DNA from: Phenylobacterium sp.
Lineage (GTDB): Bacteria; Pseudomonadota; Alphaproteobacteria; Caulobacterales; Caulobacteraceae
Direction: 5' to 3'
Assembly: GCF_016124325.1 (NCBI RefSeq)
Contig: NZ_WGNY01000003.1
Coordinates: forward strand, 1 to 64,000
Length of the DNA: 64,000 bases
The notes beneath the pieces were generated by a model that had not been told where the DNA came from, made no database searches, and saw nothing but the letters and a program-made list of their open reading frames with translations. This document shows, one piece after another, positions 1 to 64,000 of this stretch (its first letter is position 1; the number at the start of each line of letters is the position of its first letter). The position numbers were made by a program, and so were the translations under genes.

Positions 1-476
1 GCCGGAGGGGGCTTCAGGCGCCGGACGACGGCTTCGACCTGGGCGTCGAGGGGCAGGTCCTCGAAGGCGGGGTCGTCGAAGGCCTCGTGCAGGGCGTCGA
101 CCAGTTCGTCTTCGAGCCGCTCGGCCTCGGGGCGTTCGTGTTCGGACCAGATGAGCGCGCTGACGGCTTCCTCCACCTCGGCCATGCGGCTGAGCACGCC
201 GAAGTCGGGGGCGGGGCGGTTGGCGAGGATCTCGCGGGTGCGTTCGGCGCGTTCCAGGTCGCCCACTTCGCGGCGCAGGCGGGCCTTCATGGCCAGCGTC
301 TGGCGATAGGAGCGGGCCAGGCCCTCCAGGGGCCGGGCGAGCGCGACGGCGCGCTCGTCCTCATCCTCGGCCAGGGCCTCGATGCGGTCGGCGTAGCGCA
401 TGGCGAGGCCCAGCAGGCGCTCGGACAGGCGGCTCAGGCCGTCGAGGTCGGCGGTGATGTCGGGGCGATGTTCCAA
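1..476 (-). CDS. Hypothetical helical protein, 3' end cut by window edge, SOS-type promoter
   Basis: This is the 5' part of a minus-strand gene running off the left edge, about 158 codons visible. It is absent from the ORF track because its stop lies outside. The product is charged and helical, rich in Leu, Glu, Arg and Asp, with no membrane segment or signal peptide, and I recognise no family. An in-frame stop upstream limits the start to TTG at 485 or 476. I chose 476 because the promoter and LexA box described separately predict transcription starting at about 477-479, which would give a leaderless or nearly leaderless mRNA, common in Caulobacter relatives. The next in-frame ATG is about 26 codons further in. 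DNA-damage induction is inferred from the promoter only. Confidence 0.55.
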   Translation of the reverse strand, partial: MEHRPDITADLDGLSRLSERLLGLAMRYADRIEALAEDEDERAVALARPLEGLARSYRQTLAMKARLRREVGDLERAERTREILANRPAPDFGVLSRMAEVEEAVSALIWSEHERPEAERLEDELVDALHEAFDDPAFEDLPLDAQVEAVVRRLKPPP

Positions 477-479
477 TGG

Positions 480-494
480 GAACAAAGATAGAAC
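480..494 (-). promoter_or_regulatory. LexA (SOS) box GTTC-N7-GTTC
   Basis: Read on the minus strand, the sequence is GTTC-TATCTTT-GTTC, an exact match to the direct-repeat LexA box of alphaproteobacteria (known for Caulobacter and Rhodobacter). It covers the predicted -10 element of the truncated gene to its left, as expected for a repressor site. Confidence 0.7.
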
Positions 495-513
495 ATCAAG
501 GGCAAGAAGTCAA
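485..513 (-). promoter_or_regulatory. Sigma-70 promoter overlapped by the LexA box
   Basis: On the minus strand, TTGACT (513-508) is followed by a 17-base spacer and TATCTT (490-485). This is a near-consensus housekeeping promoter, rare in such G+C-rich DNA. The -10 sits inside the spacer of the LexA box. Confidence 0.65.
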
Positions 514-523
514 TATCTATCTC

Positions 524-552
524 CGCTCATCCCGGCCTTCGCTGGGATAAGC
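524..552. repeat. REP-like inverted repeat, CTCATCCCGGC family
   Basis: A hairpin-forming intergenic repeat with arms CGCTCATCCC and GGGATAAGCG around GGCCTTCGCT. About 22 bases are shared with the element near 20471-20502. It lies between the divergent SOS-type gene and the SDR operon and could also act as a bidirectional terminator. Confidence 0.6.
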
Positions 553-592
553 GCAGGGGGCGCGGCGGGCTTGCCGCGCCCTCGTGGCCATA

Positions 593-616
593 TTATAAAT
601 GAATGCTCATTTATAA
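593..616. promoter_or_regulatory. Perfect palindromic operator, TetR type
   Basis: Two 10-base arms, TTATAAATGA and TCATTTATAA, flank ATGC with no mismatch. The A+T-rich element sits 17 bases before the SDR start codon, so a bound repressor would block its promoter. The core ATGA-N4-TCAT resembles known TetR-family operators, and a TetR gene is the third gene of the operon, so autoregulation is likely. Confidence 0.7.
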
Positions 617-633
617 ACAGGAGGCTGGCCGAC

Positions 634-1671
634 ATGACCTGGGAAGGCTTGCCGCTCGACGGACAGGTGGCGCTGGTCGCGGGCGCGACGCGGGGCGCCG
701 GGCGGGGAATCGCGCGGGCGCTCGGCGCGGCCGGTGCGCTGGTCTATTGCACCGGCCGCAGCGCGGCCGGCCAGGCCGGCGGCATGGACCGTCCGGAGAC
801 CATCAATGAGACCGCCGACCTGATCCGCGAGGCCGGCGGGCGCGCCGTGGCCGTGCGGGCCGACCACACCCGGGAGGCGGAGGTGGCGGACCTCGCCGCC
901 CGGGTCCGCGCGGAGGCCGGGCGGCTCGACGTGCTGGTCAACAGCATCTGGGGCGCCGACCCGATGATCGACTGGTCGAAGAGCTTCTGGGAGCTCGACC
1001 TGGGCGGGGTGCGCGACTACCTGGACCAGACGCTGGTCAGCCACCTGACCACCAGCCGGCATTTCGCGCCCCTGATGGTCGAGGCCGACCGCGGCCTGAT
1101 CGTCGAGGTGATCGACGGCCACTTCGCCGGCTACCGAGGGCATATCCTCTACGACCTGGTGAAGGCGGGCCTGGCCCGGATGGCCTATGGCATGGCGATG
1201 GAGCTGGCGCGCACCGGCGTCACCGCGCTCAGCCTGTCGCCGGGCTTCCTGCGCTCGGAGGCGGTCTTGGGGCACTTCGGCGTGGCCGAGGACAACTGGC
1301 GCGAGGCGATCGCGAAGGACCCGTTCTTCGCCGAATCCGAGACGCCGGCCCTGGTGGGGCGCGCGGCCGTGGCGCTCGCCGCCGACCCAAACGTGAAGCG
1401 CAAGGCGGGGCTGATCCATTTCGCCGCCGACCTGGCGCGGGAATACGGCTTCACCGACGTCGATGGCCGCACGCCCGACTTCCCGGCGATGTTCGACGCG
1501 CAGGTGAAGGCCGTGGCCGAGGCGCCGGCGGCGGACGATCACGGGCGCTTCCTGATGTGGGCGCGCTACGGGCAGATCCATTCGGATCCGGCGCGGCGGG
1601 ACCTGGCCGTGCTGCTGTCGAAGGCGCTGGGGCTCGGCGACCTGGGTCCCGGCCTGGGGCCGGCGGCATGA
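634..1671 (+). CDS. SDR-family oxidoreductase (DHRS1-like)
   Basis: A 345-residue short-chain dehydrogenase/reductase, probably an NAD(P)-dependent alcohol/ketone oxidoreductase. Near the N-terminus is the Rossmann glycine motif AGATRGAGRGIA, then an NSIWG strand-4 motif and the catalytic pair Y173-x3-K177 in YDLVK. The usual catalytic Ser position reads VEVID, so Ser is replaced; this VE-x-x-DG...YRG...YDLVK pattern is, as I recall, usual in the DHRS1-like branch. ATG 634 follows a CAGGAGG site by 8 bases and lies just after the palindromic operator; the longer track ORF is not supported. The stop overlaps the next start (ATGA). It is long for an SDR, with extra C-terminal sequence. Substrate unknown. 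Confidence 0.85.
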   Translation: MTWEGLPLDGQVALVAGATRGAGRGIARALGAAGALVYCTGRSAAGQAGGMDRPETINETADLIREAGGRAVAVRADHTREAEVADLAARVRAEAGRLDVLVNSIWGADPMIDWSKSFWELDLGGVRDYLDQTLVSHLTTSRHFAPLMVEADRGLIVEVIDGHFAGYRGHILYDLVKAGLARMAYGMAMELARTGVTALSLSPGFLRSEAVLGHFGVAEDNWREAIAKDPFFAESETPALVGRAAVALAADPNVKRKAGLIHFAADLAREYGFTDVDGRTPDFPAMFDAQVKAVAEAPAADDHGRFLMWARYGQIHSDPARRDLAVLLSKALGLGDLGPGLGPAA

Positions 1672-2399
1672 GCGCGGCGCTGGGGTTCCGCGCTGGCCGG
1701 GGCGGGGCCGTGGTGGTCGGTGTCGCGCTGGAGGGTTCCGGACCGCGGCTGGTGCTGTCGAGCGTCCTGGCGACGGCGGCCGAGGGCGACCGGCTGGCGA
1801 TGGAGCCCTATCGCGTGGCCGCCGAGCTGGCGCGCGGGGCCGCGGGGGAGGTCCCGGCCGAGGCGGCCGCGGCGGTGGCCGAAGGGCGCCGGCGCCAGGC
1901 GGCGCTGGCGAAGCAGGGGCTGGACCGGATCGTCGCGACGCTCGCGGAGGCGGGTCGCGCGCCGGCGGTCGCGGCCCTGCTGGTCAATCGCGCCGGCTGG
2001 ATCGGCGACCTGCTGGCCTACAGCCTGTTCGCGCCCGAGCATCCGGCGGTCGCCGAGGGCCTGGCGGTGCGCGACGCGTTGCGTGCGGCCTTCGCCGCCC
2101 GCGGCCTGGACGCCGTGGAGATGGACGAGAAGTCGCTGACCGAGGCGGCGTCGATCAAGCTGGGGCTGTCGCCGGCCGAGATCGACGCGCATCTCAAGGC
2201 GATGGGCGTGGCGGCGGGGCGACCCTGGCGCAAGGATCAGAAGCAGGCCTGCCTGGCGGCCTGGGTCGCGGCGCGGGGAGGCCAGAGCCTTCCCGGACCA
2301 AGTGGACCGCTTGATCCGGACAAGAAGGCCCTGTCTTCAAAGGTCGAGAGCCCGTCCGGGCGGGTGAACCGGTCCCCACTTCACCCTGACGGGCTCTAG
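1668..2399 (+). CDS. Hypothetical protein in the SDR-TetR operon
   Basis: A 243-residue cytoplasmic protein starting at the ATGA overlap with the SDR, so translation is probably coupled. It is Ala/Glu/Arg rich and mostly helical. A segment around MDEKSLTEAASIKLG and a later RKDQKQACLAAW suggest an actinomycete/alphaproteobacterial conserved fold, perhaps a RuvC-like resolvase core, but that is speculation. No signal peptide or membrane segment. The last 30 residues are Pro/Ser rich and may be disordered. The TetR gene follows after 2 bases. I do not recognise the function. Confidence 0.6.
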   Translation: MSAALGFRAGRGGAVVVGVALEGSGPRLVLSSVLATAAEGDRLAMEPYRVAAELARGAAGEVPAEAAAAVAEGRRRQAALAKQGLDRIVATLAEAGRAPAVAALLVNRAGWIGDLLAYSLFAPEHPAVAEGLAVRDALRAAFAARGLDAVEMDEKSLTEAASIKLGLSPAEIDAHLKAMGVAAGRPWRKDQKQACLAAWVAARGGQSLPGPSGPLDPDKKALSSKVESPSGRVNRSPLHPDGL

Positions 2400-2401
2400 A
2401 T

Positions 2402-2956
2402 ATGCCGCGACGCAAGACGATCAGCGACGACGAGATCCTGGAACGGGCGCTGCCGCTGATGGCGGCGGCCGGGCCGGCGGGCTTCACCCTGGCCGACCTC
2501 GCCAGGGAGGTGGGCGTCGCCCCCGCCACGCTGATGCAGCGCTTCGGCGACAAGCAGACCCTGGTCGAACGGGCCTTCGCCCAGGACAACACCCGGTTCG
2601 TGGCCTGGCTGGAGGACCAGCCGACCGGGGTGGGGGCCGAGGTGGTGGTGCGGATCTATTCCGAGGCCACCAAGCTGTTCGGTGACAATCCGAGCCTGGC
2701 CGACCACCTGCTGTGGCTGCGCGAGGACATCCGCGACCCGGCGCTGAACCGGCTGGCGCGGCGGCGGTTCAGGCTGTTCCGCGAGATGATCCTGAAGCGG
2801 ATGCCGCCGATGCCGATCCCGGCCCAGCGCGCGGCCCGGCTGCTCGACGCCCAGTACCACGGGGCGGTGGTGCAATGGGCCCTGGAGCCGCGCGGGAAGC
2901 TGGCCGACTTCGTGCGGCGAAGCCTCAGGGACTGGTTCCGTTTGAGCGGGCTCTAG
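2402..2956 (+). CDS. TetR-family transcriptional regulator
   Basis: A 184-residue regulator. Residues 5-50 form the TetR helix-turn-helix: ISDDEILERALPLM, then GFTLADLAREVGVAPATLMQRFGDKQTLV. The remainder is the variable ligand-binding and dimerisation domain, with Trp/Arg-rich helices. It is the last gene of the SDR operon, 2 bases after its neighbour, and the palindrome at 593-616 is the obvious candidate operator. It probably represses its own operon until a ligand, perhaps the SDR substrate, binds. Confidence 0.88.
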   Translation: MPRRKTISDDEILERALPLMAAAGPAGFTLADLAREVGVAPATLMQRFGDKQTLVERAFAQDNTRFVAWLEDQPTGVGAEVVVRIYSEATKLFGDNPSLADHLLWLREDIRDPALNRLARRRFRLFREMILKRMPPMPIPAQRAARLLDAQYHGAVVQWALEPRGKLADFVRRSLRDWFRLSGL

Positions 2957-2957
2957 G

Positions 2958-3256
2958 GAGACTTCCTTTCCCGCGGAACGCGGGAGGGGGGCCATCGGCC
3001 GAAGAGCCGATGGTGGAGAGGGCAGGCCTCAGGCGCGGGGTTCTCTGCCGGCCGTTCGCGTCCGCGCCTGCAAGATGACGGCATCGGCGATAGAGGCAAG
3101 GTCGCGATAGGGCTCGCACGCGCCCATCCGCAGCACAGTCACGCCGCGTGCTTTGCGCCATGCGGCCGCTTGCCCCTCCACCCCCCGCTCATCAGCCGGC
3201 CTGCGCCGGCTTCGGCGGGCGGTCCCCCTCTCCCACTGCGTGGGAAAGGAAGATCC
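2958..3256. repeat. BIME-like pair of REP units in inverted orientation
   Basis: Two related units face each other. The left one, 2958-3025, contains CTTCCTTTCCCGCGG and ATCGGCCGAAGAGCCGAT. The right one, 3172-3256, contains GGTCCCCCTCTCCCACTG and GGGAAAGGAAG. Both match, in arrangement and sequence, the pair at 35746-35921. The spacer between them holds the DUF559-like remnant. The 414-base gap 2957-3370 has no intact gene. Confidence 0.65.
3029..3172 (-). pseudogene. C-terminal remnant of a DUF559-like protein
   Basis: The minus-strand reading frame ending at 3029 gives AAWRKARGVTVLRMGAC followed by a helical EPYRDLASIADAVILQ. The pattern R-x-x-GV-x-VLR...E-x-x-RDL-x-x-IADA resembles the last strand and helix of DUF559 endonuclease-like proteins. 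Upstream the frame runs into a REP unit and then antisense of the enoyl-CoA hydratase, so the N-terminal part is missing. It is too short for a working enzyme. The family assignment rests on a short motif and is tentative. Confidence 0.35.
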
Positions 3257-3262
3257 GTTCTC

Positions 3263-3277
3263 GAACAAATGCGGAAC
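3263..3277. promoter_or_regulatory. Possible LexA box (GAAC-N7-GAAC)
   Basis: GAAC-AAATGCG-GAAC matches the alphaproteobacterial LexA box, but the spacer is less A+T rich than the other three. The only intact gene nearby is the plus-strand enoyl-CoA hydratase 94 bases downstream. It may be a chance match or a leftover from the disrupted minus-strand gene. Confidence 0.3.
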
Positions 3278-3370
3278 GTGTGGATCGTCGGCGCCAAGGC
3301 CGATCGCGCCCTTGACCTCCGGTCCGTCAACCGGGCGGGTATGCCCCCCGAACCGAGACCGGAGGACTGA

Positions 3371-4249
3371 ATGCCCACGTTCGAAACCCTGCTCTATTCC
3401 GTCGAGGACGGGATCGCGACGATCACCCTGAACCGGCCCGACCGGTTGAACGCCTTCAACACCCAGATGATGAAGGACCTGATCGCGGCCTTCGACGCCA
3501 CGGACGCCGACGACGACGTGCGGGTGGTGATTATCACCGGCGCGGGCCGGGGCTTCTGCGCCGGCGCCGACCTGGCGGCGGGGGGCGACACCTTCAACTA
3601 CGACGCCCGCAGCGAGGCCGACAACGCCGCGCGGCGCGTCGAAGGGGTGCAGCGCGACGGCGGCGGCCTCTTGACCCTGCGCATCTTCAACAGCCTCAAG
3701 CCGGTGATCTCGGCCTGCAACGGCCCGGCGGTGGGCGTGGGCGTGACCATGCAGCTGGCCATGGACATCCGCCTGGCCTCGACGGCGGCGCGCTACGGCT
3801 TCGTCTTCGCCCGGCGGGGCCTGAACCCCGAGGCGTGCTCGTCGTGGTTCCTGCCGCACCTCGTGGGCGTCCAGACGGCGCTGGAGTGGTGCTACACGGG
3901 CCGCATCTTCCCGGCGTCGGAGGCGCACGAGCGCGGGCTGGTGCGCTCGGTCCACGAGCCCGACGACCTGCTGCCGGCGGCGCGCGCGATCGCCCGCGAG
4001 ATCGCCGACAACACCGCGCCCGTGTCGGTGGCCATCACCCGCCAGCTCATCTGGCGCATGGCCGGCGCCAGCCATCCGATGGAGGCCCACCGCGCCGACA
4101 GCCGCGGCATCCAGATGCGCGGCAAGTCGGGCGACGCCCGCGAAGGCGTGACCTCGTTCCTGGAGAAGCGCCCGCCGAACTATCCGGACAAGGTCTCCAA
4201 GGACCTGCCCGACATCTGGCCGCACTGGAAGGCGCCGGAGTTCATCTGA
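3371..4249 (+). CDS. Enoyl-CoA hydratase/isomerase (crotonase) family
   Basis: A 292-residue crotonase-fold enzyme. It has the N-terminal YSVEDGIATITLNRPDRLNA signature, the oxyanion-hole segment GAGRGFCAGADL at about residues 57-68, a second oxyanion loop CNGPAVGVGVTMQLAMD, and the active-site region FARRGLNPEACSSWFLPH, which keeps the Glu expected of hydratases. The C-terminal helices are longer than in short-chain hydratases. It probably acts on acyl-CoA in beta-oxidation or a related catabolic route. A strong hairpin follows directly, so it is likely monocistronic. Confidence 0.88.
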   Translation: MPTFETLLYSVEDGIATITLNRPDRLNAFNTQMMKDLIAAFDATDADDDVRVVIITGAGRGFCAGADLAAGGDTFNYDARSEADNAARRVEGVQRDGGGLLTLRIFNSLKPVISACNGPAVGVGVTMQLAMDIRLASTAARYGFVFARRGLNPEACSSWFLPHLVGVQTALEWCYTGRIFPASEAHERGLVRSVHEPDDLLPAARAIAREIADNTAPVSVAITRQLIWRMAGASHPMEAHRADSRGIQMRGKSGDAREGVTSFLEKRPPNYPDKVSKDLPDIWPHWKAPEFI

Positions 4250-4256
4250 CGGACGT

Positions 4257-4295
4257 CATCAAAGCGCGCCGCGGCCTCCGCGGCGCGCTTTGATG
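4257..4295. terminator. Perfect 18-bp hairpin terminator
   Basis: CATCAAAGCGCGCCGCGG and its exact complement flank a 3-base loop (CCT). The arms end in AAA/TTT, so it may terminate in both directions. It lies 8 bases after the enoyl-CoA hydratase stop. Confidence 0.8.
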
Positions 4296-4498
4296 ACCAG
4301 ATACGCGAGTTCACCTTACTGGTGCGTATCCACCCAGGATTGTTCGCAAGCGAATGGTCTTCTGTTGTCGCAGTAGGCGTGCCGATTTTTCCTTATTTTG
4401 GTTGTTGTGATGGAGCAGCGATCCAGATAGTGACGGGACACTGATCTAGTGAATCACTGTGCGTCGCCAGCGACGCCGAGCCTCCGGACCCAAAAGAT

Positions 4499-4918
4499 AT
4501 GGACGAAAAGTCGGAAGTCATCGAAATGACGGCGGATATTGTTTCCGCCTATGTCGGCAACAACACTGTGGCGGCCGCTGATCTGCCGGGATTGATTCAG
4601 AGCGTCCACCGGGCCCTGGCGGGCGTGTCGGCCGGAACCGACACCGCCGAGGCGGCGCCGAAGGAGCCGGCCGTGCCGGTGCGCCGGTCGATCACGCCGG
4701 ATTACCTGATCTGCCTGGAAGACGGGCGCAAGTTCAAGTCGCTGAAGCGTCACCTGCGCACCAAGTACAACATGAGCCCGGAGGAATACCGGTCGAAGTG
4801 GGGCCTGGCGAAGGACTACCCGATGGTCGCGCCGAACTACGCCAAGGCGCGCTCGGACCTGGCCAAGCAGATGGGCCTGGGCCAGGGCGGCCGTCAGGCG
4901 CCCCGCAAGAAGCGCTGA
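4499..4918 (+). CDS. mucR: MucR/Ros-family transcriptional regulator
   Basis: A 139-residue DNA-binding regulator. The N-terminal helical part contains [25 protein letters not shown], and the Ros/MucR domain spans about residues 65-125, including [27 protein letters not shown] and YPMVAPNYA. Of the Ros zinc ligands, C72 and H85 remain, the second Cys is Asp75 and the last His position is Tyr90. This altered zinc site is common in MucR proteins. In Caulobacter MucR1/2 silence genes in the S-to-G1 programme together with SciP/CtrA (family knowledge). It stands alone, preceded by a 200-base A+T-richer leader and followed by a clear terminator. Confidence 0.88.
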
Positions 4919-4941
4919 TCCGACGCACAGCCGATGCTGCG

Positions 4942-4976
4942 ACGCCCGCCGGAAACGGCGGGCGTTTCGCTTTCTG
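4942..4976 (+). terminator. Rho-independent terminator of mucR
   Basis: A ten-base stem ACGCCCGCCG / CGGCGGGCGT with a GAAA loop is followed by TTCGCTTTCT. It lies 24 bases after the mucR stop. Confidence 0.8.
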
Positions 4977-5068
4977 ACGGTGTTAACCACTTTCGGCTTG
5001 CCGCCGATTCGCGGGTCAGGCGATAGTCGATTCGTCGAAAATCCAAGCCGTTAGTAGAGACTCATAAG

Positions 5069-5560
5069 ATGGCGGCGCAGTTGGCGGCTCCGGCCGCGGC
5101 GATCCGGGCCCACGAAGAGCTGTTCGCGTACTGGAACGGCCTGCGCGCGGGCGAGCCGATGCCGCCGCGCCGCCGCCTGGACCCCGGCGGCATCAAGCGC
5201 CTCCTGCCGACCGTCAGCCTCACCGAGGTGCTGCAGGGCGACGGGCTGGACTACCGCGTCCGGCTGGCCGGCACCGGCCTCTACAACGTCTACGGCCGGG
5301 AGATCACCGGACTGCGGCTCAGCGAGATCTACAACACCGCCGCGGCCGACTACTGGCGGGCCGAACTGGGCAAGGTGGTGCGCGAGGGCCGTCCGGGCGT
5401 GGGCGTCCACAATCTGGGCTGGCGTGGCGCGAGCCACCTGTCGATCGTCTGGATCCGCCTGCCCCTGTCGATGCGCGGCGGCGAGGTCGACCTGATCCTC
5501 GGCTACGACGCGGTCGTGGGCCTGGGCGCCGTGCAGAGCGGGATACGGCCCGCAGCCTGA
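5069..5560 (+). CDS. PAS_5 (DUF1457) domain protein
   Basis: A 163-residue single-domain protein of the alphaproteobacterial PAS_5 type. The N-terminal helix contains HEELFAYWNGLRAGE-x-MPPRR, then comes the PAS core with LLPTVSLTEVL, DYRVRLAGTGL and YGREITGLRLSEI. There is no output domain, so it probably acts as a sensor partner or binds a small ligand. Two GANTC methylation sites lie in its upstream region (5006-5010 and 5029-5033), so cell-cycle control by CcrM/GcrA is possible. It ends one base before the convergent sufE. Confidence 0.75.
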   Translation: MAAQLAAPAAAIRAHEELFAYWNGLRAGEPMPPRRRLDPGGIKRLLPTVSLTEVLQGDGLDYRVRLAGTGLYNVYGREITGLRLSEIYNTAAADYWRAELGKVVREGRPGVGVHNLGWRGASHLSIVWIRLPLSMRGGEVDLILGYDAVVGLGAVQSGIRPAA

Positions 5561-5561
5561 G

Positions 5562-5987
5562 CTATGCCGCCAGGGCCAGTTCGGCGTCGCGGCGGATGCG
5601 GGCGACCATCGAGGCCAGGCCGTTGGAGCGCTGCGACGAGAGCGCGCCGGTCAGGCCCAGCGCCTCGAAGGCCTGCCGGGCGTCGAACGCCAGGATCTCG
5701 CCGGGCGCGCGCCCCGAGTAGAGCCGCAGCAGGATGGCGATCAGGCCGCGCACGATGTGGGCGTCGGAATCGCCGCGGAACACCAGGGCGCCGCTAGGCT
5801 GCGGCTCGGTCACCAGCCAGACCTGGCTGGCGCAGCCGCGGACCTTCTGGGCGTCGGTGCGCTCGGCGTCGCTCAGGGGCGCGAGGTCGCGGCCCAGCTC
5901 GATCACATAGCGGTAGCGCTCCTCCCAGTCGCCGAGGAGCTCGAACTCGTCCTTCAGTTCGGCGAGCGCTTGATCGATGCCAGACAT
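5562..5987 (-). CDS. sufE: SufE-like cysteine desulfuration protein
   Basis: A 141-residue SufE-family protein that takes persulfide sulfur from SufS for iron-sulfur cluster assembly. The sulfur-accepting residue is C52 in VRGCASQVW, followed by the typical GDSDAHIVRGLIAILLRLYSG and a C-terminal SSQRSNGLASMVARIR helix. ATG 5987 (MSGIDQ) gives the usual family length; the longer track start adds 11 unconserved residues. It is not next to other suf genes here. It is convergent with the PAS_5 gene and follows the soluble kinase on the same strand. Confidence 0.9.
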   Translation of the reverse strand: MSGIDQALAELKDEFELLGDWEERYRYVIELGRDLAPLSDAERTDAQKVRGCASQVWLVTEPQPSGALVFRGDSDAHIVRGLIAILLRLYSGRAPGEILAFDARQAFEALGLTGALSSQRSNGLASMVARIRRDAELALAA

Positions 5988-6030
5988 GTGCGGGCGACTT
6001 AAGAGGCCGGGCCCCGCCATGCAACCGCGC

Positions 6031-6789
6031 TCATCCCGCGGGCAGGCGGACGCAGGCGGTCATGCCCTCGCCGGGTTCGCAGGCGAGCCGCAGCCGTCCG
6101 CCCATGGCGCGGCAGGTCAGGTCGGCGATCGGCAGGCCCAGGCCCGCGCCCTCGGACTTGCGGGTCAGTGCGTTCTCGCCCTGCTCGAAGGGCGCCATCA
6201 GCCGGTGGAGATCGGCGGGATCGACGCCCTCGCCGTCGTCGTGGACGCGGATCTCCACGGCGTCGCCCTTCCGCGCGGCGGCGACGCGCACCGTCCCGCC
6301 CTCGGGCGAAAACACGATCGCGTTGTGGATCAGCTGGGTCAGCACCGAGCGCAGGCCGCGGGAGTCGGCCGTGACGGCGGGCAGGTCGCCCCGGCCGTCG
6401 ACCGCCACCGTCACCTTGCGGGCGGCGAGGTCGGCCTTCAGCCCGGCCAGCACGTCGTCGAGCGCGGGCTCCAGCGGCTCGCTCCGGAAGTCGAAATCGA
6501 CGGTGCGGCCCTCGAGCCGGGCGATCTCCAACACCTGATTCACAAGTTTCAGCAGCTTCTGGCCGCTGCCGTGGATGATCTCGGCATATTCCTTGTACTG
6601 CGGGGTCCCCAGCGGGCCGTACAGTTCCGCTGTGAGAATTTCGGAGAAGCCCAGGATGGAGTTCAGCGGCGTGCGCAGCTCATGGCTGACCATGCGCAGG
6701 AACGAGCGCTTCTGCTCTTCCGCAGCCGCCTCCAGCCGGGCGCGGGCGTCCGGACGGGCGGGCGGCGGAGGGTCAGCCTCGTGAGACAT
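6031..6789 (-). CDS. Soluble sensor histidine kinase, PleC/DivJ-like
   Basis: A 252-residue kinase reduced to a HisKA dimerisation domain and HATPase domain. The N-terminal 25 residues are Pro/Ala rich, followed by the H-box [19 protein letters not shown] with H36. The ATPase boxes are N (HNAIVFSP), G1 (DDGEGVD), F (FEQGEN) and G2 (GAGLGLPIA). No sensor domain or membrane segment is visible, so input must come from partners. The segment FSEILTAELYGPLG-x-x-x-YKEYAEIIH resembles the DivJ/PleC family that talks to DivK and PleD. It is divergent from the DivJ-like gene; C. crescentus is recalled to have a kinase next to divJ too. Confidence 0.82.
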   Translation of the reverse strand: MSHEADPPPPARPDARARLEAAAEEQKRSFLRMVSHELRTPLNSILGFSEILTAELYGPLGTPQYKEYAEIIHGSGQKLLKLVNQVLEIARLEGRTVDFDFRSEPLEPALDDVLAGLKADLAARKVTVAVDGRGDLPAVTADSRGLRSVLTQLIHNAIVFSPEGGTVRVAAARKGDAVEIRVHDDGEGVDPADLHRLMAPFEQGENALTRKSEGAGLGLPIADLTCRAMGGRLRLACEPGEGMTACVRLPAG

Positions 6790-6946
6790 GCAGTGGCGAT
6801 ACGCCTGCGGGATCGGAAGCCGCAAGGTGGCGCGCAGCGCTTACGAAAACCTTTCCCCACGGCAGGGGATGGTCCGCGCGCTCGCGGTGCGACAGCGTGG
6901 CCGTTAGACTTTGGCCGCGAACACCCGGAGCATTCCTAGATTCGCC

Positions 6947-8602
6947 ATGATCCCGGCCCGCGCGACATCGACGAAGGTGCGCCGCCGCAGCGATGCGGGG
7001 TTCGCGCTCGTCTGGCATGGCGCCTGGGCCCTGGCGGTCGCCGCCACGACCGGGGGGCTGGCCGTGCTGGGCGGCCTCCAGTCGGGCCCTGAACTGGCGG
7101 CGCTGGGCGTCGGCGGGGCGGCGGCCATCGCCGGCGCCGTGCTGGCGCTGCTCGGCGGACCGGGCCGGGTCGGGGCGATCCTGGCCTGGGGTCTGGCCGG
7201 GGCCGCGGCCTGCCACCTGACGGGCGGGGTGTCCGGGCCGATGGCGGCGTGGTGCCTGGCGCCCGCCGCCGCGGCCGCGGCGTTCCGCGACCGGGACGCC
7301 CTGGCGCTGGGCGCGGCCGCCGCGCTCGCCGCCGCGGCGGCCTCGGCGCTGGACGGGGCCATCTTCCAGCTTCCCGCGGCCGACCCGGCCTTCGCCCCCT
7401 GGCTGGGCCTGCTGGCGCTGGGCACGGTGAGCCTGGGCATGGCCGCCGGGCTGATCGGGTTCCAGGGCGCGGCCCAGCGCGCGCGCCGCCGCCGCGCCGA
7501 GGCCGACGACATCCTCGAACTGCTCGACCTCCAGCCGCTGCTGCTGGCCACGGTCGAGCGCAACGGCCGGGTGATGACCGCCGCCGGCGCCACGATCGCC
7601 GGGCAGCCGGCCGACGCCCTGGCCGGCCGCAGCCTGGGGCTGCTGGTGGCCGAGGCCGACCTGCCGGTGCTGGCCGGCGCGCTGCACGCCGCCGGGCGCG
7701 ACGGCCGCGCGACGGTCTACGTCGCCCCGCCGGGCGAGGCCGACGGATGGCTGGAGATCGCGCTGAAGGACGCCGGCGCCGGCCGCTTCGTGGCCTCGGT
7801 CCGCGACGCGCGCGACCAGCTGGTGCGCGAGCGCCGCCTGGAGGCCGCCCGCGTGTCGGCCGAACAGCAGAACGCCGGCAAGTCGCGGTTCCTGGCCAAT
7901 ATGAGCCACGAGCTGCGCACGCCGCTGAACGCCATCATGGGCTTCTCCGACATCATGCGGCAGCGGCTGTTCGGGCCCCTGGGCGACCGCTACGCCGAAT
8001 ACGCCGAGCTGATCCACGAGTCGGGCAGCCACCTGCTGGAGCTGATCAACGACGTCCTGGACATCTCGAAGATCGAGGCCGAGCGCTTCGAGCTGACCAT
8101 CGAGACCTTCGACGCGGGCGACGCGGTGGAGGCGGTGCTGCGGCTGATGCGCGGCCAGGCCGAGCGGGCCGGCGTGCACCTGCGCGGCGTGCTGCCGCCC
8201 ACCCCGCTGATGGCCGACGCCGACCGCCGGGCGGTGAAGCAGATCGCCATCAACCTGATCTCCAACGCGGTGAAGTTCACCCCGCGCGGCGGCGCGGTGA
8301 CGGTCACCGTGCAGGCCTCGGGCGACACCCTGGAGCTGGTGGTGGCCGACACCGGCGTCGGCATCGCCGAGGACGACCTGGAGCGGCTGGGCCGGCCCTT
8401 CGAACAGGCCGGCGACGCCGAACAGCGCGCCGCCGGCTCGGGCCTGGGCCTGTCGCTGGTGCGCGCCTTCGCCCGCCTGCACGGCGGCGACATGGCCGTC
8501 GAAAGCGCCATGGGCGAGGGCACCACCGTCACGGTGCGCATGCCGATCCTGGCCTCGGCCGAAGTGGTCGACATCCGCGCCCGCGAGCGGCGGAAGGGGT
8601 AG
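6947..8602 (+). CDS. divJ: DivJ-like membrane histidine kinase
   Basis: A 551-residue kinase. Residues about 20-190 hold five or six hydrophobic helices with almost no soluble loops, then a PAS-like segment (about 200-290), the HisKA H-box [19 protein letters not shown] with H321, and a HATPase domain with ISNAVKFTPRGG, DTGVGI, FEQAGD and GSGLGLSLV. The run FGPLGDRYAEYAELIHESG and LINDVLDISKIEAERFEL is close to what I recall of Caulobacter DivJ, which has the same multi-helix N-terminus and phosphorylates DivK and PleD at the stalked pole. ATG 6947 is preferred over the TTG at 6911. A GANTC site (6939-6943) lies just before it. It could be a paralogue. Confidence 0.65.
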   Translation: MIPARATSTKVRRRSDAGFALVWHGAWALAVAATTGGLAVLGGLQSGPELAALGVGGAAAIAGAVLALLGGPGRVGAILAWGLAGAAACHLTGGVSGPMAAWCLAPAAAAAAFRDRDALALGAAAALAAAAASALDGAIFQLPAADPAFAPWLGLLALGTVSLGMAAGLIGFQGAAQRARRRRAEADDILELLDLQPLLLATVERNGRVMTAAGATIAGQPADALAGRSLGLLVAEADLPVLAGALHAAGRDGRATVYVAPPGEADGWLEIALKDAGAGRFVASVRDARDQLVRERRLEAARVSAEQQNAGKSRFLANMSHELRTPLNAIMGFSDIMRQRLFGPLGDRYAEYAELIHESGSHLLELINDVLDISKIEAERFELTIETFDAGDAVEAVLRLMRGQAERAGVHLRGVLPPTPLMADADRRAVKQIAINLISNAVKFTPRGGAVTVTVQASGDTLELVVADTGVGIAEDDLERLGRPFEQAGDAEQRAAGSGLGLSLVRAFARLHGGDMAVESAMGEGTTVTVRMPILASAEVVDIRARERRKG

Positions 8603-8808
8603 GGGCAAGGGCGGGGCGGGGGATTGAACCTGTCTTTGGCGCTTTCTGACTCAACCGAGACGTTGGTGACGTCCGGTGTTTGGCCCTGCGATTAGGATCC
8701 ATCCGTAGATCTGGGGGCCAATGTCAGCGCTCCCCGACCACAGGTTGCGACAAGGGTAATCAGCCTCGTAAGCTGAGCAACACCCTCTCGATTCAGGTTC
8801 GATCTCCG

Positions 8809-10293
8809 ATGGCCCATACCTTTCGACTAGTGCGGGCCGGCGGTGGAGCGGACGGTAGCGGATTGCAATCGGCGGGCAATCTTCCTCCAACGGTCACCTT
8901 CTCTGATCCGAACACACCGGGTGGGTCTGAATGCAACTATTCAATTATCATTGGGAACAATGGATCGGGAAAGAGCCGTCTGCTCGGAAAAATCGCGAGC
9001 GACTTAGTGAGTATGTACCGCGGCGGCTCAGGGCGCGAGCGCTATGCTCGACTTGATTGTCTTGAATACCTTTGCGATGGGACCCGCGTTGCTCTGCGTG
9101 GACGCCCGATTGAATCACTGACGCTCGAAAATCTGGAGGCGCCGACGCCGCTCCCCACTCGGGTGATCGCCGTCGCGCTCACTCCAGTCGACAAATTTCC
9201 GCTGGAGCCGTCTAGCGACGGCGACGACATCCCACTCGGGGATATCCAGCAACTCCGCGACGGCGTGTCCTTCTACCACTACATCGGCATGCGCGACCGC
9301 ACGAACCGCGCCTCAGTTGTGGCCCTGCTCTACCGCGCCTTGGAAGGGCTGGGAGGCCAGCGAAGCGCCGCCGAGGCTGTTCGGCTGCGCGGTGTGTTCG
9401 AATTGTTGGGATACGAGCCCCGCATCCGGGCAAGGCTCAAGGCCACTATTGGGCGTGATGTGCAAGCCTTCCTGCAGGGCGGTGTCGACCTGGATAAGGC
9501 CAAGGATGACGATACGAGGCTTCTGAAGCGTCTCCGGAACGTCGTAAGGTCCGGCGCCCTCAGCGAGGCCTGGCTGCGCGAGATGCTCGCCGGCGTCACG
9601 CCGTTCTTGGCCAAGCAAGGTCTGGAGCTTGATCTGCGGTTCGGAAATGGGGCGCCGGCTTTGCCATTCGACGGCGAAGCATTGCGACTGCTCCGCCGCC
9701 TTGGCGCGCTTACTCTGTCGTCGATTGATGTCTGGAGGTCTGACGGAACCCGCCACGATTTGCGTGAGGCGAGCTCTGGCGAGATCAGCATCCTAACGGT
9801 CTTTCTGTCCATCGCTGCCCACCTTCGCGATGGAAGCCTCGTCCTGGTGGATGAACCGGAGACGAGCCTGCACCCGGAGTGGCAGAGCAAATATGTCCAC
9901 CTAATGCGCGAGGTATTCGCAACCTACTCGGGCTGCCATTTCATTCTTAGCACCCACAGCCCCCTCATCGTCGCCGACCTACCAGAAGGGTCATGGGTAT
10001 ACTCGATGGACCGCGCCAGCAGCGTGTCGACCAATGAATTGCTCGGTCGTTCACCGGACTACGTGATGGCCAAGGCCTTCGACGTCATCAGCCCGACCAA
10101 CTACTACCTGCGCGACGTGCTTGCCGAGGCCCTACGGCTGGTGGGCGAGCGGCAGATTCGGAGCCCGGAGTTTGACGCCAAGCTCTCCGAACTAGTCCGG
10201 CTTGCCGGCAATATGGACGGCGGGGAGCAGATCAAGGAGATCGTCAAGGACCTACAGGTCGCCAAGGATGAGCTGGCGACCGATGGCGATTAA
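8809..10293 (+). CDS. ptuA: AAA ATPase, Septu PtuA-like
   Basis: A 494-residue ABC/AAA_15-type (OLD/SMC-like) ATPase. Walker A is GNNGSGKS at 49-56. The signature region reads LREASSGEISILTVF, Walker B is SLVLVDEPETSLHPEW with D348-E349, and the switch histidine is in ILSTHSPLIV. A long helical insert separates Walker A from the signature. An HNH nuclease gene overlaps its end by 11 bases. ATPase plus HNH nuclease is the composition of the Septu anti-phage system (PtuA/PtuB), where the ATPase holds the nuclease until infection. ATG 8809 gives the compact N-terminus; the track start at 8680 reads through non-coding sequence. There is no reverse transcriptase, so it is not a retron. Confidence 0.75.
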   Translation: MAHTFRLVRAGGGADGSGLQSAGNLPPTVTFSDPNTPGGSECNYSIIIGNNGSGKSRLLGKIASDLVSMYRGGSGRERYARLDCLEYLCDGTRVALRGRPIESLTLENLEAPTPLPTRVIAVALTPVDKFPLEPSSDGDDIPLGDIQQLRDGVSFYHYIGMRDRTNRASVVALLYRALEGLGGQRSAAEAVRLRGVFELLGYEPRIRARLKATIGRDVQAFLQGGVDLDKAKDDDTRLLKRLRNVVRSGALSEAWLREMLAGVTPFLAKQGLELDLRFGNGAPALPFDGEALRLLRRLGALTLSSIDVWRSDGTRHDLREASSGEISILTVFLSIAAHLRDGSLVLVDEPETSLHPEWQSKYVHLMREVFATYSGCHFILSTHSPLIVADLPEGSWVYSMDRASSVSTNELLGRSPDYVMAKAFDVISPTNYYLRDVLAEALRLVGERQIRSPEFDAKLSELVRLAGNMDGGEQIKEIVKDLQVAKDELATDGD

Positions 10294-10906
10294 TCCCATC
10301 GTTTTCACCGTCGAAGAGCTTGCTCAGATAAAAGCTGTCCGCGATCAGGGCGGCGGCTGGGACAGCGACGACCTCAATGCCATCAGGTCTCGGATCAAGC
10401 AGTTTTACCTGCAGGGCCAGCAGTTCAAATGCTGCTACTGCCGTCGAGAAAATGTGGTCCAGCACGGACGCGCATGGGACGTCGAGCACATCATTTCCCG
10501 GAAGGCCAACGCGGCCTTCATGTTCGAGCCAGAGAACCTCGCCGTGGCTTGCATCGACTGCAACCTGGCGAAATTGGACGCCAACATTCTAGCGCGGCCG
10601 AGGGTTCGGTTTCCTCGCGCGTCCGACGCGTACACCATCGTGCATCCCCACTTCGACGACTGGGACGCCCACTTTCTTTTGATCGGAGTGCTCTACAACC
10701 CCCTCTCTGCGAAGGGTGCTGAGACCATCAAGATTTGCAAGCTCTGGAGGTTCTACAACCTCGTTGGTTCTGATGCCCTTTTCAACGAGGATGGTCGGTA
10801 TGTCCGGCTGGCGGAACAGGTGCTCTTCGCCAAAACGGCCGCGGAGGCAGAGCCTGCAGTTCTGGCCATGCGTGAAATGATCCAAGAAGCGAAGGACGAT
10901 GCCTGA
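10283..10906 (+). CDS. ptuB: HNH endonuclease, Septu PtuB-like
   Basis: A 207-residue HNH nuclease. The zinc Cys pairs are C50/C53 (CCYC) and C90/C93 (CIDC), and the metal/catalytic core is VEHIISRK with H69, then N85 in EPENLAVAC and N94/K97 in NLAKLD. It starts inside the 3' end of the ATPase gene (ATG 10283, 11-base overlap), so the two are translationally coupled and probably form a complex. In Septu, PtuB is the nuclease released when the ATPase senses infection (family knowledge). The C-terminal half is helical and unlike other HNH proteins I know. Confidence 0.75.
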   Translation: MAINPIVFTVEELAQIKAVRDQGGGWDSDDLNAIRSRIKQFYLQGQQFKCCYCRRENVVQHGRAWDVEHIISRKANAAFMFEPENLAVACIDCNLAKLDANILARPRVRFPRASDAYTIVHPHFDDWDAHFLLIGVLYNPLSAKGAETIKICKLWRFYNLVGSDALFNEDGRYVRLAEQVLFAKTAAEAEPAVLAMREMIQEAKDDA

Positions 10907-10921
10907 TGGCGAACTCTAGGT

Positions 10922-11485
10922 CTATCGCCTCTGGCTGCTGGCCAGTGCACAGCCAGCGAAGCGGTGCAGGTCGAAATTGGTCCGCCCGAACAAGCGGCCA
11001 AGGCCAGGGTTGATGACGTCGAGGCCGAGCCCGGCGGTCTCAGCGATCGAGAGAATGAAAGCCGGTTCCGCGGTGCCAATGTAGAAGGCAACGTAAGGAA
11101 ACGCCGCGACGTGATCGCCGCCGAACCCGCCCGCATTGCAGCTGGCAACCGGGACCGCGCCCAGAGCTGATAGAGCGAGTGTGGCGGCAGCCGTGCCAAG
11201 GTCGAGGTCCCAGATCGCGTCGAGTTCGTCGAGGGCGTCGGCACGCTCTTCGTCGAACCGCTCTGCTTCTTGATCCCGGTCGACGGCGGCGGCAAAGCGC
11301 TCGAAGAGCGCCGTTTCCCGCTGGAGGACGTCGGCGACGTTATCCCAGGTGAAGCCCCTCAAATCGCGGTACTGCAGGTTACCCGCGAGGCAGTCCTCCT
11401 CTCCATTTTCGAGTTCCTCGGTACTAGGGTTGATCAGCTCCGCGGCGGGGAAATTGCGGACCAGCTCAACGGCGTAGGTTTCCAT
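10922..11485 (-). CDS. Unknown island protein behind a LexA box
   Basis: A 187-residue protein convergent with ptuB (stops 15 bases apart). The N-terminal half is acidic and helical (EELENGEEDCLAGN, ETALFERFAAAVDR). The C-terminal half has a distinctive ALGAVPVASCNAGGFGGDH turn, then PYVAFYIGTAEPAF, suggesting a beta-rich domain with a conserved Cys/Asn/Gly loop. I do not know the family. ATG 11485 is chosen over the track start and over ATG 11569, because the LexA box at 11518-11532 and the RHH operator would otherwise lie inside the coding region. It is probably induced by DNA damage. Position suggests a defence or toxin role, which is unproven. Confidence 0.6.
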   Translation of the reverse strand: METYAVELVRNFPAAELINPSTEELENGEEDCLAGNLQYRDLRGFTWDNVADVLQRETALFERFAAAVDRDQEAERFDEERADALDELDAIWDLDLGTAAATLALSALGAVPVASCNAGGFGGDHVAAFPYVAFYIGTAEPAFILSIAETAGLGLDVINPGLGRLFGRTNFDLHRFAGCALASSQRR

Positions 11486-11517
11486 CGGATATTGGAGGTT
11501 GACTTTGCAGGAGATTG

Positions 11518-11532
11518 GAACAAAATAAGAAC
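11518..11532 (-). promoter_or_regulatory. LexA (SOS) box GTTC-N7-GTTC
   Basis: On the minus strand the sequence is GTTC-TTATTTT-GTTC, an exact direct-repeat LexA box with a T-rich spacer. It lies 32 bases before the start of the unknown island gene and between it and the divergent RHH gene. Confidence 0.7.
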
Positions 11533-11549
11533 TGTACCTGGCGTCGGCG

Positions 11550-11568
11550 TGGCGCCACTCTGGCGCCA
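11550..11568. promoter_or_regulatory. Twin 8-bp palindromes, probable RHH operator
   Basis: Two copies of the self-complementary TGGCGCCA are separated by CTC, giving an 11-base centre-to-centre distance, one helical turn. That is the layout bound by cooperative ribbon-helix-helix dimers. The second copy touches the ATG of the RHH gene (11568), so binding would repress its own unit and possibly the divergent gene. Confidence 0.6.
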
Positions 11569-11777
11569 TGTTGGCCGATTCGAAAACCGCCACCGTCAGG
11601 TCGCTAGACCGCATCAATCTACGCCTGCCGGCGGAAACGTTTGAGGCGATCGACGCCGCTCGGGCAACACGACCAGGTGCCGTTTCTCGTAACACTTGGA
11701 TAACCGAAGCAATAGAAGAGAAGCTGGCGAGAGATCGCCTGCGTCGCACGCAAGGGGAAGGCGGCGAACATGCCTAG
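11568..11777 (+). CDS. Ribbon-helix-helix regulator of the R-M unit
   Basis: A 69-residue protein. Residues 11-52 form a ribbon-helix-helix fold: the strand RINLRLPAETFEAID, then a helix pair with VSRNTWITEAIEEKLAR. Such proteins bind DNA as dimers. It directly precedes the methyltransferase, overlapping it by 8 bases, and its start is embedded in a twin-palindrome operator. I infer that it plays the controller role for this restriction-modification unit, a job usually done by helix-turn-helix C proteins. It could instead be an antitoxin. The start is uncertain because the ATG overlaps the operator and no clear ribosome site is present. Confidence 0.65.
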   Translation: MLADSKTATVRSLDRINLRLPAETFEAIDAARATRPGAVSRNTWITEAIEEKLARDRLRRTQGEGGEHA

Positions 11778-12933
11778 CTTTTACGAGTTCTTCGCTGGCG
11801 GCGGGATGGCCCGCGCTGGCCTGGGGTCGGAGTGGACCTGCTTGTTCGCCAACGACTTCGACCCCAAAAAAGGCATGACCTACCAAAGAAACTGGGGGAC
11901 CGGCGGCGAATTGTTGATCGGCGACGTCGGCCAGATCAAAGCCGCCGCGCTCCCGGGCATGGCTGATCTCGTGTGGGGATCGTTCCCTTGCCAGGACCTC
12001 TCCCTCGCAGGGGGCGGTGCCGGCCTCAAGGGCGAGCGGTCAGGAACCTTCTATCCCTTCTGGGACGTCGTGACCGGACTGATCAAGGACAATCGGGCGC
12101 CCAAGATCATCGCGCTGGAGAACGTCCTTGGTACCTTGACCTCTCATGGCGGTCGAGACTTCGAGGCGATCTGCCGGACCTTTGCGGAGGCGAACTACCG
12201 CTTCGGTGCGCTGGTGATCAACGCGTCGCAGTTCCTTCCTCACTCTAGACCGCGTCTGTTCGTAGTCGGTGTGCATGAGAGCGTCGCCGTCGATCCAGGG
12301 CTTGTGTCTCCCGGACCGATCGAGCCGTTCCACACACCAGCCCTGCAGCGGGCAATGGACCGTGTCGGGGCTGAGACCCTGCAGTCGATGGTTTGGTGGA
12401 ACATCCCGTCGCCGCCCTGGCGGAACTCGACTTTCGCGGACTTTATCGAAGAGCATCCCACGAGCGTCGAGTGGCACACGGAAGCCAAGCGCGATCAGAT
12501 CGTGAGCATGATGTCGGCCGTCAACTTGGCCAAGCTGGAGGCGGCGAAGCGCGCCGGCCGCCGCATGGTGGGCGGCGTGTATCGCCGCACCCGCTTCGAT
12601 GAGCGCGGCAACAAGGTGCAACGTGCCGAGGTTCGCTTTGATGATGTGGCGGGCTGCCTACGCACCCCGGCTGGCGGTTCGAGCCGCCAAGTCATCATGG
12701 TGGTAGACGGTGAGCGCGTGCGTACGCGCCTGATTTCGGCGCGAGAGACCGCCCGCCTGATGGGCTTGGACGACAGCTACGTTTTGCCCAAGAACTACAA
12801 CGAGGCCTATCACCTCACCGGCGATGGCGTGGCAGTTCCGGTTGTCCGACACCTAGCGGCGCATCTGTTCGAGCCTCTGTTGGGTGATCAAGCGTCGAAG
12901 AAGGGTCGGGCGCGATCCGCGCGACGTGCCTGA
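11770..12933 (+). CDS. DNA cytosine-5 methyltransferase
   Basis: A 387-residue C5-cytosine methyltransferase with the motifs in canonical order: I (FYEFFAGGGMARAGLG, SAM binding), IV (SFPCQDLSLAGGG, nucleophile C74), VI (IALENVLG, E117), VIII (LPHSRPRLFVVG), then a target-recognition region (about 180-300), IX (SARETARLMG) and X (GDGVAVPVVRHLAAHLF). It modifies a specific short sequence to protect the host from the partner nuclease encoded by the next gene, which overlaps it by 50 bases. The recognition sequence cannot be read from the protein. Confidence 0.92.
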   Translation: MPSFYEFFAGGGMARAGLGSEWTCLFANDFDPKKGMTYQRNWGTGGELLIGDVGQIKAAALPGMADLVWGSFPCQDLSLAGGGAGLKGERSGTFYPFWDVVTGLIKDNRAPKIIALENVLGTLTSHGGRDFEAICRTFAEANYRFGALVINASQFLPHSRPRLFVVGVHESVAVDPGLVSPGPIEPFHTPALQRAMDRVGAETLQSMVWWNIPSPPWRNSTFADFIEEHPTSVEWHTEAKRDQIVSMMSAVNLAKLEAAKRAGRRMVGGVYRRTRFDERGNKVQRAEVRFDDVAGCLRTPAGGSSRQVIMVVDGERVRTRLISARETARLMGLDDSYVLPKNYNEAYHLTGDGVAVPVVRHLAAHLFEPLLGDQASKKGRARSARRA

Positions 12934-13663
12934 ACCCGGACCGCTTTTCGGCCGCGACCCCGACGCGACGAACGTTCCGCCGTTCGAGACCGCCGATCTT
13001 CGTGCGAATCTCGCGAGGTTCCTTGAAACGCCCTTTGCGGTGGGCCACGCGGCGCCCATGCCAGTGGGGAACTTCCGCTGGGGCGTCTACGCCTTCTTCG
13101 ACTACGATGGTGAACCGATCTACGTCGGCCAAACCAACGAGCGTCTACGCTCGCGCATTCGCCGCCACCTGACGAACCAGCGGACCGATGCTGTGGCCAT
13201 GTCGGTGCTGGACCCGTTCGAGGTCTTCGAGATCGAAGTGTGGCCGATGGCGGATCTGCAGAACGCGCCGAGGACGGACGCAACGGCGCGCCGTCGGCTC
13301 GATGCCCTTGAGCGGCTGATCACAGCTCAGGCCATCGAGAACTCTCAATTCAAGGCCATCTTGAATGAGAAGGACCCGCCTCGCGGCTCGGTAACGGTCG
13401 AGGCACCGCCGTCGTTACGGGCGCGGATCGTCTCGGATCGCGTCTTCGAAATCCGTTCGCATCCCGATTTCCGCTTGGCGCGGCGCTCGCTGATCCTGTC
13501 GCGGCTGGCGCAGGTAATTTCGGAGCGGAAGGTTCAGGGTGGTTTGCGTCGTGTGCTCCTTACTCAAGCCAAGCGTCTTCAGTGGCTGGCATCGCGCCGA
13601 TACGAAGCCCTCGGCGGCGCCGCTTCCGTCTCGACGGAAGCGGACGAGGACGCCGAAGGCTGA
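12884..13663 (+). CDS. GIY-YIG restriction endonuclease, Eco29kI-like
   Basis: A 259-residue GIY-YIG nuclease. GVY (67-69) and YVG (80-82) mark the two catalytic strands. R91/R94/H95 in RSRIRRHL supply the basic residues, E143 in ALERLI is the metal-binding Glu, and N153 in IENSQF is a likely further ligand. The order Y-Y-R-H-E-N matches what is known for Eco29kI, which cuts CCGCGG. The start is GTG 12884, 50 bases inside the methyltransferase gene, so the two are cotranslated. N- and C-terminal extensions of about 45 and 90 residues are larger than in Eco29kI. Cutting specificity is inferred to match the methyltransferase. Confidence 0.75.
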   Translation: MIKRRRRVGRDPRDVPEPGPLFGRDPDATNVPPFETADLRANLARFLETPFAVGHAAPMPVGNFRWGVYAFFDYDGEPIYVGQTNERLRSRIRRHLTNQRTDAVAMSVLDPFEVFEIEVWPMADLQNAPRTDATARRRLDALERLITAQAIENSQFKAILNEKDPPRGSVTVEAPPSLRARIVSDRVFEIRSHPDFRLARRSLILSRLAQVISERKVQGGLRRVLLTQAKRLQWLASRRYEALGGAASVSTEADEDAEG

Positions 13664-13797
13664 GCCGTTGGAGACTGGCCGTTGCGGGAAGGTCTGGAAT
13701 GTGGATCGGACCCGAATTCCCCTCATGGCGCGTCTCAGACTCCGCGATCGGGCCCGCTGAACGCCGCAGTCGAACGCCGGCCGCGATCCCCGCGCCG

Positions 13798-13853
13798 CCC
13801 CTCTCCCGGCCTCCCGGCCTCTCCCCTCTCGCTGCGCGGGGGGAGGGGAGGCG
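13798..13853. repeat. REP-like hairpin (CTCTCCC family)
   Basis: The arms CTCCCC and GGGGAG around TCTCGCTGCGCGG form a hairpin, preceded by repeated CTCCCGGC. It lies just beyond the right edge of the defence island and just after the convergent-side gene stop. No other gene is visible in 13664-13855. Confidence 0.45.
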
Positions 13854-13855
13854 GC

Positions 13856-14746
13856 CTACCGCGCGGCGATCTGGAGGAAGGCGCGGGCGGCGGCGAAGTC
13901 GCCGACTTCGACATAGGCGGTGCGGACCTTGTCGCCGGGGAACAGGAACTCCACCGCCACGCCTTCGCGCGGGTCGAGGTCGGCCAGGGCCTGGGCGGCG
14001 GCGGCGGGGAAGCGGAAGGCCCAGCCGTCCTCGGCGCCCTTGGGCAGCAGTTCGGCGTCGGCCGGGGTGCGCGCCTCGGCCAGGAAGCCGCGGGTCGCCG
14101 AGCGCGGGGGGAGCTTGCGGCTAAGCGGGGCGTCGGCGGCGAGGCCGAGATAGGGGCCGAGCGTGCGGGCCTCGTCGCGCAGCACGAGGCGCGCGGCGTA
14201 GGGAGTCTGGCCGTCGGCGAAGGCGGCCACGGCGACCAGGCCGCTGGCGCCCTCGCGGCCCGCCAGGCCGAAGGTCATGTGATCGGGCCCGAAGATGACG
14301 TCCTGGGCCACCCGCCAGCGCGTGGCGCGGCCCACGCCGCGGTCGGCGCGCCAGTCGGCGACGTCGCCGGGCCAGGTCATGCGGGTGACGCGCTGGAACC
14401 CGGCGAAGGCGTCCTGGACCCGGGCGGCGGCCTGGGCGAGATCGCGGCCGTGACAGTCGAGGCGGGCGGCCTGGGCCTGGGCCCGGCGCTCCAGCGCCGC
14501 GAGGTCCTTGGGCTCGACGCCTGCGCGCAGAGCCGCGCCGCGCGCCTGCGCCGCCCCGGCGGCCAGGGCGGCCGACAGCTCGGGCGTGAACAGGCGGCAG
14601 CGGCCGTCGGCCGCGCTCATCATCGTGCGCTCGAAGTACAGGTCCGCCGGCTGCGCCGCAGCCGGAGCGGGCGCAACCAGCAAGGCGGCGCCGAACAACC
14701 CCATCCATCGAGACGCCCGAGGCGCGCTTCTGCGCGGTCTCGTCAT
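13856..14746 (-). CDS. Hypothetical periplasmic protein
   Basis: A 296-residue protein with a Sec signal peptide (Arg-rich start, WMGLFGAALLVAPAPAAAQ, cleavage after AAAQP). The mature part begins with ADLYFERTMMSAADGRCRLF and contains two Cys (CRLF and LDCHGRDL), possibly a disulfide. The middle is Ala/Arg-rich helix, the C-terminal part is beta-rich and ends FLFPGDKVRTAYVEVGDF. I recognise no enzyme motif. ATG 14746 is the start that exposes the signal peptide; the 524-residue track ORF is not supported. It is divergent from the DUF1491 gene. Confidence 0.65.
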   Translation of the reverse strand: MTRPRRSAPRASRWMGLFGAALLVAPAPAAAQPADLYFERTMMSAADGRCRLFTPELSAALAAGAAQARGAALRAGVEPKDLAALERRAQAQAARLDCHGRDLAQAAARVQDAFAGFQRVTRMTWPGDVADWRADRGVGRATRWRVAQDVIFGPDHMTFGLAGREGASGLVAVAAFADGQTPYAARLVLRDEARTLGPYLGLAADAPLSRKLPPRSATRGFLAEARTPADAELLPKGAEDGWAFRFPAAAAQALADLDPREGVAVEFLFPGDKVRTAYVEVGDFAAARAFLQIAAR

Positions 14747-14854
14747 GCGTCCACCATCTCGCGCGGCCTTTGCGGCCGTCTCACGGGCAAGCTTTACCGG
14801 CTTAGTGTTGAACCAAGGTTGACGGGGCGGGCCGGCTCCGCATGCTCCGCGCGC

Positions 14855-15187
14855 ATGCTGCTCTCCACCGACATCTGGGTCGGCGCCCTGATCCGCCGCG
14901 CCGAACTGGGCGGCGGCTTCGCCGTGGTCGCGCGCAAGGGCGATCCGCGGGCGGGCGCGGTGCTGGTCAAGGTGCTGAACCGCTCGGACGGGACGGCCCG
15001 GCTGCTGGCCGAGGCCACGCGGGGCGACGGCGAGCGCATCTGGATGGAGCCGGCCGCCAGCCGCGAGGAGCCGGACCTGGACCGCTACATCGAGCGCGCC
15101 GCGCGCATCGATCCCGACGTCTGGGTGGTCGAGATCGAGGATCGCCAGGGCCGGCACTTCCTCGTCGAACCGGTCGAGAAGGCCTAG
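14855..15187 (+). CDS. DUF1491 family protein
   Basis: A 110-residue protein matching the alphaproteobacterial DUF1491 pattern: STDIWVGALIRRAELGGGFA, KGDPRAGAVLVKVLNR, and a C-terminal segment DRYIERAARIDPDVWVVEIEDRQGRH. Function unknown; it is small, cytoplasmic and well conserved. ATG 14855 places the start at MLLSTDIW. Its stop lies 4 bases before the GTG of the polysaccharide deacetylase, so the two probably share a transcript. Confidence 0.78.
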   Translation: MLLSTDIWVGALIRRAELGGGFAVVARKGDPRAGAVLVKVLNRSDGTARLLAEATRGDGERIWMEPAASREEPDLDRYIERAARIDPDVWVVEIEDRQGRHFLVEPVEKA

Positions 15188-15191
15188 GCGC

Positions 15192-15905
15192 GTGACGGCC
15201 GGGACCCGGCGTTGGGCCCTCGCGGGCCTGCTGGCCGCCGCCGCGCTGGCGGCCGTGGGCCTGGGCCTCTGGCAGGTGAGCCGGGCGCGGTGCTTCGCCC
15301 TGACCGGGCCGGTGGTCTGCCGGGTGGAAACGTCGGCCCCGCTGGTGGCGCTGACCTTCGACGACGGGCCGACGCCGACGGGCGTCGAGGCCGTCCTGCC
15401 GGTGCTGGAAGCGAAGGGCGCGCGCGCCACCTTCTTCCTGATCGGCGAGGACGTGGCGAAGCATCCCGAGCTGGCGGCGCGGCTGCTGGCCGCGGGCCAG
15501 GAGGTGGGCGACCACAGCTATACCCACCGCCGGATGGTCGGCCGGCCGTCGGCGTTCTACGACCGCGAGATCGGCGACACCGAGGCGCTGCTGCGCAAGG
15601 CCGGGGCGGCGTCGGGCCTGTTCCGCCCGCCCTACGGCAAGAAGCTGTTCGGCCTGCCGCTGGCGGCGCGCCGCCACGGCCTGAAGATCGTCATGTGGGA
15701 CGTGGAGGACCCCGCGACCTCGGACCCGAAGGCCTTCGCCGGCCAGGTGGTGGCCCAGGCGCGGCCGGGCTCGATCATCCTGGTCCATGCCATGTACGCG
15801 TCCAACGCCACGGCCCGCGCGGCCCTGCCGATGATCCTGGACGGGCTCGACGCCAAGGGCCTCAGGGCGGTCAGCGTCGGGGAGCTTCTGGCCCAAGCCC
15901 GATAG
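15192..15905 (+). CDS. Polysaccharide deacetylase (NodB/CE4 family)
   Basis: A 237-residue membrane-anchored or exported deacetylase. Residues 8-28 form a signal/anchor helix. The CE4 motifs follow: TFDDGPTP (catalytic base and metal Asp), HSYTHRRM (HxxxH-type metal ligands), and RPPYG. The later MWDVEDPATSD and ILVHAMYA segments are the fourth and fifth motifs. It removes acetyl or formyl groups from a glycan such as peptidoglycan or an exopolysaccharide. The start is GTG 15192, 4 bases after the DUF1491 stop. Confidence 0.87.
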   Translation: MTAGTRRWALAGLLAAAALAAVGLGLWQVSRARCFALTGPVVCRVETSAPLVALTFDDGPTPTGVEAVLPVLEAKGARATFFLIGEDVAKHPELAARLLAAGQEVGDHSYTHRRMVGRPSAFYDREIGDTEALLRKAGAASGLFRPPYGKKLFGLPLAARRHGLKIVMWDVEDPATSDPKAFAGQVVAQARPGSIILVHAMYASNATARAALPMILDGLDAKGLRAVSVGELLAQAR

Positions 15906-15964
15906 GCGCAAGCGGGCGCAGGCTTGCCGTTGCGGCAGTCTGGCCAACCGAGCGCCTATTACCT

Positions 15965-15976
15965 AAACAGCTGTTT
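15965..15976. promoter_or_regulatory. 12-bp palindrome upstream of LLM oxidoreductase
   Basis: AAACAGCTGTTT is perfectly self-complementary and sits 19 bases before the ATG at 15996, in an otherwise G+C-rich gap. It looks like an operator for a TetR-type regulator; no such gene is adjacent. Confidence 0.5.
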
Positions 15977-15995
15977 GAAGCTCCGGGAGGCCCTG

Positions 15996-17243
15996 ATGGC
16001 TCGCATGAAGTTCGGCGCGTTCCTCGCCCCGCACCACCCCATCGGCGAACATCCGATGCTGCAGATGCGCAACGACATCAAGTTCGCCGCGCACCTCGAC
16101 GCCCTGGGCTACGACGAGTTCTGGGTGGGCGAGCACCACTCCACGGGCTGGGAGGTGATCGCCTCGCCCGAGATGTTCCTGGCGGGCGTGGCGGAGAACA
16201 CCCACCGGATCCGCCTGGGCACGGGCGTGGTCTCGCTGCCCTACCACCACCCCTTCAACGTCGCCCAGCGGATGGTCCAGCTGGACCACATGAGCGGCGG
16301 GCGCGTGATCTTCGGCACCGGCCCGGGGGCCCTGCCGTCGGACGCCTATATGCTGGGGATCGACCCGATGACCCAGCGCGACCGCCAGGACGAGGCGATC
16401 GGGGTGCTGCAGCGGCTGTTCCGCGGCGAGCGGGTGACCCACGAGAGCGACTGGTTCACGCTGAAGGACGCCCGGCTGCAGCTGTTCCCGCTGCAGGAGG
16501 AGCTGCCGATGGTCACGGCCTCGTCGATCAGCCCGTCGGGCATGACCCTGGCCGGCAAGTACGGGATCGGCGTGCTGTCGATCGGCTCGAACTCCGACGC
16601 CGGGCTGGCGGCGCTGCCGACGCAGTGGAAGTTCGCCGAGGAGTCGGCGGCCAAGCACGGCCAGAAGGTCAGCCGCGACGACTGGCGCGTGCTGATGATG
16701 TGGCACATCGCCGAGACCCGCGAGCAGGCCCGCGCCGAGGCGCGCGAGGGCCTGATGCACTGGCACAACGAATACACCGTGGGCACGCTGATGCGGCCGG
16801 GCGCGGAGCTGTTCACCGATCCGGACGAGGCGGTGGACAAGACCGCCTTCGCCGAGGGCTCGGCGGCGGTGATCGGCACGCCGGACGACCTCGTGGCGGC
16901 GATCCGCAAGCTGCAGGCCTCGGCCGGCGGGTTCGGGACGGTGCTGGGCTTCGTGCACGATTGGGCCAACCGCGAGAACACCAACCGCAGCTGGGAGCTG
17001 GTGGCGCGCTACGTGATCCCGGAGGTGCAGGGGCTGCTGGAAGGCTATCGCACCTCGCGCGCCTATGTGGTGGAGCACCGCGAATCGTTCGAGCGCGCGG
17101 GCCAGGCCGTGCTGGCCAAGATCATGTCGCACGAGGGCGCCGCCAAGGCGCTGCAGGAAGGCATGAAGGGCAGCGTCGCCATGCGCTCGCCCAACGCGCC
17201 CGACCTCGACAAGGCGGCCAAGGCGCTGAAGGCCGGGGAGTAG
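15996..17243 (+). CDS. LLM-class flavin-dependent oxidoreductase
   Basis: A 415-residue luciferase-like monooxygenase (bacterial luciferase TIM-barrel family, FMN or F420 dependent). Typical segments are GYDEFWVGEHHSTGWEVI, RIRLGTGVVSLPYHHPFNVA, QLDHMSGGRVIFGTGPGALP and DEAIGVLQRLFRGERV. It oxidises an organic substrate using reduced flavin, and close relatives sit in alkane, terpene or long-chain compound catabolism. ATG 15996 follows CGGGAGG by a good spacing and lies after the palindrome. No reductase partner is adjacent. Confidence 0.87.
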   Translation: MARMKFGAFLAPHHPIGEHPMLQMRNDIKFAAHLDALGYDEFWVGEHHSTGWEVIASPEMFLAGVAENTHRIRLGTGVVSLPYHHPFNVAQRMVQLDHMSGGRVIFGTGPGALPSDAYMLGIDPMTQRDRQDEAIGVLQRLFRGERVTHESDWFTLKDARLQLFPLQEELPMVTASSISPSGMTLAGKYGIGVLSIGSNSDAGLAALPTQWKFAEESAAKHGQKVSRDDWRVLMMWHIAETREQARAEAREGLMHWHNEYTVGTLMRPGAELFTDPDEAVDKTAFAEGSAAVIGTPDDLVAAIRKLQASAGGFGTVLGFVHDWANRENTNRSWELVARYVIPEVQGLLEGYRTSRAYVVEHRESFERAGQAVLAKIMSHEGAAKALQEGMKGSVAMRSPNAPDLDKAAKALKAGE

Positions 17244-17286
17244 GCCGCTTCCGGTTCGCCGCCCGGCGTGTTAGGCGCGGCGCCCC

Positions 17287-18891
17287 ATGAGCACCTCTCC
17301 CGCCGCCGAAGCCGCGCGCCGACGCACCTTCGCGATCATCTCGCACCCTGACGCCGGCAAGACGACCCTGACCGAGAACCTGCTGCTGGCCGGCGGGGCG
17401 ATCCGGGCGGCCGGCGCCGTGCGCGCCCGCGGCGAGAACCGCCGCACCCGGTCGGACTGGATGAAGATCGAGCGCGAGCGCGGGATTTCGGTCTCGGCCT
17501 CGGTGATGACGTTCGACCACGACGGGCTGATGTTCAACCTGCTGGACACGCCCGGCCACGAGGACTTCTCGGAAGACACCTACCGCACCCTGACGGCCGC
17601 CGACGCGGCGGTGATGGTGCTGGACGCCGCCAAGGGCATCGAGCCGCAGACCCTGAAGCTGTTCGAGGTCTGCCGGATGCGCGACATCCCGATCGTCACC
17701 TTCATCAACAAGATGGACCGCGAGGCGCAGGACCCGTTCGAGCTGCTGGACGAGATCGCCTCGAAGCTGGCGCTGGACCCGGCGCCGCTCTACTGGCCGG
17801 CCGGCTCGGGCGGGCGCTTCAAGGGCATGCTGGACCTGCGCCGCGACCAGTTCCTGCCGTTCCAGAAGAAGGGCGGCGGGGCCGACGAGGACGACGGCCA
17901 TCCGCCGGCCGTGGCCTTCAAGGGCAACGCCGTCGTCAGCTACCTCGATCCCGACGAGCAGGAGGAGCTGGGCGAGAACGCCGAGCTGGCCCAGGGCGGG
18001 CTGAAGCCGTTCGACCCGCAGTCGTTCCTGGAAGGCCACATGACGCCCGTCTTCTTCGGCTCGGCGCTGCGCCACTTCGGCGTGGCCCAGCTGCTGGAAG
18101 GCATCGGCGCCTACGCCCCGCCGCCCAAGGCCGTGGCGGCGACCAAGGCGGGCGAGGCGATCCACGTGGCGCCGGGCGACCGCGAGGTCTCGGGCTTCGT
18201 CTTCAAGGTCCAGGCGAACATGGACCCCAACCACCGCGACCGCATCGCCTTCCTGAAGCTGTGCTCGGGCCGGTTCGCGCGCGGCATGAAGCTGAAGGTC
18301 CAGAACACCGGCAAGCAGCTCAGCGTGAACGCGCCGATGATGTTCTTCGCCTCGGACCGGGAGCTGGCCGAGGACGCCTACGCCGGCGACGTGATCGGCA
18401 TCCCCAACCACGGGGTGCTGCGGGTGGGCGACAGCCTGTCGGAGAGCGGGACCATGCGCTTCGCGGGCCTGCCGAACTTCGCCCCCGAAATCCTCCAGCG
18501 CGTGCGGGTCAAGGACCCGCTGAAGGCCAAGCACCTGAAGAAGGCCCTGGAAAGCCTGGCCGAGGAGGGGGTGACGCAGCTGTTCCGCCCGACCCTGGGC
18601 GCCGACTTCATCGTGGGCGCGGTGGGGCAACTCCAGTTCGAGGTGATGGCCGACCGCCTGCGCGAGGAATACCAGCTGGACGTGATCTTCGAGGCGAGCC
18701 CCTACGCCGAGGCCCGCTGGATCACCGGCGAGCGGGCCGAACTGGAGGATTTCGCGGGCAAGCACCGCGGGGCCATGGCCGTCGACATCGACGAGCAGCC
18801 CGTGTTCCTGGCCAAGTCGGCGTGGGAGGTGGGCTACGTGACCGAGCGGTTCCCGAAGGTGGGCTTCGAGCGGTCGAAGGAGCGGGCGTAG
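17287..18891 (+). CDS. prfC: Peptide chain release factor 3
   Basis: A 534-residue translational GTPase that removes RF1/RF2 from the ribosome after termination. G motifs: SHPDAGKTTLTE (G1), RERGISVSASVMTF (switch, typical of RF3), DTPGHEDFSEDTYR (G3), NKMDRE (G4) and the later GSALRHFGV. Domains II and III follow, with FKVQANMDPNHRDRIAFL and a C-terminal QLQFEVMADRLREEY. Full length for the family. It stands alone, with 43 bases before it and a 190-base A+T-rich gap after it. Confidence 0.95.
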   Translation: MSTSPAAEAARRRTFAIISHPDAGKTTLTENLLLAGGAIRAAGAVRARGENRRTRSDWMKIERERGISVSASVMTFDHDGLMFNLLDTPGHEDFSEDTYRTLTAADAAVMVLDAAKGIEPQTLKLFEVCRMRDIPIVTFINKMDREAQDPFELLDEIASKLALDPAPLYWPAGSGGRFKGMLDLRRDQFLPFQKKGGGADEDDGHPPAVAFKGNAVVSYLDPDEQEELGENAELAQGGLKPFDPQSFLEGHMTPVFFGSALRHFGVAQLLEGIGAYAPPPKAVAATKAGEAIHVAPGDREVSGFVFKVQANMDPNHRDRIAFLKLCSGRFARGMKLKVQNTGKQLSVNAPMMFFASDRELAEDAYAGDVIGIPNHGVLRVGDSLSESGTMRFAGLPNFAPEILQRVRVKDPLKAKHLKKALESLAEEGVTQLFRPTLGADFIVGAVGQLQFEVMADRLREEYQLDVIFEASPYAEARWITGERAELEDFAGKHRGAMAVDIDEQPVFLAKSAWEVGYVTERFPKVGFERSKERA

Positions 18892-18984
18892 GGCCGCAAA
18901 CCTGCGCTTCGTTAATGCAAGAAGCAGGCCAACTTTCTGATTTTGCGGGAAATTTATTTGGCCAAATTAACCATGTTCGCGAAG

Positions 18985-18999
18985 TTAATGGGTTGTTAA
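18985..18999 (+). promoter_or_regulatory. CtrA box TTAA-N7-TTAA
   Basis: TTAA-TGGGTTG-TTAA is an exact match to the CtrA site of Caulobacter. It lies 85 bases before the start of the helical-repeat gene, in a stretch (18900-19000) with several more TTAA half-sites (18967, 18911). CtrA binding here would tie that gene to the cell cycle. Confidence 0.65.
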
Positions 19000-19084
19000 G
19001 GCCTTCGGCTCCGGGTTTGCTTCGTCCCGAAAGCGCCCGTCTGGCGCGTTCCAACCTGGGACGCCGGCGGCGCCGGAGCGGCCG

Positions 19085-20458
19085 ATGTTCGAGTTGGGTC
19101 GAGAGCTGAAGCGCCTGTTCGCGTCGGAACGCGCGAAGACGCCGAATGACGGGCTGACCGGGGGCGACACGTCGCTGCTGGAGCTGCTGGACGCCCAGTT
19201 GCTGGCGCAGGAAGCCAAGTCCTGCGACATCGCCGCCGGGCGCATCGGCGCCAAGGACAAGCCCCGTCGCCGGCTGGAGGCCGCCATCGTCTGGCGCGAG
19301 GTGGCCCGCCGTACGGGCGACGCCGTGGCGCTGCGCAAGGCCGCCGCCGGCGCCGAGACCGCCGCCGCGGGCTTCGAGACCGCGAACCGCAAGGACGGAT
19401 GGGCCCGCGCCCGCTGCGAGCAGGCGTTCTGCGCGCTGCTGGGCGCCGAGATCTTCGGCGACCCCGGCCTCAACGCCGCCGCCGAGGTGGCCTTCCAGGA
19501 AGCGCGCACGCTCGTGAAGGGCGGGCTGGCCGCGCCGCTCGCCGACGTGGGCCTGGCCGCCATCGCCGCGCGCCGCACGCTCGATTCCGCCGACGCCGGC
19601 GAGGCCTGGGCCCTGTCGGGCCAGTTCACCGCCCCGATCGCGGCGCTGGATTCCATCGCCAAGCGGGTCACCGCCGCCCGCGCGCTGGCCGCCGAGGCGC
19701 GCCTGATCCGCGCCGAGCTGCTGGCCGGCTGGGGCGCCCGCCTGAAGGACGGCGACCTGCTGGAGGCGGCGGCCCTTGAGGCCGCGACCGCCGCCCAGCG
19801 CCTCGATCCCAACTACGAGCCGCTCACCTGGGCGCGGGCGAAGATCGTCCACGGACAGGCGCTGGCCCTGCGCGGCGAGTCGGTGGGCGACGTCGACGCC
19901 CTGGCCGCCGGCGCCGGCGCCCTGGCCCTGGCCCTCGACAACCTGGCCCGCGATCACAGCCCGCTGGACTGGGCGCGCACCCAGGTGGCGCTGGCCCAGG
20001 CGCTGCAGGCGCTGGGCGACGCCTCGTCGGACGCCCGCGCCTTCGAGCACGCGATCAGCTGCTACGACCGCGCCGGCCTGGTGCTGAAGCAGACCACGAC
20101 CCTGCCGCTGCGCGGCGTGGCCGCCGGCGCGCGCGCCGTCTGCCTGGCCCGCGTGGCCGAACTGACCGGCGACGCCGGCGTGCTGGACGCCGCCGAGGCG
20201 GCCATGAAGATCGAGCTGGGCAAGCTCTCGCCCCGCCGCGACCCGGTGGGCTGGGCGCTGGCCCAGCTGCATCTGGCCCGGCTTTACGAGGCGCGGATGG
20301 GCCTCACCGGCCGCGACAACGGCGAGCGCGCCGCCGCGGTCATGGCGCTCGAGGCGGCCCTGGACGTCTTCGCCGAACACGGCCTGCGCTCGCTGAGCGT
20401 CCTGACCCACGAGGCGATGGAGCGGCTGAGCGGCCCGCGCCCGCAGTTCGGAAACTGA
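19085..20458 (+). CDS. TPR-like helical-repeat protein, CtrA box upstream
   Basis: A 457-residue all-helical protein with no signal peptide. It is built from repeated helix pairs with TPR-like spacing, for example DGWARARCEQAFCALLGAE, PLTWARAKIVHGQALALRG, LDWARTQVALAQALQALG and VGWALAQLHLARLYEARMG; each copy has a Trp-Ala and a following helix with a small-residue face. About 6 copies are visible. Such solenoids hold partner proteins. The CtrA box suggests a role in the flagellar, pilus or polar programme of a Caulobacter-like cell cycle, which is inference. I do not recognise a named orthologue. Confidence 0.65.
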   Translation: MFELGRELKRLFASERAKTPNDGLTGGDTSLLELLDAQLLAQEAKSCDIAAGRIGAKDKPRRRLEAAIVWREVARRTGDAVALRKAAAGAETAAAGFETANRKDGWARARCEQAFCALLGAEIFGDPGLNAAAEVAFQEARTLVKGGLAAPLADVGLAAIAARRTLDSADAGEAWALSGQFTAPIAALDSIAKRVTAARALAAEARLIRAELLAGWGARLKDGDLLEAAALEAATAAQRLDPNYEPLTWARAKIVHGQALALRGESVGDVDALAAGAGALALALDNLARDHSPLDWARTQVALAQALQALGDASSDARAFEHAISCYDRAGLVLKQTTTLPLRGVAAGARAVCLARVAELTGDAGVLDAAEAAMKIELGKLSPRRDPVGWALAQLHLARLYEARMGLTGRDNGERAAAVMALEAALDVFAEHGLRSLSVLTHEAMERLSGPRPQFGN

Positions 20459-20473
20459 CGCCGTCAGCCTCTC

Positions 20474-20502
20474 CGCTCATCCCGGCCTTCGCCGGATGAG
20501 CG
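20474..20502. repeat. REP-like inverted repeat, CTCATCCCGGC family
   Basis: CGCTCATCC and GGATGAGCG flank CGGCCTTCGCC. It is the second copy of the element at 524-552 and could serve as the terminator of the helical-repeat gene. Confidence 0.65.
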
Positions 20503-20563
20503 GGGGAACGTGTTTCCAACTTGGGATGCAGGGCGCATGCTCCCGGATCGGGAGGATCGCCGC

Positions 20564-21223
20564 ATGCTTCGTTACGCCCTGATCTCCGCCGTCCTGGCCG
20601 CCGGCGCCGCCGGACCGGCGCTGGCCGGCGTCGACTGGACCGCCGCACCCACCGTGGCCGACATGGTCGCGCTCTATCCCGAGAAGGCCAAGGCCGAGGG
20701 GATCGGCGGCGGCGTCGAGCTGGCGTGCACGGTGGCGAGCGGCGGCGCGCTCCGCCAATGCGACGTGCTGGCCGAGACGCCGCGGGGCTACGGCTTCGGG
20801 GCGGCGGCCCGCAAGCTGACCCACCAGATGCGCGCCGAGCCGGTGCTGAAGGGCTCGGAGGTGCGCGTGCCCGTGACCTTCCCGGCCGAGCTGGCCAAGG
20901 GCGAGCCGCTGACCGCCAAGACGCCCATGTGGACCGCGCTGCCGACGGCGGCCGAGCTTCAGGCGGTGGTGCCGAAGACGCCGGGTGGGCCGAACGACAT
21001 CCGCGTGACCCTGCTCTGTGACGTGGAGGACGGCGGCGCCCTGACCGGGTGCGGCGTCGACCGCGAGGAGCCGGGCGGCCACGGCTTCGGCGCGGCGGTG
21101 CTCGGGCTGGCGTCGAAGTTCCGCGTCGAGCTGATGAGCGCCGAGGGCATGCCGACGGTGGGCGCCAAGGTGCGCGTGCCGGTGCGCTTCGATCTCAAGC
21201 CGGTCGACCAGGCCGCGAAGTAG
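20564..21223 (+). CDS. Secreted protein with tandem TonB C-terminal-like domains
   Basis: A 219-residue exported protein. Residues 1-22 are a Sec signal (LRYALISAVLAAGAAGPALAG). Two similar halves follow: GGGVELACTVASGGALRQCDVL with GYGFGAAARKL, and NDIRVTLLCDVEDGGALTGCGV with GHGFGAAVLGLASKF. Each has the strand-turn-strand plus Gly-Phe-Gly-Ala-Ala helix of TonB C-terminal domains, and each half carries a Cys pair. No TonB membrane anchor or Pro-rich stalk is present, so it is not a classical energy transducer. ATG 20564 is preceded by GGAGGA at 6-9 bases. It ends 12 bases before the convergent ABC permease. Confidence 0.6.
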   Translation: MLRYALISAVLAAGAAGPALAGVDWTAAPTVADMVALYPEKAKAEGIGGGVELACTVASGGALRQCDVLAETPRGYGFGAAARKLTHQMRAEPVLKGSEVRVPVTFPAELAKGEPLTAKTPMWTALPTAAELQAVVPKTPGGPNDIRVTLLCDVEDGGALTGCGVDREEPGGHGFGAAVLGLASKFRVELMSAEGMPTVGAKVRVPVRFDLKPVDQAAK

Positions 21224-21235
21224 GACCGCCGCGCC

Positions 21236-22003
21236 TCAGCGGCCGCGCCACCAGCGCAGGGCCGCGCGCTCGACCAGTTCGAGCAGGCCGTAGAGCACCA
21301 CGCCCATCACCCCCAGCACGAAGAGGGCGGCGAACATCTTCGCCGTCTGGAGCCGGAAGCTGGCGTCGAGGATGCGCCAGGCCAGGCCCTGGACCTTGCC
21401 CGAGCCGGCGACGAACTCGGAGACCACGGTCCCGACGATGGCGAGGCCGGCGGCCACCTTGTGGCCCTCCAGCAGGAACGGGGCGGCCGAGGGCAGGCGC
21501 AGGCGCAGGAGGCGCTGGAGCCGCGTCGCGCCATAGAGGTCGAACAGGCGCATCAGGTCGGGGTCGGCGGAGCGCAGGCCGGTGACGGCGCCGGAATAGA
21601 TCGGGAAGAACGCCACGATGGTGGCGAGCGCGATCAGGGCGTGCTCGGGGTGGTCGGTGCCGGCCCAGATGTTCACGAGGGGCGCGATGGCGATCACCGG
21701 CGTGACCTGGAGCACCACGGTGATCGGCTGGACGGCCCGCTCCAGCAGGCGGCTGAGGGTGACGGTCAGCGCCAGGGCCTGGGCGATGAGGCTGGCCAGG
21801 ACGAGCGCGATCAGGGCGTTGGACAGGGTGTACCAGGCCGCCTGCAGCAGGCTGGGCCACTCGTCGCGCAGGCTGGCGGCGATCGCCGACGGCGGCGCCA
21901 GGAAATAGACCGGCACGTCGAAGGCGCGGCAGGCGCCCTCCCAGACCGCCAGCAGCAGGGCGATCAGCGCCCACGGCGCGGCGAAGTCGGCGAGACGCCT
22001 CAT
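21236..22003 (-). CDS. ABC transporter permease, NitT/TauT type
   Basis: A 255-residue inner-membrane permease with six hydrophobic helices. The cytoplasmic EAA loop lies in DLYGATRLQRLLRLRLPSAAP. It belongs to the nitrate/sulfonate/taurine (SsuC/TauC) branch, a member of the BPD_transp_1 fold. It is the last gene of a three-gene importer, its ATG overlapping the ATPase stop (ATGA). The track start at 22225 lies inside the ATPase gene and is not used. Confidence 0.87.
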   Translation of the reverse strand: MRRLADFAAPWALIALLLAVWEGACRAFDVPVYFLAPPSAIAASLRDEWPSLLQAAWYTLSNALIALVLASLIAQALALTVTLSRLLERAVQPITVVLQVTPVIAIAPLVNIWAGTDHPEHALIALATIVAFFPIYSGAVTGLRSADPDLMRLFDLYGATRLQRLLRLRLPSAAPFLLEGHKVAAGLAIVGTVVSEFVAGSGKVQGLAWRILDASFRLQTAKMFAALFVLGVMGVVLYGLLELVERAALRWWRGR

Positions 22004-22737
22004 GCGGCCATCCCCTGGGCCAGCGCCAGCGACACGGTCTCGACCGTGGCGCGGAAGGCGGGGTCGGTGCGGAAGCCGGCGTTGCGCGGCATCGGGCCCT
22101 CGACGGCGACGTCGGCGGCGATGCGGCCGGGGCCCTTGGTCATCACCACCACGCGGCCGGCCATGTAGACCGCCTCTTCGACGTTGTGGGTGACGAAGAC
22201 GATGGCGGGCTTGAGCATCGACCACAGGGCCAGGACGTCGTCGGCCAGCGCGCGGCGGGTGATCTCGTCGAGGGCGGCGAAGGGCTCGTCGAGCAGCAGC
22301 AGGCGGGGCTCGGTCACCAGGGCGCGGGCGAGCGAGACGCGCATGGCCATGCCGCCGGAAAGCTGCGCGGGCCGCGCGGACTCGGCGCCGGAGAGGCCCA
22401 CGCGGGCCAGCGCCGCGTCGGCCCGCTCGCGCGCCTCGCGGCGGGGGACGCCGGCCAGCTCCAGCGGCAGCGTCACATTGGCCCGGGCCGACAGCCAGGG
22501 CGCCAGCGTCGGCGCCTGGAACACCACGGCGGTCTCGCCCAGGCCGGGCGTGCGCTGGACCTCGCCGCGGCCGGGCGCCTCCAGGCCGGCCAGCAGCCGC
22601 AGCGCCGTCGACTTGCCGCAGCCGGAGGGACCGACCAGGGCCACGGTCTCGCCGGGTTGGATCGCCAGGCTGAACGGCCCCAGCGCCCGGCCCCGGGCGT
22701 AGTCGACCTCGACGTCGGTGAGGGCCGCCAGCGTCAT
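22000..22737 (-). CDS. ABC transporter ATPase, NitT/TauT type
   Basis: A 245-residue ATP-binding subunit. Walker A is LVGPSGCGKSTALRLLAG, the Q-loop VFQAPTLAPWL, the signature LSGGMAMRVSLARAL, Walker B LLLLDEPFAALDE and the H-loop VFVTHNVEEAVYMA. It belongs with the SsuB/TauB/ThiZ group and powers uptake with the adjacent permease. ATG 22737 is preferred. The separation from the binding-protein gene (235 bases) is filled by a REP pair, so the binding protein may be transcribed at a different level. Confidence 0.9.
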   Translation of the reverse strand: MTLAALTDVEVDYARGRALGPFSLAIQPGETVALVGPSGCGKSTALRLLAGLEAPGRGEVQRTPGLGETAVVFQAPTLAPWLSARANVTLPLELAGVPRREARERADAALARVGLSGAESARPAQLSGGMAMRVSLARALVTEPRLLLLDEPFAALDEITRRALADDVLALWSMLKPAIVFVTHNVEEAVYMAGRVVVMTKGPGRIAADVAVEGPMPRNAGFRTDPAFRATVETVSLALAQGMAA

Positions 22738-22792
22738 CCCCGCCTCCCGCGTCGCGAGCACCGGCGCCCCGTTCGGAGATCGTGCGAGAGAG

Positions 22793-22930
22793 CCCTCTCC
22801 CCCCTGCGGGGAGAGGGTTGGGAGCGGGGGTGTCGGCGGCGTGCTCGCAGGCTGTTGCGTCGGGGTCCCAATTCCTCAGCGCCGAGCAGCATCCCCACCC
22901 CCGACCCCTCCCCGCGAGGGGGAGGGGAGC
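22793..22930. repeat. REP pair in inverted orientation between ABC genes
   Basis: CCCTCTCCCCCCTGCGGGGA-type left unit (22793-22834) faces a right unit ending CCCCTCCCCGCGAGGGGGAGG (22890-22930). Both carry a GGGGTG/CACCCC shoulder. It lies between the binding-protein and ATPase genes, where it may stabilise or attenuate the mRNA. Confidence 0.6.
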
Positions 22931-22972
22931 TGCGTCCGCGCCGCAGATCGTCGGCCATCGTCGGCGTTGTCG

Positions 22973-23968
22973 TCACTTCGGGGCGAACTGCAGGGTGTAG
23001 GCTTTGTGCGGGTCGAGCGTCTTCGGATAGACGCCCTGGGCGGCGGCCATGTCGAAGAACGTCTGCCAGCGGGCGTCGCTCATGGCGCCGATCGGCCGGC
23101 CCTCGGCGCCTTCGACGATCTTGTAGGTCCGCATCTTCTCGCGCGCCTGGTCGAGGACGTCCTGGGTCATCTCCGGATTGTCCTTCCGGATCAGGGCGTC
23201 GGCCTTCGACGGGTCGCCGTTCAGATAGTCGCTCCACCCCTTGGCCGAGGCCTCGACGAAGGCCAGGACGGCGGCCGGGTTCTTCAGGATCAGGCTGTCG
23301 GGCGCCAGCACCATGGTGGCGTAGCCGGGGTAGCCCTCGTCGGCCAGCAGGAAGACCTTGGGCTTCAGCCCGGCCTCCTTCTCGATCGTATAGGGCTCGC
23401 TGGTCAGGTAGCCCTGCTGGGCGGCGCGCTTGTCGGCGAGGAAGGGCGCGGGGTTGAAGGTGTACTTGCGCACCTGGTCGTCGGTGAAGCCGTACCTGGC
23501 CTTCAGCCACACCCAGAAGGCGGTGATCGAGGCGTCGGACAGCAGGATCGGGTGGCCCTTGAGGTCGGCGATCTTCTCCACGCCGGTGTCGGGGTGGGCG
23601 ATCAGCACCTGCGGGTCCTTCTGCATGAAGGCGGCGACCGCCTTCACCGGCACGCCCTCCTGGGCCAGGTTCATGACGATGAAGCTGTTGGAGCCCATGC
23701 CGAGGTCCACGGCGCCGGAGGCCAGGAGCTGGGGCACGTTCACGCCGGGCCCGCCCTGGACGATCTTCACGTCGAGGCCGCGGCGGGCGTACTCGCCGGA
23801 GGCCAGGGCCTGGTAGAAGCCGCCCTGCTCGGCCTGGGCGCGCCAGTCGGTGGCGAAGCGGATGGTCACCGGCGCGTTCGCCTCCGGCGCCTTGGCCGGC
23901 TCGGACTTCGGCGAGCACGCGGCCAGGGCGGCGGCCAGCGCCAGGACGACGAAACGCAACGCTTTCAT
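22973..23968 (-). CDS. Substrate-binding lipoprotein, NMT1/THI5-like
   Basis: A 331-residue periplasmic binding protein and the first gene of the importer operon. The lipobox is LAALAAC (LAAALAACS), so it is membrane anchored. The mature part has the NMT1/THI5 opening VTIRFATDWRAQAEQGGFYQAL, then QGGPGVNVPQLLASGAVDLGMGSN and ADLKGHPILLSD. Relatives bind pyrimidine thiamine precursors, nitrate, sulfonates or riboflavin; GPGV resembles the ThiY loop, but no TPP riboswitch lies upstream, so the substrate is open. A hydroxymethylpyrimidine-like compound is my best guess. Confidence 0.82.
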   Translation of the reverse strand: MKALRFVVLALAAALAACSPKSEPAKAPEANAPVTIRFATDWRAQAEQGGFYQALASGEYARRGLDVKIVQGGPGVNVPQLLASGAVDLGMGSNSFIVMNLAQEGVPVKAVAAFMQKDPQVLIAHPDTGVEKIADLKGHPILLSDASITAFWVWLKARYGFTDDQVRKYTFNPAPFLADKRAAQQGYLTSEPYTIEKEAGLKPKVFLLADEGYPGYATMVLAPDSLILKNPAAVLAFVEASAKGWSDYLNGDPSKADALIRKDNPEMTQDVLDQAREKMRTYKIVEGAEGRPIGAMSDARWQTFFDMAAAQGVYPKTLDPHKAYTLQFAPK

Positions 23969-24030
23969 GGAGACCCTCGCTTCGAGCGCGGCAAGGGTAG
24001 GGCGCTGCGACGGCGCTTCCAAGCGCCAGA

Positions 24031-24145
24031 TCCTTCTCCCGTGGAGGAGGTGGCCCGCAGGGCCGGAGGAGGGCCGCTCAGACCTGGCCGCGCCTTGGCC
24101 GGGAGCCTCCTCAGTCGGCTTCGCCGACAGCTCCTCCAGAGGAGG
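24031..24145. repeat. REP pair in inverted orientation
   Basis: TTCTCCCGTGGAGGAGGTGG at the left faces CTCCTCCAGAGGAGGAGCA at the right, with GCCCGCAGGGC and GTCGGCTTCGCCGAC inner hairpins. It is related in style to the other CTCTCC-type units of this window. Confidence 0.55.
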
Positions 24146-24162
24146 AGCATCCGCGCATAGCA

Positions 24163-24200
24163 AGAGGGCGGTGCGCCGGTCGCCCGGCTCACCGCCCTCT
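24163..24200 (-). terminator. Strong 11-bp hairpin, possible terminator
   Basis: AGAGGGCGGTG pairs exactly with CACCGCCCTCT around a G+C-rich loop that itself contains CCGG/CCGG pairing. It has no U-run. If used, it would end a leftward transcript from the gap 24200-24560. Confidence 0.4.
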
Positions 24201-24582
24201 ATACAGATCCGTTGGGGGATCTGCGTCGCCAGGCCAACTGCCAGTTCGGTTCCGGGTCGCCCCGTGGTTTTCCCTGGCCGCCGGCGCCAGACCTCCGGTT
24301 CAAGTTCCGGGTCGCCCCGGTTCCGTTCCCTTCGCCCTGCCGCTCCGCTCGCTTGCTTCGGGGTCCGCTGTCGCCAGCTTCTCCGTCCGCCGCGCCGCAG
24401 TTCCTGTCGGCAAGAGGACGGTGCGCCTGAACGTTTTGTGACGCAAGCGGGCCCGGCGGCCGGCCTGTGACGCAACTGTCAAAAACCTGTTCGCGGGCGG
24501 TGGAAAACCGTTCGCCGAACGGCGATTTATCCAGCCGGATCAAGCGGAAGATTTCGTCCACAGGAAACCGGGAGTCCGGCGG

Positions 24583-26388
24583 TCAGCGGCCGGCTTCCAG
24601 GGCTTCGCGGCGGCTCTCCAGGTCGAGCCACTCCTCCTCGGCCGCGGCGAGCTGATCGCGGGCGGCGTCGAGCGCGCGGGTGTAGCGATCGAAGGCGGCG
24701 GCGTCACGCGAATAGAGCGTGGGGTCGGCCAGCGCCTGTTCCAGGGCGGCGATCTTGCCGGGCATGTCGGAGACCAGGGTTTCCAGTTCGGAGAGGCGGC
24801 GCTGATCCTTGTAGGAGAGCTTGGCGGCGGCCGGCTTGGGCGCGGGCGGCGCCGGGCGCGCGGCGGCGGCCTTGGCGGGCGCCACGACCCTGGGCGCGCC
24901 GAAGAAGCCGGGGTTCTGGGAGAGGAAGTCCTGCCAGCCGCCCGGCGTCTCGACGGCGCGGCCGGTCCCGTCGAGGCCGATGGTGGAGGTGGCCAGCCGG
25001 TCGATGAAGTCGCGGTCGTGGCTGACCAGGATCAGGGTGCCGTCGTAGTCGGCCAGCAGGTCCTCGAGCAGGTCCAGCGTGTCCATGTCGAGGTCGTTGG
25101 TGGGCTCGTCCAGCACCATGACGTTGGCCGGGCGGGCGAGCGCGCGGGCCAGCAGCAGGCGGTTGCGCTCGCCGCCCGACAGGCTGCGCACCGGCTGGCG
25201 CAGCTGGCTGTCCTTGAACAGGAAGTCCTTGGCGTAGGCGTTCACGTGCTTGGGGTGGCCGCGCACCATGACGTGGTCGCCGCCCTCCGGCAGCAGCACG
25301 TCCTTCAGCGTCATGTCGGGCGCCAGGGTCGCGCGCGCCTGGTCGATGTAGTTGACGGTGAGGTTGGTCCCCAGCTTCACCGAGCCGGCGTCGGGCTCAA
25401 GCTCGCCCAGCAGGATCTTCACCAGCGTGGTCTTGCCCGCGCCGTTGGGCCCGACGATCGCCACCCGGTCGCCGCGCAGGATGCGGGTGGAGAAGGCCTT
25501 CAGGATCGTGCGCTGGCCGAACGCCTTGGAGATCCCCTTGGCCTCGACCACCCGCTGGCCGGACACGCCCGAGCTGGCGAGGCCCATGTTGAGCGACCCT
25601 TGCGCCTCCTTCAGCCGGTCGGCCTTGGCCTGGCGCATGGAGTCCAGCCGGCGGCGGCGGCCCTCGTTGCGGGCCCGGCGGGCGGTGACGCCGCGGGCCA
25701 GCCAGTGCTGCTCGCGCTCGATGGCGCGGGCGAGGCGGCGGGCCTCCTCGGCTTCCTGGGCCTCGATCTTCTCGACCCAGCCGTCGAACTCGCCGAAGCC
25801 GGCGTCGAGGCGGCGCACCTGGCGGTATTCCAGCCAGAAGCAGCGCTGGGTCACGCGCTCCAGGAACGCCCGGTCGTGGCTGACGATCAGGGCGGCGGCG
25901 CGGCAGGCGGCGATCTCGGCCTCCAGCGTCTCGATCGCCAGGATGTCGAGGTGGTTGGTGGGCTCGTCCAGCAGGATGACGTCGGGGTCCTCGGCGAACG
26001 CCTTGGCGAGCGCCGCCCGCCGTCGCTCGCCGCCGGAGAGGCCGGTCGTGGACTTGGCCGGGTCCATGCCGAAGTCCGACAGCGCCGCCTCGGCCCGGTG
26101 AGGCTCGGCCCCGCCCGAGACCGCGTGGTCGAGCACGGTGGCGCCGGTGAGGTCCGGCTCCTGGGGCACATAGGCGATGCGCGCGCCGGGCGTGACGGTC
26201 CGCTCGCCCGCGTCGGGGTCCGTGAGGCCGGCCAGGATGCGCAGCAGTGTCGACTTGCCCGCGCCGTTGCGGCCGACGAGGCAGGCGCGCGTGCGCGCCT
26301 CCAGCGCCAGGTCGACGCCGTCGAACAGCATCAGGGGACCATCCGCCAGCCGGACGTCCTTCAAAGCCAGGATCGGCGCTCTGCTCAT
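24583..26388 (-). CDS. uup: ABC-F family ATPase (Uup-like)
   Basis: A 601-residue soluble protein with two ABC cassettes and no membrane domain. Cassette 1: GRNGAGKSTLL, TTGLSGGERRRAAL, LLDEPTNHLD. Cassette 2: GPNGAGKTTLVKIL, SLSGGERNRLLLARAL, LDEPTNDLD. The linker between them is Arg-rich (ARRARNEGRRRR), and a Pro/Ala stretch leads into the C-terminal coiled coil (LSELETLVSDMPGKIAALEQ), diagnostic of Uup. Uup acts at the ribosome and on branched DNA in other bacteria. ATG 26388 (MSRAP) is the start; the 55 extra residues of the track ORF read through a repeat. Confidence 0.9.
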   Translation of the reverse strand: MSRAPILALKDVRLADGPLMLFDGVDLALEARTRACLVGRNGAGKSTLLRILAGLTDPDAGERTVTPGARIAYVPQEPDLTGATVLDHAVSGGAEPHRAEAALSDFGMDPAKSTTGLSGGERRRAALAKAFAEDPDVILLDEPTNHLDILAIETLEAEIAACRAAALIVSHDRAFLERVTQRCFWLEYRQVRRLDAGFGEFDGWVEKIEAQEAEEARRLARAIEREQHWLARGVTARRARNEGRRRRLDSMRQAKADRLKEAQGSLNMGLASSGVSGQRVVEAKGISKAFGQRTILKAFSTRILRGDRVAIVGPNGAGKTTLVKILLGELEPDAGSVKLGTNLTVNYIDQARATLAPDMTLKDVLLPEGGDHVMVRGHPKHVNAYAKDFLFKDSQLRQPVRSLSGGERNRLLLARALARPANVMVLDEPTNDLDMDTLDLLEDLLADYDGTLILVSHDRDFIDRLATSTIGLDGTGRAVETPGGWQDFLSQNPGFFGAPRVVAPAKAAAARPAPPAPKPAAAKLSYKDQRRLSELETLVSDMPGKIAALEQALADPTLYSRDAAAFDRYTRALDAARDQLAAAEEEWLDLESRREALEAGR

Positions 26389-26436
26389 GGAGGCGCTGAC
26401 ATAGAGGGACGGCGCGCGCGAAGCCACCCCAGTTGT

Positions 26437-26568
26437 CATGGCCGGGCGAGTCCCGGCCATCCAGACGCACGGGATGGCCCAGGCTCCCGCTGCGGCTCCG
26501 TCGTGGCCCATTCTGATCGGTCGGCGTGTCTGGGTGGCCGGGACAAGCCCGGCCATGACGGAAGGAGG
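26437..26568. repeat. Inverted pair of GTCATGGCCGGG units
   Basis: GTCATGGCCGGGCGAGTCCC at the left and GGCCGGGACAAGCCCGGCCA followed by TGAC at the right form inward-facing copies. Each copy can fold by CCGGGC/GCCCGG pairing. This is a widespread alphaproteobacterial intergenic repeat. It separates the uup start from the YcgN-like gene. Confidence 0.65.
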
Positions 26569-26618
26569 GATGCAAGTTCGCGCTTCTGTTGGCGGCCGCG
26601 CGGGCCTACATCCGCCCG

Positions 26619-27083
26619 ATGCCCGGCGAACCCTTCTGGCGGCGCAAGACCCTGGCGCAGATGACCGTCCGCGAATGGGAGAGCCTGTGCGACGGTTGCG
26701 GGCTCTGCTGCCTGGTGCGCTTCGAGGACGAGGTGACCGACGAAATCATCCCGACCCGGGTGCACTGCAAGCTGTTCGACGCCGAGCTCTGCCAGTGCTC
26801 GAACTACGCCGAGCGCCACCGCCACGTGCCCGACTGCATCAAGCTGACGCCGCACAACATCGAGGCGCTGGAATGGATGCCGAAGAGCTGCGCCTACCGC
26901 CGGCTGCACGAGGGCCGCGACCTGGCGGACTGGCACCCGCTGATCTCGGGCGACCCGGAGAGCGTGCACCGGGCCGGAATCTCGGTGCGCGGCCAGACGA
27001 TCAGCGAAGAGGCGCTCTCCGATCCTGAGGACGCGCTGGACTTCGCCGCCTGGGACCTGCTGGCCGAGCGGGGGGACGACTAG
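26619..27083 (+). CDS. YcgN family (UPF0260) CxxCxxCC protein
   Basis: A 154-residue protein of the YcgN / zinc- or iron-cluster type. The Cys signature is LCDGCGLCCLVRFEDE near residue 25, followed by HCKLFDAELCQCSNYAERH, PDCIKLTPHN and KSCAYRRL, all typical. The Cys cluster probably binds a metal or Fe-S cluster, and its role is unknown. ATG 26619 (MPGEPFWRRKTL) is the family start; the track TTG start adds 10 residues. It overlaps the convergent DUF805 gene by 4 bases. Confidence 0.85.
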   Translation: MPGEPFWRRKTLAQMTVREWESLCDGCGLCCLVRFEDEVTDEIIPTRVHCKLFDAELCQCSNYAERHRHVPDCIKLTPHNIEALEWMPKSCAYRRLHEGRDLADWHPLISGDPESVHRAGISVRGQTISEEALSDPEDALDFAAWDLLAERGDD

Positions 27084-27499
27084 ACCGCGGCCGGCGCGGG
27101 GCGGTCGAACCGGTTCTCACCCTTCTGGCCCGGCAGGACGCCGAGGGCGATCACGAAGCCCAGCTCGACGACGAGGCCCACGATCGAGATCAAGCCGACC
27201 GCCGTCTCGCCGAGGCCGGACGCGAAGCCGAATTCCGGCATGGCGGCGACAAGGCAAGCCGTGAACACGAGCGTCGGCAGGGCCTGCCACCATCCCGATC
27301 GGCCGAGGTCGTGAAGGCGCCGCGCCGTAACGCACACGCCCATCCACGATAGGAGCAGGTCGGTGGCCGCAGAGGCGCTGCCGAGGACGACCGAACAGAG
27401 CCAGCCCACGGCGATCAGCGCCACCAGCACCAGCCAGTACGCCTTTCGGTCCGCGCGGCCCGCGACCCACAGGAGTTGCTTCCAATCGAAATTCCCCAC
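27080..27499 (-). CDS. DUF805 membrane protein, LexA box upstream
   Basis: A 139-residue inner-membrane protein. It opens with WKQLLWVAGRADRKAYWLVL, the DUF805 R-x-x-R-x-x-YW signature, and has four hydrophobic helices with the conserved CVTARRLHDLGRSGWWQ loop. The start is GTG 27499, preceded by AAGGAG at 6 bases. A LexA box lies 20 bases before the start. DUF805 proteins are of unknown role; an SOS link is inferred from the box alone. Confidence 0.82.
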   Translation of the reverse strand: MGNFDWKQLLWVAGRADRKAYWLVLVALIAVGWLCSVVLGSASAATDLLLSWMGVCVTARRLHDLGRSGWWQALPTLVFTACLVAAMPEFGFASGLGETAVGLISIVGLVVELGFVIALGVLPGQKGENRFDRPAPAAV

Positions 27500-27519
27500 G
27501 ACGTCTCCTTGGTTTTATC

Positions 27520-27534
27520 GAACAAAACCAGAAC
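27520..27534 (-). promoter_or_regulatory. LexA (SOS) box GTTC-N7-GTTC
   Basis: On the minus strand the sequence is GTTC-TGGTTTT-GTTC, an exact match with a T-rich spacer, 20 bases before the DUF805 GTG start. It overlaps an inverted repeat TGGTTTT/AAAACCA (27510-27530). Confidence 0.6.
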
Positions 27535-27552
27535 TCAGGGCGATCGGCAACA

Positions 27553-27570
27553 TGTGATAAATTTATCACA
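27553..27570. promoter_or_regulatory. 18-bp perfect palindrome
   Basis: TGTGATAAATTTATCACA is perfectly self-complementary. The TGTGA/TCACA ends resemble Crp/Fnr half-sites but are 8 bases apart rather than 6. It lies between the divergent DUF805 and DnaJ-like genes, 68 bases before the latter. Confidence 0.55.
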
Positions 27571-27637
27571 CACACCCTTGCGTGACGGAACCGCCCCGCC
27601 AATCTAGTAGTCAGGTTCAGGGCATGGTCTCTCAAGG

Positions 27638-28591
27638 ATGATTTCGAGCTTGGCGCGCGACCCCTATCAGGAGCTGGGCGTTTCCCGCACGGCGAGCGCG
27701 GACGAGATCCGCAAGGCGTTCCGCAAGCTCGCCAAGGAAAACCATCCCGACACCAACCCCGGCAACAAGGCCGCCGAGGAGCGCTTCAAGCGCGTGAGCG
27801 CGGCGTTCGACATCGTGGGCGACGCCGAGAAGCGCAAGAAGTTCGACGCCGGCGAGATCGACGCCGACGGGCGCGAACGCTTCTCCGGCGGCCCGTGGGG
27901 CCCCGGCCAGGGCCCGGGCGGCTTCGGCGGCCAGGGCGGACGCGGCGGCGGCTTCCGCACCGAGAGCTACGAGGGCGTCGACCTGGGCGACATCCTGGGC
28001 GAGATGTTCGGCGGCGGACGCCAGGGCGGGCGGCCCGGCGGCATGGGCGGCGGCTTCGGCGGCTTTTCCCAGCGCGGCGCCGACGTGCGCGCGAAGATCG
28101 AAATCGACCTCGAGGACGCGATCAAGGGCGGCAAGCAGCGGATCGCCTTCTCCGATGGCCGCGCCATCGACATCACCATCCCCAAGGGCGCCCAGGACGG
28201 CCAGACCCTGCGGCTGAAGGGCCAGGGCCAGCAGGGCCGCTCGGCGCCCGGCGACGCCTTCATCGAGATCGCCATCCGGCCGCACCCGGTGTTCCGCCAG
28301 GAGGGCGGGGCGCTGGTGATGGACGTGCCGGTGACCTTCTACGACGCGGTGCTGGGCGGGAAGGTCGAGGCGCCGACCCCCGACGGGCCGGTGACCCTGA
28401 CGGTGCCCAAGGGCGCCAACTCCGGCTCGCGCCTGCGCCTGAAGGGCCGGGGGCTGGCCGACGGCAAGGGCCACCGCGGCGACCTGTTCGCGCGCCTGGT
28501 GGTGGTGCTGCCCGACAGTCCCGATGCGGCGCTGGAAGCCTTCGCCGAGGAGCAGAGGGCCAAGCGGCCCTACGACCCCAAGCGGCGGTAG
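27638..28591 (+). CDS. DnaJ-class chaperone, CbpA-like
   Basis: A 317-residue co-chaperone. The J domain spans residues 8-70 with the HPD tripeptide at 36-38 (ENHPDTNPG), followed by a Gly/Phe-rich linker (85-160) and two C-terminal substrate-binding domains (VRAKIEIDLEDAIKGGKQRI, then VMDVPVTFYDAVLGGKVE). The Cys-rich zinc finger of DnaJ is absent, so it is the CbpA type. It stimulates DnaK. The linker has unusually many GG repeats. The start codon has AAGG directly in front and may be slightly misplaced. Confidence 0.88.
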   Translation: MISSLARDPYQELGVSRTASADEIRKAFRKLAKENHPDTNPGNKAAEERFKRVSAAFDIVGDAEKRKKFDAGEIDADGRERFSGGPWGPGQGPGGFGGQGGRGGGFRTESYEGVDLGDILGEMFGGGRQGGRPGGMGGGFGGFSQRGADVRAKIEIDLEDAIKGGKQRIAFSDGRAIDITIPKGAQDGQTLRLKGQGQQGRSAPGDAFIEIAIRPHPVFRQEGGALVMDVPVTFYDAVLGGKVEAPTPDGPVTLTVPKGANSGSRLRLKGRGLADGKGHRGDLFARLVVVLPDSPDAALEAFAEEQRAKRPYDPKRR

Positions 28592-28661
28592 CGCCGTTCC
28601 TAACGTCCGGTAAGATCGGCGTTCAGCGCCGGTTCAGTCCGCCGCGCCTAGGACGGGAACC

Positions 28662-28982
28662 ATGAAGCGCCTCTTCGCCATAGCCGTGCTGGCCGCGATC
28701 GCCGCGACGCCGGTCGCCGTGGCGGCGCAGGACAACGGCCGCCCCGTTCTGGGCGCCGGTCGGGGCGACCAGGACCGGGCCCGGGAGGCGCGCGGGCGCC
28801 AGATGCCGCTGTCGCGCGTTCTGGCCATGCTTTCGTCGCGCTATCCGGGGCGGCACCTGAACACCACCATGGGCGACAGCGGCGGCCGGCCCGCCTATTT
28901 CGTCCAGTGGCAGATGGCCGACGGCCGCGTCGTGGTGTTCGTGGTCGATGCCGAGTCCGGGCAGGTGGTGGGGCGCCAGTAG
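28662..28982 (+). CDS. Small PepSY-like periplasmic protein
   Basis: A 106-residue exported protein. It has a Sec signal (KRLFAIAVLAAIAATPVAVAAQ) and a short basic linker. One PepSY-like fold follows: PLSRVLAMLSSRYPGRHLNT, then a strand pair with YFVQWQMADGRVVVFVVDAESGQVVGRQ, the typical D-A-x-x-G-x-V ending. Such small PepSY proteins commonly precede PhoP/PhoQ-like pairs and may modulate the sensor. The response regulator starts 31 bases downstream, so they probably share an operon. Confidence 0.75.
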   Translation: MKRLFAIAVLAAIAATPVAVAAQDNGRPVLGAGRGDQDRAREARGRQMPLSRVLAMLSSRYPGRHLNTTMGDSGGRPAYFVQWQMADGRVVVFVVDAESGQVVGRQ

Positions 28983-29013
28983 ACGGTATTTGCGAGAAGG
29001 AAAGGACGCCGAG

Positions 29014-29706
29014 GTGCGTATCCTGCTTGTTGAAGACGATCCCGATCTGTCGCGCCAGCTCAAGGCGGCGCTGGCCGACGCGGGCTATGCGGTGGACCAC
29101 GCCCCCGACGGCGAGGAGGCCCAGTTCCTGGGCGAGACCGAGCCCTACGACGCCGTGATCCTCGACCTGGGCCTGCCGAAGGTGGACGGGGTGTCGGTGC
29201 TGGAGCGCTGGCGGCGCGACAACATCGCCACGCCGGTGCTGATCCTCACCGCCCGCGGCGCCTGGAGCGAGAAGGTGGCGGGCTTCGACGCCGGGGCCGA
29301 CGACTACCTGACCAAGCCCTTCCACACCGAAGAGCTGCTGGCGCGGCTGCGGGCGCTGCTGCGCCGCTCGGCGGGCCATGCGACGCCGAACCTGGCGTGC
29401 GGCGGACTTCGGCTGGATCCCCGCGCGGCGCGCGCCAGCGTCAACGGCGAGCCCCTGCGGCTCACCTCGCTGGAGTACCGGCTGCTGCACTATCTGATGA
29501 TGCACCAGGGCCGGGTGATCAGCCGGACCGAACTGGTCGAGCACCTCTACGACCAGGACTTCGACCGCGACTCCAACACCATCGAGGTGTTCATCGGCCG
29601 CGTGCGCAAGAAGATCGGAGCCGATCGGATCGAGACGGTTCGGGGCCTGGGCTATCGCCTGACCTGCCCGGCCGACGAGGTCGAGGCCGGCGCCGCCCAG
29701 CCGTGA
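29014..29706 (+). CDS. OmpR/PhoP-family response regulator
   Basis: A 230-residue regulator. The receiver domain has the acidic pair E7-D8-D9 and phospho-acceptor D51 in AVILDLGLPKVDG, with the K of TKPFHTEELLAR. The C-terminal winged helix (about 125-225) includes LTSLEYRLLHYLMMHQGRVISR and RVRKKIGADRIETVRGLGYRL. The GTG 29014 start removes the unconserved N-terminal track extension. It pairs with the kinase starting 55 bases later; PhoP/PhoQ-like function is inferred from the kinase H-box. Confidence 0.9.
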   Translation: MRILLVEDDPDLSRQLKAALADAGYAVDHAPDGEEAQFLGETEPYDAVILDLGLPKVDGVSVLERWRRDNIATPVLILTARGAWSEKVAGFDAGADDYLTKPFHTEELLARLRALLRRSAGHATPNLACGGLRLDPRAARASVNGEPLRLTSLEYRLLHYLMMHQGRVISRTELVEHLYDQDFDRDSNTIEVFIGRVRKKIGADRIETVRGLGYRLTCPADEVEAGAAQP

Positions 29707-29757
29707 TCGGGCCAGCCGTGAGCGGGCCAGCCGTGAACGGGCCGACCGTGATCGGGG
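29697..29757 (+). repeat. Four tandem 15-base repeats between regulator and kinase
   Basis: Four near-identical copies of CAGCCGTGANCGGGC (unit 15 bases) run from the stop of the regulator to the GTG of the kinase. They encode one open frame of about 20 codons that begins with GTG at 29703, overlapping the regulator stop, and ends in a TGA overlapping the kinase GTG. Confidence 0.6.
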
Positions 29758-29761
29758 CGCG

Positions 29762-31159
29762 GTGAGCCTGCTGGAGGGACTGCGCCGCCCCTCCCTGGCC
29801 CGACGGCTGGTGCTGCTGGCCGTCGGCTGGAGCTTCGCGGCCCTGGTGATCTCGGCGGTGGTGCTGGCGCTGCTGTTCCAGCAGGCGGCGTTGCGGCGCT
29901 TCGACGCCACCCTCTCGGACCTGATCGACAACCTGATCGCCGGCACGACGATCGAGAATGGCGAGGTGATCGCCCCCGCGCTCACCGACCTGCGGGCGCT
30001 CCGGGCGCTGTCCGGCCGCTACTGGGAGATCGCCGAGCCGGCCGCGGACGGCCGCGTGCGCGCCATCGACGGCCTGACATCGCGCTCGCTGTTCGACGCC
30101 GAGCTGGCCACGCCGCCGGACCTGGCGCAGCGCCTGAAGGCCGATCCGGCCAGGCCCGTCGCCTATGACGCCGCCGGCCCGCAGCCCGGCGAACACGTCC
30201 GCGTGCTGGCCCGCTGGACCACCTTCTACGGACGCGCGACGCCGGTGATCTTCATGGCCGCCGAGGACCGCTCGCCGATCGACCGCGAGGTGCGCAACTT
30301 CGTCACCGCCACCGCCATCGCCTTCCTGATCCTGGGCCTGGGCCTGATCGCCGCCGTGGTCGTGCAGGTGCGCGTGGGTCTCCAGCCCCTGTTCCGCCTG
30401 CGCCACGAGGTGGCCGACGTGCGCCGGGGCAAGGCCGAGCGGCTGTCGGGCGCCTATCCGTCGGAACTGCGTCCGCTGACCGACGAGCTGAACGCCCTGG
30501 TGGCCCACAACCAGGAGACCGTCGAGCGCCAGCGCACCCATGTCGGCAACCTGGCCCACGCGCTGAAGACCCCGATCTCGGTGATGGTCACCGAGGCCGC
30601 CCAGCGCCCCGGCCCGCTGGCCGAGCTGGTCACGCGCCAGACCGAGGTGATGCGCCAGCAGGTGGACCACCACCTGCGCCGCGCCCGGGCGGCGGCGAGA
30701 TCCCAGGGCCAGGGCGAACGGACCTCGGTGCCGGAGGTGCTGGACGAACTGTCGCGCACCCTGGAGCGCATCTTCCGCGACAAGGGCGTGACCATCGACT
30801 GGGACGCGCCCGACGACCTCTTCTTCCAGGGCGAGCGGCAGGACTTCATGGAGATCGCCGGCAACGCCATGGAGAACGCGGGCAAGTGGTGCCGCGGCCG
30901 GGTGCGGGTGCGGGCCGACGCGGCCGGCCCGGAGCGCCTGCGCCTGACGGTTGAGGACGACGGGCCGGGCCTGCCGCCCGAGCAGTGGGACGAAGTGATC
31001 CGGCGCGGCGCCCGGCTGGACGAGAACGCGCCGGGCTCGGGGCTGGGCCTCTCGATCATCGACGAGCTGGCGCGCGCCTATCGCGGCGCGCTGACCCTGG
31101 GCGCCTCGCCGCTGGGCGGATTGCTGGTCGGTGTCGAATTGCCGCGGGCGGGCGCTTGA
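29762..31159 (+). CDS. PhoQ-like sensor histidine kinase
   Basis: A 465-residue membrane kinase. Two helices (about 18-42 and 183-205) flank a periplasmic sensor of about 140 residues. A HAMP-like linker leads to the H-box QRTHVGNLAHALKTPISVMV with H266; the LAHALKTP form is typical of PhoQ. ATPase boxes: NAMENAGKWC, EDDGPGLP and GSGLGLSIID. It probably phosphorylates the adjacent OmpR-type regulator. The start is GTG 29762 at the end of the tandem repeat, and the two genes are probably translationally coupled. Confidence 0.87.
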   Translation: MSLLEGLRRPSLARRLVLLAVGWSFAALVISAVVLALLFQQAALRRFDATLSDLIDNLIAGTTIENGEVIAPALTDLRALRALSGRYWEIAEPAADGRVRAIDGLTSRSLFDAELATPPDLAQRLKADPARPVAYDAAGPQPGEHVRVLARWTTFYGRATPVIFMAAEDRSPIDREVRNFVTATAIAFLILGLGLIAAVVVQVRVGLQPLFRLRHEVADVRRGKAERLSGAYPSELRPLTDELNALVAHNQETVERQRTHVGNLAHALKTPISVMVTEAAQRPGPLAELVTRQTEVMRQQVDHHLRRARAAARSQGQGERTSVPEVLDELSRTLERIFRDKGVTIDWDAPDDLFFQGERQDFMEIAGNAMENAGKWCRGRVRVRADAAGPERLRLTVEDDGPGLPPEQWDEVIRRGARLDENAPGSGLGLSIIDELARAYRGALTLGASPLGGLLVGVELPRAGA

Positions 31160-31239
31160 AATCTCAGGTTTCTTAAACCCTTAACTCGCGATCGACCATT
31201 CTGGGCGACGAACGGCGTTCGACCGGGAATCGGAGACCT

Positions 31240-32607
31240 ATGGCCGCTCTGCCCGAGCGCAAGATCGAGATCGTCCGGATGCTCGTATCGTCGGCGCCCG
31301 ACAAGGTCGTGGGGAGCCTGCAGCAAGCTCTGTCCGGGACGTCGGACTCCAGCGCGCTGGGCAGCGTTCGCCGTCTGGTTGAGGACGAGGTGGCCGAGCG
31401 CACCCTGCGCAACCGGATCCTGGCGCCCGTCGTGGCCATGTTCGAAGGCGACGGCGACGATCCGCACGCCCTGACCTTCCCGGCGCGGGCCCTGCCGCCC
31501 CTGTGGCGCGGCCTCCGGGCCACCGAGGAGGCGACGATCGAGGAGGCGCGCGCCGCGCTGGAGGACCAGGAACGTCCCCAACTCCTGACCGAAGTGCTGG
31601 AGAAGCTCACGCAGTCCGCCGCGCAGGGGATCCGCGACCGCGAGGTCGAAGGCTACCGCGTCGCCGCCGAGGCCTGCGACGCGGCCAAACCCTCCGGGAG
31701 CGAGGCGCTGGCGGGCTGCCTCGACATCGCCCCGATCGTCCGGCGCGCGTCCGACCGCATGAGCGAATGGCTGACCCACCAGGGCAGCGAGACGACCGCC
31801 GCCGCGCGCCTGGCCTTCAAGGACGCCGTGCAGGTGGCCGACGACGCCGGCCCGCGCTTCTTCCAGATGCTGGCCGCCCAGCTGCCGCGCCGCTGGATGG
31901 TGCTGCGGATCATCTCGGCGGTGATGGACAAGCCCACCGAACGCTATCTCGCCGATTCCGAACTGGGCGGCTTCGCAGAGAAGGTGCTGGACGACGTGGA
32001 CGGCCTGCTCCACCGCGTCGCCCACCTCGACGTGGACGCTGGCCCCGAGGCCGGGCGCGAGGCGGCTTCGTTCGTCGAACTGGCGGTGCAGCAGGTCCAC
32101 GCGCTGGAGGACAGCATCGACCTGAAGCGGGATCATGGCTGGGGCCAGCGCATCCACAAGCAGCGGACGGAGCTGGCCGGCATCGTCGAACGCCGCCTGC
32201 GCGCCGCCGAGAAGGCCGCCATCGAAGCCTTGCCGATGCAGCGGCAGCGGGCGCACAAGGCCGCCCGGCTCGCGCCGTGCCTCGACGATCCGCCCGAACC
32301 CCGCCTGCGGGCGCGCGCGATGACGCTGCTGACCTTCGCCGACGCGGTGCAGATGACGGCCAACTATGGCGGCTTCGCCTCGGCGCGCGCCAAGCTGATC
32401 GAAGACCTGGGCGAGTACGTCGACCACTATGTGGAGGAAGTCGTCGACCGCGTCCGTCTGGACGAGGCGCCCGACCGCGACATCGCCGCCGACTATCTGA
32501 AGGCGGCGGCCGACTTCAGCCAGCTGCTGCGCGGGCCCAAGGCGGGCGACCTGGTGCGCCGCCGCGCGCACGCGGCGCTGCATCCCGAAGCGTCGCAGGC
32601 GGGGTAG
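31240..32607 (+). CDS. Hypothetical helical protein (conserved in Caulobacterales)
   Basis: A 455-residue soluble protein, almost entirely helical and rich in Ala, Glu, Arg and Leu. No signal peptide, membrane segment or metal motif is visible. It opens with PERKIEIVRMLVSSAPDKVV and has a conserved-looking stretch RRASDRMSEWLTHQG and later GGFASARAKLIEDLGEYVDH. I do not recognise a family. It lies 80 bases after the PhoQ-like kinase with an A+T-rich segment (TTCTTAAACCCTTAAC) between, so it probably has its own promoter. A direct membrane or DNA role cannot be claimed. Confidence 0.6.
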   Translation: MAALPERKIEIVRMLVSSAPDKVVGSLQQALSGTSDSSALGSVRRLVEDEVAERTLRNRILAPVVAMFEGDGDDPHALTFPARALPPLWRGLRATEEATIEEARAALEDQERPQLLTEVLEKLTQSAAQGIRDREVEGYRVAAEACDAAKPSGSEALAGCLDIAPIVRRASDRMSEWLTHQGSETTAAARLAFKDAVQVADDAGPRFFQMLAAQLPRRWMVLRIISAVMDKPTERYLADSELGGFAEKVLDDVDGLLHRVAHLDVDAGPEAGREAASFVELAVQQVHALEDSIDLKRDHGWGQRIHKQRTELAGIVERRLRAAEKAAIEALPMQRQRAHKAARLAPCLDDPPEPRLRARAMTLLTFADAVQMTANYGGFASARAKLIEDLGEYVDHYVEEVVDRVRLDEAPDRDIAADYLKAAADFSQLLRGPKAGDLVRRRAHAALHPEASQAG

Positions 32608-32715
32608 CGCCGGAGAGTCTCACTCGCGGAGGCCCCGGCTTTCGGCTAAACGGCGCGGGATGCTTGCCCTTGCGGTCGCCGCGAACGGTGCGGCCGCGCC
32701 CGCGGAGCCCGTGTG

Positions 32716-33213
32716 ATGAGTCTGCTTCCCAAGTCCCGCAAGGCGCGTCGGCGCCTCACGCTCCTGGCGGTGATCGCGCCGATCGTGGCCCTGGCCGCCG
32801 GGCTGGGGCTGTGGGGCATGCGCGACTCGATCTCGTTCTTCTACACGCCGGCCCAGGCCGCCCAGGCCAAGCCCGCGCCCGGCAAGGCGATCCAACTCGG
32901 CGGGCTGGTGGCCGAGGGCTCGGTGGTGAAGCATCCCGACGGCCAGGTCGAGTTCACCGTGCGCGACAAGCTGGCCGCCGACCGCGTGGTGTTCCAGGGC
33001 GACCTGCCCGACCTGTTCCGCGAGGGCCAGGGCATCGTGGCCGAGGGCGCCTACCGCGCCGACGGCGTCTTCGTCGCCAAGCGCGTGCTGGCCAAGCACG
33101 ACGAGAAGTACATGCCCAAGGAGGTCGCCGACGCGCTGAAGGCGCAGGGCGAATGGCGCGGCGACGGCGAACCGCCGGCCTACGCCGAGACGGAGAGCGG
33201 GCGCACGCCTTGA
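32716..33213 (+). CDS. ccmE: Cytochrome c maturation haem chaperone CcmE
   Basis: A 165-residue membrane-anchored haem chaperone. Residues 14-35 form the N-terminal anchor (LTLLAVIAPIVALAAGLGLW). The OB-fold domain follows (GKAIQLGGLVAEGSVV, VVFQGDLPDLFREGQGIVAEG), and the haem-binding histidine is H128 in AKHDEKYMP with Y132 close by. It passes haem to CcmF in the Ccm system. ATG 32716 is chosen over the GTG one codon earlier. Other ccm genes are not seen nearby; the gene after it is degP. Confidence 0.9.
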   Translation: MSLLPKSRKARRRLTLLAVIAPIVALAAGLGLWGMRDSISFFYTPAQAAQAKPAPGKAIQLGGLVAEGSVVKHPDGQVEFTVRDKLAADRVVFQGDLPDLFREGQGIVAEGAYRADGVFVAKRVLAKHDEKYMPKEVADALKAQGEWRGDGEPPAYAETESGRTP

Positions 33214-33416
33214 TCCCGCGCCGCTTGACGCTCCGTCGCGACCGGTTGTCCGAAGATGAAGCGCCGTGACACGATTGCGCCTAATATTGGTCGTGAAGCC
33301 GCGCTTAGGCTGACCTAAACGTAACTTGAGAGACGTTGCACTTCGGCGCAACGGACCTAGCTTGATAGACGCCGACCGCGTGGTCGCGGAACTGGCGCCG
33401 AGGGAAACGAAGGCTG

Positions 33417-35003
<1,587 letters not shown>

Positions 35004-35071
35004 ACTCCGGACCTCGGATTCGGCGGGGCGACGACGAGGTCGCCCGGCGGCGCGCTAGAGGCGGGAGGCAT

Positions 35072-35743
35072 ATGCGGATCCTGATCGTCGAGGACGACCT
35101 GGAGGCGGCCGAAGCGATGGCGCGCGGCCTCACCGAAGCCGGCCATGATTGCGTCCGCGGGGCCGACGGCGAGGAAGGCCTGGCCGCCGCCCGCGAGGGC
35201 CAGTTCGACGTCATGGTCGTCGACCGCATGATGCCGAAGATGAACGGGGTCCAGCTGGTCGAGGCGCTGCGCCGGGAAGGCGACCGCACGCCGGTGCTGT
35301 TCCTCTCGGCGCTGGGCGAGGTCAGCGACCGGGTCGATGGCCTGCAGGCCGGCGGCGACGACTATCTGGTCAAGCCCTACGCCTTCCCCGAGCTGATCGC
35401 CCGCATCGAGGCGCTGGCCCGCCGGCGCGACACCGGTTCGGTGCAGACGCTGCTGAAGGTGGGCGACCTGGAGATGGACCTGATCGCGCGCACGGTCCAC
35501 CGCGCGGGCCAGGAGATCGACCTGCAGCCGCGGGAATTCCAGCTGCTGGAATTCATGATGCGCCACGCCGGGCAGTCGGTGACCCGGACCATGCTGCTGG
35601 AGAAGGTCTGGCACTACCACTTCGACCCGCAGACCAACGTCATCGACGTCCACATCTCGCGCCTGCGCTCGAAGATCGACAAGGGCTTCGACCGGGCCAT
35701 GCTGCAGACCGTGCGGGGCGCGGGCTACCGGCTGGACGCATAG
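35072..35743 (+). CDS. OmpR-family response regulator
   Basis: A 223-residue regulator. The receiver has E7-D8-D9 and phospho-acceptor D51 in VMVVDRMMPKMNG, and VKPYAFPELIARIEAL contains the conserved Lys. The C-terminal winged helix has LQPREFQLLEFMMRHAGQSVTR and DVHISRLRSKIDKGF. It follows degP by 68 bases and precedes a kinase from which it is separated by a REP element. It resembles regulators of the QseB/CpxR type controlling envelope stress. Confidence 0.9.
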   Translation: MRILIVEDDLEAAEAMARGLTEAGHDCVRGADGEEGLAAAREGQFDVMVVDRMMPKMNGVQLVEALRREGDRTPVLFLSALGEVSDRVDGLQAGGDDYLVKPYAFPELIARIEALARRRDTGSVQTLLKVGDLEMDLIARTVHRAGQEIDLQPREFQLLEFMMRHAGQSVTRTMLLEKVWHYHFDPQTNVIDVHISRLRSKIDKGFDRAMLQTVRGAGYRLDA

Positions 35744-35745
35744 CT

Positions 35746-35921
35746 TCCTCTCCCATGAAGTGGGAGAGGGGGACCGCTCGCTGCAAAGCGAGCGGTGGAG
35801 AGGGAAAGCCACATCCACCGATGCGGGAACGGCGACTTGATCCACTGAGCGTGAGGCTTGCCCTCTCCCCCATCGGCTCTTCGGCCGACGGTCCCCCTCT
35901 CCCGCCGGGCGGGAGAGGAAG
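35746..35921. repeat. BIME-like REP pair between regulator and kinase
   Basis: The left unit (35746-35810: CTTCCTCTCCCATGAAGTGG, GAGCGGTGGAGAGGG) faces the right unit (35861-35921: CCTCTCCCCCATCGGCTCTT, CGGGAGAGGAAG). The same arrangement and shared motifs (CATCGGCTCTTCGGCCGA, GGAAAGGAAG/GGAGAGGAAG) occur at 2958-3256. It directly abuts the kinase start and ends two bases before its ATG, so its right unit supplies the ribosome-site region. Confidence 0.7.
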
Positions 35922-37322
35922 ATGAAGCTCCCGCGCATCTTCCGGACGACGCCGTTCCGGCTCACGCTGCTGTTCCTGGCGCTGTTCGCCAGCGCGGCCT
36001 CGGCTTTCCTCGCCTACATCTACGTGGCCACCGCCGGCGAGGCGACGCGGCGGACCGAGCGCGAGATCCGCCGCGAGATGCGCAGCATGGTCGACGTCTA
36101 CGACCGGGCCGGCCTCGACGCGGTGAACCAGTCGCTGATCGAGCGCGCGGCCAGCGAGAAGCCCTTCCTCTACCTGCTGCTCACCAAGGACGGCCGCCGC
36201 ATCTCCGGCACCATCGAGGAGAGCCCGGTCGACGACTTCACCGGCGCCCCGGCCTGGGCGACGTTCCAGGTGACCGACATCGACGCCCAGGGCCACGCGA
36301 TCAAGCATCCCGCGCGCGGCCTGCAGGAGCGGTTGCACAACGGCGAGATCCTGTTCGTCGGCGCCGACGCGGGCGAGGATGAGGCCTACGTCGGCAAGAT
36401 CGTGCGCGCGCTGCAGGCGGCCGGCCTGCTGGTGGTGGTGCTGGGCCTGGCCGGCGGCGTGCTGGTGAGCCGCAACGTCTCGCGCACCATGGTCGACCTG
36501 ATCAACGTGGTGGAGCGGGTGCGCAACGGCGAGACCGGGGTGCGCGCCCACGTCCGCGGCGCGCGCGATGAGTTCGACGAACTGGCCCAGGGCGTCAACG
36601 AGATGCTCGACCGGCTGGAGCGCTCGATGGCCGGGCACAAGCACGCCGGCGACGCCATCGCTCACGACCTGCGCTCGCCGCTCACCCGCCTGCGGGCGCG
36701 GCTGGAGGCGGCCTACATCGACGTGGAGGCGGGCAAGGGCAACCCGGAGGAGGCGCTGGCCCAGGCGCTGGAGGACACCGACGGGGTGCTCAAGACCTTC
36801 GGCGCGGTGCTCTCGATCGCCCGCCTGCAGGCCGCCGGCCAGGCGCCCGACCCGGTGCTGTTCGATCCCGCCGACCTCGCCGCCGACATGTCGGAGCTTT
36901 ACGAGCCGTTCTGCGAGGAGAAGGACATCGAGTTCTCCAGCGAGCTCACCAAGGGCCTCAGCGTGCGCGGCAACCGCGAGTTCCTGGCCCAGGCGGTGGC
37001 CAACATCCTGGACAACGCGGTGAAGTACACGCCGGCGGGCGGCGCCATCATGCTGCGGGTGCGCCGCCGGTCGTCCGGCGAGGTGGAGTTCTCGGTCACC
37101 GACACGGGCCCCGGCGTGCCGGACGAGGACCGCGAGCGGGTGATCCAGCGCTTCGTGCGCCTGGAGAACAGCCGCAACGAACCGGGCGCGGGCCTGGGCC
37201 TGTCGCTGGTGGCGGCGGTGGCCGAGGCGCACGGCGGACGCCTGGAGCTCTCGGAAGGCCCCGGCAAGGTCGGCGACATGGGCCCCGGGCTGCGCGTGGC
37301 GTTCATCCTGCCGAGGGCCTAG
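35922..37322 (+). CDS. Sensor histidine kinase with HAMP domain
   Basis: A 466-residue membrane kinase. Helices at about 12-32 and 163-187 enclose a periplasmic domain. A HAMP linker (RNVSRTMVDLINVVERVRNGE) leads to HisKA with H248 in AIAHDLRSPLTRLRARLE, then the ATPase boxes NILDNAVKYTPAG, DTGPGVPD, FVRLENSR and GAGLGLSLV. It is the partner of the regulator at 35072. The GAGAGGAAG of the REP unit lies 2-10 bases before the ATG and doubles as the ribosome binding site. Confidence 0.9.
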   Translation: MKLPRIFRTTPFRLTLLFLALFASAASAFLAYIYVATAGEATRRTEREIRREMRSMVDVYDRAGLDAVNQSLIERAASEKPFLYLLLTKDGRRISGTIEESPVDDFTGAPAWATFQVTDIDAQGHAIKHPARGLQERLHNGEILFVGADAGEDEAYVGKIVRALQAAGLLVVVLGLAGGVLVSRNVSRTMVDLINVVERVRNGETGVRAHVRGARDEFDELAQGVNEMLDRLERSMAGHKHAGDAIAHDLRSPLTRLRARLEAAYIDVEAGKGNPEEALAQALEDTDGVLKTFGAVLSIARLQAAGQAPDPVLFDPADLAADMSELYEPFCEEKDIEFSSELTKGLSVRGNREFLAQAVANILDNAVKYTPAGGAIMLRVRRRSSGEVEFSVTDTGPGVPDEDRERVIQRFVRLENSRNEPGAGLGLSLVAAVAEAHGGRLELSEGPGKVGDMGPGLRVAFILPRA

Positions 37323-37331
37323 TCTGGCGCC

Positions 37332-40205
37332 ATGACGCTCGGCGAGGCGCTCAAACCCTGCGGGCCGGTGATCGACGCCAAGGCCGCCGAGCGCCTGCGC
37401 AAGGCGCTGGACCTGACCCTGCCCGAGCCCGTGTGGGCGGCCCTGGCGCCGGTGTTCGCCGCCTCGCCCTATCTCGCGAGCCTGGCGCGGCGGGCGCCGG
37501 CGCGGCTGGCCGAGCTGCTGGCGGACGATCCCGACGCGCGGCTCGACGCGGTGCTGGCCCGCACGGCCGCGGCCGCGGGCCTGGGCGTGGAGGCCGCGAC
37601 CGTCGAGCTGCGCCGGCTGAAGCAGGAGCTGCACCTGCTCACCGCGCTCGCCGACCTCGGCGGGGTCTGGGACCTGGACCGCACGACCGGCGCGCTCACC
37701 CGCTTCGCCGACGCCGCCGTGGCCGCGTCGCTGGCCGTGGCGGCGCGGGCCGAACTGGAGGCCGGGCGGATGACGCGGCTGGGCGAGGGCGCGGCGGGCC
37801 CGGTCCCGGGCTGGTTCTGCGTGGCCATGGGCAAGCAGGGCGCGTTCGAGCTGAACTACTCCAGCGACATCGACGTCTCGGTCTTCTTCGAGCCCGAGCC
37901 GCTGGAGGCCGTCCTGGCGGACGGCGTGGAGCCCCTGGCGTTCGCGGTGCAGCTGACCCAGCGGGTGTCGGAGCTGATGCAGGCGCGGACCGCCGACGGC
38001 TACGTCTTCCGCATGGACCTGCGCCTGCGGCCGGACCCGTCCTCGACGCCGCCCGCCGTGCCGGTGCCCGCGGCGCTGGAGTACTACGAGACCGTCGGCC
38101 AGAACTGGGAGCGGGCGGCCTTCATCAAGGCCCGCGCCTGCGCCGGCGACCTCGCCGCCGCCAACGCCTTCCTGGAGGAGCTGCAGCCCTACATCTGGCG
38201 CAAGAACCTCGACTTCGCCGCCATCGCCGACATCCACTCGATCAAGCGCCAGATCCACGCCTTCAAGGTGGACGAGCGCGTCGCGGCCAAGGGCGTGGAC
38301 CTGAAGCTGGGGCGGGGCGGCATCCGCGAGATCGAGTTCTACGTCCAGACCCAGCAGCTCATCCTGGGGGGCCGCCACGCCGAGCTGCGCAGCTCGCGCA
38401 CCCTCGACGCCTTGGAGGCCCTCGCCGCGGCCGGCCACGTGGGGCGCGAGGCGGCCGAGGAGATGGCGGCGTCCTACCGGTTCCTGCGCGGGGTCGAGCA
38501 CCGGGTGCAGATGCTGGCCGACGAACAGACCCACAAGCTGCCCGAGGCCGACGCCGACCGGCGGCGGGTGGCGGCGCTTTCGGGCTTCGCGCAGCTGCGC
38601 AGCTTCGATGCGGCCATCACCCGGACGCTGAAGGCGGTGAACGCGCGCTACGGCGAGCTGTTCGCCGAGGAGGAGCCGCTGTCGTCGCGGTTCGGCAGCC
38701 TGGTGTTCACCGGCGTCGACGACGACCCCGAGACCCTGGCCACCCTGGCGCGCATGGGCTTCGACAATCCGGCCCGGGTCTCCCAGACGATCCGCGCCTG
38801 GCACCACGGCCGGGTGGCGGCCACCCGCACCGAGCGGGGCCGCGAGCTGTTCACCCGGCTGGCGCCGCAGCTGCTGGAGGCCGCGCGGGCGACCGGCGCG
38901 CCCAACGCAGCCTTCAACCGCTTCTGCGACTTCTTCGGCGGCCTCACCACCGGGGTGCAGCTGCAGTCGCTGTTCCTGGCCCAGCCCAAGCTGTTCGAGC
39001 TGGTGGTGCAGGTGCTGGCCTTCGCGCCGCGGCTGGCCTCGACGCTGGCCCGGCGCCCCGCGGCGATCGACGCCATGATCGACCCGGACTTCTTCGCCGA
39101 GATCGACATCGCCCGCGAGCGCGCCGACATGGCCCGGGCGGTGGCGCGGGCCGAGGGCTTCGAGGGCGCGATGGACGCCGCGCGCCGCATCCATCGCGAG
39201 CAGGCGTTCCGGGTGGGCGTGCAGGTGATGAGCGGCGCGGCCACGGCCGAGATCGCCGGCAAGGCCTTCGCCGACCTGGCCGACGTCTGCATGGAGGCCC
39301 TGGCGCCCGCCGCGCTCGCCGAGGCCGAGCGGCTGGGCGGCGCCTTCCCCGGCGAGGTGGCGGTGGTGGCCCTGGGCAAGTGCGGCTCGCGCGAGATGAG
39401 CGCGACTTCCGACCTCGACCTGATGACGCTGTACCGGGCGCACGACCCGGCGGCGACGTCGGAGACCAGGGGCTGGGACGCCTCGACGTTCTACGGCCGT
39501 TTCACGCAGCGGCTGATCGCGGCCCTGTCCTCGCCCACCGCGGAGGGCCAGCTGTACGAGGTGGACATGCAGCTGCGCCCCTCGGGCACCAAGGGGCCGG
39601 TGGCGGTGAGCTTCGCCGCCTTCGGCGACTACTACCTGGGCGAGGCCGAGACGTGGGAGCTGCTGGCCCTGACCCGGGCGCGGGTGGCCTGGGCCACTTC
39701 GGAAGCCTTCGCGCGCGACGCGGCCGCGGCGATCGAGGCCGCGCTGCGCCGGCCGCGCGACCGGACGCGCACGGCCCACGATGTGCGCGAGATGCGGGCG
39801 CTGATGGAGCGCGAGCGCCCGCCGCACGGCGACTGGGACCTGAAGCTGGGGCCCGGCGGCCTGGTCGACATCGAGTTCGCCGCCCAGTTCCTGCAGCTCG
39901 CGCACGCCGCCGAGGGCGGGCCGCTGCTCCCGAACACGGCGCGGGCGCTGTCCGCGCTGGGCGCGGCGGGGCTCGCGCCGGCCCCGGCGCTGAACGCCTT
40001 GGAGGACGCCTGGCGGCTGCAGCAGGACCTGACCCAGCTGCTCAAGGTGGCGCTGGACGACGATCCTGACCCGGCGGCCGAGCCGCGCGCGTTCCAGGCG
40101 CTGCTGGCGCGGGCCGGCGGGGCGCGCACGTTCAAGGCCCTGGTGAAGCGGCTGGCCGCGGCGCAGGCGGCGGCGCGGGCGGCCTACCTGGAGGTGGTGA
40201 CCTAG
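37332..40205 (+). CDS. glnE: Glutamine synthetase adenylyltransferase/deadenylase
   Basis: A 957-residue bifunctional enzyme. The N-terminal nucleotidyltransferase domain removes AMP from glutamine synthetase (FCVAMGKQGAFELNYSSDIDV and GRGGIREIEFYVQTQQLILGG). The C-terminal one adds it (GEVAVVALGKCGSREMSATSD and KLGPGGLVDIEFAAQFLQLA). The paired GKxGxxELxxxSDxD motifs are diagnostic, though the second reads GSREMSATSDLD. It answers to PII and so to nitrogen status. It starts 9 bases after the kinase stop and probably shares its transcript, an unusual coupling of nitrogen control to an envelope kinase. Confidence 0.94.
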   Translation: MTLGEALKPCGPVIDAKAAERLRKALDLTLPEPVWAALAPVFAASPYLASLARRAPARLAELLADDPDARLDAVLARTAAAAGLGVEAATVELRRLKQELHLLTALADLGGVWDLDRTTGALTRFADAAVAASLAVAARAELEAGRMTRLGEGAAGPVPGWFCVAMGKQGAFELNYSSDIDVSVFFEPEPLEAVLADGVEPLAFAVQLTQRVSELMQARTADGYVFRMDLRLRPDPSSTPPAVPVPAALEYYETVGQNWERAAFIKARACAGDLAAANAFLEELQPYIWRKNLDFAAIADIHSIKRQIHAFKVDERVAAKGVDLKLGRGGIREIEFYVQTQQLILGGRHAELRSSRTLDALEALAAAGHVGREAAEEMAASYRFLRGVEHRVQMLADEQTHKLPEADADRRRVAALSGFAQLRSFDAAITRTLKAVNARYGELFAEEEPLSSRFGSLVFTGVDDDPETLATLARMGFDNPARVSQTIRAWHHGRVAATRTERGRELFTRLAPQLLEAARATGAPNAAFNRFCDFFGGLTTGVQLQSLFLAQPKLFELVVQVLAFAPRLASTLARRPAAIDAMIDPDFFAEIDIARERADMARAVARAEGFEGAMDAARRIHREQAFRVGVQVMSGAATAEIAGKAFADLADVCMEALAPAALAEAERLGGAFPGEVAVVALGKCGSREMSATSDLDLMTLYRAHDPAATSETRGWDASTFYGRFTQRLIAALSSPTAEGQLYEVDMQLRPSGTKGPVAVSFAAFGDYYLGEAETWELLALTRARVAWATSEAFARDAAAAIEAALRRPRDRTRTAHDVREMRALMERERPPHGDWDLKLGPGGLVDIEFAAQFLQLAHAAEGGPLLPNTARALSALGAAGLAPAPALNALEDAWRLQQDLTQLLKVALDDDPDPAAEPRAFQALLARAGGARTFKALVKRLAAAQAAARAAYLEVVT

Positions 40206-40274
40206 ACCTTTGCGACGGAATCCCGGCCGGGCCGCGTGCAAGGCTTTGGGGGAGCAGACAAGTCCCGAGGATCC

Positions 40275-40724
40275 ATGAAACGCATTCTTCTCGCCGCCGC
40301 TGTCGCCGCCCTCGCCACAGCCGCGCACGCGCAACCCGGACCGGGCGGCGGCCCGCCCGATTTCGACGCCGATCACGACGGCAAGGTCACTCTGGCCGAG
40401 TTCAAGGCCGGCGAGGCCCAGCGGCAGACCCGCATGTTCGCCCGCATGGACGCGAACAACGACGGCAAGATCACCCAGGACGAGGTGGACGCCATGGCCA
40501 AGCGGGCAGAGGCCGCCGGTCGTGGCCCGCGCCCCGGCGGCGGCCCGGGCGGCATGCTGATGCGGCTCGACGCGAACCACGACGGCGCGGTGACCAAGGC
40601 CGAGATGGCGGCCGGCGCCGAGCGCCGGTTCAAGATGGCCGACACCAACGGAGACGGCTGGCTCTCGAAGGGCGAGCTGCTCATGATGCGGCAGAAGATG
40701 CGTGGCGGTCCGGCTCCTCAATAG
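40275..40724 (+). CDS. Secreted EF-hand calcium-binding protein
   Basis: A 149-residue exported protein with a signal peptide (KRILLAAAVAALATAAHAQ). Four EF-hand loops follow: DADHDGKVTLAEF, DANNDGKITQDEV, DANHDGAVTKAEM and DTNGDGWLSKGEL, each with the DxDxDG-x-I/V-x-x-x-E pattern. The gap between loops 2 and 3 is Gly/Pro/Arg rich. It should bind calcium in the periplasm. It lies just before an ECF sigma operon (32 bases apart) and may be its sensor or target. ATG 40275 gives a good signal peptide; the track start adds 13 residues. Confidence 0.85.
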   Translation: MKRILLAAAVAALATAAHAQPGPGGGPPDFDADHDGKVTLAEFKAGEAQRQTRMFARMDANNDGKITQDEVDAMAKRAEAAGRGPRPGGGPGGMLMRLDANHDGAVTKAEMAAGAERRFKMADTNGDGWLSKGELLMMRQKMRGGPAPQ

Positions 40725-40756
40725 GGCCGGCGCGCCGCCGCGCGGGAAGGCCAGGA

Positions 40757-41302
40757 TTGAGCGATCCGGACGAGGCGCTCCTCCGGGAGGTGGCGCGCGG
40801 CGACTCCGTCGCCGCGCGCGCCCTGGTGGCCCGCAAGCTGCCACGGCTGCTTTCGCTCGCCGGGCGGATGCTGGGCGACCCGGCGGAGGCCGAGGACGTG
40901 GCGCAGGAGGCCTTCCTGCGGGTGTGGAAGCAGGCGCCGCGGTGGCGGGCCGACGGCGGGGCGCGGTTCGACACCTGGCTGCACCGTGTGGCGCTCAACC
41001 TCTGCTACGATCGCCTGCGTCGCCGCCGCGAACTGGCGACGGCCGATCCGCCCGAACGGCCCGACGAGGGCCCGGCGCCCGATCGCGGGCTGGAGGCGCA
41101 GGATGTCGGCCGGCGCGTGGCCGCGGCGCTGCAGGGCCTGCCCGACCGGCAGCGCGAGGCGATCGTGCTCTGCCACTACCAGGAGCTGGGCAACATCGAG
41201 GCCGCCGCCGTGATGGGCGTCAGCGTCGAGGCCCTGGAAGGCCTGCTGGGCCGCGGCCGTCGTGCGTTGAGGGCCGCGCTCACCGATCTCAGGGAGGCAT
41301 GA
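40757..41302 (+). CDS. ECF-type sigma factor
   Basis: A 181-residue sigma factor of the extracytoplasmic-function group. Region 2 spans residues 10-75 (VAQEAFLRVWKQAP, FDTWLHRVALNLCYDRLRR), and region 4 spans about 125-178 (LQGLPDRQREAIVLCHYQEL, AAAVMGVSVEALEGLLGRGRRALR). The TTG at 40757 gives the expected length and follows a GGGAAGG-type site. An anti-sigma-like membrane protein and a periplasmic sensor follow, so its activity is probably held at the membrane until a signal is sensed. Confidence 0.88.
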   Translation: MSDPDEALLREVARGDSVAARALVARKLPRLLSLAGRMLGDPAEAEDVAQEAFLRVWKQAPRWRADGGARFDTWLHRVALNLCYDRLRRRRELATADPPERPDEGPAPDRGLEAQDVGRRVAAALQGLPDRQREAIVLCHYQELGNIEAAAVMGVSVEALEGLLGRGRRALRAALTDLREA

Positions 41303-41309
41303 GGGAGAC

Positions 41310-41726
41310 ATGACCCCGGAGCGTTTCGAAACCCTGGCCGAGGCGTTCGGCGGCGACGTCGCCCGCTGGCCGCCGGCCGAGCGTGACGCCGCGGCCGAGT
41401 TGATGACGGCCCGGCCCGAGTGGGCGCAGGGCGTGCTGGCCCTGGCGCGCGGGCTGGACGCGGCGCTGGACGCCGCGCCGCCGCCACGCGCCGACGCCGC
41501 CCTGGCCGGGCGCATCCTGGCCACCGCGCCGCGGCCAAGACGCCGATGGACCGGCTGGCTGGTTCCGGCCGGGATGGGCGCGGGACTCGCCGCGGCCTGC
41601 GCGGCCGGCCTGCTGGCGGGCGCCCAGTTCTCGGCCCGGCCGGCCGGCGGCGAGAGCGATGCGATCGTGGCGACCATCGCCGGCGACGACGTGGCGATCG
41701 CCTATGCCCTGGGCGAGGGCGCATGA
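41310..41726 (+). CDS. Anti-sigma-like single-pass membrane protein
   Basis: A 138-residue protein. The N-terminal cytoplasmic part is acidic and helical (ETLAEAFGGDVARWPPAERD), one membrane helix spans about residues 80-107 (WLVPAGMGAGLAAACAAGLLAG), and the short periplasmic tail is about 30 residues. It lies 7 bases after the ECF gene, the usual place for an anti-sigma factor, and the ARWPPAERDAA segment is found in similar proteins. I see no zinc-binding motif. Its stop overlaps the next start (ATGA). Confidence 0.7.
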   Translation: MTPERFETLAEAFGGDVARWPPAERDAAAELMTARPEWAQGVLALARGLDAALDAAPPPRADAALAGRILATAPRPRRRWTGWLVPAGMGAGLAAACAAGLLAGAQFSARPAGGESDAIVATIAGDDVAIAYALGEGA

Positions 41727-42180
41727 GTCGCCCGATCCTCCTGACCGTGCTGTTCGTGTCGCTGGCGCTCAACGTCTTCGTGGCCGGCGCCTTCGTGGGC
41801 GCGAAGCTGAACCGCGGACCGCCGGACGGGGGCGGCCAGGAGCTGCGGCCCCGCAATCCGGTGGCCGCCGCGGTCGCGGTCCTGCCCCCCGACGACCAGG
41901 CCGCGTGGCGCGCGCAGATGCCGGAATTCGCCCAGACGTACGGCCCCAAGGTGCGCCAGGCGCGCCGGCTGATGCGCCAGACCATGCTGGGCTTCGGCGA
42001 CGAGCCGTTCGACGCCGACGCGGCCGTGGCCAACCTGCGCAAGGCCCGGGACCTGGAAGCCGAGAGCCGCACGGAGATGGACCGCCGGATCGTGACCTTC
42101 GCCGCCGGCCTGCCTCGGCCCGAGCGGCGGCGGTTCGGCGAGGCGCTGGCCCGCCCCGCCGGGCCGAAGCACGGAAAGGC

Positions 42181-42202
<22 letters not shown>
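41723..42202 (+). CDS. Periplasmic metal-sensor-like protein (CnrX/Spy-like)
   Basis: A 159-residue protein with an N-terminal anchor helix (ILLTVLFVSLALNVFVAGAFVG) and a long periplasmic helical hairpin resembling heavy-metal resistance sensors of the CnrX/Spy group (PPDDQAAWRAQMPEFAQTYG, RQARRLMRQTMLGFGDEPF, AVANLRKARDLEAESRTEMDRRIV). It ends the ECF operon, overlapping the anti-sigma gene by ATGA and facing the convergent kinase. The operon is thus EF-hand / sigma / anti-sigma / sensor, the layout of CnrYXH-type metal responses. A calcium or metal signal is inferred. Confidence 0.75.
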
Positions 42203-44031
<1,829 letters not shown>

Positions 44032-44116
44032 GGCCGCCGCTCCCTTGACTCCCCAGTGCTCCGTATATCCGGACCGGCGAAGTCTAATCCGATCCGGGGC
44101 CCACGGTCATCGTGGG

Positions 44117-44131
44117 TTAACGTCGCATCAA
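44117..44131 (-). promoter_or_regulatory. CtrA-like box, one mismatch
   Basis: On the minus strand TTGA-TGCGACG-TTAA (followed by C) differs from the CtrA consensus TTAA-N7-TTAA at one base. It lies 86 bases before the PleC-like kinase, with a GANTC site at 44047-44051 between them. The combination suggests cell-cycle control. Confidence 0.4.
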
Positions 44132-46743
44132 GCGAGGGCCCGAGTCGCCAATTCGTAAACGTTGCGCGAGAGGCCCTCGACCGCGACAATCCGTTCCAGT
44201 TCCGCCTTCATCAGCGCGCCCAGTTCGGGCTTGAGCCGCTTCCAGCCGCCGAGCGGATCGACCAGGCGCGCCGCGGTCATGGGATTGAAGCGGTCGACCG
44301 CGATGATCTGGTCGGCCAGGAACCGGTAGCCCGCGCCGCTGGGATCGTGGAAGCGGGACGGGTTGAAGTTGGCGAAGGTGGAGACGAGCGCGCGCAGGCG
44401 GTTCGGGTTCTGGGCGTCGAATGCCGGGTGCGCGGTGAGCGCCAGGATGCGGCCCAGGGCCTCCTCGCCCGGATCGCGGGCCTGCAGCGCGAACCACTTG
44501 TCGATCACCAGCGGCTCGTCCTTCCAGCGGTCGAAGAAGTCGTCCAGCGCCTCCTCGTAGAGCGAACCGCCGATCAGCATCAGGGCGTTGAGGCCGCCGA
44601 TGGCGTCGGTCATGTTGGCGGCCGCCTGATAGTGGCCGAAGGCGATGTCGGCCGTCTCGTGGCGCGGGTTGGCCGCCATCAGGTCGAGGGCGGCGTTGCG
44701 CAGGGCGCGGCGGCCGGCGCCGGCGGCGTCGGGCGAGAATTCGCCGAGGTCCTGCAGGCCGGTGTGCAGGTGGCGCAGCTCGCCGTTGAGGTGGAGGGCC
44801 AGCCGCTCGCGCAGCTTCTCGCGCGCGTCGTGGATCGCGGCGGGATCGACCGGGCTGCGCAGCAGGGCGAGGTCGGTCTCGGCCGGCAGGGCCAGCAGCA
44901 GCGCCTTGAACGCCGGATCGGACGCCTGGTCGACCAGGGCGCGGCCGACGGCGTCGGCGTAGCGCTCCTCGCCCACCTCGTTGGGCCGCCCGCCGGCGCG
45001 CGAGAGGATGAGGTCGGCGGCCAGCTCCTGGCCCGCCTCCCAGCGGTTGAAGAGGTCGGGGTCGGCCGAAAGCTGGAGGTAGCGGTCCTTGGCCGGGGCG
45101 TCCGACTTCAGCACCACCGGCGCGGAGAAGCCGCGCAGGGCGGAGACCACCGGCGGGGCGTCGACGCCCGTGAGCGTCACGGTGGTCTCGTCGCCGTCCA
45201 GGACGATCACCGTCTCGTCCACCGCCTGGCCGTCGCGCTCGAAGGCCAGGGTGCGGCCCTCGGGGTCCAGCAGGCCGACGGTGACGGGGATCGGCAGCGG
45301 GCGCTTGGTCTCCTGGCCCGTGGTCGGCGGATTGGCCTGGGTGAAGGTAAGCTCCAGGGCCTGGCGGTCCTCGTCGTAGCGGCCGGTCATCGACACCCGC
45401 GGCGTGCCCGCCTGTTCGTACCAGGCGAAGAAGTCGGTGAGGTCCTTGCCCGAGGCCTCGGCGAAGCACTGGATGAAGGCCTCCACCGTGGTGGCGTGGC
45501 CGTCCCAGCGCTCGAAGTAGAGGTCCATGCCCTTCCGGAACGCCTCGGCCCCGATCAGGGTCTTCAGCATGCCGATGACCTCGGAGCCCTTCTCGTAGAT
45601 CGTCGCCGTGTAGAAGTTCTCGATCTTCATGTAGCTGGACGGGCGCACGGCGTGGGCCAGGGGGCCCTGGTCCTCCGAGAACTGCCGCATCCGCAGCACC
45701 TTCACGGCCTTGATGCGGGCGACCGCGTGGCCGCGCATGTCGGCGCAGAAGCCCTGCTCGCGGAAGACGGTCAGGCCTTCCTTGAGGCACAGCTGGAACC
45801 AGTCGCGGCAGGTGATCCGGTTGCCGGTCCAGTTGTGGAAGTACTCGTGCGCCACGACCGCCTCGATGCGCTCGTAGTCGAGGTCGGTGGCGGTGGCCGG
45901 GTCGGCCAGCAGCAGCGAGGAGTTGAAGACGTTGAGGCCCTTGTTCTCCATGGCCCCGAAGTTGAAGTCGCGCACCGCCACGATCATGAACAGGTCGAGG
46001 TCGTACTCGCGGCCGTAGGTCTCCTCGTCCCACTTCATCGAGCGCTTGAGCGCGTCCATGGCGTAGGCCGCGCGCGGCGCCATGCCGGGATCGACGTAGA
46101 TGCGCAGGTCGACCGTGCGCCCGCTCATGGTGACGAGCTTGTCCTCCAGCACGTCCAGCTCGCCGGCCACCAGGGCGAAGAGGTAGCAGGGCTTGGGGAA
46201 GGGGTCGTTCCAGACGGCGTAGTGGCGGCCGCCGTCGAGGGCGCCGCTCTCCATCAGGTTGCCGTTGGCCAGCAGGCGGTGGAACGCCTTGTCGGCCTCG
46301 ATCCGCACGGTGAAGCGCGACAGCACGTCGGGCCGGTCGGGCCAGAAGGTGATCTTGCGGAAGCCCTCAGACTCGCACTGGGTGCAGAAGCGCCCGCCCG
46401 ACATGTAGAGGCCTTCGAGGGCCTTGTTGTTCTTCGGGTCGATCTCGACCTCGGTCTCCAGGGTGAAGGCGTCGGGGACGTCGGGGATGGTGAGGAACTC
46501 GGCGTCGATGGTGTGCTCGGCCTCGGCCAGCTCGCGGCCGTCGACGGCGACGCTGACGGGCTTCAGCCGCTCGCCGTTGAACTTCAGCGGGTCCTTGTGG
46601 TCGCCGTTGCGGCGCACGGCGAGGCGGGCCTTCACCCGCGTGGCGCTGGGCTCCAGCTCGAAGGTCAGGTGGACCTCGTCGACCAGGAAGGCGGGCGGGC
46701 GGTACTCGGAGAGCCGGATGGGCTGGGGCGTTTCGGTGCGCAT
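44128..46743 (-). CDS. pepN: Aminopeptidase N (M1 family)
   Basis: An 871-residue zinc aminopeptidase. The substrate N-terminus-binding motif is FGAMENKGLNVF, the zinc site VVAHEYFHNWTGNRITC with HEYFH at 299-303 and the downstream Glu of LKEGLTVFREQ. It is full length for the bacterial PepN branch, with a C-terminal helical superdomain. It trims peptides in the cytosol. ATG 46743 (MRTETPQPIRLSEY) is the family start. The PleC-like kinase follows after 96 bases. Confidence 0.95.
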   Translation of the reverse strand: MRTETPQPIRLSEYRPPAFLVDEVHLTFELEPSATRVKARLAVRRNGDHKDPLKFNGERLKPVSVAVDGRELAEAEHTIDAEFLTIPDVPDAFTLETEVEIDPKNNKALEGLYMSGGRFCTQCESEGFRKITFWPDRPDVLSRFTVRIEADKAFHRLLANGNLMESGALDGGRHYAVWNDPFPKPCYLFALVAGELDVLEDKLVTMSGRTVDLRIYVDPGMAPRAAYAMDALKRSMKWDEETYGREYDLDLFMIVAVRDFNFGAMENKGLNVFNSSLLLADPATATDLDYERIEAVVAHEYFHNWTGNRITCRDWFQLCLKEGLTVFREQGFCADMRGHAVARIKAVKVLRMRQFSEDQGPLAHAVRPSSYMKIENFYTATIYEKGSEVIGMLKTLIGAEAFRKGMDLYFERWDGHATTVEAFIQCFAEASGKDLTDFFAWYEQAGTPRVSMTGRYDEDRQALELTFTQANPPTTGQETKRPLPIPVTVGLLDPEGRTLAFERDGQAVDETVIVLDGDETTVTLTGVDAPPVVSALRGFSAPVVLKSDAPAKDRYLQLSADPDLFNRWEAGQELAADLILSRAGGRPNEVGEERYADAVGRALVDQASDPAFKALLLALPAETDLALLRSPVDPAAIHDAREKLRERLALHLNGELRHLHTGLQDLGEFSPDAAGAGRRALRNAALDLMAANPRHETADIAFGHYQAAANMTDAIGGLNALMLIGGSLYEEALDDFFDRWKDEPLVIDKWFALQARDPGEEALGRILALTAHPAFDAQNPNRLRALVSTFANFNPSRFHDPSGAGYRFLADQIIAVDRFNPMTAARLVDPLGGWKRLKPELGALMKAELERIVAVEGLSRNVYELATRALA

Positions 46744-46847
46744 GCCGCCATCTAGGCTCGTGGATGGGGCGGCGCCAAGGCGAGGCGCGCGCCTTCCGCC
46801 ACGTCGGGCTTTCCTTCCGTGGCGTCCGGGCGCGATGGTGGCGGCCT

Positions 46848-46867
46848 GAGCACGTTTCCACGTGCTC
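46848..46867. terminator. Hairpin GAGCACGT / ACGTGCTC
   Basis: An 8-base perfect stem with a TTCC loop, followed by GCTCTTTAGG, lies in the 229-base gap between the divergent pepN and acyl-CoA dehydrogenase genes. It may be a terminator or operator. Nothing else is clear in this gap. Confidence 0.35.
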
Positions 46868-46972
46868 GCTCTTTAGGCTTGGAGGCCTTCTCGTCCGCCC
46901 CCGTTGCTTCATCGTGAGCGGGAAGGCCTCCTGAGGAAACGCCAGACCGGGCCAACCGGCGGATGGGACGCG

Positions 46973-48088
46973 ATGAATTTCGACTATTCCGACGACCAGA
47001 AGTTCCTGAAGGACGAGGCGCGCAAGTTCCTCGAGGCCAACTGCTCGACCGCCAAGGTCCGCAAGGTGCTCGACGACGACGCCAAGGCCTATGACGAGGC
47101 GCTCTGGGCGGCTGTCGCCGCGCAAGGGTGGCTTGGAGCGGCGATCCCCGAGGAATACGGCGGGCTGGGCCTGGGCCACATCGAGCTCTGCGCCATCGCC
47201 GAGGAGCTGGGCCGGGTGGTGGCCCCGATCCCGTTCGCCTCGACGGTCTACGTGCTCGCCGAGGCGGTGATGCTGGCGGGGACCGAGGCGCAGAAGAAGG
47301 CCCTGCTGCCCAAGATCGCCGCGGGCGAAGTGATCGGTTGTCTTGCGACCTCGGAAGGGCCGGGCGTGACGACGGCGGGCAACCTCCAGGCCAGCGTCTC
47401 GGGCGGCAAGCTGTCGGGGACCAAGCTGCCGGTGACCGACGGCGACATCGCCACCCACGCCGTCGTGCTGGCCAAGGAAGGCGGCCAGCCGGGCCTGTTC
47501 CTGGCGGACCTTTCGGCCGGCGTCACGCGCGAGCCCCTGGCCACGCTGGATCCCACCCGCGACGCGGCGAAGCTGGTCTTCGACGGCGCGCCGGCCGAGC
47601 GGCTGGGTGGGGCGGGCGAGGGCTTCGCGCTGCTGGAGCAGGTGCTGGACCGCGCCGCGGTGCTGATGGCGTTCGAGCAGACCGGCGGCGCCGACCGCTG
47701 CCTGGAGATGGCCAAGGCCTATGCGCTGGAGCGCTACGCGTTCGGGCGCGTGATCGCCAGCTACCAGGCCATCAAGCACAAGCTGGCCGACATCTACGTG
47801 AAGAACGAACTGGCCCGGTCCAACGCCTACTACGGCGCCTGGGCGCTCAACACGGGCGCGCCGGAACTGCCGGTGGCCGCGAGCGCGGCGCGGATCGCGG
47901 CCAGCGAGGCCTTCTGGTTCGCGGCCAAGGAGAACATCCAGACCCACGGCGGGATCGGCTTCACCTGGGAGGTGGACGCCCACCTCTACTACCGCCGCTC
48001 GCGGCAGCTGGCCCTGGTGGCCGGCGCGCCCCGGGTCTGGAAGGAACGGCTAGTGAGCCAGCTCGAACGCAGGAACATCGCCGCCTAG
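46973..48088 (+). CDS. Acyl-CoA dehydrogenase (first of a pair)
   Basis: A 371-residue FAD-dependent acyl-CoA dehydrogenase. Typical segments are WLGAAIPEEYGGLGLGHIEL, IGCLATSEGPG, AYALERYAFGRVIASYQAIKHKLAD and NIQTHGGIGFTWEVDAHLYYRR. The SEGPG motif departs from the usual SEPxxGSD. It probably forms a heteromeric enzyme with the second ACAD 77 bases downstream, as in alpha2beta2 enzymes for sterol or branched side chains. ATG 46973 (MNFDYSD) is the family start. Confidence 0.87.
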   Translation: MNFDYSDDQKFLKDEARKFLEANCSTAKVRKVLDDDAKAYDEALWAAVAAQGWLGAAIPEEYGGLGLGHIELCAIAEELGRVVAPIPFASTVYVLAEAVMLAGTEAQKKALLPKIAAGEVIGCLATSEGPGVTTAGNLQASVSGGKLSGTKLPVTDGDIATHAVVLAKEGGQPGLFLADLSAGVTREPLATLDPTRDAAKLVFDGAPAERLGGAGEGFALLEQVLDRAAVLMAFEQTGGADRCLEMAKAYALERYAFGRVIASYQAIKHKLADIYVKNELARSNAYYGAWALNTGAPELPVAASAARIAASEAFWFAAKENIQTHGGIGFTWEVDAHLYYRRSRQLALVAGAPRVWKERLVSQLERRNIAA

Positions 48089-48099
48089 GCATCTCATCG

Positions 48100-48155
48100 A
48101 CTGGGTCCCGGCTCGGCCTGCGCGCCTTCGGCGCTCCGTTGGCCGGGATGACGGA
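48100..48155. repeat. REP-like unit GGGTCCCGGCTCGGCC
   Basis: GACTGGGTCCCGGCTCGGCC at the left pairs loosely with GTTGGCCGGGATGAC at the right around GCGCGCCTTCGGCGC. It fills the 76-base space between the two acyl-CoA dehydrogenase genes. Similar units are common in alphaproteobacterial intergenic DNA. Confidence 0.5.
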
Positions 48156-48164
48156 GGATACGGA

Positions 48165-49400
48165 ATGGACTTCAACGACAGCCCCGAAGAAGCCGCCTAC
48201 CGCGCCCAGGTCCGGGCGTGGCTCGAACAGAACGCGCCCAAGACCGGCGTCGGCATGGACGACATGGAAGGCGGGTCGAAGGACACCATGGCCGCCTCCA
48301 AGGCCTGGCAGGCGAAGAAGGCCGCGGCCGGCTACGCCTGCATCACCTGGCCCAAGGAGTGGGGCGGCCCGGGCGGCAACCCGGTCCAGCAGGTGATCTT
48401 CAACCAGGAGGAGGCCAGGCATCCGGTGCCGCCGAACCCGTTCCAGATCGGGCTCGGCATGTGCGTGCCGACCGTGATGGCCTTCGCCGACGCCGACACC
48501 AAGACGCGGTTCGTGGGGCCGGCCCTCAGGGGCGAGGAGATCTGGTGCCAGCTGTTCTCCGAGCCCTCGGGCGGTTCGGACGTGGCGGCGGCGCGCACCC
48601 GGGCGGTCAAGGCGCCGGACGGCTCGGGCGACTGGATCATCGACGGTCAGAAGGTGTGGACGACAGGCGCCCAGTTCTCGAACTTCGGGATCGTGGTGGT
48701 GCGCACCGATCCGGAGGCGCCCAAGCACAAGGGCCTGACCATGTTCTGGGTCGACATGAGCGACCCGGGCATCGAGGTGCGGCCGATCCACCAGATGTCG
48801 GGCGGCTCGGGCTTCAACGAGGTGTTCTTCACCGGCGTGCGCGTGCCGGACAGCCAGCGTCTGGGCGCGGTGAACGACGGCTGGCGCGTCAGCCTCGTCA
48901 CCCTGATGAACGAGCGGCTGGCGGTCGGCGGGCCGTCGGGGGCCAGCTGGAGCCAGTTCCTGGAGGCGGCCCGCGACATCACCGGCCTGGATGGCGCGCC
49001 GGCGATCAAGGATCGGGCGCTGCGCGAGAAGCTGGCCGACTGGTACGTCGCCACCGAGGGCCTCAAACACACCCGCAACCGCACCATGACCGCGCTCAGC
49101 CGCGGCCAGACGCCGGGGCCGGAAAGCTCGATCGGCAAGGTGGTCTCGGCCCTGCAGATGCAGGACCTCGCCAATTCGGCGGTGGAGATGCTGGACCAGT
49201 TCGGGATCATCAACGACCCGGCCCTCTCGCCGCTGGGCGGGGCGTTCCACATGTCGCTGATGAGCGCGCCGGGCCTGCGCATCGCCGGCGGCACCGACGA
49301 GATCCTGAAGAACATCATCGCCGAGCGGGTGCTGGGCCTGCCCGGCGACATCCGCGTCGACAAGGACGTGGCGTTCAAGGACTTGCCGACGGGCCGGTGA
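48165..49400 (+). CDS. Acyl-CoA dehydrogenase (second of a pair)
   Basis: A 411-residue acyl-CoA dehydrogenase. It has ACITWPKEWGGPGGNPVQQ, the flavin-binding QLFSEPSGGSDVAAARTRA, VWTTGAQFSNFGIVVVRTD and the C-terminal LRIAGGTDEILKNIIAERVLG. An N-terminal lid is extended relative to short-chain enzymes. With the preceding gene it is likely to act on CoA esters of bulky or branched substrates. Together with the LLM oxidoreductase and enoyl-CoA hydratase elsewhere in the window, this points to broad catabolism. The glycosyltransferase is convergent just after it. Confidence 0.9.
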   Translation: MDFNDSPEEAAYRAQVRAWLEQNAPKTGVGMDDMEGGSKDTMAASKAWQAKKAAAGYACITWPKEWGGPGGNPVQQVIFNQEEARHPVPPNPFQIGLGMCVPTVMAFADADTKTRFVGPALRGEEIWCQLFSEPSGGSDVAAARTRAVKAPDGSGDWIIDGQKVWTTGAQFSNFGIVVVRTDPEAPKHKGLTMFWVDMSDPGIEVRPIHQMSGGSGFNEVFFTGVRVPDSQRLGAVNDGWRVSLVTLMNERLAVGGPSGASWSQFLEAARDITGLDGAPAIKDRALREKLADWYVATEGLKHTRNRTMTALSRGQTPGPESSIGKVVSALQMQDLANSAVEMLDQFGIINDPALSPLGGAFHMSLMSAPGLRIAGGTDEILKNIIAERVLGLPGDIRVDKDVAFKDLPTGR

Positions 49401-49409
49401 CGGCGAGCC

Positions 49410-50684
49410 TCAGGCCGTGAGCGCCAGCGATTCCACGGCGCGGCCGTCGATGAGGCGCTCGTAGAGGCCGGTCAGCGCCTCGAAGGTGGCGTCCCAGCCG
49501 TGGCGGGTCTCGGCGCGGCGCCGCGCGGCGGCGGAGACCGCCGACAGGTCGCGCCGGAACAGGGCGTCGATCGCTTCCGCCAGACCGGCCGGTTCGACAT
49601 TGTCGGCGGGCTGGCCCACGGTCTCGTCGATCAGCTCGCCCACGCCGCCGCGGCGCGAGCCTACGACCGGCAGGCCCGCGGCCATGGCCTCGAGCACGAA
49701 GAGGCCGAAGATCTCGTTCTCGTTGGCGTGCAGGGCGGCGTCGCACGAGGCGAGCAGGCCGGCGAGGCGCACGGGGTCGCGCTCGAAGTCCAGGCTGATC
49801 ACCCGGGGCGACCAGGTCACGTCCTTGCCCGCGCCCACCAGCAGCAGGCGGTAGGGCGCGCCCAGCCGCTCGACCGCGGCCACCATGGACTCGATGTTCT
49901 TCTCGCGCGCCGGGCGGCCGGCGAAGACCAGCAGGCGGGTGTTGGCCGGCAGGCCCAGGCGGCGGATCAGCCGGGCGCGGTCGCCGCGCGCCGGATGGAA
50001 CAGGTCGGTGTCGACGCCGAGCTGCTGGATCGACATGCGGGTGACGCCCGCCTCGGCGAGGCGGCCGGCCATGTGGCGGCTGGGCGCGACCACGTGGTCG
50101 AAGCGCTGGTAGGCCTGGGCCCAGAAGCTGAAGGTGGGCGCTTCGGCCCATTCGCCGAAGTGCAGGGCCGCCAGGGCCGCGGCGTCGGTGTGGCAGAAGC
50201 CCACGACGGGGACGCCCAGGGCCTCGCCCGCGTAGAGCGCCGCGTGGCCGGGCACGAAGACGTCGCCGGCCTCGATGACGTCGGGCTCCAGGATGCGCAG
50301 CACCGTCTCCCACTTGGTGAGGCTGGCGGGCATGCGGTAGCCGTTGCCGAACGGCAGGCGCGCTGCGGAGATGCTGACCACGCCCTCGGCCTCGGCGCGG
50401 GTGCGCGCGCCGGGCACCACCAGCGTGTGGTCGATGTCGCGCCGCCGGCGGGCCAGCCAGGCGCGCTTGGCCATGAGGTAGCGCTTCACGCCGCCGGAGC
50501 GGGGCGCGTACATCATGGTGGTGTCGATGAGGTGGAAGCCCTCGCCCGGCTCGCGTTCGCCGCCCAGGCGCAGGACGTTCTCGTAGCGGGGCGGCAGGCC
50601 TTCGAGGCCGCGGCCCGAGCGGCGCTCGATGATGCTGCTGGCGGCGGCGCTGAACAGTTCGGCCTGGGAGGCGGGCCGCAGCAC
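49410..50684 (-). CDS. Glycosyltransferase family 4
   Basis: A 424-residue GT-B enzyme. The N-terminal domain has PRSGGVKRYLMAKRAWL (acceptor-side Gly-Gly-Val), and the C-terminal nucleotide-sugar domain has VFAGRPAREKNIESMVAA and ENEIFGLFVLEAMAAGLPVV, the E-x7-E motif. It transfers a sugar to a lipid or polysaccharide. The start is uncertain: GTG 50684 is the first usual codon, but the frame stays open upstream with a basic stretch (KRKATRRATKALKAK), so the true N-terminus may be longer. Confidence 0.82.
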   Translation of the reverse strand: MLRPASQAELFSAAASSIIERRSGRGLEGLPPRYENVLRLGGEREPGEGFHLIDTTMMYAPRSGGVKRYLMAKRAWLARRRRDIDHTLVVPGARTRAEAEGVVSISAARLPFGNGYRMPASLTKWETVLRILEPDVIEAGDVFVPGHAALYAGEALGVPVVGFCHTDAAALAALHFGEWAEAPTFSFWAQAYQRFDHVVAPSRHMAGRLAEAGVTRMSIQQLGVDTDLFHPARGDRARLIRRLGLPANTRLLVFAGRPAREKNIESMVAAVERLGAPYRLLLVGAGKDVTWSPRVISLDFERDPVRLAGLLASCDAALHANENEIFGLFVLEAMAAGLPVVGSRRGGVGELIDETVGQPADNVEPAGLAEAIDALFRRDLSAVSAAARRRAETRHGWDATFEALTGLYERLIDGRAVESLALTA

Positions 50685-51018
50685 CTTGGCTTTCAGGGCC
50701 TTGGTGGCGCGCCGCGTCGCCTTGCGTTTCCAGATTCCGGCCAGTGGTCCCGTCCTCTTGCCGAAGGGCGCGTCCGCGCGCGGAGCGATCCGCGGAGGCG
50801 CCCTTGAAGACCGATCGCCGGGCCGTTGCCCCGACTCACCCGGTCGACGCGGAGCGCGGCCATACTATCGACCGCGCCGACGATGTCATCGGTCATGGCG
50901 GCGGTTTCAAGGCGGCCCTGAAACCCGCGCGCGGCCGTCCGCCCGCGCCGCGCGGCCATGGTTCAAGTCGCGACGGCTTCCGAGGGGCCGGAAATCGTCT
51001 CGCCGTCGACGGTGCGGG
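50685..51018. other. Gap of 334 bases
   Basis: The first part could encode an N-terminal extension of the glycosyltransferase, as described there. Beyond it I see only G+C-rich sequence with low-complexity shadows and no promoter, repeat or RNA that I can support. Confidence 0.4.
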
Positions 51019-52311
51019 TCAGGCCTTGGGCACGAAGGGCAACACCAGCAGGATCGCGGCATAGGCCGCGATGCTGGCGAAGACGGCGGTCTGGAAGCCG
51101 CCCTGGCGGTCGTAGAGCCAGGCGCCCAGCAGGTCGCCGAAGCGAAGCGAGACGAAGAACATGGCGACGAACATCATCATCATCGCGCCCTGCAGGCCGG
51201 GCGGGCAGGCGCGGATCGCCAGGTCGGTGAAGGCCGCCTGGGCCAAGCCGCCGATCAGGCCGATGACCGCCGCCGCCACCAGCGCCTCGGTCGGGTTCCG
51301 CACGAACAGCAGCGGCGACATCTGGACCACCGCCATGGCGGCGCCGACCCACAGCAGGGTCCGCAGCCTTACCCGCCGGCAAAGCCAGCCATAGGCGAAC
51401 ATCACCGGGGTGAAGGCGCCCATGAAGATGCCGAACCAGGCCCCGACCTGGGCGTCGGTGGCGTGCAGGTCGTTGGACAGATGGAACTGAAGCACCGCGC
51501 CGGCCGCGGGCGCGAACTGCCACAGGAGCTGGATCGCCATCACCGGATAGAGCGGACGGTTGCGGAAGAGACGCGCGATGTCGTGGGCGGCGCCGCGATC
51601 GCGCGGCCGGGCGTGGTGCGCGTCCAGCAGCCGCCGCGGGCCGAAGGCGCCGAGGATCGCCACGGCCGCCATGAGCGCCGCGCCCAGGCCGAACAGCAGC
51701 CGCGCGGCCGTCACCGCGTCGCGGCCTTCGAGGTACTGGGAGAGCGCTCCGCCCAGGAAGTAGGCGGCCAGGTTGGGCGCGAGCACGGCGAGGTTGCCCA
51801 TCACGCTGGCCTGGCCGGTGATCGCCTCCTCCTGGCTCAGCATGGAGGTGGCGCCGCGCAGGGCCGCGAACACGAACTGCAGGCCGATGGTCACCGCTAG
51901 CACGCCGCCGAGCAGCAGGCCGTAGCTGGGCGCCCGCGCGGCCAGCACGCCGTAGGCCGCCGCCGCCATGGGGGCGAAGATCACCATGAAGCCGCGGTCC
52001 CCGCGCCCGAGCGGGCTCCAGACGTCGCGGAGGAACCCGAACGCGAACCCCACGAACAGCGGAATCGAGGCCAGCAGGTTGAACAGCGCCACGTCGTGGG
52101 CCGACATGTGCAGCCGGTTCTTGAGGAAGAACACGACCGGGAGGCCGATCAGGCCCTCGTAGGGCACGGCGAACTGGCAGAGCGTGAGCGCGACGCCGCC
52201 ATAGATCAGCATTGTCCGGCGCTCGCCGTCCGAGAGCCGCGGCGAGTCGGGCGGCCGGCCCGACAGGGCCATCGCCTCGGCCTCGCCGTCGATCTTGAAG
52301 TCCATCGTCAT
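51019..52311 (-). CDS. MFS transporter
   Basis: A 430-residue inner-membrane carrier with about 12 hydrophobic helices. The loop between helices 2 and 3 reads GFAFGFLRDVWSPLGRGDRG, the MFS motif A form found in BT1/sugar-phosphate-like carriers. A central loop RRLLDAHHARPRDRG separates the two halves. Substrate unknown. ATG at 52311 is followed two codons later by another ATG. It is not coupled to the neighbouring genes. Confidence 0.82.
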   Translation of the reverse strand: MTMDFKIDGEAEAMALSGRPPDSPRLSDGERRTMLIYGGVALTLCQFAVPYEGLIGLPVVFFLKNRLHMSAHDVALFNLLASIPLFVGFAFGFLRDVWSPLGRGDRGFMVIFAPMAAAAYGVLAARAPSYGLLLGGVLAVTIGLQFVFAALRGATSMLSQEEAITGQASVMGNLAVLAPNLAAYFLGGALSQYLEGRDAVTAARLLFGLGAALMAAVAILGAFGPRRLLDAHHARPRDRGAAHDIARLFRNRPLYPVMAIQLLWQFAPAAGAVLQFHLSNDLHATDAQVGAWFGIFMGAFTPVMFAYGWLCRRVRLRTLLWVGAAMAVVQMSPLLFVRNPTEALVAAAVIGLIGGLAQAAFTDLAIRACPPGLQGAMMMMFVAMFFVSLRFGDLLGAWLYDRQGGFQTAVFASIAAYAAILLVLPFVPKA

Positions 52312-52397
52312 CGACGCCCCCCGTCCGAGACCCCGAAATCACGCTCACAGGGGCCGGGCCGGCTGGCAAGCGCCGCGGAACCGCGGCGCGATGCGTT

Positions 52398-53990
52398 TCA
52401 CTGCGGGTCGAAGGCCTGACCGATTTCAGGGCGGACGGCGACGGACGGCATGAACTCGGGCTCGCGGCGGGCGTGGGAGGCCTGTTCGAAGGCGTAGCCC
52501 AGGCCCAGCAGCCGGGCCTCGGACCAGGCGGGGCCCAGGAACGAAATCCCGATCGGCAGGCCGGACGCGTAGCCCGCCGGCACGGTCAGGTGCGGGTATC
52601 CCGACACGGCCGGAGGCGTCGAGGGCGAGCCGAAGAAGCGCCCGCCGTTCACCGGGTCGACGATCGAGGCCGGGCCGCCGCTGGGCGCGACGACGGCGGC
52701 GAGGTCGTCCTTGGCCAGCATGTCGTCGATCGCCCGGCGGGCCAGGGTGGTGGCCTCGGCGCGCTTGGCCAGGTAGCCGGCGTCGGTGATCGGCGGCATG
52801 GACTCGGCCGAGACGAAGATGTCCTGGCCGAACAGCGCCAGTTCGCGGGGCTCGGCGGCATTGAAGGCGATCAGGTCGGCGAGCGAGCGGGTCTTCACGG
52901 CGGGCGGCGTCGCGGCGAGGTAGGCGTCGATCGCCGCCTTGAATTCGATGCGCAGGCAGTCGCCCTCCAGGGTATCGATCCGCCCGGTGGTCTTGGCGTC
53001 GGGGCCGGCGACATCGACCAGGACGGCCCCCTGATCGCGCAGGACCTGGAGCGCGGCGTCGAACACCGCGTCCATCTGGCGCGAACGCCCGCTGTTGGGC
53101 CGCCAGACGCCGATGCGCGCGCCCTTGAGCGCGCCGCGGTCCAGGGCGGCGAGGTAGTTCGCCCGTTTCGCATCGGCCTCCGCCGTCGCCGGATCGGCCG
53201 GGTCGGCGCCGGCGATCACGGTGAGCAGGGCGGCCGCGTCGGCCACGGTGCGGGTCATCGGCCCGGCGGTGTCCTGTTCGGGCGAGATCGGCGCGATGCC
53301 GGTGCGAGAGACGAGGCCGACCGTGGGCTTGAGGCCGACGATCCCGTTCATGGCCGCCGGGCAGGTGACCGAGCCGTCGGTCTCGGTGCCCAGGGCCACG
53401 GCGGCGAGGCCGGCGGCGATCCCCGCGCCCGAGCCCGACGACGAGCCGCAGGCGCTGCGGTCCAGCGAATAGGGGTTGCGCACCAGCCCGCCCACCGCGC
53501 TCCAGCCGCTGATCGACTGGCGCGAGCGGAAGTTGGCCCATTCGGAGAGGTTGGTCTTGCCCAGGATCACGGCCCCGGCCTCGACGAGGCGCTGCACGAT
53601 CGGCGCGTCCTGCGCGGCGACGTTGGCGGTGAGCGCGAGGGAGCCGGCGGTGGTGGGCCCGCTCTCGCGGCTCTCGATATTGTCCTTCAGCAGCACCGGC
53701 ACGCCATGGAGCGGCCCGCGGACTTGGCCCGCGCGCCGTTCCGCGTCGAGCCGGCGCGCGTCGTCCACGGCGTGGGGGTTGAGCGCGATGACGGCGTTGA
53801 GCTTGGGGCCGGCGCGGTCGATGCGTTCGATGCGCTCCAGATAGGCGCGGACCAGCTGTTCGGACGTGACCCGCCCATCGGTCATCGCCGCCTGCTGCTC
53901 TCCGGCCGAGGCGTAGGGGCTGAGGGGCTGGGCTCGGGCGGTGGCGGCCAAGGCCCCGAGCATGACGGCGATGGCGACGGATCTCAACAT
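52398..53990 (-). CDS. Exported amidase (amidase signature family)
   Basis: A 530-residue Ser-cisSer-Lys hydrolase. The signal peptide ([18 protein letters not shown]) sends it to the periplasm. The catalytic set is K102 (VLLKDNIES), the cis-Ser in [10 protein letters not shown] (about 183-185) and the nucleophile S207 in [12 protein letters not shown]. Amidases of this type hydrolyse linear amides or peptides. The exported location is unusual, since most are cytosolic. It stands alone, with the MFS gene after it and a receiver protein before it. Confidence 0.9.
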
Positions 53991-54061
53991 GGGCGGCCTC
54001 GTATGGGTCCCGCCGTTGTAGCCGTCCGGCCGCCGGGCGCCAGCCGCCAGCGCGGCGGAGG

Positions 54062-54430
54062 TTAGCTTCCCCCTGTCGCCCGGCCGCAGGCGGCGGCGAG
54101 CGCCGAGAGGGAGATCGGCTTGTCCACCACCGGCGTGTCGCCGTGGTCGAACGCGTCGGGATTGCCGGTCACGTAGACGACCGGGATCCGGCCGAACGCG
54201 GCCCTGATCCGCTCCACCGCCTCGGCGCCGGTGCCGCTGTGGATCCTGTAGTCGGCGGTGATCAGATCGGGCCGGTTCGACGCGGCGAAGCGCATCGCGT
54301 CGCCCGGAGAGTCGGCGATATCGAAGGTCCGGTACCCGAGATCGGAGAGCAGAGCCTCCAACTCGAGCGCGATAATAGGCTCGTCCTCAATGATGAGAAC
54401 GTGACCACCCGACACGTCCACGCGACTCAC
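54062..54430 (-). CDS. Single-domain response regulator
   Basis: A 122-residue receiver domain with no output region. The acidic pocket is IIEDEP (E15, D16) and the phospho-acceptor D60 in DLITADYRIHSGTGAEA. The conserved Lys is in VVDKPISLSALA, and the threonine is YVTGNPD. The start is a GTG at 54430, one of three close candidates. The track ORF of 775 residues joins this to the tricorn shadow and is wrong. It probably passes phosphate from a histidine kinase to another protein, as DivK or CpdR do. Confidence 0.8.
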   Translation of the reverse strand: MSRVDVSGGHVLIIEDEPIIALELEALLSDLGYRTFDIADSPGDAMRFAASNRPDLITADYRIHSGTGAEAVERIRAAFGRIPVVYVTGNPDAFDHGDTPVVDKPISLSALAAACGRATGGS

Positions 54431-54498
54431 CCGCCGATTGCACCCTGCATCTGAGGGTGGAGTGATCGCTACGGCGATGCAAGCGTCGGATAGCCGAC

Positions 54499-57400
54499 TT
54501 ATCGACCTTTCGTCGAGCCCAACCCCGCGAGCAGCTCGGAAACGGCGACGTCCAGCTGCCGGTCCTGTCCGGACAGGGTTTCGCCGAGGGCGCGCTCCAC
54601 CGTCACGTCGACCGGCCTGGGGGCGCCTTCCATGTCGCGTCCGTCGGCGCCCTGGATGCGGATGAACGGCACGCGCAGCACCGATCCGTCGATCAGGGTC
54701 CGGGCGCCGGTGTAGATGATCCAGCCCGCCGTGGGCGTCCCCACCACCTTCCCGAGGCCGAGCGTCCGGTAGCCTTCGGTGAAGTCCTCGGCGTCGGAGA
54801 GGGACGACTCGTTGGTGACGAGAATGGTGGGCAGGCCCAGGGCCCGCTGCCCCAGGTTCTGCCGGCTGGGCAGGCCGAAGAGGTCGCGCGGGGTCATGGT
54901 CAGGAAGTTGCGGCGGGCGAACACGTCGAGGACATAGCCGTTCACGAAGCCGCCGTTGTTGTTGCGCACGTCGATGACCACGCCCTGCCGGCCCTGGTTC
55001 TGGGCGTCGAGGTCGATGTAGAGCTGGTCGAGGCTGGTCGAGCTCATGTCGCGGATGTGGACGTAGCCCAGCCGTCCGCCGCTGGCCTTCTCCACATAGG
55101 CGCGCCGGCCGTTCACCCACTGGCGATACAGCAGGCCCGCCGCGACCCCGGGCGTCACGGGCCGCACCACCGCCTCGCGCGAGGTTCCGCCGCGCGCCAT
55201 GGTCAGCACGGTGCGGTCGCCGGCCTTGTCCAGCAGCAGGGCGTCGAGATTCACGCCGGCGCCGAGCGGCTTGCCGTCGACGGCGGTCAGCACGTCGCCC
55301 GGCCGGATCGAGCCTTCGATATCGGCGGGGCCGAGGGCGACCACCTCCCGCACCACCAGCCCGCGGCCCGCCTCGTAGGCCTCGCGGTCGAAGCGCAGGC
55401 CGAGGTCGCCGACGCGGGCGGCCGGGACGGCGCCGAAGCCCTCGCGCGGCGGGTTGATCCCCGAATGCGAGGCGTCGAGTTCGCCGATCATCAGATTGAT
55501 CACCCGGCGCAGTTCGTCGGGGGTGCGCGCGCCTTGCGCGAACGGCTCGAAGCGGCTGCGCAGGGCGGCCCAGTCCCGGCCGTGGAAGGCCGGGTCGTAG
55601 AAGGCCACGTTCAGCGTCGACCAGGCCTCGTCGAACACCACCTGCTTCTCGGCGTCGAAGCGCACGACCATGTCGGCGGTCACGGCGATGAGACGCGGCT
55701 TGGGGGTCATGAGCGGCGTCGCGCTGATGCGGCCGCCGTCCAGGTAGTAGAGTTCCTTGCCGTCGGGGCTGAAGGCGTAGTCCTGCTTGGGCCGCCGCCC
55801 GCCGGTGACCTGGGCGGGGACGGCCGGCTCCTTGGCCAGTTCGTCGAGGCTGTAGCGGTAGAGGTTCTCCTGGCCGCCCAGCGTCGCCCGATAGACCAGC
55901 GTCTTGCCGTCGGGACTGATCACCGGCTCGTCGACCGAGCCGCCCAGCGGGATAAAGCTGGCCCGCTCGCGGATGCCCTCGAAGACGATCCGCACCTGGG
56001 GGACCTTGTGGGGCTCGGGGGCGGCGGCCTGGGCCGGCGGCGGGGCTTCGGGCGGGGGCTCGTCCTCCTCCTCGGCGGCCTTGGGCGGCGGAGCCTTGCT
56101 GCGCGGGCCGGCGGGCGCCGGATTGTCGGCTGGCGCGCGGAACAGGTCGCGGAAGGCGTCCTCTCGGTACTTCGGCGTGTGCGGCAGCAGGTCGATCCGC
56201 ACCATGCGCGAGTCCTCGCTGCGCTGGGCGCTGTCGAACACCAGATACTGGCCGTCGGGCGACCAGGCGATGCGGTCGGCGGCGGCGCCGTTGGCCAGGA
56301 AGCTCACGGGCCGCGCTTCGCCGCCCGCGGCCGGGACCACCCACACATTGCGGAACGAGCGGCGGTCGGTGACGCCGAACGCCAGCCACTTCGAGTCGGG
56401 CGACCAGGCGACCCGCGAGTCGTTGCGGTCGATCGCGCCGGTGAACACCACCTGGTCGCGGCCGGGCCGGCCGTCGCCCAGGGTCAGCACGTGCAACTCC
56501 CGGGGACCGTGGAAATAGGCCAGCATCTTGCCGTCCGGCGAATAGACGGGCGCGGCGTCCAGCCCGCCGGCCTCGGTGAGCGGCCGGGCCTTCTGGCTGG
56601 CGAAATCGTATTCGACGACCCGCCGCGCCAGCCCCTCCTCGGCGACGAAGGCGAGGCGGCGGCTGTCGGGAGACCAGGCCAGGTCGCCCTCCGCGCCCTC
56701 GGTCTCGGTGATGCGCTCCGCCCGCCCGCCGTCCTTGGCCGGGGCGGCGAAGACCTCGCCATGGGCGATCACGGCCAGCTTCTTGCCGTCGGGCGACAGG
56801 GCCAGGCCCGCGAAGCGCGTCTCGGCGAGGCGGCGTTCGCCGGCGGCGGCGGGCGCGCCGCGCAGCACGATCGGCACCCGGGCCGCCGCGCCGGTGGCCG
56901 GATCCGCTTTCCAGATCTCGAACCCGCGTTCGAAGACGATGGCGCGGCCGTCATAGGCGATGGAGGGGAAGAGCACGCGGCCCTCGGTGAAATGCGTCAC
57001 CGCCCGGGGCTGTGCGCCCGGGTCGAGCGACAGGCTCCACAGGTTCTCGGCCCCGCCCTCGTCGCTCATGAAGTAGAGGGTCCGCCCGTCCGGCGCCCAC
57101 ATGGGCCACAGGCGCTTGGAGGTGGCGCCCAGCAGGCGGCGGTAGGGCGCGTCGGCGGCGACGCCCTTCAGCCAGAGCTCGGCCTCGTCGATGTGGGAAT
57201 GGCCGTTACGCCACCACTGGGCGCTCGAAAGGCCCTTGGCCATCAGGGCGATCGACGCGCCATCGGGCGACGGGGCGGCGTCGAACTCGTTGAGGTAGCG
57301 TTCGCGGCTGACCTCCAGGGGCGTGCCGCCGGCGGCCGCCACGCGGAACACGTCGTTCTGGCGGGCGACGTCGTTGGCCGGCGAGGAGAAGTAGATCCAC

Positions 57401-57777
57401 CGGCCGTCGCGCGACCAGGCGTCGAGCTGCTCGGCGGCGTCGGACCAGGTGAGGCGGCGGATGGCCCCGGTCGCGAACGTCAGGACGTAGAGGTCCGGCG
57501 AGCCCGCGCGGGTGGAGGTGAACGCCAGTTCGCGCCCGTCGGGCGAGTAGATCGGCCGGCCTTCGGTGGCCGCGTCGGTGACCAGCAGGCTGGCCGCGCC
57601 GCCGCCCGCCGGGACGGTCCAGATGTCGCCGCCGGAGACGAAGGCGATCTCGGCGCCGTCCGGCGAGAGCGCGGGCTCCGACAGGGTCGGCCTCGGCTCG
57701 GCATGGGCGGCCGCGCATCCGGCGAAAACGGCCGCGACGGCGGACAGCAGGCGGCCGATCAGGCGGCGTTTGGGCAT
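54499..57777 (-). CDS. Tricorn-like S41 peptidase
   Basis: A 1092-residue exported protein. The signal peptide covers about residues 1-27 (GRLLSAVAAVFAGCAAAHA). A long row of WD40/TolB-like beta-propeller repeats follows, each with SPDG (for example ALSPDGAEIAFVSGGDIW, YSPDGRELAFTSTR, WAPDGRTLYFMSDEGG). The C-terminal part has a Pro/Glu linker, a PDZ domain (GDLGLRFDREAYEAGRG), and the S41 serine region (ILVTNESSLSDAEDFTEGYR). It degrades peptides from the protease system. The architecture is that of tricorn protease and its bacterial homologues. Confidence 0.9.
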   Translation of the reverse strand: MPKRRLIGRLLSAVAAVFAGCAAAHAEPRPTLSEPALSPDGAEIAFVSGGDIWTVPAGGGAASLLVTDAATEGRPIYSPDGRELAFTSTRAGSPDLYVLTFATGAIRRLTWSDAAEQLDAWSRDGRWIYFSSPANDVARQNDVFRVAAAGGTPLEVSRERYLNEFDAAPSPDGASIALMAKGLSSAQWWRNGHSHIDEAELWLKGVAADAPYRRLLGATSKRLWPMWAPDGRTLYFMSDEGGAENLWSLSLDPGAQPRAVTHFTEGRVLFPSIAYDGRAIVFERGFEIWKADPATGAAARVPIVLRGAPAAAGERRLAETRFAGLALSPDGKKLAVIAHGEVFAAPAKDGGRAERITETEGAEGDLAWSPDSRRLAFVAEEGLARRVVEYDFASQKARPLTEAGGLDAAPVYSPDGKMLAYFHGPRELHVLTLGDGRPGRDQVVFTGAIDRNDSRVAWSPDSKWLAFGVTDRRSFRNVWVVPAAGGEARPVSFLANGAAADRIAWSPDGQYLVFDSAQRSEDSRMVRIDLLPHTPKYREDAFRDLFRAPADNPAPAGPRSKAPPPKAAEEEDEPPPEAPPPAQAAAPEPHKVPQVRIVFEGIRERASFIPLGGSVDEPVISPDGKTLVYRATLGGQENLYRYSLDELAKEPAVPAQVTGGRRPKQDYAFSPDGKELYYLDGGRISATPLMTPKPRLIAVTADMVVRFDAEKQVVFDEAWSTLNVAFYDPAFHGRDWAALRSRFEPFAQGARTPDELRRVINLMIGELDASHSGINPPREGFGAVPAARVGDLGLRFDREAYEAGRGLVVREVVALGPADIEGSIRPGDVLTAVDGKPLGAGVNLDALLLDKAGDRTVLTMARGGTSREAVVRPVTPGVAAGLLYRQWVNGRRAYVEKASGGRLGYVHIRDMSSTSLDQLYIDLDAQNQGRQGVVIDVRNNNGGFVNGYVLDVFARRNFLTMTPRDLFGLPSRQNLGQRALGLPTILVTNESSLSDAEDFTEGYRTLGLGKVVGTPTAGWIIYTGARTLIDGSVLRVPFIRIQGADGRDMEGAPRPVDVTVERALGETLSGQDRQLDVAVSELLAGLGSTKGR

Positions 57778-57922
57778 GGACGGTCCCCACACGACTTGGC
57801 CTGAGAATCGTAATGGCGGCTCCGCCACGACGCCAGCGCCGCGGCGTCGCCCACTGGGAAGCGCCGCCCGCGACTCGCGCGTCAGGAGATTCCCGTCCGA
57901 GGACGCGGCCTCGCGAGGCCGA

Positions 57923-58489
57923 TCAGTCCTTGGCGCGTTCCTGGTAGGTGCCGTCTTCGGTGAGGACGACGATCTTGGTGCCGGTCGAGATGTAGGGCGG
58001 GATCATGACCCGCAGGCCGTTCGAGAGCACCGCCGGCTTGTACGACGACGAGGCGGTCTGGCCCTTCACCGACGGTTCGGTCTCGACCACTTCGAACACC
58101 GCCGTGCGGGGCAGTTCGATGGCGATCGGCACGCCCTCGTGGGTGGAGAGCTTCACCGTGCAGCCGTCCGTCAGATAGGGCGCGCTGTCGCCGATGATGT
58201 CCTCCGAGGCGACGACCTGGTCGTAGCTCTCGGGGTTCATGAAGTGGAACCCTTCGCCGTCCTGGTAGAGGAAGGTGTAGTCGCGGTCGTCGACGATCGC
58301 GCGTTCGACCGTCTCGGTGGTGCGGTAGCGTTCGGAGATCTTCACCCCGTCGGAAATGCGCCGCATGTTGAGCTGGGTGACCGGCGTGCCCTTGCCCGGA
58401 TGGATGTTCTCGGCGCTGAGCACGACGTAGAGCTTGCCTTCGAGATCGACGACCGCGCCCTTGCGCAGCGAGCTGGCGGAAACTTTCAA
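57923..58489 (-). CDS. efp: Translation elongation factor P
   Basis: A 188-residue factor that rescues ribosomes stalled at polyproline. Three beta-barrel domains: KOW-like (1-65, [20 protein letters not shown]), OB (66-125) and C-terminal (128-188, [20 protein letters not shown]). The modified lysine is K33 in HPGKGTP. The EpmA and EpmB genes beside it make beta-lysylation likely. It is divergent from epmA with a 114-base gap. Confidence 0.95.
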
Positions 58490-58603
58490 GTGTGGCCTCG
58501 ATGATGCGGCGGACGGCCGTTAAACCTATCCGCTGATGAAATCTTCGTGGCGCCCCTATAGCGATGTGCGCCGAAATCTCCACCCCCCAGCCGGTCGCAA
58601 GCC

Positions 58604-59635
58604 GTGAACACGCCTTCTGAAAGCCCCTGGTGGTCGCCCCGGCGGCGGGCCGATCGGGCGCCGTTCCTGAAGGCGCGGAGCCGGATCACGCGGGCCGTGC
58701 GGGACGGGTTCGAGCGGCAGGGATTCGTCGAGGTCGAGACGGCGGCCCTGCAGGTCTCTCCCGGCAACGAGGCGCACCTGCACGCCTTCAGGACCGAGGC
58801 GCTGACGACGGCCGGCGAGGCGCGGCCGATGTACCTGCACACCTCCCCCGAGTTCGCCTGCAAGAAGCTGCTGGCCTCCGGCGAGGAGCGGATCTTCACC
58901 CTCGCCAAGGTGTGGCGCAACCGCGAGCGCGGTCCGCTGCACCACCCCGAATTCACGATGCTGGAATGGTATCGCGCGGGCGCGCCGTACCAGGTGCTGA
59001 TGAGCGATTGCGCCGCGCTGCTGGCGGCCGCGGCCGAGGCGGCCGGGACCGATGTCCTGCGCTTCCATGGGCGCGAGGCCGATCCGTTCCGCGAGCTCGA
59101 GCGCATCACCGTCGCCGAGGCGTTCGAGGCGTTCGCCGGCATCGGCCTGCTGGCGGCGCTGGACGATCGCGACGAACTGGCCGCCCAGGCCCGGGCCGCC
59201 GGGGTGCGCGTCGCCGCCGACGACGTGTGGGCCGACATCTTCAGCCGGGTCATGGTGGAGAAGGTCGAGCCGCGGCTGGGGCAGGGCCGCGCCACCATTC
59301 TCTGCGAATATCCCGTCTCCGAGGCGGCGCTGGCGCGGCCCAAGTCGGTCGACCGCCGCGTGGCCGAGCGCTTCGAGCTCTATGCGTGCGGCGTGGAGCT
59401 GGCCAACTGCTTCGGGGAGCTGACCGACCCCGCCGAACAACGCCGCCGGTTCGAGATCGAGATGGACGAGAAGGAGCGGGTCTACGGCGAGCGCTATCCG
59501 CTCGACGAGGACTTCCTGGCCGCGCTCGCCCAGATGCCGCCGGCCAGCGGCGGGGCGCTCGGTTTCGACCGGCTGGTGATGCTGGCCACGGACGCCGCGC
59601 GAATCGAACAGGTGCTTTGGACGCCAGTCGCATAG
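58604..59635 (+). CDS. epmA: EF-P lysine ligase EpmA (PoxA/GenX)
   Basis: A 343-residue class II lysyl-tRNA synthetase paralogue that attaches beta-lysine to EF-P. It has the class II motifs FVEVETAALQVSPGNEAH, the motif 2 loop KVWRNRERGPLHHPEFTMLEWYR and motif 3 GGALGFDRLVM, and lacks the anticodon-binding domain. The start is GTG 58604 (MNTPSESPWW). It is divergent from efp. Next on the same strand is the CHASE kinase, then epmB. Confidence 0.93.
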   Translation: MNTPSESPWWSPRRRADRAPFLKARSRITRAVRDGFERQGFVEVETAALQVSPGNEAHLHAFRTEALTTAGEARPMYLHTSPEFACKKLLASGEERIFTLAKVWRNRERGPLHHPEFTMLEWYRAGAPYQVLMSDCAALLAAAAEAAGTDVLRFHGREADPFRELERITVAEAFEAFAGIGLLAALDDRDELAAQARAAGVRVAADDVWADIFSRVMVEKVEPRLGQGRATILCEYPVSEAALARPKSVDRRVAERFELYACGVELANCFGELTDPAEQRRRFEIEMDEKERVYGERYPLDEDFLAALAQMPPASGGALGFDRLVMLATDAARIEQVLWTPVA

Positions 59636-59685
59636 CAGCGCTATCCAACTTGACTTGAGGCTTGGCTTCACGGCCACCTTTCGAG

Positions 59686-61932
59686 GTGTCCAGGTTGGGT
59701 CTCCTGAATTGGATCCGTCACTTCAGCGTGCCGGTGCTGGTGCTGCTGGTGGGCGCTTGCGCCACCGCATTCACGACGGTTCAGCTCCTCGTCGTCGCCG
59801 CGGAGCAGGACAACGCACGCCTGCGGCTTGAAGCCGACCTGGCCGGAAGCACCCTCCAGCAGCGGCTGGATTCGAGCGCCGCCCTCCTCCGCGGGGCCGC
59901 GGGCCTCTTCGCCGCCAGCGACGAGGTGACCGCCGACGAATTCTTCGCCTATGTGGACCATCTGCGGGTGAAGAGCCGCTATCCGGGCGTCCTGGCGATC
60001 GGCTACGCGCGGCGGGTGCGCGGCGAGGCGGGGCGCGAGGCGTTGGTGGCCGACCTGCGCCGCCAGGGAGCCGCGGGCTTCCACGTCTGGCCCGAGGGGC
60101 GGCGCGACGCCTACACGCCGGTCGTCTATCTCTGGCCGCGGAGCCCGGCGAACGTCCAGGTGATCGGCTACGACATCTCGGTCGAACCGAAACGGCGCGA
60201 AGCCCTGACCCGCGCGCTCACCGCCAACGACCTGGCCCTCTCCGGCGTCGTACGGCTGGCGCGCCGGGACACCGACAACACGCCGGACGGCGTGCTCATG
60301 TACATGCCGGTGGGCGACAAGGACCCGTCCAAGGCGGGGTTCGTCTACGGCGCGCTGCGCACGGACGCGCTGTTGGAGACCGTCTTTCCCGCCCGCCCGG
60401 ACCGGCTGGTGGACATCGTGATCCGCGACGGGAGCCCAGGGACCGGAGACCTCCTTTACCGGACCGCCGCCCGCGATCATCCGCGGCTCTCGACCGTGCG
60501 CGAGGTCCCGGTCGCGGGGCGGCGCTGGACGATCGAAGTCAACACGAGGCCGGCGTTCGAGGCGCGAAGCAACCGCGATCTGGCGTACTGGGCCGCCGCC
60601 CTCGGCGCCCTCTTCACCCTGGCCCTCACGGCGGCCGTGTTCGCCCAGGCCCGCGCCGGGCTTCGCGCGGCCGAGGCCCGCAACGCGCTCGCCGACCTCA
60701 ACGCCAGCCTCGAGGACCGGGTGCTGGCCCGCACGCGGGAGCTGGCCGGCGCCAACGCCGTGCTGCGCGAGGAGATGGTCCGCCGCGAGGCGGCCGAGAG
60801 CCAGATGCGCCAGATGCAGAAGATGGAGGCGATCGGCCAGCTCACCGGCGGCATCGCGCACGACTTCAACAACATGCTGGCGATCATCGTGGGCAGCCTC
60901 GACATGGCGCGCCGGCGGCTGACCGACACGGACGCCCGCGTGGCCCGCTACATCGACAACGCCTCGGAAGGCGCCCGCCGCGCCGCGGCGCTCACCAGCC
61001 GGCTGCTGGTCTTCGCCCGCCGCCAGCGGCTGAACCCGGAGCCCCTGGACGTCAATCGGCTGATCGAGGGCATGACCGAGCTGCTCAGCCGCTCGCTGGG
61101 CGAGCGCATCGAGATCCTCACCCGCCCGGCCGACGATCTGTGGCCCGTGCACGCCGACGCCGCCGGCCTGGAGAACGCGCTGCTGAACCTTGCGGTCAAC
61201 GCGCGCGACGCCATGCCCGATGGCGGCCGCCTCGTCATCGAGACCGAGAACGTCGCGGGCGGCGCGCCGATGTCCGGCGACCATGTGAGCATCCGTATCG
61301 TCGACACCGGGAGCGGCATGCCGGAGGCGGTGGCCGAGCGGGCCTTCGAGCCCTTCTTCACCACCAAGGAAGTCGGCAAGGGCAGCGGCCTGGGCCTCAG
61401 CCAGGTCTACGGCTTCGTGAGCCAGTCGGGCGGGCGCGTGACCATCGAGTCCGGCGTCGGCCACGGGACCACGGTGACGATCTGGCTCCCGCGCTGGCGC
61501 GGCGAAGCGCCCCACGCCGAACCCGCGGACGCGGTGGCCGACGCGCCGCGGGCGCGAGCCGGCGAGTCCGTGCTGGTGGTGGAGGACGAGGCCGAGGTGC
61601 GGCGCTTCTCCGTGGAGGCGCTGCGCGAGCTGGGCTATGCGGTGCGCGAGGCGGCCGGCGGCGCCGAGGCCCTGCGCCAGCTCGCCGACGGCGCGCGGAC
61701 GGATCTTCTGTTCACCGACATCGTCATGCCGGGCATGACCGGCCCCCAGCTCGCGGCCCAGGCGCGCGCGGCGCGGCCGGACCTGAAGGTGCTCTACACC
61801 ACCGGCTACGCACGCGAGGCGATGGACGAGGACGGCGAAGGCGAGGTCGCCGGCGCGGTGCTGGGCAAGCCCTTCACCGTCGAGCAGCTGGCGCGCAAGG
61901 TCCGCCAGGCGCTGGACGGCGAGGCGGCCTGA
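59686..61932 (+). CDS. Hybrid histidine kinase with CHASE sensor
   Basis: A kinase of about 748 residues inserted between epmA and epmB. The N-terminal helix (VPVLVLLVGACATAFTTVQLL) and another near 305-330 bracket a CHASE domain (YPGVLAIGYARRVRG, DNTPDGVLMYMPVGDK). A coiled coil leads to a HisKA domain with H392 (GGIAHDFNNMLAIIVG), HATPase boxes (NLAVNARDAMPDGG, DTGSGMPE, GSGLGLSQVYG) and a C-terminal receiver (VVEDEAEVRR, DLLFTDIVMPGMTGP, LGKPFTVEQLA). I use GTG 59686; the TTG at 59662 overlaps a possible -35. Phosphotransfer to its own receiver is expected. Confidence 0.85.
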   Translation: MSRLGLLNWIRHFSVPVLVLLVGACATAFTTVQLLVVAAEQDNARLRLEADLAGSTLQQRLDSSAALLRGAAGLFAASDEVTADEFFAYVDHLRVKSRYPGVLAIGYARRVRGEAGREALVADLRRQGAAGFHVWPEGRRDAYTPVVYLWPRSPANVQVIGYDISVEPKRREALTRALTANDLALSGVVRLARRDTDNTPDGVLMYMPVGDKDPSKAGFVYGALRTDALLETVFPARPDRLVDIVIRDGSPGTGDLLYRTAARDHPRLSTVREVPVAGRRWTIEVNTRPAFEARSNRDLAYWAAALGALFTLALTAAVFAQARAGLRAAEARNALADLNASLEDRVLARTRELAGANAVLREEMVRREAAESQMRQMQKMEAIGQLTGGIAHDFNNMLAIIVGSLDMARRRLTDTDARVARYIDNASEGARRAAALTSRLLVFARRQRLNPEPLDVNRLIEGMTELLSRSLGERIEILTRPADDLWPVHADAAGLENALLNLAVNARDAMPDGGRLVIETENVAGGAPMSGDHVSIRIVDTGSGMPEAVAERAFEPFFTTKEVGKGSGLGLSQVYGFVSQSGGRVTIESGVGHGTTVTIWLPRWRGEAPHAEPADAVADAPRARAGESVLVVEDEAEVRRFSVEALRELGYAVREAAGGAEALRQLADGARTDLLFTDIVMPGMTGPQLAAQARAARPDLKVLYTTGYAREAMDEDGEGEVAGAVLGKPFTVEQLARKVRQALDGEAA

Positions 61933-61985
61933 CCGGCCGCCGCGTCGCGTGATCTTGGCGGGCGTTTGCGCTATGGCGGCGCCCC

Positions 61986-63014
61986 ATGCCCGCCGCGCGA
62001 ACCCTGCGAACCATCCAAGACCTGGCCGACGCCGGCCTGGTCGCGCCCGCGCGCGCCGCCGGGCTGGAGGCCGTGGCCGCGCGCTACGCCGTGGCGATCA
62101 CGCCGGCCCTGGCCGAGGCGATCGGCGACGCCGACGACCCGATCGGCCGCCAGTTCATCCCCACCGGCGACGAGCTGGTCCAGGCGCCGGAGGAGCGCGC
62201 TGACCCGATCGGCGACGACGCCCACAGCCCGGTCGCCGGCGTCGTCCACCGCTATCCCGACCGGGTGCTGCTGAAGGCCAACCACGCCTGCGCGGTCTAC
62301 TGCCGCTTCTGCTTCCGCCGCGAGATGGTCGGGCCGGACGGGGTGCGCCCGCTATCGGCCCGCGAGCTGGACGCGGCGATGGCCTACATCGCGGCCGATT
62401 CGGCCATCTGGGAGGTGATCGTCACCGGGGGCGATCCCCTCATCCTCTCGCCGCGCCGCCTCGCCGACCTGATGGCGCGGCTCGCGCGGATCGAGCACGT
62501 GAAGATCGTGCGCTTCCACACCCGCGTCCCGGCGGTCGACCCCGGGCGGGTGACGCCCGAGCTGGTCCGCGCCCTGAAGGCGCCCGGCAAGACCACCTGG
62601 GTGGCGCTGCACGCCAACCACGCCGACGAGCTGACGCCAGCGGCGGCCGAAGCCTGCGCGCGCATCCTGGACGCCGGAATCCCCATGGTCAGCCAGACGG
62701 TGCTGCTGAAGGGCGTCAACGACGACGCCGCGGCGCTGGAGGCCCTGATGCGGCGGTTCGTGGAGCTGCGCATCAAGCCCTACTACCTGCACCACCCCGA
62801 CCTGGCGCCCGGCACGGCCCATTTCCGGTCGACCCTCGGCGAGGGCCAGGCGCTGATGCGGGACCTGCGCGGCCGCGTCTCGGGCCTCTGCCAGCCGACC
62901 TATGTGCTCGACATCCCGGGCGGCCACGGCAAGGCGCCGGTGGGGCCGTGCCATGTGGCGGACGGGACGGTCGAGGACCCGTGGGGCGAGCGCCACGTCT
63001 ATCCGCCGGCCTGA
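61986..63014 (+). CDS. epmB: EF-P lysine 2,3-aminomutase EpmB
   Basis: A 342-residue radical-SAM, PLP-dependent aminomutase that makes (R)-beta-lysine for EF-P modification. The cluster cysteines are C102-C106-C109 in HACAVYCRFCFRR; the TGGDPLIL region follows and the PLP-lysine segment is near the C-terminus (PGGHGKAPVG). Short relative to classic lysine 2,3-aminomutase, as EpmB is. It lies 53 bases after the hybrid kinase and completes the efp/epmA/epmB set. Confidence 0.92.
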   Translation: MPAARTLRTIQDLADAGLVAPARAAGLEAVAARYAVAITPALAEAIGDADDPIGRQFIPTGDELVQAPEERADPIGDDAHSPVAGVVHRYPDRVLLKANHACAVYCRFCFRREMVGPDGVRPLSARELDAAMAYIAADSAIWEVIVTGGDPLILSPRRLADLMARLARIEHVKIVRFHTRVPAVDPGRVTPELVRALKAPGKTTWVALHANHADELTPAAAEACARILDAGIPMVSQTVLLKGVNDDAAALEALMRRFVELRIKPYYLHHPDLAPGTAHFRSTLGEGQALMRDLRGRVSGLCQPTYVLDIPGGHGKAPVGPCHVADGTVEDPWGERHVYPPA

Positions 63015-63034
63015 CCCGATCGCGCCCGCCCCGT

Positions 63035-63056
63035 GCATCCGGATCGTTCCGGATGC
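63035..63056 (+). terminator. Hairpin after epmB
   Basis: GCATCCGGA and TCCGGATGC pair exactly around TCGT, 20 bases after the epmB stop. It lacks a U-run, but the position suggests termination. Confidence 0.5.
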
Positions 63057-63231
63057 GTTGTAGAGCTTGGACGGGGTTCGCCCGCCGTGTGGCTGGAAAG
63101 CGACAGGCCGGGCCGTGATCGCGCCACACGCCGGTGGCCGGCTGGGGATGAGCCCGGCCGGCGTCGTCTAACCCGGCGTCGAACACGTAGATGCCTTCAA
63201 GGGCGCGGCGAACGCCGGCCGAGGGGAAAGG

Positions 63232-64000
63232 TTGAGCGAGCGTATGGGCAGTTTCGGCTTGCGGGCGCGCGTGGGGCGACGCCTGGTTCTCGCCGCGATC
63301 ACGCCCCTGGTTCTCGTCGTGTCGGCGCAGGCCCAGCAGCCGGCGGCCGCGCCGTCGGCGACGCCGCCATCCGCCAACGCCCCGGCGCTTCCCCTGCCGC
63401 CGCCCGCCGTCCCGCCGCTCACCGCCGAGCAGGCGCAGACGGCCCTGGCCGTCCTGCGCGCGGCCGACCAGCACGGCCTGCAGCCCGCCGCCTACCTGCC
63501 CAAGGGGCTCACCGAGGACGCGGCGCTCACGCCGGCCCAGATGGCGGCGCTGGCCGACGGCCTCGCCCGCTATGCCCATGACATCCATGTGGGGCGGCTC
63601 GCCCCGGCGCGGTTCCCTTCGCTCTGGGCCGTGCGGCCGGCGCCCTACGATCCGGCGCCCGACCTGGCCCGCGCCCTGCTGGAGGGCCGCCTCCAGGCCT
63701 GGCTCGACGGCCTGCCGCCGCAGTACGCCGGCTACTACGGGCTGAAGACCGGCCTCGCGCACTATCGCGACCTCGCCGCCGCCGGGGGCTGGGAGCCCAT
63801 CGCCTCGGGCCCGAAGCTGGATCTCGGCGTCACCGACCCGCGCGTCGTCGCCCTGCGCGCCCGGCTCGCGGTGGAGGACGCCGACGTCGCGGTGGAGGGC
63901 GAGGAGTTCGACGAGGCGCTTGAGGCCGCCGTCCAGCGCGCCCAGCGCCGGTATGGCCTGAAGCCCGACGGCGTGGTCGGCCCGGGCACGCTGCGCGAGC
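63232..64000 (+). CDS. L,D-transpeptidase (YcbB/LdtD type), cut by window edge
   Basis: The first 256 codons of an exported peptidoglycan-modifying enzyme, missing from the ORF track because the stop lies outside. It has a signal peptide (about residues 12-35: RLVLAAITPLVLVVSAQAQQ), a Pro/Ala-rich linker, a helical scaffold domain (ALARYAHDIHVGRLAPARF-like, ALLEGRLQAWLDGLPPQYAGY), and a peptidoglycan-binding repeat (TDPRVVALRARL, FDEALEAAVQRAQRRYG, PDGVVGPGTLRE). This order is that of YcbB/LdtD; the catalytic Cys domain would be further right. TTG 63232 has GAGGGG at 6-7 bases; ATG 63244 is the alternative start. Confidence 0.85.
   Translation, partial: MSERMGSFGLRARVGRRLVLAAITPLVLVVSAQAQQPAAAPSATPPSANAPALPLPPPAVPPLTAEQAQTALAVLRAADQHGLQPAAYLPKGLTEDAALTPAQMAALADGLARYAHDIHVGRLAPARFPSLWAVRPAPYDPAPDLARALLEGRLQAWLDGLPPQYAGYYGLKTGLAHYRDLAAAGGWEPIASGPKLDLGVTDPRVVALRARLAVEDADVAVEGEEFDEALEAAVQRAQRRYGLKPDGVVGPGTLRE

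Follow-up and report, generated by a model that had tools for sequence, protein, structure and literature searches.

A defence operon that may sense its own methylation and DNA damage: putative RHH operators of cognate type and a LexA box in a shared divergent control region

Results

A Type II-like R-M unit shares its control region with a divergent gene

The window, that is the whole stretch of 64,000 nucleotides of Phenylobacterium DNA analysed here, carries at 10922-13663 a plus-strand restriction-modification (R-M) unit, in which the genes for an RHH regulator, a C5 methyltransferase and a GIY-YIG nuclease successively overlap, and a divergent minus-strand gene. An earlier note on this DNA had read the same gene content, and the methyltransferase and the GIY-YIG protein were recovered by Pfam. 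The features of the locus are as follows.

10922-11485, minus strand: divergent gene, 187 aa, of no known family, sharing the control region with the R-M unit
11499-11504, plus strand: putative -35 element TTGACT of the RHH-methyltransferase-nuclease operon, from a promoter scan
11518-11532, minus strand: alphaproteobacterial LexA box GTTCTTATTTTGTTC (plus strand GAACAAAATAAGAAC), exact GTTCN7GTTC
11522-11527, plus strand: putative -10 element AAAATA, inside the LexA box and 17 nt from the -35 element, inferred from the spacing
11539-11546, strandless: degenerate third copy of the putative operator, TGGCGTCG, in the same 11-bp register
11550-11557, strandless: palindrome TGGCGCCA, putative RHH operator and probable R-M site
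11561-11568, strandless: second palindrome TGGCGCCA, with the same putative roles, reaching the RHH start codon
11568-11777, plus strand: RHH (CopG-like) regulator, 69 aa, from Pfam, PHROGs and relatives
11770-12933, plus strand: C5 cytosine methyltransferase (Pfam DNA_methylase, 1.6e-44), GGCGCC target predicted by homology
12884-13663, plus strand: GIY-YIG nuclease (Pfam GIY-YIG, 1.4e-6), probable restriction enzyme

Methyltransferase and nuclease genes lie side by side, as in a Type II R-M system, judging from the Pfam matches and the conserved pairing. The GIY-YIG gene was the constant neighbour of the methyltransferase gene in the minimal units of the comparison described below, and its product is the probable restriction enzyme of the unit; its true start is perhaps the GTG at 12926, overlapping the methyltransferase stop. 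The general GIY-YIG domain was the sole feature that this protein has in common with the Eco29kI-type GIY-YIG restriction enzymes, and a profile of its family matched no PDB chain at E values up to 10.

The regulator matched PHROG 13890 (1e-17), whereas its own Pfam match (E=0.036) was weaker than the cut-off; the RHH signature PF01402 was matched by 8/31 of its relatives (best 4e-4), and the 11568-11777 protein alone misses the cut-off. No helix-turn-helix match was obtained for it in Pfam or PHROGs. The RHH fold is an obligate dimer; the model of the monomer reached a pLDDT of 65 (low confidence), with no PDB fold match.

For the divergent protein, searches of Pfam, NCBIfam, PADLOC, PHROGs, PDB profiles and PDB folds gave no credible match; its AlphaFold2 model had a pLDDT of 90 and the best PDB fold match an E value of 0.27. 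Relatives were absent from the viral contigs searched, and in 390 genomes of the host family 24 of 29 relatives adjoin this R-M unit. Stray copies outside the unit were seen at L202, L203, L204 and L206, two of them beside defence-like genes, a GajB-like helicase (L203) and PtuA (L206). These neighbours suggest a defence-linked family, with a fold that has no known match.

Related units occur in four architectures

The same neighbourhood, which the earlier note had proposed to look for in other genomes, was found repeatedly. Searches of plasmids, phages, viral contigs and genomes with the GIY-YIG and divergent proteins yielded 85 distinct upstream regions, from units that are mutually related and thus not independent observations. 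Four architectures could be distinguished: the divergent gene opposite RHH-methyltransferase-nuclease, as at 10922-13663; GIY-YIG divergent from RHH-methyltransferase, in Sphingomonas plasmids and relatives and in a metagenomic phage contig; RHH-methyltransferase-nuclease with neither the divergent gene nor a divergent GIY-YIG gene; and methyltransferase-nuclease without RHH. The layout spans Caulobacterales, Sphingomonadales and Methylocystis, on plasmids as well as chromosomes, so that it is testable in culturable strains. Many units, though not the window, also encode a Type II restriction enzyme of 285 aa (PADLOC PDLC03501, E 1.7e-111), which at L041:7136-7993 and L043:3670-4518 lies between the methyltransferase and GIY-YIG genes, giving two nucleases and one methyltransferase.

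An exact LexA box overlaps a promoter-like layout

The perfect LexA box claimed at 11518-11532 is indeed an exact match to GTTCN7GTTC, the alphaproteobacterial consensus confirmed in PMC12700426. Across the 4.9-Mb genome (58 contigs) this pattern occurred at 136 sites, compared with 39 for a reversed control pattern, and boxes of the same type lie ~57 nt upstream of the lexA match and ~136 nt upstream of the recA match, so this box type is the one that the host LexA should use. Upstream of the RHH genes the box was exact in 19/39 regions, carried one mismatch in 18/39 and was missing from 2/39; the 19 exact boxes compare with 0.26 expected and at most 2 in any of 200 shuffles. The RHH-less regions had an exact box in 13/46 cases (0.38 in shuffles), in either orientation and at different distances, a count that is inflated by relatedness, since two permuted controls themselves gave 8 and 5. 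The only other-phylum LexA box found in the upstream regions was CGAACN4GTTCG, at -134 in the Mycobacterium unit L047. The commonest imperfect variant, GTTTN7GTTC, gave 246 genome-wide hits versus 194 for its control, no clear enrichment, and its use as an ordinary SOS box in the genomes with imperfect boxes is thus unsupported.

In nine units, all with the divergent gene, TTGAC stands exactly 13 nt before the box, which places the AAAATA within the box at the 17-nt spacing; this promoter-like pair would be well laid out for sigma-70 transcription into RHH. Among the units without the divergent gene, TTGAC was not seen at the 13-nt spacing.

Which promoter the box serves was then judged from the related units. 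According to the earlier note, LexA controls the divergent gene only, as an SOS-induced partner, and RHH alone controls the R-M operon. The box does lie ~32 nt from the start of the divergent gene, and four RHH-less units that have this gene (L106, L122, L162 and L163) keep an exact box closer to it than to the methyltransferase gene. Across the related units, however, the presence of the box is uncoupled from the divergent gene: boxes accompany a divergent GIY-YIG gene or no recognised divergent gene at all (L043, L044, L053, L060, L076, L109 and L111), in the Sphingomonas layout the box sits between RHH-methyltransferase and the nuclease gene, none of the four stray copies of the divergent gene that are informative has a LexA box before it, and the box at this locus overlaps the promoter-like layout into RHH. 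Because of the boxes without the gene and the gene copies without boxes, the idea that the box belongs solely to the divergent gene was rejected. A LexA input to the shared divergent region is supported, whereas exclusive control of the divergent gene is unlikely. The simplest reading is that the shared box over the divergent promoter region would serve the R-M operon, and perhaps the divergent gene too. The loop proposed earlier, from restriction damage through the SOS response to the divergent gene, might exist.

It is quite unlikely that the box is instead a promoter element accidentally resembling a LexA site. Such an element would fit the overlap with the predicted -10 and the imperfect right half in half of the RHH units, where most mismatches of the one-mismatch boxes fall, but the exact boxes carry 12 different spacers between constant half-sites, and the surplus of exact boxes over shuffles in the RHH-less regions also points away from chance, though the permuted controls temper it.

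Repeated palindromes track the RHH gene at an 11-bp pitch

The twin palindromes described in the earlier note are real: TGGCGCCA is present twice within 11550-11568. The exact pair TGGCGCCAN3TGGCGCCA occurs once in the 4.9-Mb genome (58 contigs), where the next best sites have two mismatches, and the same-genus units L037 and L038 have an intact GGCGCC at the place of the degenerate third copy.

GGCGCC was found within 35 nt of the RHH start in 39/39 distinct RHH units and in 0/45 RHH-less ones (Fisher p ~7e-25, a value that is not literal since the units are kin), and in 38/38 versus 0/20 when only methyltransferases at least 67% identical were considered, so that the association had no exception among the compared units. 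The operators come in two to three copies, neighbouring GGCGCC copies are 11 bp apart in 46/46 cases with the consensus TGGCGCCA, T and A are the preferred flanks of the core, and some third copies that have lost GGCGCC still keep the 11-bp register. Brevundimonas units without the RHH gene (L083, L085 and L087) retain the LexA box and have lost the palindromes or kept one relic. Supportively, in the 390 genomes of the host family 29 of 30 RHH relatives adjoin this methyltransferase, a contig end truncating the remaining one, and the palindrome is present at all of them. From the co-occurrence with RHH, the 11-bp pitch, the Brevundimonas losses and the 390-genome survey, the palindromes are best read as the RHH operator; that RHH is the controller acting on them, as first proposed, agrees with the exceptionless co-occurrence and the constant pitch across genera. 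That they are a by-product of the methyltransferase was rejected, given their dependence on the RHH gene.

Sister RHH families outside this R-M system were also sought, to see whether their operators would track another cognate site; 385 genomes gave three distant matches, none beside this methyltransferase. One distant relative away from this R-M system (L208:100-403) has an AACGTT pair upstream at the 11-bp pitch, which is either a sister operator of other sequence or chance.

The operator core is probably the cognate site of the system

In the methylation study of Rhizobium leguminosarum RCAM1026, GGCGCC was almost fully methylated and was assigned to two R-M clusters (PMC8709438). The methyltransferase of its plasmid pRL11 (L051/L207) is 68% identical to the 11770-12933 enzyme, and the expected target-recognition stretch between the conserved methyltransferase motifs is well conserved between the two. 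Given this identity and the methylation of GGCGCC in RCAM1026, the operators probably include the sequence that the system itself targets, the core GGCGCC being the probable recognition and methylation site of the methyltransferase family, which the first description of the palindromes had overlooked. The homology behind this predicted target covers the methyltransferase and not the nuclease. The pRL11 unit differs from the present one in having no RHH gene, no repeated operators and no exact LexA box; its GIY-YIG gene is broken into two pieces (L051:5001-5397), and it has another, intact Type II nuclease. GGCGCC was seen 154 times in the window, against 179 expected from a Markov model and 135 from shuffling, an avoidance that is slight at most and uninformative.

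That the palindromes are methylation sites only, so that leader methylation tunes transcription while RHH acts elsewhere, would suit the motif reported in the host of the 68%-identical enzyme and the precedent of CfrBI, where a cognate site in the promoter can regulate the R-M system (PMC12707154), but it is very unlikely, since the sites vanish without the RHH gene though the methyltransferase is conserved, and since the 11-bp pitch, the flanking T and A and the register-keeping degenerate copies fit a bound protein.

Proposed control of the operon

Taking the palindromes as RHH operators, we favour, with somewhat better than even confidence, a mobile Type II-like R-M operon in which RHH would repress its own unit from the repeated sites of cognate type, and LexA would be a second repressor acting on the shared region. 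The box, the operators with their register, the RHH co-occurrence and the promoter-like layout are read from the DNA itself; what the mechanism would add to them is that RHH binds and represses, that LexA binds, that the nuclease is the restriction enzyme, and in which direction SOS acts. To repress the operon, RHH would bind the TGGCGCCA operators, which lie in phase with one another after the predicted transcription start and before the RHH start codon, and LexA would bind the box covering the predicted -10 of the operon. Because the box covers this -10 and is near the divergent gene, damage to DNA would increase the transcription of the RHH, methyltransferase and nuclease genes jointly, and possibly that of the divergent gene as well; within the operon the methyltransferase gene precedes the nuclease gene. 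Weak points of this mechanism are the frequency of one-mismatch boxes, the unenriched GTTTN7GTTC variant and the low-confidence RHH model.

With the operators probably being the system's own target, the methylation state of the leader might also set operon expression. Methylation sensing by RHH is plausible when taken alone; the full proposal, in which RHH is a methylation sensor and LexA adds a damage input, is tentative, and we think it could well be wrong. If the full proposal is true, the damage input through LexA would let the operon be re-set when DNA is damaged or when a new host is entered.

It has long been asked how R-M systems ensure that methylation stays ahead of cutting. A regulator with cognate-site operators would read the very state it must protect, and a LexA box on an R-M promoter would link restriction with the damage that it causes when unbalanced, so that such a defence operon may respond to its own methylation as well as to DNA damage.

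Comparison with known systems

As in the C-protein Type II R-M systems (PvuII, AhdI, Kpn2I and Esp1396I), the unit begins with the gene of a small DNA-binding regulator, and repeated operators lie upstream of the controller gene, here in two to three copies at an 11-bp pitch. C proteins are helix-turn-helix proteins, whereas the regulator here is RHH-like, so that it falls outside the helix-turn-helix controllers. We know of no C-box that is a cognate site, whereas the operator core here probably is one. A LexA input to C-protein-controlled systems is not described in the reviews consulted, and the RHH unit has a LexA box. CfrBI has its own R-M site in the control region, as the RHH unit probably has, judging by homology, but it requires no separate regulator protein; the sites described here are confined to units with the RHH gene and stand in tandem, 11 bp apart. 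The RHH repressors Omega and PaaR of three-part toxin-antitoxin systems also head their operons and bind repeats cooperatively; they control toxin-antitoxin genes, whereas the RHH gene here heads a methyltransferase and a nuclease.

The symE gene of E. coli lies close to a restriction locus. It is LexA-repressed (PMC1891008, PMC3874152), but it encodes a toxin with an antisense RNA, the proteins are unrelated and LexA there is not over an R-M promoter. The parts of the present unit (R-M genes, RHH repressor and LexA box) are each known. Their combination, an RHH in the place of a C protein with coupling to SOS, was unfamiliar to the author of the earlier note and was likewise not found in the open-access papers searched; nor did these papers yield any LexA-controlled or RHH-controlled R-M system, or any RHH operator built of cognate sites.

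Surroundings of the unit in the window

Three further AT-rich GTTCN7GTTC boxes lie near other gene starts in the window, at 480-494, 3263-3277 and 27520-27534, and mark candidate SOS genes. Directly adjoining the unit, at 8809-10906, a PtuA/PtuB (Septu) pair is convergent with the divergent gene, and the pair and the R-M unit therefore make up a small defence island.
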